Positions 1-13,746 of a stretch of 13,746 nucleotides of DNA are shown piece by piece (the first letter of the stretch is position 1; every line of letters begins with the position of its first letter). Location of the stretch: positions 1 through 13,746 of the forward strand of contig CAMPHU010000119.1 in assembly GCA_946886065.1 (NCBI GenBank), written 5' to 3'. The DNA is from an uncultured Massilia sp. (lineage in GTDB: Bacteria; Pseudomonadota; Gammaproteobacteria; Burkholderiales; Burkholderiaceae). Made by a program: the position numbers and the translations under genes. The notes below the pieces were generated by a model that saw only the letters and a program-made list of their open reading frames with translations, had not been told where the DNA came from and made no database searches.

Positions 1-3000
1 TGACCGACAACGTGAACTTCATGGCCTCGAACCTGACGGGCCAGGTGCGTAACATCGCGGCGGTGACCACCGCCGTGGCGCGCGGCGACTTGTCCAAGAA
101 GATCACCGTGGACGTGAAGGGCGAGATTCTCGAACTGAAGGACACCATCAACGTCATGGTGGACCAGCTGTCCTCCTTCGCTTCCGAGGTGACCCGTGTG
201 GCGCGTGAAGTGGGTACCGAAGGTAAACTCGGTGGACAGGCGAACGTGTCGGGCGTGGCGGGCACCTGGAAGGACTTGACGGAGAACGTGAACCAGCTGG
301 CGGCGAACCTGACCAACCAGATGCGCGCGATCGGCGAGGTGGCGACCGCGGTGACCCGCGGCGACCTGTCGCGCTCCATTCAGGTGGAAGCGCGCGGCGA
401 GGTGTCCTACCTGAAGGACAACATCAACGAGATGATCCGCAACCTGAAGGAAACCACGCAGAAGAACGCGCAGCAGGACTGGCTGAAGACCAACCTGGCG
501 CGCTTCACCCGCCTGCTCCAGGGCCAGCGCGACCTGCAGGCCGTGACCAAGCTGATCCTGTCGGAACTGGCGCCGCTGGTCTCGGCCCACCACGGCGTGT
601 TCTACATGATGGATTCGCAGGAATCCGACGCGCGCCTGCGCATGATCGCCAGCTACGGCTACCGTTCCAGCCGCAAGCTGCCGACCTCCTTCCTGCCGGG
701 CGAAGGCCTGGTGGGCCAGTGCGCGCTGGAGAAGACCCGCATCTGGCTGACCGACGTGCCGCGCGACTACATCGTGGTGTCCTCGGGCCTGGGCTCGGCG
801 CCGCCGAACAACATCGTGGTGCTGCCTATCCTGTTCGAACAGCAGGTCAAGGCGGTCATCGAGATCGCCTCGCTGGACCGCTTCACCGAAACCCACCTGT
901 CCTTCCTCGACCAGCTGATGGAATCGATCGGCGTGGTGCTGAACACCATCGAAGCGAACAGCCGTACCGAGTCGCTGCTGACCCAGTCGCAGTCGCTGGC
1001 GCAGGAACTGCAGCAGACCAACCAGGAACTGGCGGAAAAGGCGCGTCTGCTGTCCGAGCAGAACATCGAGGTGGAACGCAAGAACCGCGAGGTGGAACAG
1101 GCCAAGCTGGCGCTGGAAGAAAAGGCGACCCAGCTGGCCCTGTCCTCCAAGTACAAGTCCGAGTTCCTGGCCAATATGTCGCACGAGCTCCGCACCCCGC
1201 TGAACTCGCTCCTGATCCTGGCGCAGCAGCTGTCGGATAACCCCGAGGGCAACCTGTCGGGCCGCCAGGTGGAATTCGCCAAGACCATCCACGGCTCCGG
1301 TTCCGACCTGCTGACCCTGATTAACGACATTCTCGACCTGTCGAAGATCGAATCCGGTACCGTCACGCTGGACGTGTCGGAATACCGCTTCTCGAACCTG
1401 CGCAACTACGTGGACCGCACCTTCCGCCACATGGCGGAAGCCAAGCACCTCGGCTTCCAGGTCGACCTGGCGGACAACCTGCCGACCGCATTGATGACCG
1501 ACACCACGCGCCTGCAGCAGGTCCTGAAGAACCTGCTGTCGAACGCGTTCAAGTTCACCAGCCACGGCAACGTCTCGCTCGAGATCAGCCTGGTGCAGAG
1601 CGGCTGGACCGCCGACCACCCGAACCTGGTGCATGCCGACGCGGTGCTGGCCTTCTCGGTGCGCGACACCGGCGTGGGCATCCCGTCCGACAAGCTGCAG
1701 CTGATCTTCGAGGCATTCCAGCAGGCCGACGGCTCGACCGCGCGCAAATACGGCGGCACCGGCCTGGGCCTGTCGATCTCGCGCGAACTGGCGCGCCTGC
1801 TGGGCGGCGAAATCCGCGTCGAATCGACCGTCAACGTCGGCTCGACCTTCACCCTCTACCTGCCTTACAACCGCGCCGGCTTCATCAACTACGAACAGAC
1901 CCGCCAGGCCCAGCCGGCCCGCCTGGCGCCGCCGGTCCAGCAGCAGCCGGCGCCGCAGCTGCCTGCCGCGCAGGAACATAGCGACACCGCAACGATCGAA
2001 GTCCTCGATGCCTCGGGCGCCGTGATCGAATACGCGTCGACGGCGGACGACCGCGGCCTGGTGACCCCGGGTGACCCCTCGGTGCTGATCGTGGAAGACG
2101 ACGACCGCTTCGCCAAGGTGCTGCTCGACTTCGCCCGCGAGAAGAACTTCAAGGGCATCGTCACCCATCGCGGCGACTCGGCGCTGTCGCTGGCGCGCGA
2201 CTACCTGCCGTCGGCGATCCTGCTCGACATCGACCTGCCGGACATCGACGGCTTCACGGTGCTCGACCGCCTCAAGCGCGATCCGAACACCCGCCACATC
2301 CCGGTGCACGTGATGTCCTCGCTGCGCGAGCGCGAGCGCGCGCTGCGCCAGGGCGCGATCTCGTACATCAACAAGCCGGTCGGCCGCGAGCAGCTGCAGG
2401 AGGAATTCAAGCGCATCCAGAAGTTCCTGATGGGCGGCAAGCGTTCGCTGCTGGTGGTGGAAGACGACATGGCCCAGCGCGAGTCGATCGTGTCCCTGAT
2501 CGGCAACACCGACATCCACATCGTCACCGTGGAAGACGGCAAGGGCGCGCTGGAAGCGCTGGAGAGCTCGCACTTCGACTGCATGGTGCTGGACCTGACC
2601 CTGCCGGACATCTCGGGCTTCGAGCTGATGGACAAGATCAGCAAGAACGAGCGCCTGCGCGACCTGCCGATCGTGATCTACACGGCGAAGGAACTGTCGC
2701 GCGCCGAGGTCACCAAGCTCAAGCGCTACGCCAAGACCATCGTGATCAAGGACGCCCGCTCGCCCGAGCGCCTGCTGGACGAGACGGCCCTGTTCCTGCA
2801 CCGTTCGCAGGCCTCCCTGCCGGAGACCCAGCGCCGCATGCTGGAAGAGATCCACGCGCTGGACGGCGGCCTGGCCGGCCGCAAGGTGCTGATCGTCGAC
2901 GACGACCTGCGCAACATCTTCGCGCTGTCCACCCTGCTGGAGCGCCAGCAGATGCAGGTGCTGTTCGCCGAGAACGGCCGCGACGGCATCGAGGTGCTGG

Positions 3001-3242
3001 AGAAGGACCCGACCATCGAGATCGTCCTGATGGACATCATGATGCCGGAGATGGACGGCTACGACACGATGCGGGCGATCCGCCGCATCCCGAAGTTCCG
3101 TTCGCTGCCGATCATCACCCTGACCGCCAAGGCGATGAAGGGCGACCGCGACAAGTGCATCGCCGCCGGCGCCTCGGACTACATCACCAAGCCGGTGGAT
3201 GTGGCCCAGCTGCTGTCGATGATGCGCGTCTGGCTGCACTGA
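1..3242 (+). CDS. Hybrid sensor histidine kinase with tandem HAMP, GAF and three receiver domains (5' truncated)
   Basis: The frame is open from the first base, so the N-terminus lies outside the window. The GTG at 12 is an internal Val codon, not a start. Residues below count from that codon. In order: HAMP repeats of the Nik1-like type (about 1-150, including GDLSKKI and GDLSRSI); a GAF domain (about 165-315); a coiled coil (about 320-380); HisKA with phospho-acceptor His391 in SHELRTPLN; HATPase_c with N box 507-516, DTGVGI 552-557 and GGTGLGL 581-587; a Pro/Gln-rich linker (about 632-655); then REC1 (D739, K788), REC2 (D861) and REC3 (D1008, K1060). All three receivers keep their phospho-Asp, so the protein looks competent for an internal multi-step phosphorelay. 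No membrane segment is visible in this part. The tandem-HAMP family is known for osmotic or stress sensing, but the signal here is unknown. It ends 22 bp before the CheR-like gene, so the two are probably co-transcribed. Confidence 0.95.
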
Positions 3243-3264
3243 TGGCCGCTTACACGGAGCCATC

Positions 3265-4107
3265 TTGGATGCGATGACCGGGTTCGCCACCCTCCAGGCG
3301 ACCGAGGACCTCGAGATCGAACTGCTGCTGGAAGCCCTGTTCCAGCGCTTCGGTTTCGATTTCCGCGGGTATGACAGGAATCTGCTGCGCAGGAAGCTGC
3401 TGGCCCTGCTGCGCCAGCGCGGGCTGGCCACGGTGTCGGCCCTGCAGGAAAAGCTGCTGCACGAATCGGGCGCCGCGCTGGCCGTGGTGCGCACGCTGGC
3501 GGTCCCCAGCGCGCCCTTGTTCGACCGTCCCGACTGGGTGCGGCGCCAGCGCATCGCCCTGGGCGACAGCCTGCGTCCCACCGCACTGCCCCGCGTCTGG
3601 CTGGCCGAGCCGGCCGGCGTGGGCGAGGCCTGGACCCTGGCGATCCTGCTGGCGGAGGAAAAGCTGTACGCGCGCACCCAGGTGTTCGCCACCCTGGCCA
3701 GCGACGAGCTGCTGGCCGAGCTGCGCGACGCCACGCTGCCGGCCGGCCAGCTGGCCGAGTTCCAGGCGCAGTACGAGGAGAGCGGCGGGACGGGGAGGCT
3801 GGCGGACTACTTCGAAGTGTCCAGCGGCGAAGCCCGCCTGCTGCCGCGCCTGCGCGAGCGCATCACCTGGGCGCAGTACAGCCTGGTGACGGACGCCTCG
3901 TTCAACGAGTTCCACGCCATCGTCTGCCGCCAGGCGCTGGCCGACTTCGGCCCGCTGCTGCGCCAGCGCGTGCTGCGCCTGTTCCACGACAGCCTGGCGC
4001 TGTTCGGGGTGATGGGGATCGACCGGGAGCTGGGGGCGAGCGATGTGTTCGTGGAGGATTACCAAAGGCTGTTCGAGGACGCGGCCTGGTACACGGGGGT
4101 GAGCTAG
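3265..4107 (+). CDS. CheR-like methyltransferase homologue with decayed SAM-binding motifs
   Basis: 280 residues. The N-terminal helix region (DLEIELLLEALFQRFGFDFR, 15-34, then GYDRNLLRRKL) is typical of CheR-type MCP glutamate methyltransferases, and the rest follows the CheR plan to the C-terminal DSLALFGVMGIDREL. Key positions are changed. The AGCaTGEE SAM-binding loop reads EPAGVGEA (115-122), the ATD that contacts SAM reads ATL (142-144), and CRNVLIYF reads CRQALADF (221-228). I therefore expect a CheR-fold protein without methyltransferase activity, perhaps a binding or scaffold partner of the upstream kinase. Start: TTG at 3265 has GGAG at 3256-3259, 5 nt upstream, whereas the in-frame ATG at 3274 would be 14 nt away, so TTG is preferred. 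It is the last gene of the operon and is followed by a hairpin. The fold assignment is firm; loss of activity is inferred from the motifs. Confidence 0.85.
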   Translation: MDAMTGFATLQATEDLEIELLLEALFQRFGFDFRGYDRNLLRRKLLALLRQRGLATVSALQEKLLHESGAALAVVRTLAVPSAPLFDRPDWVRRQRIALGDSLRPTALPRVWLAEPAGVGEAWTLAILLAEEKLYARTQVFATLASDELLAELRDATLPAGQLAEFQAQYEESGGTGRLADYFEVSSGEARLLPRLRERITWAQYSLVTDASFNEFHAIVCRQALADFGPLLRQRVLRLFHDSLALFGVMGIDRELGASDVFVEDYQRLFEDAAWYTGVS

Positions 4108-4136
4108 CGAAGTACTCTGGGCCCGCTCCCTTTCCA

Positions 4137-4169
4137 CGTCGTTCCGGGACTAGACGTCCCGGAACGACG
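4137..4169. terminator. Perfect 14-bp inverted repeat between convergent genes, probable bidirectional terminator
   Basis: The arm CGTCGTTCCGGGAC (4137-4150) pairs perfectly with GTCCCGGAACGACG (4156-4169) around a 5-nt loop, TAGAC. It lies between the stop of the CheR-like gene (4107) and the stop of the oppositely oriented glpD (4185), where one hairpin can serve both. Downstream T-runs are weak (only TTT on the plus strand at 4171), so it is not a textbook intrinsic terminator, although the stem is very stable. Confidence 0.75.
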
Positions 4170-4184
4170 GTTTGAGGGTGCGGG

Positions 4185-5729
4185 TCACGCGGGCGCCAGC
4201 GCCGCACTCCCCTGCTCCGCCATCCACGCCTCCACCTTTTCCGCGCACCGCGGCGCCAGGTGCAAGCCCAGCTTGGTTCGCCGCCACAGCACATCCACCG
4301 CCGTCTGCGCCCATTCCTCCCGCATCAGGTAGCGCAGCTCCGCCTCGTACAAGCCCGTTACCACTTCCGCCCCCAGGTCGTCCAGGCAGGACGCCGCCCC
4401 GACCAGCCGCTCCACCCGGGTCCCGTAAGCGCGCGCGTAGCGCAGCGCCAGCGGCGCCGGCAGCCAGGCATGGCGGCGCTGCAAGGCCGCCACCCAGCGG
4501 TCGAATTCCAGCACGCCGCGGCTGTCCGGCACCGGCCCGAACAGGTCCCCGCCCGGCAGCACCGCCGCCGCGGTCCAGGCCGGCGCGCTGCAGCCAAGCG
4601 CCGGTCCCATCCAGTCCAACGCCTGCTCGGCCAGCTTGCGGTAGGTGGTGATCTTCCCGCCCAGCACCGAGAGCAGCGGCGGCCCGTCCGCGTCCTGCTC
4701 CAGGTAGTAGTCGCGCGAGGCCGCCGCCGCGTTCTCGGCTTCGTCCTCCAGGATCGGCCGCACGCCCGAATAACTCCACACCACGTCCTCGGGTTCGAGC
4801 TGGCGCCGGAAGTAGCGGTTGGCCAGCTCGCACAGGTAGCGCTTTTCCTGCGCGCCGATCGCCGCATCGCCCGGGTCGCCTTCGTAGTCGACGTCGGTGG
4901 TGCCGATCAGGGTGAAGGCGCCCTCGTAGGGAATCGCGAACACCACCCGCCCATCCGGATGCTGGAACAGGTAGGCGCAGGCATGGTCGAACAGGCGCGG
5001 CACCACGATGTGGCTGCCCTTGATCAGGCGCAGCTTCCGGTGCGGCGCCACGGCGTTGGCCTGGCGCGCCAGCTTCCCCGCCCACGGCCCGGCCGCATTC
5101 ACCAGCCCGCGCGCCTTCACCGTCAGTGCACGGCCTTCCGCGGCCAGCGTGGCCTCCCAGTGATCGGCCCGGCGCACCAGCCCGCTGCACAGGGTGCGCG
5201 GCAGGATGGTGGCGCCGCGCTCGCGCGCATCGACGGCGTTGAGCACCACCAGGCGCGCATCGTCCACCCAGCCGTCGGAATACACGAAAGCGCGCGTGAA
5301 CTCGGGTTTCAGGGGCTGGCCGGCGCGGTGCGCACCCAGCTCGACGGTTTCCGAGGCGGGCAGGAATTCGCGCGGCGCCAGCCGGTCGTAGAGGAACAGG
5401 CCGGCCCGGATCAGCCAGGCGGGCCGCTGGCCGCGCTGGCCACTGAGCTGGGGCATGACGAAGCGCAGCGGCCGCATGATATGGGGCGCGCTGCGCAGCA
5501 GGGTCTCGCGCTCCAGCAGCGCCTTGCGCACCAGGCCGAACTTGCGGTGTTCCAGGTAGCGCAGGCCGCCGTGGATCAGCTTGCTGGACGAGGAGGACGT
5601 GTGTGCGCCCAGGTCGTCCTTTTCGCACAGCAGCACGCGCAGTCCGCGCCCGGCGGCGTCGCGGGCAATCCCCACGCCGTTGATGCCGCCTCCCACGACC
5701 AGCAGGTCGCATTCGATCGCTTCTTTCAT
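4185..5729 (-). CDS. glpD: Aerobic glycerol-3-phosphate dehydrogenase (FAD-dependent)
   Basis: 514 residues, the usual length for GlpD. It oxidises sn-glycerol 3-phosphate to dihydroxyacetone phosphate and passes electrons to membrane quinone, acting as a peripheral inner-membrane flavoprotein. Visible features: N-terminal FAD Rossmann motif GGGINGVGIARDAAGRG (13-29); the GlpD signature TSSSSSKLIHGGLRYLE (44-60); LVNAAGPWAG (209-218); SGVRPILED (321-329); GGKITTYRKLAEQ (357-369) near the FAD site; and the C-terminal DAO_C-type helical domain with YLMREEWAQTAVDVLWRR (467-484). Start: the ATG at 5729 has a strong Shine-Dalgarno (GGAGG) 5 nt upstream. In-frame ATGs at 5741 and 5762 lack this and would add residues unlike the family. 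No glpK, glpF or glpR is present in the window, so the gene appears to stand alone. It is divergent from the HD phosphohydrolase and convergent with the kinase operon. Confidence 0.96.
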   Translation of the reverse strand: MKEAIECDLLVVGGGINGVGIARDAAGRGLRVLLCEKDDLGAHTSSSSSKLIHGGLRYLEHRKFGLVRKALLERETLLRSAPHIMRPLRFVMPQLSGQRGQRPAWLIRAGLFLYDRLAPREFLPASETVELGAHRAGQPLKPEFTRAFVYSDGWVDDARLVVLNAVDARERGATILPRTLCSGLVRRADHWEATLAAEGRALTVKARGLVNAAGPWAGKLARQANAVAPHRKLRLIKGSHIVVPRLFDHACAYLFQHPDGRVVFAIPYEGAFTLIGTTDVDYEGDPGDAAIGAQEKRYLCELANRYFRRQLEPEDVVWSYSGVRPILEDEAENAAAASRDYYLEQDADGPPLLSVLGGKITTYRKLAEQALDWMGPALGCSAPAWTAAAVLPGGDLFGPVPDSRGVLEFDRWVAALQRRHAWLPAPLALRYARAYGTRVERLVGAASCLDDLGAEVVTGLYEAELRYLMREEWAQTAVDVLWRRTKLGLHLAPRCAEKVEAWMAEQGSAALAPA

Positions 5730-5734
5730 CGCCG

Positions 5735-5739
5735 CCTCC
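5735..5739 (-). promoter_or_regulatory. Ribosome binding site deciding the glpD start
   Basis: GGAGG on the minus strand, 5 nt before the ATG at 5729. It fixes the start at MKEAIECD rather than at the two longer in-frame candidates. Confidence 0.8.
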
Positions 5740-5756
5740 ATGCCACGCGCCGCCGC

Positions 5757-5784
5757 GCTCATCCGGTCCAGCTCATCCGGTCCA
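5757..5784. repeat. Exact 14-bp tandem duplication in the glpD leader
   Basis: GCTCATCCGGTCCA (plus strand) occurs twice with no gap, at 5757-5770 and 5771-5784. On the glpD strand it reads TGGACCGGATGAGC twice. It directly abuts a possible glpD -10 hexamer (TACAAT on the minus strand, 5784-5789; I see no convincing -35). It would therefore cover the transcription start and early leader, upstream of the Shine-Dalgarno. It may be a recent slippage duplication or a doubled regulatory site; I do not recognise a GlpR operator in it. Confidence 0.85.
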
Positions 5785-5852
5785 TTGTAGGGGGCCGCGC
5801 AAGAACGGTGTTTGCATGGATCAATTATGCGGAGAATGTGCGCCGCCGTGTG

Positions 5853-5858
5853 TAAAAT
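5853..5858 (+). promoter_or_regulatory. Candidate -10 hexamer giving a near-leaderless HD phosphohydrolase mRNA
   Basis: TAAAAT (5 of 6 to TATAAT) ends 6 nt before the ATG at 5865. Transcription would then start at or very near the start codon, and no Shine-Dalgarno is visible upstream of that ATG. No good -35 lies at the usual distance, so the promoter call is tentative. Confidence 0.35.
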
Positions 5859-5864
5859 CGCGAC

Positions 5865-6512
5865 ATGCACAACCCCTCCCACCCGGCCGCCCTTGCTACG
5901 ACGCGTGCCTGGGTCCGCATGCCCTCCGGGCGCCGGCTGGACCTGCTCGATCCCACGCCCTTCGACTGGGATGACGCCGACCTGGCCCTGGGCCTGGCCC
6001 GCACCTACCGCTGGGGTGGCCACTCGGCCTGGCCGCTGCCGCTGTCGGTGGCCCAGCATTCGATCACGGTGATGCTGCTGCGCCGCGCCGCCGGGCCGGT
6101 GTCGCCGCTGGAGGAACTGCGCGAACTGCTGCACGACGCCGAGGAAGGCCTGCTCGGCTTCGATGCGATCTCGGTCATCAAGCCCTTCCTGGGCGATGCC
6201 TTCCGCGACCTGACCCGGCGCCTGGAGCACGCGGTCTTCCTGCGCTACGGCCTGCCGGCCTGGGATGCGCGCTCGCACGCCGCCCACAAGCGCGCCGACC
6301 GGCTGGCGGCGGCCACCGAGGCCGTCCACGTGGCAGGCTGGTCGATGGACGAAGTGCGCCGCACCCTCAAGATCCGCGCCGCCGTGCTCACCGAGGACCC
6401 CCTGGCCGGACGCTACGGCTGCCGCCCGTGGGAACCCTGGCCGCCCGCCCTGGCGAGCGAACGCTTCCTGGCCGAACTGGAGCGCCTCAAGCATGCCGTC
6501 CACGCCGCCTGA
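5865..6512 (+). CDS. HD-domain phosphohydrolase, YfbR-like (putative 5'-nucleotidase)
   Basis: 215 residues. The metal-binding HD pattern is visible: RTYRWGGHS (46-54), AQHS with His65, LLHDAEE with His90-Asp91 and Glu94, and KRADRLAA with Asp145. This matches the E. coli YfbR plan (RW, EHS, HDASE, K-ADAL), in which the HD site hydrolyses 5'-deoxyribonucleoside monophosphates. Substrate here is inferred only at family level: a nucleotide or similar phosphate ester, cytosolic, with a divalent metal. Start: ATG at 5865 is the first in frame and has no Shine-Dalgarno but a -10-like hexamer just upstream. A later ATG near 5919 has no better support and would remove residues ahead of the PSGRRLDLLDP block. 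The 3' end overlaps the sirtuin start by 20 nt, so the two are probably translated from one message. Confidence 0.85.
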   Translation: MHNPSHPAALATTRAWVRMPSGRRLDLLDPTPFDWDDADLALGLARTYRWGGHSAWPLPLSVAQHSITVMLLRRAAGPVSPLEELRELLHDAEEGLLGFDAISVIKPFLGDAFRDLTRRLEHAVFLRYGLPAWDARSHAAHKRADRLAAATEAVHVAGWSMDEVRRTLKIRAAVLTEDPLAGRYGCRPWEPWPPALASERFLAELERLKHAVHAA

Positions 6513-7329
6513 GGCCATCGCGCGCGCCGCCGCGCTCCTCCTCGACGCCGACGGCCTCCTGGTCGCGGCCGGCGCCGGCATCGGCGTCGATTCCGGCCTG
6601 CCCGACTTCCGCGGCGCAGCCGGCTTCTGGCGCGCCTATCCCGCGCTGGCCCGGCGCCGCATGTCCTTCCACGAGATCGCCTGTCCGGACAGCTTCGACA
6701 GCGATCCGCGCCTGGCCTGGGGCTTCTACGGCCACCGGCTGGCCCTGTACCGGCGCACCCTGCCGCATGCCGGCTTCGCGCTGTTGCGCGCCTTGGGCGA
6801 ACGCATGGTCCACGGCAGCTTCGTCTTCACCAGCAATGTGGACGGCCAGTTCCAGCGGGCCGGATTCGCGGACGGACAGGTCGCCGAATGCCACGGCTCG
6901 ATCCACTACCTGCAGTGCACCCGGTCCTGCTGCGACGCGATCTGGCCCGCCGAGGGCTTCCAGCCCGAGGTCGATGCGGCGCAGTGCCGGCTGGTGTCGG
7001 CGTTGCCGCATTGCCCGCGCTGCGGGGCGCTGGCGCGGCCGAACATCCTGATGTTCCACGACGGCGCCTGGATCGACGCGCGCACCGCGCGGCAGTTCGA
7101 GCGCCTGGCGTCCTGGCGCGCAGGCGTCACCCGACCGGCCGTGATCGAACTGGGAGCGGGAACGGACATCCCCTCGGTACGGCGTTTCGCCGAATCGCAG
7201 GGCGTACCGGTCATCCGCGTCAATCCGCGCGAGGCACAGGTAGGCAATGGCATTGCACTGGAGATGGGCGCACTCGCGGCCATGCAAGCCCTGGCCATGG
7301 CGGCCGGACTTGATCTAGCGCAACACTGA
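6493..7329 (+). CDS. Sirtuin: SIR2-family NAD-dependent protein deacylase
   Basis: 278 residues. Sirtuins remove acyl groups from lysines using NAD, releasing nicotinamide and O-acyl-ADP-ribose. Visible: the NAD loop GAGIGVDSGLPDFRG (27-41, with Gly where GAGIS has Ser); TSNVDGQFQRAGF (113-125) for TQNID; the catalytic His134 in ECHGS; two Cys pairs for structural zinc (C142 with C146 or C147; C174 and C177); RPNILMFHD (182-190) where most relatives have RP-FGE or FGD; GAGTDIPSV (221-229) in place of GTSL-V-P; and VNP (243-245). All catalytic elements are kept, so activity is likely; the acyl preference cannot be read. Start: ATG at 6493 has GGAG (6479-6482) 10 nt upstream and lies inside the end of the HD gene. 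The in-frame extension farther upstream lies entirely over the HD gene and looks like a shadow frame. Confidence 0.9.
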   Translation: MPSTPPEAIARAAALLLDADGLLVAAGAGIGVDSGLPDFRGAAGFWRAYPALARRRMSFHEIACPDSFDSDPRLAWGFYGHRLALYRRTLPHAGFALLRALGERMVHGSFVFTSNVDGQFQRAGFADGQVAECHGSIHYLQCTRSCCDAIWPAEGFQPEVDAAQCRLVSALPHCPRCGALARPNILMFHDGAWIDARTARQFERLASWRAGVTRPAVIELGAGTDIPSVRRFAESQGVPVIRVNPREAQVGNGIALEMGALAAMQALAMAAGLDLAQH

Positions 7330-7354
7330 ACGCTAAGTGACTGATTTTGTTCAG
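7326..7354 (+). terminator. Weak hairpin after the sirtuin gene
   Basis: CTGAAC (7326-7331) pairs with GTTCAG (7349-7354) around a 17-nt loop, followed by CCTTTTAG. The stem is only 6 bp and includes the stop codon. This is a possible but poor intrinsic terminator. Confidence 0.3.
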
Positions 7355-7363
7355 CCTTTTAGT

Positions 7364-7398
7364 CTATCCACAAGAAATGTGGATAAGTATGTGGAAAA
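7364..7398. promoter_or_regulatory. Cluster of three DnaA-box-like sites, copy A
   Basis: CTATCCACA (7364-7372, plus orientation, one mismatch to TTATCCACA), TGTGGATAA (7378-7386, minus orientation, exact consensus) and TGTGGAAAA (7390-7398, minus orientation, one mismatch). The first site faces the other two. Binding by DnaA is inferred from sequence only. Confidence 0.7.
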
Positions 7399-7482
7399 GC
7401 GCCACTTGACAAGCCGCAAGGGCACTACTGATGCGGGTTTCAACAAAATGCCCGTTCTACAGGCAAAAATAAACCCTAGTGA

Positions 7483-7495
7483 AATCAATCACTTG
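7483..7495 (+). promoter_or_regulatory. Candidate IHF site, copy A
   Basis: AATCAATCACTTG is a full match to WATCAANNNNTTR. It starts 18 positions after the end of the GGCA arm, exactly as in copy B. IHF consensus matches are common by chance, so the conserved position is the main support. Confidence 0.5.
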
Positions 7496-7590
7496 CACAT
7501 GCACTAGTTATGAGCAGCACATCCGTATGCGGCGCAGTCCTACAGAAATGATGAATCGGGGATAAGTCGCCAATCTGCTGTCAACTTTCG

Positions 7591-9672
7591 TCATTTCCAC
7601 GCGTTCCTGGCCCGCTCGCGCACCAGCATGCGCACACTCTCGGGAACCGGCCTGCGCTGCTCGCGCTGCTCCGCATCGAGCCAGGCACATTCCTCGAAAT
7701 GCTTGAGCATGGCCGGGGTGATGAAGCGGGTGCGCGCCGCGTACACATGGCGGTCGCCCATCTGCGACTGCTGCTTGATGAAGAAGCGGTTCGGCACCAC
7801 CAGGTGCAGGTGTTCCTTGGCGCGCGTCATCGCCACGTAGAGCAGGCGGCGCTCTTCTTCGATATCGTCCTGGCTGCCGGTGCTCATGTCCGAGGGAATG
7901 CAGCCGTCCACCACGTTCAGCACGTGCACCGACTTCCATTCCTGCCCCTTGGCCGAATGGATGGTCGACAGGATCACGTAATCCTCGTCCAGCAGCGGCG
8001 GGCCGGCGCGGTCGCTGGTCGCTTCCGGCGGGTCGAGCGTGATCTCGGCCAGGAAGGCTTCCCGGCTGCCATGCCCGCCGGCCAGCGCCGCCAGCTGTTC
8101 GACGTCGGCTGCGCGCACCTGGGCGTCGTCGTGCATGCGCTCCAGGTGCGGCAGATACCATTGCTTGACCAGCTCGATGTCGGCCGGCCAGCGCAGTCCC
8201 GGCGTGCGCAAGCGGCGGTAAAGGGCCACGAAGGCGTCCCAGTCCTCCTTGCTGCGCGCCGGCACCGCGAAGGCTTCGCAGGCCGCGGCCGGATCGGTGC
8301 TCTCGCCCACCGCGTCCAGCAGGCGGCTGGCGGTCGCCGGGCCGATGCCCGGAATCAGCTGCGCCACCCGGAAGCCCGCCAGGCGCCCGCTGGGGTTCTG
8401 GGCGAAGCGCAGCACGGCCAGCACGTCCTTGATGTGTGCCGCTTCCAGGAACTTCAGCCCGCCGAATTTCACGAAGGGGATATTGCAGCGCATGAGCTCC
8501 AATTCCAGCGCCGCGCTGTGGCTGGCGGCGCGGAACAGCACCGCCTGCTGGGTCAGGGCGACGCCGGCCTCGCGCTGCTCCAGGATGCGCTTGCAGACCC
8601 AGCGCGCCTGCTCGGCTTCGTCGGGAATCAGGACCAGCCGCGGCTTCATGCTGGATGCCTTGTCGGTCCACAGGGTCTTGGCATGGCGTTCCAGCGCGCC
8701 CGCGATCACGGCGTTCGAGGCGTCCAGGATGGGCTGGGTGGAGCGGTAGTTGCGCTCCAGCGTGATCAGCTGGGCCGGCTGGCTGAACTGCTGCGGGAAG
8801 TCGAGGATGTTGCGCACCGTCGCCCCGCGGAAGGCATAGATCGACTGGGCGTCGTCGCCGACTACCATGACCCCCTGCCCGCCCGGCTTCATGCCGGTCA
8901 GGATGGACGCCTGCAGGCGGTTGGTGTCCTGGTATTCGTCGACCAGCACGTGGTCGAACAGGGCGCCCAGTTCGGGGCCGAGTTCCGGGTCGGCCGCCAT
9001 CTCGGCCCAGAACAGCAGCAGGTCGTCGTAATCCAGCACGTTCTGCTCCTGCTTGGCGTCGACGTAGGCGCCGAACAGGGTCTTGAGCTGGGTCTCCCAT
9101 TCGCCGCACCAGGGGAAGAAGGCCTGCAGCACCTCGTCCAGCGGCGCGCGGCTGTTGACCACGCGCGAATAGATCGACAAACAGGTGCCCTTCAGCGGAA
9201 AACGCTTCTCCGTTTGCGACAGGCCGATCTCGTGGCGCACCAGGCCCATCAGGTCTTCGGAATCGCCGCGGTCGTGGATGGTGAACGACTCGTCCAGGCC
9301 GATCCGGCCCGCGAATTCGCGCAGCAGGCGCGCGCCCACGGCATGGAAGGTGCCGGACCAGGGCAGATCGATCTTGGTCTGGGCCCCGGATTTCCCGAGC
9401 AGGCGCTGCAGCACGCCGCCGGCGCGCCGCGTCATCTCATTGGCGGCGCGGCGCGAAAAGCTCAGCAGCAGGATGCGCTGCGGATCGGCGCCGGCCTGGA
9501 TCAGGCGCGCGACGCGGTGCGCCAGCGTATTCGTCTTGCCCGAGCCGGCGCCCGCCACCACCAGCAGCGGACGCGGCGTCGCGACGCCGATGTCATGCTC
9601 GACGGCCGCCCGCTGCTCGGGGTTGAGCGCGGCAAAAGGATCGTCTTGGCTGGGCGTGAGAACGGCGGACAT
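7591..9672 (-). CDS. UvrD/Rep-family superfamily 1A DNA helicase
   Basis: 693 residues. A 3'-5' ATP-dependent DNA helicase or translocase of the UvrD/PcrA/Rep type, acting in repair, replication restart or removal of bound proteins. Motifs in order: Q-motif region LNPEQRAAV (16-24); Walker A AGAGSGKT (40-47); Ia LLLSFSRRAANEM (68-80); GTFHAVGARLLR (107-118); motif II VDEYQDT (244-250); III VVGDDAQSIYAFRGA (270-284); IV LERNYRS (305-311); V LSTIHSAKGQEW (568-579); VI EERRLLYVAMTRAKE (606-620). A helix-hairpin-helix-like LIPGIGPATASRLL (439-452) lies in the 2B region. The tail after motif VI is short and lacks the PcrA/UvrD C-terminal extension. It is therefore a second UvrD-like paralogue or Rep-like protein, and I give no gene symbol. 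ATG at 9672 has no clear Shine-Dalgarno. A LexA box sits just upstream, so SOS induction is expected. Both flanks carry the repeated DnaA-box/IHF element. Confidence 0.93.
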   Translation of the reverse strand: MSAVLTPSQDDPFAALNPEQRAAVEHDIGVATPRPLLVVAGAGSGKTNTLAHRVARLIQAGADPQRILLLSFSRRAANEMTRRAGGVLQRLLGKSGAQTKIDLPWSGTFHAVGARLLREFAGRIGLDESFTIHDRGDSEDLMGLVRHEIGLSQTEKRFPLKGTCLSIYSRVVNSRAPLDEVLQAFFPWCGEWETQLKTLFGAYVDAKQEQNVLDYDDLLLFWAEMAADPELGPELGALFDHVLVDEYQDTNRLQASILTGMKPGGQGVMVVGDDAQSIYAFRGATVRNILDFPQQFSQPAQLITLERNYRSTQPILDASNAVIAGALERHAKTLWTDKASSMKPRLVLIPDEAEQARWVCKRILEQREAGVALTQQAVLFRAASHSAALELELMRCNIPFVKFGGLKFLEAAHIKDVLAVLRFAQNPSGRLAGFRVAQLIPGIGPATASRLLDAVGESTDPAAACEAFAVPARSKEDWDAFVALYRRLRTPGLRWPADIELVKQWYLPHLERMHDDAQVRAADVEQLAALAGGHGSREAFLAEITLDPPEATSDRAGPPLLDEDYVILSTIHSAKGQEWKSVHVLNVVDGCIPSDMSTGSQDDIEEERRLLYVAMTRAKEHLHLVVPNRFFIKQQSQMGDRHVYAARTRFITPAMLKHFEECAWLDAEQREQRRPVPESVRMLVRERARNAWK

Positions 9673-9696
9673 GATGGGCAGGGCTGGAAAATGCCA

Positions 9697-9716
9697 TACT
9701 GTACATTTATCCAGTC
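9697..9716. promoter_or_regulatory. LexA (SOS) box controlling the helicase gene
   Basis: TACTGTACATTTATCCAGTC matches the gammaproteobacterial consensus TACTGTATATATATACAGTA at 16 of 20 positions and has the required CTG-N10-CAG core (9699-9714). It lies 25 bp upstream of the helicase ATG and overlaps the likely -10 (TACAGT on the minus strand), an ideal repressor position. Confidence 0.8.
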
Positions 9717-9727
9717 CTGTTCAGCAA
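9698..9727 (-). promoter_or_regulatory. Candidate helicase promoter overlapping the LexA box
   Basis: On the minus strand, TTGCTG (9722-9727) and TACAGT (9698-9703) are separated by 18 bp. Both hexamers are imperfect. Transcription would start near 9691, leaving about 19 nt of leader without a Shine-Dalgarno. Confidence 0.4.
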
Positions 9728-9824
9728 GCGGGAATTTCAGCGTGGCACGATTCGGCGCCCATGTGTCGTGAAGATTTACATGCACAACACCGCCTAAGTA
9801 TTGGAAAAATCTCAAGTTTTCCGG

Positions 9825-9859
9825 ATATCCACAAAGTCTGTGGAAAACACTGTGGAAAA
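9825..9859. promoter_or_regulatory. Cluster of three DnaA-box-like sites, copy B
   Basis: ATATCCACA (9825-9833, plus orientation), TGTGGAAAA (9839-9847, minus) and TGTGGAAAA (9851-9859, minus). Each has one mismatch to TTATCCACA or its complement. Spacers of 5 and 3 nt and the orientations are the same as in copy A. Confidence 0.65.
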
Positions 9860-9928
9860 ACGGGGGCTTGACACGCCAAACACGGCCAAACATGCGGGTT
9901 TCAACAATTTGCCTATTGGGAAGGCAGT

Positions 9929-9940
9929 GTGGTTAACCAC
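9929..9940. repeat. Perfect 12-bp palindrome
   Basis: GTGGTTAACCAC lies inside copy B between the TGCC/GGCA repeat and the IHF-like site. Copy A has unrelated sequence here, so this may be an operator specific to copy B. Confidence 0.6.
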
Positions 9941-9943
9941 GAA

Positions 9944-9956
9944 AATCAAGGGTTTA
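9944..9956 (+). promoter_or_regulatory. Candidate IHF site, copy B
   Basis: AATCAAGGGTTTA is a full match to WATCAANNNNTTR, at the same offset from the element start as in copy A. The four N positions differ between the copies, as expected if only contacted bases are kept. Confidence 0.5.
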
Positions 9957-9961
9957 CGTGA

Positions 9962-10003
9962 GCCCGTACTAATTTTTGTAGCGAATCGAAAAAACTTACG
10001 GGC
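9962..10003. repeat. Spaced inverted repeat GCCCGTA / TACGGGC
   Basis: GCCCGTA (9962-9968) and TACGGGC (9997-10003) are separated by 28 nt of A/T-rich sequence. This could be a protein-binding pair or a long-loop hairpin. Its position downstream of the minus-strand 70-residue gene makes a terminator role possible but unproven. Confidence 0.35.
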
Positions 10004-10018
10004 GCACAATTATTGTGC
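10004..10018. repeat. 15-bp near-perfect palindrome overlapping a fourth DnaA-like box
   Basis: GCACAAT-T-ATTGTGC, with 7-bp arms and one central base. Its right half overlaps TGTGCATAA (10014-10022), the complement of TTATGCACA, which fits the relaxed DnaA-box consensus TTATNCACA. Confidence 0.45.
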
Positions 10019-10069
10019 ATAACCAGCGTGGCGGAAACTGCGTGAATCCGGCGGTTCAGGCCGCGCCGT

Positions 10070-10282
10070 TCACGCCATCCTGCGCGCCGGGTCGAGCAGC
10101 ACGCGCTCGATCACCTGGGGCCTGACCGCGTGACGCTTGAGGAATTCCAGGGCGCACCGCATCCCGGACTCGCGCATCAGCGCGATGCCGTGCGCGACGA
10201 TGTCGCGCTGGCGCAGGTCGCGTCTTTGTTCGAGGGGATCGGCAACCGGGGCGATGGTCGATTGGGCGGGATATGGGCTCAT
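10070..10282 (-). CDS. Small protein of unknown function (70 residues)
   Basis: I do not recognise a family. The N-terminal third (1-25) looks low-complexity and Pro/Gln/Arg-containing. The rest, from RQRDIVAHGIALMRESG through MRCALEFLKRHAVRP to VIERVLLDPARR, reads like a compact helical basic protein. No signal peptide or membrane segment is visible. It is called real because ATG at 10282 has GGAGG at 10290-10294, 7 nt upstream, and a good sigma-70-like promoter lies farther upstream. A longer frame through 10334 in another register is a shadow. It is divergent from the EAL protein gene and downstream of nothing, so it is probably monocistronic. Confidence 0.7.
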   Translation of the reverse strand: MSPYPAQSTIAPVADPLEQRRDLRQRDIVAHGIALMRESGMRCALEFLKRHAVRPQVIERVLLDPARRMA

Positions 10283-10322
10283 TGCGAGTCCTCCAGGCTG
10301 GGGGTGGGATTGCCGCCCCCCG

Positions 10323-10350
10323 ATTATTCAGCATCGTTTAATCAAGTCAA
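10323..10350 (-). promoter_or_regulatory. Sigma-70-like promoter of the 70-residue gene
   Basis: On the minus strand, TTGACT (10345-10350, 5 of 6 to TTGACA) and AATAAT (10323-10328, 5 of 6 to TATAAT) are separated by 16 bp. Transcription would start near 10316, about 34 nt before the ATG at 10282, leaving room for the Shine-Dalgarno. Confidence 0.6.
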
Positions 10351-10378
10351 TATCAGATCCATATCGTGCAGCGGGTCC

Positions 10379-10392
10379 GCGGAGAAATCCGC
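10379..10392. repeat. Small hairpin GCGGA-GAAA-TCCGC
   Basis: A 5-bp stem closed by a GAAA (GNRA-type) loop, in the divergent intergenic region between the 70-residue gene and the EAL protein gene. No T-run follows. Function unknown, possibly chance. Confidence 0.25.
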
Positions 10393-10451
10393 TTCAGCGG
10401 CATGGCTGACCATCATCATCGCGCGCTGTGCTGTGCCTGATCTGCGCGAAG

Positions 10452-10480
10452 CTTCGTGGACACTTCGTGTAATCTTCGTC
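10452..10480 (+). repeat. Three CTTCGT repeats at exact 11-bp spacing upstream of the EAL protein gene
   Basis: CTTCGTG (10452-10458), CTTCGTG (10463-10469) and CTTCGTC (10474-10480) start 11 bp apart, about one helical turn, so all face the same side of the DNA. The first is the right half of a perfect palindrome, CGAAGCTTCG (10447-10456). They end 25 bp before the ATG at 10505, within a likely promoter or leader. This suggests a cooperative regulator-binding array. Confidence 0.6.
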
Positions 10481-10504
10481 AAGGCTGGTCACCCGGAGCC
10501 CTCC

Positions 10505-13500
10505 ATGCCCGACGTTCGCACCCTGGCGCTTGCGTTGCTTTTCGTCCCTTTGCTTGCCGGCGCCGCGCCGCTGCGTGTCGTCGTGGACGAGAACTACCCG
10601 CCCTTCGCCTACCGGAACCCGGACGGCGAACTGGAGGGTTATACGGTCGACCTGTGGCGCCTCTGGGAGCGAAAAACCGGCAGGCCGGTCGAGCTCATCC
10701 CGGTCAACTGGGCCGAGGTCCAGCCGATGCTGGCCAGTGGCCGGGCCGATGTGATCGATCCCATCTTCCGTACCGCGGGACGCACCGCCTCGCTCGATTT
10801 TTCGAAGCCCTACGCGTCGATCACGACCGCCATCTATGCCGACGCCTCGATTGGCGGCATCCACAACATGACCAACCTGAAAGGCTTCGAAGTCGGTGTG
10901 CAGGCCGCCGACGCCTGCGCCGAGGAATTGCAGCGCGCAGGCATCAGCGGCCTGCGGATCTTCCCGACCTACCAGGCCCTGGTCGACGCCGCGGCGAGCC
11001 AGACCATCAAGCTGCTGTGCATGGACCAGTACTCGGCCGACTACCGTCTCTACCGGCTCGGCCTGCACCGCCAGTACGTGAAGGCGTTCGAGGTTACCCA
11101 CAACGAGTTGCGGCGCGCGGTGCGCAAGGGCGACACCGCGACCCTCGCCGTGGTCGAAGACGGCATCGCGCACATCACGCCGGCCGAGCTCCAGGATCTG
11201 CGCGAAAAGTGGATGGGCCGCCCCCTGCCCTTCTTCCGCTACACCGAGCGGCTGATCGACGCCCTGCTGGCACTGGGCGGCCTGGTCCTGCTGCTGGCGG
11301 TCTGGCTGGCGTCGGTACGCAAGGCGGTGCGCACGCGCACCATCGAGCTGGAGCGTGAAAAGGCGCAGCTGCGCACCCTGGTCGAAGGCAGCCCGGACAT
11401 CATTTGGCTGAAGGATCCCGGCGGCATCTATCTGGCCTGTAACAAGCGGATGGAAGAGCTGGTGGGCAAGCCGCGCCAGGAAATCATCGGTAAGAGCGAC
11501 GGCGACCTGTTCGAGCCCGTCACGGCCGCGCAGATGCGCGACACCGATTGCGCCGCCCTGCGCCGCGGCGCGCCGCTCGCCCGCGAGCAACGCCTGACGG
11601 CGCCGGTCGACGCGACCATGCGGGTGTATGAAACGATCAAGACCCCGCTCACCGAACCCGACGGCGCTGTGCTGGGGGTGCTCGGCGTCGCCCGCGACAT
11701 GACCGCGCGCATCGAGGACGAACGCACGATCCGCAAGCAAGCCCGAATGCTCAGGGAGATGAGCGCGATGGCAGAGATCGGCGCATGGGAACTGGACTGC
11801 GCCAGCGGCCGCTTCGAATGGACCGACGAGGTGGGCCGGATCTACGACCTCCCCCCGGGCCGGCAGCTGACCCTGGCCGACTGCCTGGCCTGCCGCAGCG
11901 AGGACGACCGGGCCCATGCCGAAACCGCGCTGCGAGCCGCCGAGACCTGCGGCGAATCCTTCGACCTGGAAGTCCAGGTCACCACCCTTTCCGGCCGGCG
12001 CAAGTGGATCCGGATGCTTTGCAATCCGCTCACGCTGGACCAGCGCACGGTACTCAGCGGCACGGTGCAGGACGTGACCCACCGCCGCGACCTCGAGGAA
12101 TCGATGCGCATGGCGAACCTGATCTACCAGACCAGTTCGGAAGCCGTGGTGGTCACCGACGAGGCCAACCGGATCGTCGACGCCAACCCGGCCTTTACGG
12201 CGCAGACCGGCTACACGCTGGACGAGGTGGCCGGCCGCGAGCCACCCTTGTTCGACTCGATCATGCACGACAGTTGCTTCTATGCGCGCCTGCGCGAGGC
12301 TGTGGCGGAGCACGACCACTGGCAGGGCGAGATCCAGGACCGCAACAAGGACGGGCGCTTCACGGCGAAGTTCGTCAACATCCGCGTGATCCGCCATCCG
12401 GACGGCCGCCCCTTCCGCCACGTGATCCAATTCCAGGACATCAGCGCTCAGAAGGAGAAGGACGAAGTCATCTGGCGCCAGACCAATTTCGATCCGCTGA
12501 CCGGGCTGCCGAACCGCCGCCTGTTCCTCGACCGCCTGCAGCAGGACTTGAAGAAGGCCCAGGGCGCCGGACGCCGGCTCGGCGTGCTGCTGCTCGACAT
12601 CGACCGCTTCAAGGACATCAACGACGGCTATGGCTACGCCCGCGGCGACGAAGCCCTGGTCGAACTGACCCAGCGCCTGGTGCGCTGCGTTCCGGCCGAC
12701 GCGACCACCGCACGGCTGGGCGGCGGCATGTTCGCCCTTGCCATCGGCGAAGGCGAACAGGCTTTGCACCTGGAGACGATCGCCGGCGCGCTGATCGAGG
12801 CGGTGGCGGCCCCGCTGCGGCTCGGCGCCGAAGGGCAGGTCTACCCGTCCGCGACGATCGGCATCAGCGTCTATCCGGACGACGCCGCCGATGCGGTCGC
12901 CCTGCTTGCCAACGCCGAGCACGCAATGTACCTGGCCAAGCGCGCCGGGCGCGGCCAGTTCCAGTACTTCACCGCCTCGCTCCAGCAGCAGGCCCACCTC
13001 AAGCTGAGGCTGGCCGACGACCTGCGTAGCGCGCTTGCGCGGCGCGAGCTGCAGGTGTTCTACCAGCCCATCATCGAGACCGCCACTGGACGCCTGTTCA
13101 AGGCCGAGGCACTGCTGCGCTGGAATCACGCCGAACTGGGCCCGATCAGCCCGGCCAGCTTCATCCCATTGGCCGAAGAGACCGGCCTGATCGACGATAT
13201 CGGCGACTGGGTGCTGAGCGAAGCCATCGCCAGCATCGAGCGCTGGCACGAGAAGTACGACTGCGCCATCGAGGTCAGCGTGAATATTTCGCCGATGCAG
13301 TTCGCACGCCAGGGCAGGCTGGCGTGGCTGGAGCGCATCCTGCACATGGGCGCGCGAAGCACTTGCATTGCCGTGGAGATTACGGAAGGCATCCTGGTGA
13401 GCGACGCAGAGCAGGTCTCGCGCTGCCTGGGCGCGCTGCGCGAGGCCGGCGCCAAGGTGTCGATCGACGACTTCGGCACCGGCTTTTCATCGCTGGCCTA

Positions 13501-13746
13501 CCTCAAGCATTTCGACGTCGACTACCTGAAGATCGACAAGTCCTTCATCCAGCACCTGTCCGAGGACGGCAGCGACAGGGCCCTGACCGAAGCGATCATC
13601 GGGCTTGCGCACCGCCTCGGCATCCAGGTGATCGCCGAGGGCGTCGAGCACGGCGACCAGCGCGATATGCTGGCAGCCTTCGGCTGCGACTACATCCAGG
13701 GCTGGTACTACGCGAAAGCGCTGCCGCGCGACAGCTTCGAAGATTA
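10505..13746 (+). CDS. Membrane c-di-GMP phosphodiesterase: SBP_bac_3, TM, three PAS, degenerate GGDEF, EAL (3' truncated)
   Basis: Open to the window end (1080 residues seen; only the extreme C-terminus is missing). Signal peptide about 1-21, then a periplasmic family-3 solute-binding domain (about 22-240: VDENYPPFAY, then LDFSKPY), one membrane helix (about 250-270), and PAS domains near 285-400, 415-530 and 535-650. The GGDEF domain (about 660-820) has FDPLTGLPNRR and LLLDIDRFKDIND, but its signature is GGGMF (739-743), so cyclase activity is unlikely. The EAL domain (about 835 on) keeps EALLRW (E868), N928, E958, DDFGTGFSSL (988-997), K1012, E1045 and Q1065, so c-di-GMP hydrolysis to pGpG is likely. 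Periplasmic ligand binding probably tunes this activity, and the GGDEF may act as a GTP-sensing module. GGAG at 10495-10498 lies 6 nt before ATG 10505. The CTTCGT array lies upstream. Confidence 0.93.
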   Translation, partial: MPDVRTLALALLFVPLLAGAAPLRVVVDENYPPFAYRNPDGELEGYTVDLWRLWERKTGRPVELIPVNWAEVQPMLASGRADVIDPIFRTAGRTASLDFSKPYASITTAIYADASIGGIHNMTNLKGFEVGVQAADACAEELQRAGISGLRIFPTYQALVDAAASQTIKLLCMDQYSADYRLYRLGLHRQYVKAFEVTHNELRRAVRKGDTATLAVVEDGIAHITPAELQDLREKWMGRPLPFFRYTERLIDALLALGGLVLLLAVWLASVRKAVRTRTIELEREKAQLRTLVEGSPDIIWLKDPGGIYLACNKRMEELVGKPRQEIIGKSDGDLFEPVTAAQMRDTDCAALRRGAPLAREQRLTAPVDATMRVYETIKTPLTEPDGAVLGVLGVARDMTARIEDERTIRKQARMLREMSAMAEIGAWELDCASGRFEWTDEVGRIYDLPPGRQLTLADCLACRSEDDRAHAETALRAAETCGESFDLEVQVTTLSGRRKWIRMLCNPLTLDQRTVLSGTVQDVTHRRDLEESMRMANLIYQTSSEAVVVTDEANRIVDANPAFTAQTGYTLDEVAGREPPLFDSIMHDSCFYARLREAVAEHDHWQGEIQDRNKDGRFTAKFVNIRVIRHPDGRPFRHVIQFQDISAQKEKDEVIWRQTNFDPLTGLPNRRLFLDRLQQDLKKAQGAGRRLGVLLLDIDRFKDINDGYGYARGDEALVELTQRLVRCVPADATTARLGGGMFALAIGEGEQALHLETIAGALIEAVAAPLRLGAEGQVYPSATIGISVYPDDAADAVALLANAEHAMYLAKRAGRGQFQYFTASLQQQAHLKLRLADDLRSALARRELQVFYQPIIETATGRLFKAEALLRWNHAELGPISPASFIPLAEETGLIDDIGDWVLSEAIASIERWHEKYDCAIEVSVNISPMQFARQGRLAWLERILHMGARSTCIAVEITEGILVSDAEQVSRCLGALREAGAKVSIDDFGTGFSSLAYLKHFDVDYLKIDKSFIQHLSEDGSDRALTEAIIGLAHRLGIQVIAEGVEHGDQRDMLAAFGCDYIQGWYYAKALPRDSFED

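Follow-up and report, generated by a model that had tools for sequence, protein, structure and literature searches.

A tandem pair of DARS2-like DnaA-box elements in Massilia, with related elements across beta- and gammaproteobacteria

Work on the regeneration of ATP-DnaA has, in the literature seen, been carried out in Escherichia coli. The E. coli sites DARS1 and DARS2 have DnaA boxes at equal spacing, box I running opposite to boxes II and III (review, PMC5742627), and the same box II/III pairs appear in a ChIP-seq table (PMC11317965). DARS1 lies upstream of uvrB and DARS2 between rppH and mutH. DARS2 carries two IHF-like sites 3 nt apart (PMC4245941). The DARS2 core was called specific to E. 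coli-related gammaproteobacteria (PMC4245941); a later review, with reference to earlier work, states that many species of proteobacteria have retained sequences of this kind (PMC10380432). No betaproteobacterial DARS was found in the open literature among the matches listed.

The window, a 13,746-nt stretch of DNA from an uncultured Massilia sp. (contig CAMPHU010000119.1), contains two elements, copies A and B, whose cores have the same forward-5-reverse-3-reverse arrangement of DnaA boxes (hereafter the 5/3 core) as E. coli DARS1 (NC_000913.3 813107-813141) and E. coli DARS2 (O157:H7 record, L053 751-785). The features of both copies are collected in Table 1. We consider it probable that A and B constitute a tandem pair of DARS2-type sites regenerating ATP-DnaA. 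The surroundings differ from those in E. coli, the neighbours being a UvrD-type helicase, a Sir2-like ORF and a GGDEF-EAL gene; neither uvrB nor mutH adjoins the pair.

Table 1. Positions of the predicted features of copies A and B in the window
Feature	Position	Strand	Remark
Copy A core, box I CTATCCACA	7364-7372	forward (+)	
Copy A core, box II TGTGGATAA	7378-7386	reverse	5 nt after box I
Copy A core, box III TGTGGAAAA	7390-7398	reverse	3 nt after box II
Copy A whole DARS-type core	7364-7398	+	forward-5-reverse-3-reverse
Copy A TTGACA motif	7406-7411	+	motif match
Copy A 16-mer ATGCGGGTTTCAACAA	7431-7446	+	identical in copy B
Copy A dyad TGCC-N9-GGCA	7449-7465	+	16-mer and dyad block 7431-7465
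Copy A predicted IHF site WATCAANNNNTTR	7483-7495	+	consensus match, 84 nt past core end
Copy A box IV position, degenerate TTATCCCCG	7557-7565	-	offset 157/158 across genus
UvrD/Rep-type helicase gene between copies	7591-9672	-	Pfam PF00580, PF13361; context, judged incidental
Copy B core, box I ATATCCACA	9825-9833	forward (+)	
Copy B core, box II TGTGGAAAA	9839-9847	reverse	5 nt after box I
Copy B core, box III TGTGGAAAA	9851-9859	reverse	3 nt after box II; core 9825-9859 (+)
Copy B TTGACA motif	9868-9873	+	motif match
Copy B 16-mer	9892-9907	+	16-mer and dyad block 9892-9926
Copy B dyad TGCC-N9-GGCA	9910-9926	+	
Copy B predicted IHF site	9944-9956	+	consensus match, 84 nt past core end
Copy B strong fourth DnaA box TTATGCACA	10014-10022	-	154 nt past core end

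All six core boxes of A and B have 0-1 mismatch to the DnaA-box consensus TTATCCACA. A 5/3 core with up to 8 mismatches occurred in 0 of 200 random windows generated from the first-order Markov composition of the window, a null that reflects the window as a whole and does not represent A+T-rich intergenic DNA. The two copies had first been described as twin elements of 132 bp, and twins they are, with shared 5/3 spacers, an identical 16-mer, the dyad and an equal IHF offset of +119 from the element start; TTGACA begins 42 nt into copy A and 43 nt into copy B. The parts lie where they had been placed, but the length does not stand, for the fourth box position beyond IHF extends both copies. The impression that the parts are alike and the DNA between them diverged is borne out over 21 loci (20 genus loci and the window, whose nearest compared genome is G001): the identity of A and B of one genome is 0.79 in the core, 0.75 in the stretch with the 16-mer and dyad and 0.70 at the IHF site, compared with 0.34 and 0.31 for the spacers and 0.25 immediately beyond the element. 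TTGACA was discarded as a -35 element, a fitting -10 being absent by eye, and Rfam gave no match at the gathering score in 7200-10200.

Beyond the core, the likeness is to DARS2, which is also non-coding and has a downstream IHF site in the same orientation and a further DnaA box past it. Both copies here have an IHF site, whereas none is described for E. coli DARS1 in the available parts of the sources. The site stands 84 nt past the core, compared with 74 nt for the forward site of E. coli DARS2, and is thus 10 nt, or about one helical turn, farther away. The fourth box is reverse here (154 nt on in B) and not, as in E. coli DARS2, a forward perfect box at +176. Further differences from DARS2 are the 16-mer and TTGACA, both confined to the family, and the presence of two tandem copies. 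The box past IHF is strong in copy B and degenerate in copy A; judged by consensus matches, B is complete, with a core, an IHF site and a strong box IV, and A is a form with a degenerate box IV.

The earlier note had offered DARS-like and datA-like as alternatives. Under the datA-like reading, IHF would bring core-bound DnaA together with DnaA at box IV, so that ATP is hydrolysed and DnaA inactivated. The elements recall datA in that DnaA boxes lie on both sides of a single IHF site (PMC4585315, PMC5742627), the box beyond IHF being strong in B and degenerate in A, but the E. coli datA locus is without the 5/3 core seen in A and B (best 8 mismatches), and head-to-head boxes I and II are described for DARS in PMC8682772, which makes this reading quite improbable. 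Core geometry lends no support to the datA-like half of the proposal; box orientation, 5/3 spacing and an IHF site near its place in DARS2 favour the other half, and at the level of anatomy the DARS-like label is strongly supported by these sequence comparisons.

Within the genus, the 5/3 core is present in 62/62 genomes, with exactly two matches in 60, three in one and one in one, and the pair sits on the same contig and strand, at one locus, in 60/62. These counts bear on the possibility that two similar copies, flanking a single gene as direct repeats, are simply an interspersed repeat or the ends of a mobile element. The copy-count check that had been proposed reveals a pair at a single locus and no dispersal, A-B likeness within one genome is no greater than that between genomes (21 loci), and both copies survived helicase loss, unlike the outcome of recombination between direct repeats. 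A mobile repeat was rejected on copy count, and we assign a repeat or mobile-element origin a negligible probability.

Box spacing and IHF position, whose lack of conservation had been named as a refutation, are both conserved in related loci. At 82-86 nt beyond the core, 48/48 genus copies have an IHF match (≤1 mismatch), a count that by itself proves little because one control bin reached 24/48, so that the order-wide count given below carries the point. Perfect IHF sites at 83-85 nt are found in 15/21 A copies and 21/21 B copies. The fourth box of B copies has at most one mismatch at offset 151-156 in 17 of 20, while the corresponding position in 24 A copies has two mismatches to the consensus in 22, one in 1 and three in 1. 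Exceptions weigh against the DARS2-type reading: in G433, copy B no longer shows the IHF match or box IV, and in G435, copy B is without box IV.

The arrangement recurs well outside the genus. When both spacings were allowed to vary from 0 to 25 (676 combinations), exactly 5/3 accounted for 45/52 matches in the order (399 genomes; 9/52 from the window's genus) and for 42/47 in the class (369 genomes; 2/47 from that genus). Order genomes without a core at ≤3 mismatches number 207/399, although the same search pattern also misses the DARS cores of E. coli itself, which have 4 and 5 mismatches to it. The order-wide set comprised 104 loci with 110 matches, from which 2 were dropped for their closeness to a locus end (within 210 nt) and 103 distinct elements kept; it was hand-chosen among the matches listed and is non-random, and relatedness inflates its counts and phasing figure. 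In this set, IHF (≤1 mismatch) occurs 82-86 nt past the core in 72/103 elements of other genera, where control bins average 0.64, and box IV lies beyond IHF on the minus strand in 61/103, with 0/103 for the plus-strand control, at offsets of 153-180 nt past the core end; neither IHF nor box IV is present in 21/103. TTGACA near the same offset (9/12 elements of the family's other genera) and the 16-mer (≤4 mismatches; 8/12) are each found in 0/91 elements outside the family. The distance from IHF to box IV appears phased, with R 0.80 at 10.25-10.75 nt and 0.78 at 10 and 11, values inflated by relatedness, and 5/15 class distances fall at 84-85 nt, off a strict helical step.

Conservation of this kind also bears on whether the box clusters just hold DnaA and buffer its free level, their geometry providing tight cooperative binding without nucleotide exchange. 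The DnaA of E. coli favours boxes paired at 2-3 bp (PMC11317965), and each copy has a 3-bp pair; PMC12371093 moreover argues for titration by the chromosome and counts DARS1, DARS2 and, above all, datA among the titration loci. By our reasoning, however, titration could do without an inverted box I at exactly 5 nt and without a fixed IHF site, both of which recur across the order and class, and we regard pure titration as rather unlikely.

The mapping relative to oriC that the earlier note had called for places the elements away from the origin, at 0.64-0.83 of the dnaA-to-dif arm in 5/5 genomes examined. Nor was dnaA present in any of 105 fetched loci, while positive controls were found in 9/9. 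An origin reading was rejected on these two grounds. As for trans factors, DnaA is present in 9/9 genomes searched, and Hda, IHF-alpha and IHF-beta in 6/6. The DARS2-type reading has as its observed basis geometry, conservation, copy number and chromosomal place, together with DnaA, Hda and the two IHF subunits as trans factors.

By analogy with E. coli, ADP-DnaA would bind head-to-tail at boxes II and III and head-to-head at box I, and its assembly on the core would loosen ADP, after which apo-DnaA would leave and take up ATP. Replication-competent DnaA would thus be regenerated following Hda-driven ATP hydrolysis. An IHF-induced bend at a fixed distance may fold the distal part and the fourth box back to the core and so set the timing of site activity. 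It is our own suggestion that the bend is the route by which box IV acts, and that the two copies are unequal in activity. A broader reading is offered tentatively, with somewhat less than even expectation: a DARS2-type device spanning beta- and gammaproteobacteria, with the 5/3 core, an IHF site some 84 nt farther along and box IV helically phased to IHF (steps near 72, 82 and 93 nt), in which an IHF hairpin docks box-IV DnaA against the core to gate ATP-DnaA regeneration. In the genus, this device would be doubled in tandem, the fourth box of one copy having become a conserved site that departs from the consensus (TTATCCCCN), so that a single place would hold a two-part switch.

The recurrence of the anatomy suggests that DARS-type timing of DNA replication extends well outside E. 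coli. If the elements work as DARS, control of replication timing by recharging of DnaA spans the class, and natural variants in core spacing, IHF place and the helically stepped fourth box reveal the key parts; these variants therefore make the switching-on of DARS2 by IHF directly testable. The tandem pair is, in addition, a simple system, as one step suffices to remove both copies.

The gene between the copies is incidental and no part of the system, because four genomes (G017, G322, G433 and G435) have lost, degraded or replaced the helicase and retain both cores, and 80 helicase loci of other organisms show no core in their fetched flanks. These four genomes likewise weigh against DnaA-controlled regulatory sites for the helicase and the adjoining GGDEF-EAL gene, a reading suggested by the position of copy B upstream of the helicase between divergently transcribed genes. 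Against this reading, copy A lies, as had been described earlier, between two convergent 3' ends (Sir2-like ORF end 7329, helicase end 7591). A 5/3 core (≤3 mismatches) was found in the fetched flanks of 0/80 named-genome helicase loci (the best 80 of a longer list), and only 3/105 loci hold a match to a protein of the window, one of the three belonging to the genus. Control of these genes is accordingly very improbable, and a helicase-centred reading was dropped. Among the best 80 relatives of the helicase listed from named genomes, the top match is in Variovorax, with 68% identity.

The two elements, copies A and B, are assembled from the same parts in the same order, and the earlier note's description of a helicase gene flanked by matching DnaA-box/IHF elements holds. 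Each opens with the 5/3 core, in which a forward DnaA box (box I) is separated by 5 nt from the reverse-oriented box II, and box II by 3 nt from box III, also reverse. Next come TTGACA, a 16-mer identical between the copies, a dyad (TGCC-N9-GGCA) and, 84 nt beyond the core end, an IHF site that matches the consensus perfectly. With box IV, a further DnaA box past the IHF site, included, their GC content (0.46 and 0.44) is lower than the window's 0.67. Even at 8 mismatches, the 5/3 core was not found in 200 random windows (first-order Markov, window composition).

Features in and around the paired elements (window coordinates)
Feature	Position	Strand	Remark
Sir2-like ORF	6265-7329		as listed
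TTGACA-to-dyad stretch, copy A	7406-7465
CCTACAAAA-like motif	7539-7547		upstream of TTATCCCCN
Copy A non-consensus box, TTATCCCCN	7557-7565		constant offset
UvrD/Rep-type helicase gene	7591-9672	minus	between copies A and B
TTGACA-to-dyad stretch, copy B	9868-9926

The proposed DARS-like arrangement is borne out in both orientation and spacing, since the cores of A and B share the layout of the two DnaA-reactivating sequences of E. coli: DARS2 (O157:H7 record) reads TTATTCACC-5-TGTGGATAG-3-TGTGAAGAA and DARS1 (MG1655) TTATCCACT-5-TGTGGATAA-3-TGTGTATTA. The box II/III pairs that a ChIP-seq table gives for the two sites equal those read here (PMC11317965), a review describes the spacing as common to both and box I as oppositely oriented (PMC5742627), and DnaA molecules on boxes I and II are described as being in head-to-head contact (PMC8682772). 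When both spacers were allowed to vary from 0 to 25 nt (676 combinations) with orientation fixed, so that spacing alone was tested, 52 matches were obtained in 45/399 genomes of the order, including nine matches from the window's genus; 45 of the 52 were exactly 5/3, in 20 genera by hand count. Across the class, 42 of 47 matches (39/369 genomes; two matches from G001, the genome nearest to the window) had this spacing. At up to 3 mismatches, the 5/3 core is present in 192/399 order genomes; it was not found at that threshold in the other 207, where it may be absent or diverged, as those of E. coli itself sit at 4 and 5 mismatches. Two genomes of one family (f37), G281 and G340, carry 6 and 10 DARS-type cores respectively, an apparent expansion.

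The position of the IHF site, scored at up to one mismatch and counted from the core end, is similarly constrained. All 48 genus copies have it at 82-86 nt, as do 72 of 103 selected, related elements from other genera of the order (83 genomes, 27 families). Control 5-nt bins held a mean of 0.64 of the 103 order elements (highest 4) and 0.81 of the 48 genus copies, but one genus bin reached 24/48. The consensus is perfect in 42/48 genus copies and 35/103 order elements. In E. coli DARS2, a pair of IHF-like sites is separated by 3 nt, in agreement with the description of IBS1-2 (PMC4245941), and the forward one begins at offset 74, ten nt nearer the core than in the window elements.

Beyond the IHF site, a minus-strand box IV (up to one mismatch) lies 153-180 nt past the core in 61/103 order elements, and no plus-strand DnaA box was found over 140-184 nt in any of the 103. 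Both IHF site and box IV occur in 52 (17/27 families) and neither in 21; among 28 class-level elements (one from G001), IHF at 80-88 nt was present in 19, box IV in 20 and both in 15. Distances between the two sites are grouped, with 37 at 69-74, 11 at 80-84 and 4 at 92-95 nt in the order, and 13/15 at 81-85 nt (the others 93 and 103) in the class, a pattern suggestive of helical phasing, with R peaking broadly at 0.80 around 10.5 nt in sequences that are related. Within the genus, box IV of copy B is strong, with one mismatch in 21/24. At that position copy A mostly carries the conserved TTATCCCCN, with two mismatches in 22/24, one in one and three in one. Most A copies have a CCTACAAAA-like motif upstream, and both motifs are conserved while the surrounding copy A sequence has diverged.

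Exact core geometry and IHF position together make a DARS2-type function the best inference for the paired elements; that they would work like DARS stands on firmer ground than that they are DARS. DnaA was found in 9/9 genomes searched, and Hda and both IHF subunits in 6/6, so that partners for a DnaA-ATP cycle exist. By dnaA and a dif-like site, the pair lies at 0.67 (G013), 0.64 (G023), 0.78 (G024) and 0.83 (G322) of the chromosome arm, and at a less certain 0.74 in G008, whose arms are very unequal; none of 105 fetched loci (104 order-wide) contains a dnaA gene. No described DARS in betaproteobacteria appeared among the matches listed in the open-access literature, and reviews mention DARS-like sequences in many proteobacteria (PMC10380432) and in V. 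cholerae (PMC6090056). The features that we would call new are the tandem pair, an IHF offset that stays constant order-wide and an apparently phased fourth box.

The search of related genomes that the note had proposed, with copies counted, places the pair at one locus. All 62 genus genomes match the core at up to 3 mismatches, and in 60 the pair lies on one contig and one strand. The exceptions are G007, which is 83% complete and has its single copy on a contig of 3.2 kb, and G447, with two copies on different contigs; at 4 mismatches a second core adjoins the helicase in G447, so the pair is present there too, together with an additional copy. In G423 a third copy lies elsewhere in the genome. 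The 16-mer (up to one mismatch) occurs in 23/41 genomes, comprising 22/25 of the genus and one from another family, with two matches outside any such element (G015, contig C16; G040). In the window and 20/20 fetched loci (from 20 of those 25 genus genomes), A is 3′ and B 5′ of the helicase.

The helicase itself is incidental to the paired elements, as the cores outlast it in four genomes and no core (up to 3 mismatches) was found near 80 helicase relatives in named genomes (best 80 of a longer list; flanks up to 4 kb per side). Five genomes have unusual A-B distances. G425 (3548 nt) retains the helicase; G017 (529 nt) keeps a C-terminal scrap, G322 (346 nt) has no helicase match and G433 (1159 nt) has fragments only. 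In G435 (4779 nt; locus L300, 2722-7535), DUF2271, PepSY-flavodoxin and ApbE family genes stand in for it. The latter four retain both cores; copy B has lost its IHF match and box IV in G433, and lacks box IV in G435. A helicase relative (84% identity) sits between two cores in another genus of the family (G378, locus L277), and the pair around a helicase thus extends beyond the genus. Two cores within about 0.4-3.5 kb also occur in other genera (L292 of G042, L086 of G200, L218 of G352, L252 of G305, and L277).

TTGACA is in place in 9/12 elements from the family's other genera and the 16-mer (up to 4 mismatches) in 8/12, each in 0/91 elements outside the family; a dedicated protein may recognize them. 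Beside copy A, the Sir2-like ORF as listed overlaps an ORF without a Pfam match (5865-6512), and the real start of the Sir2-like gene probably lies downstream of 6265.
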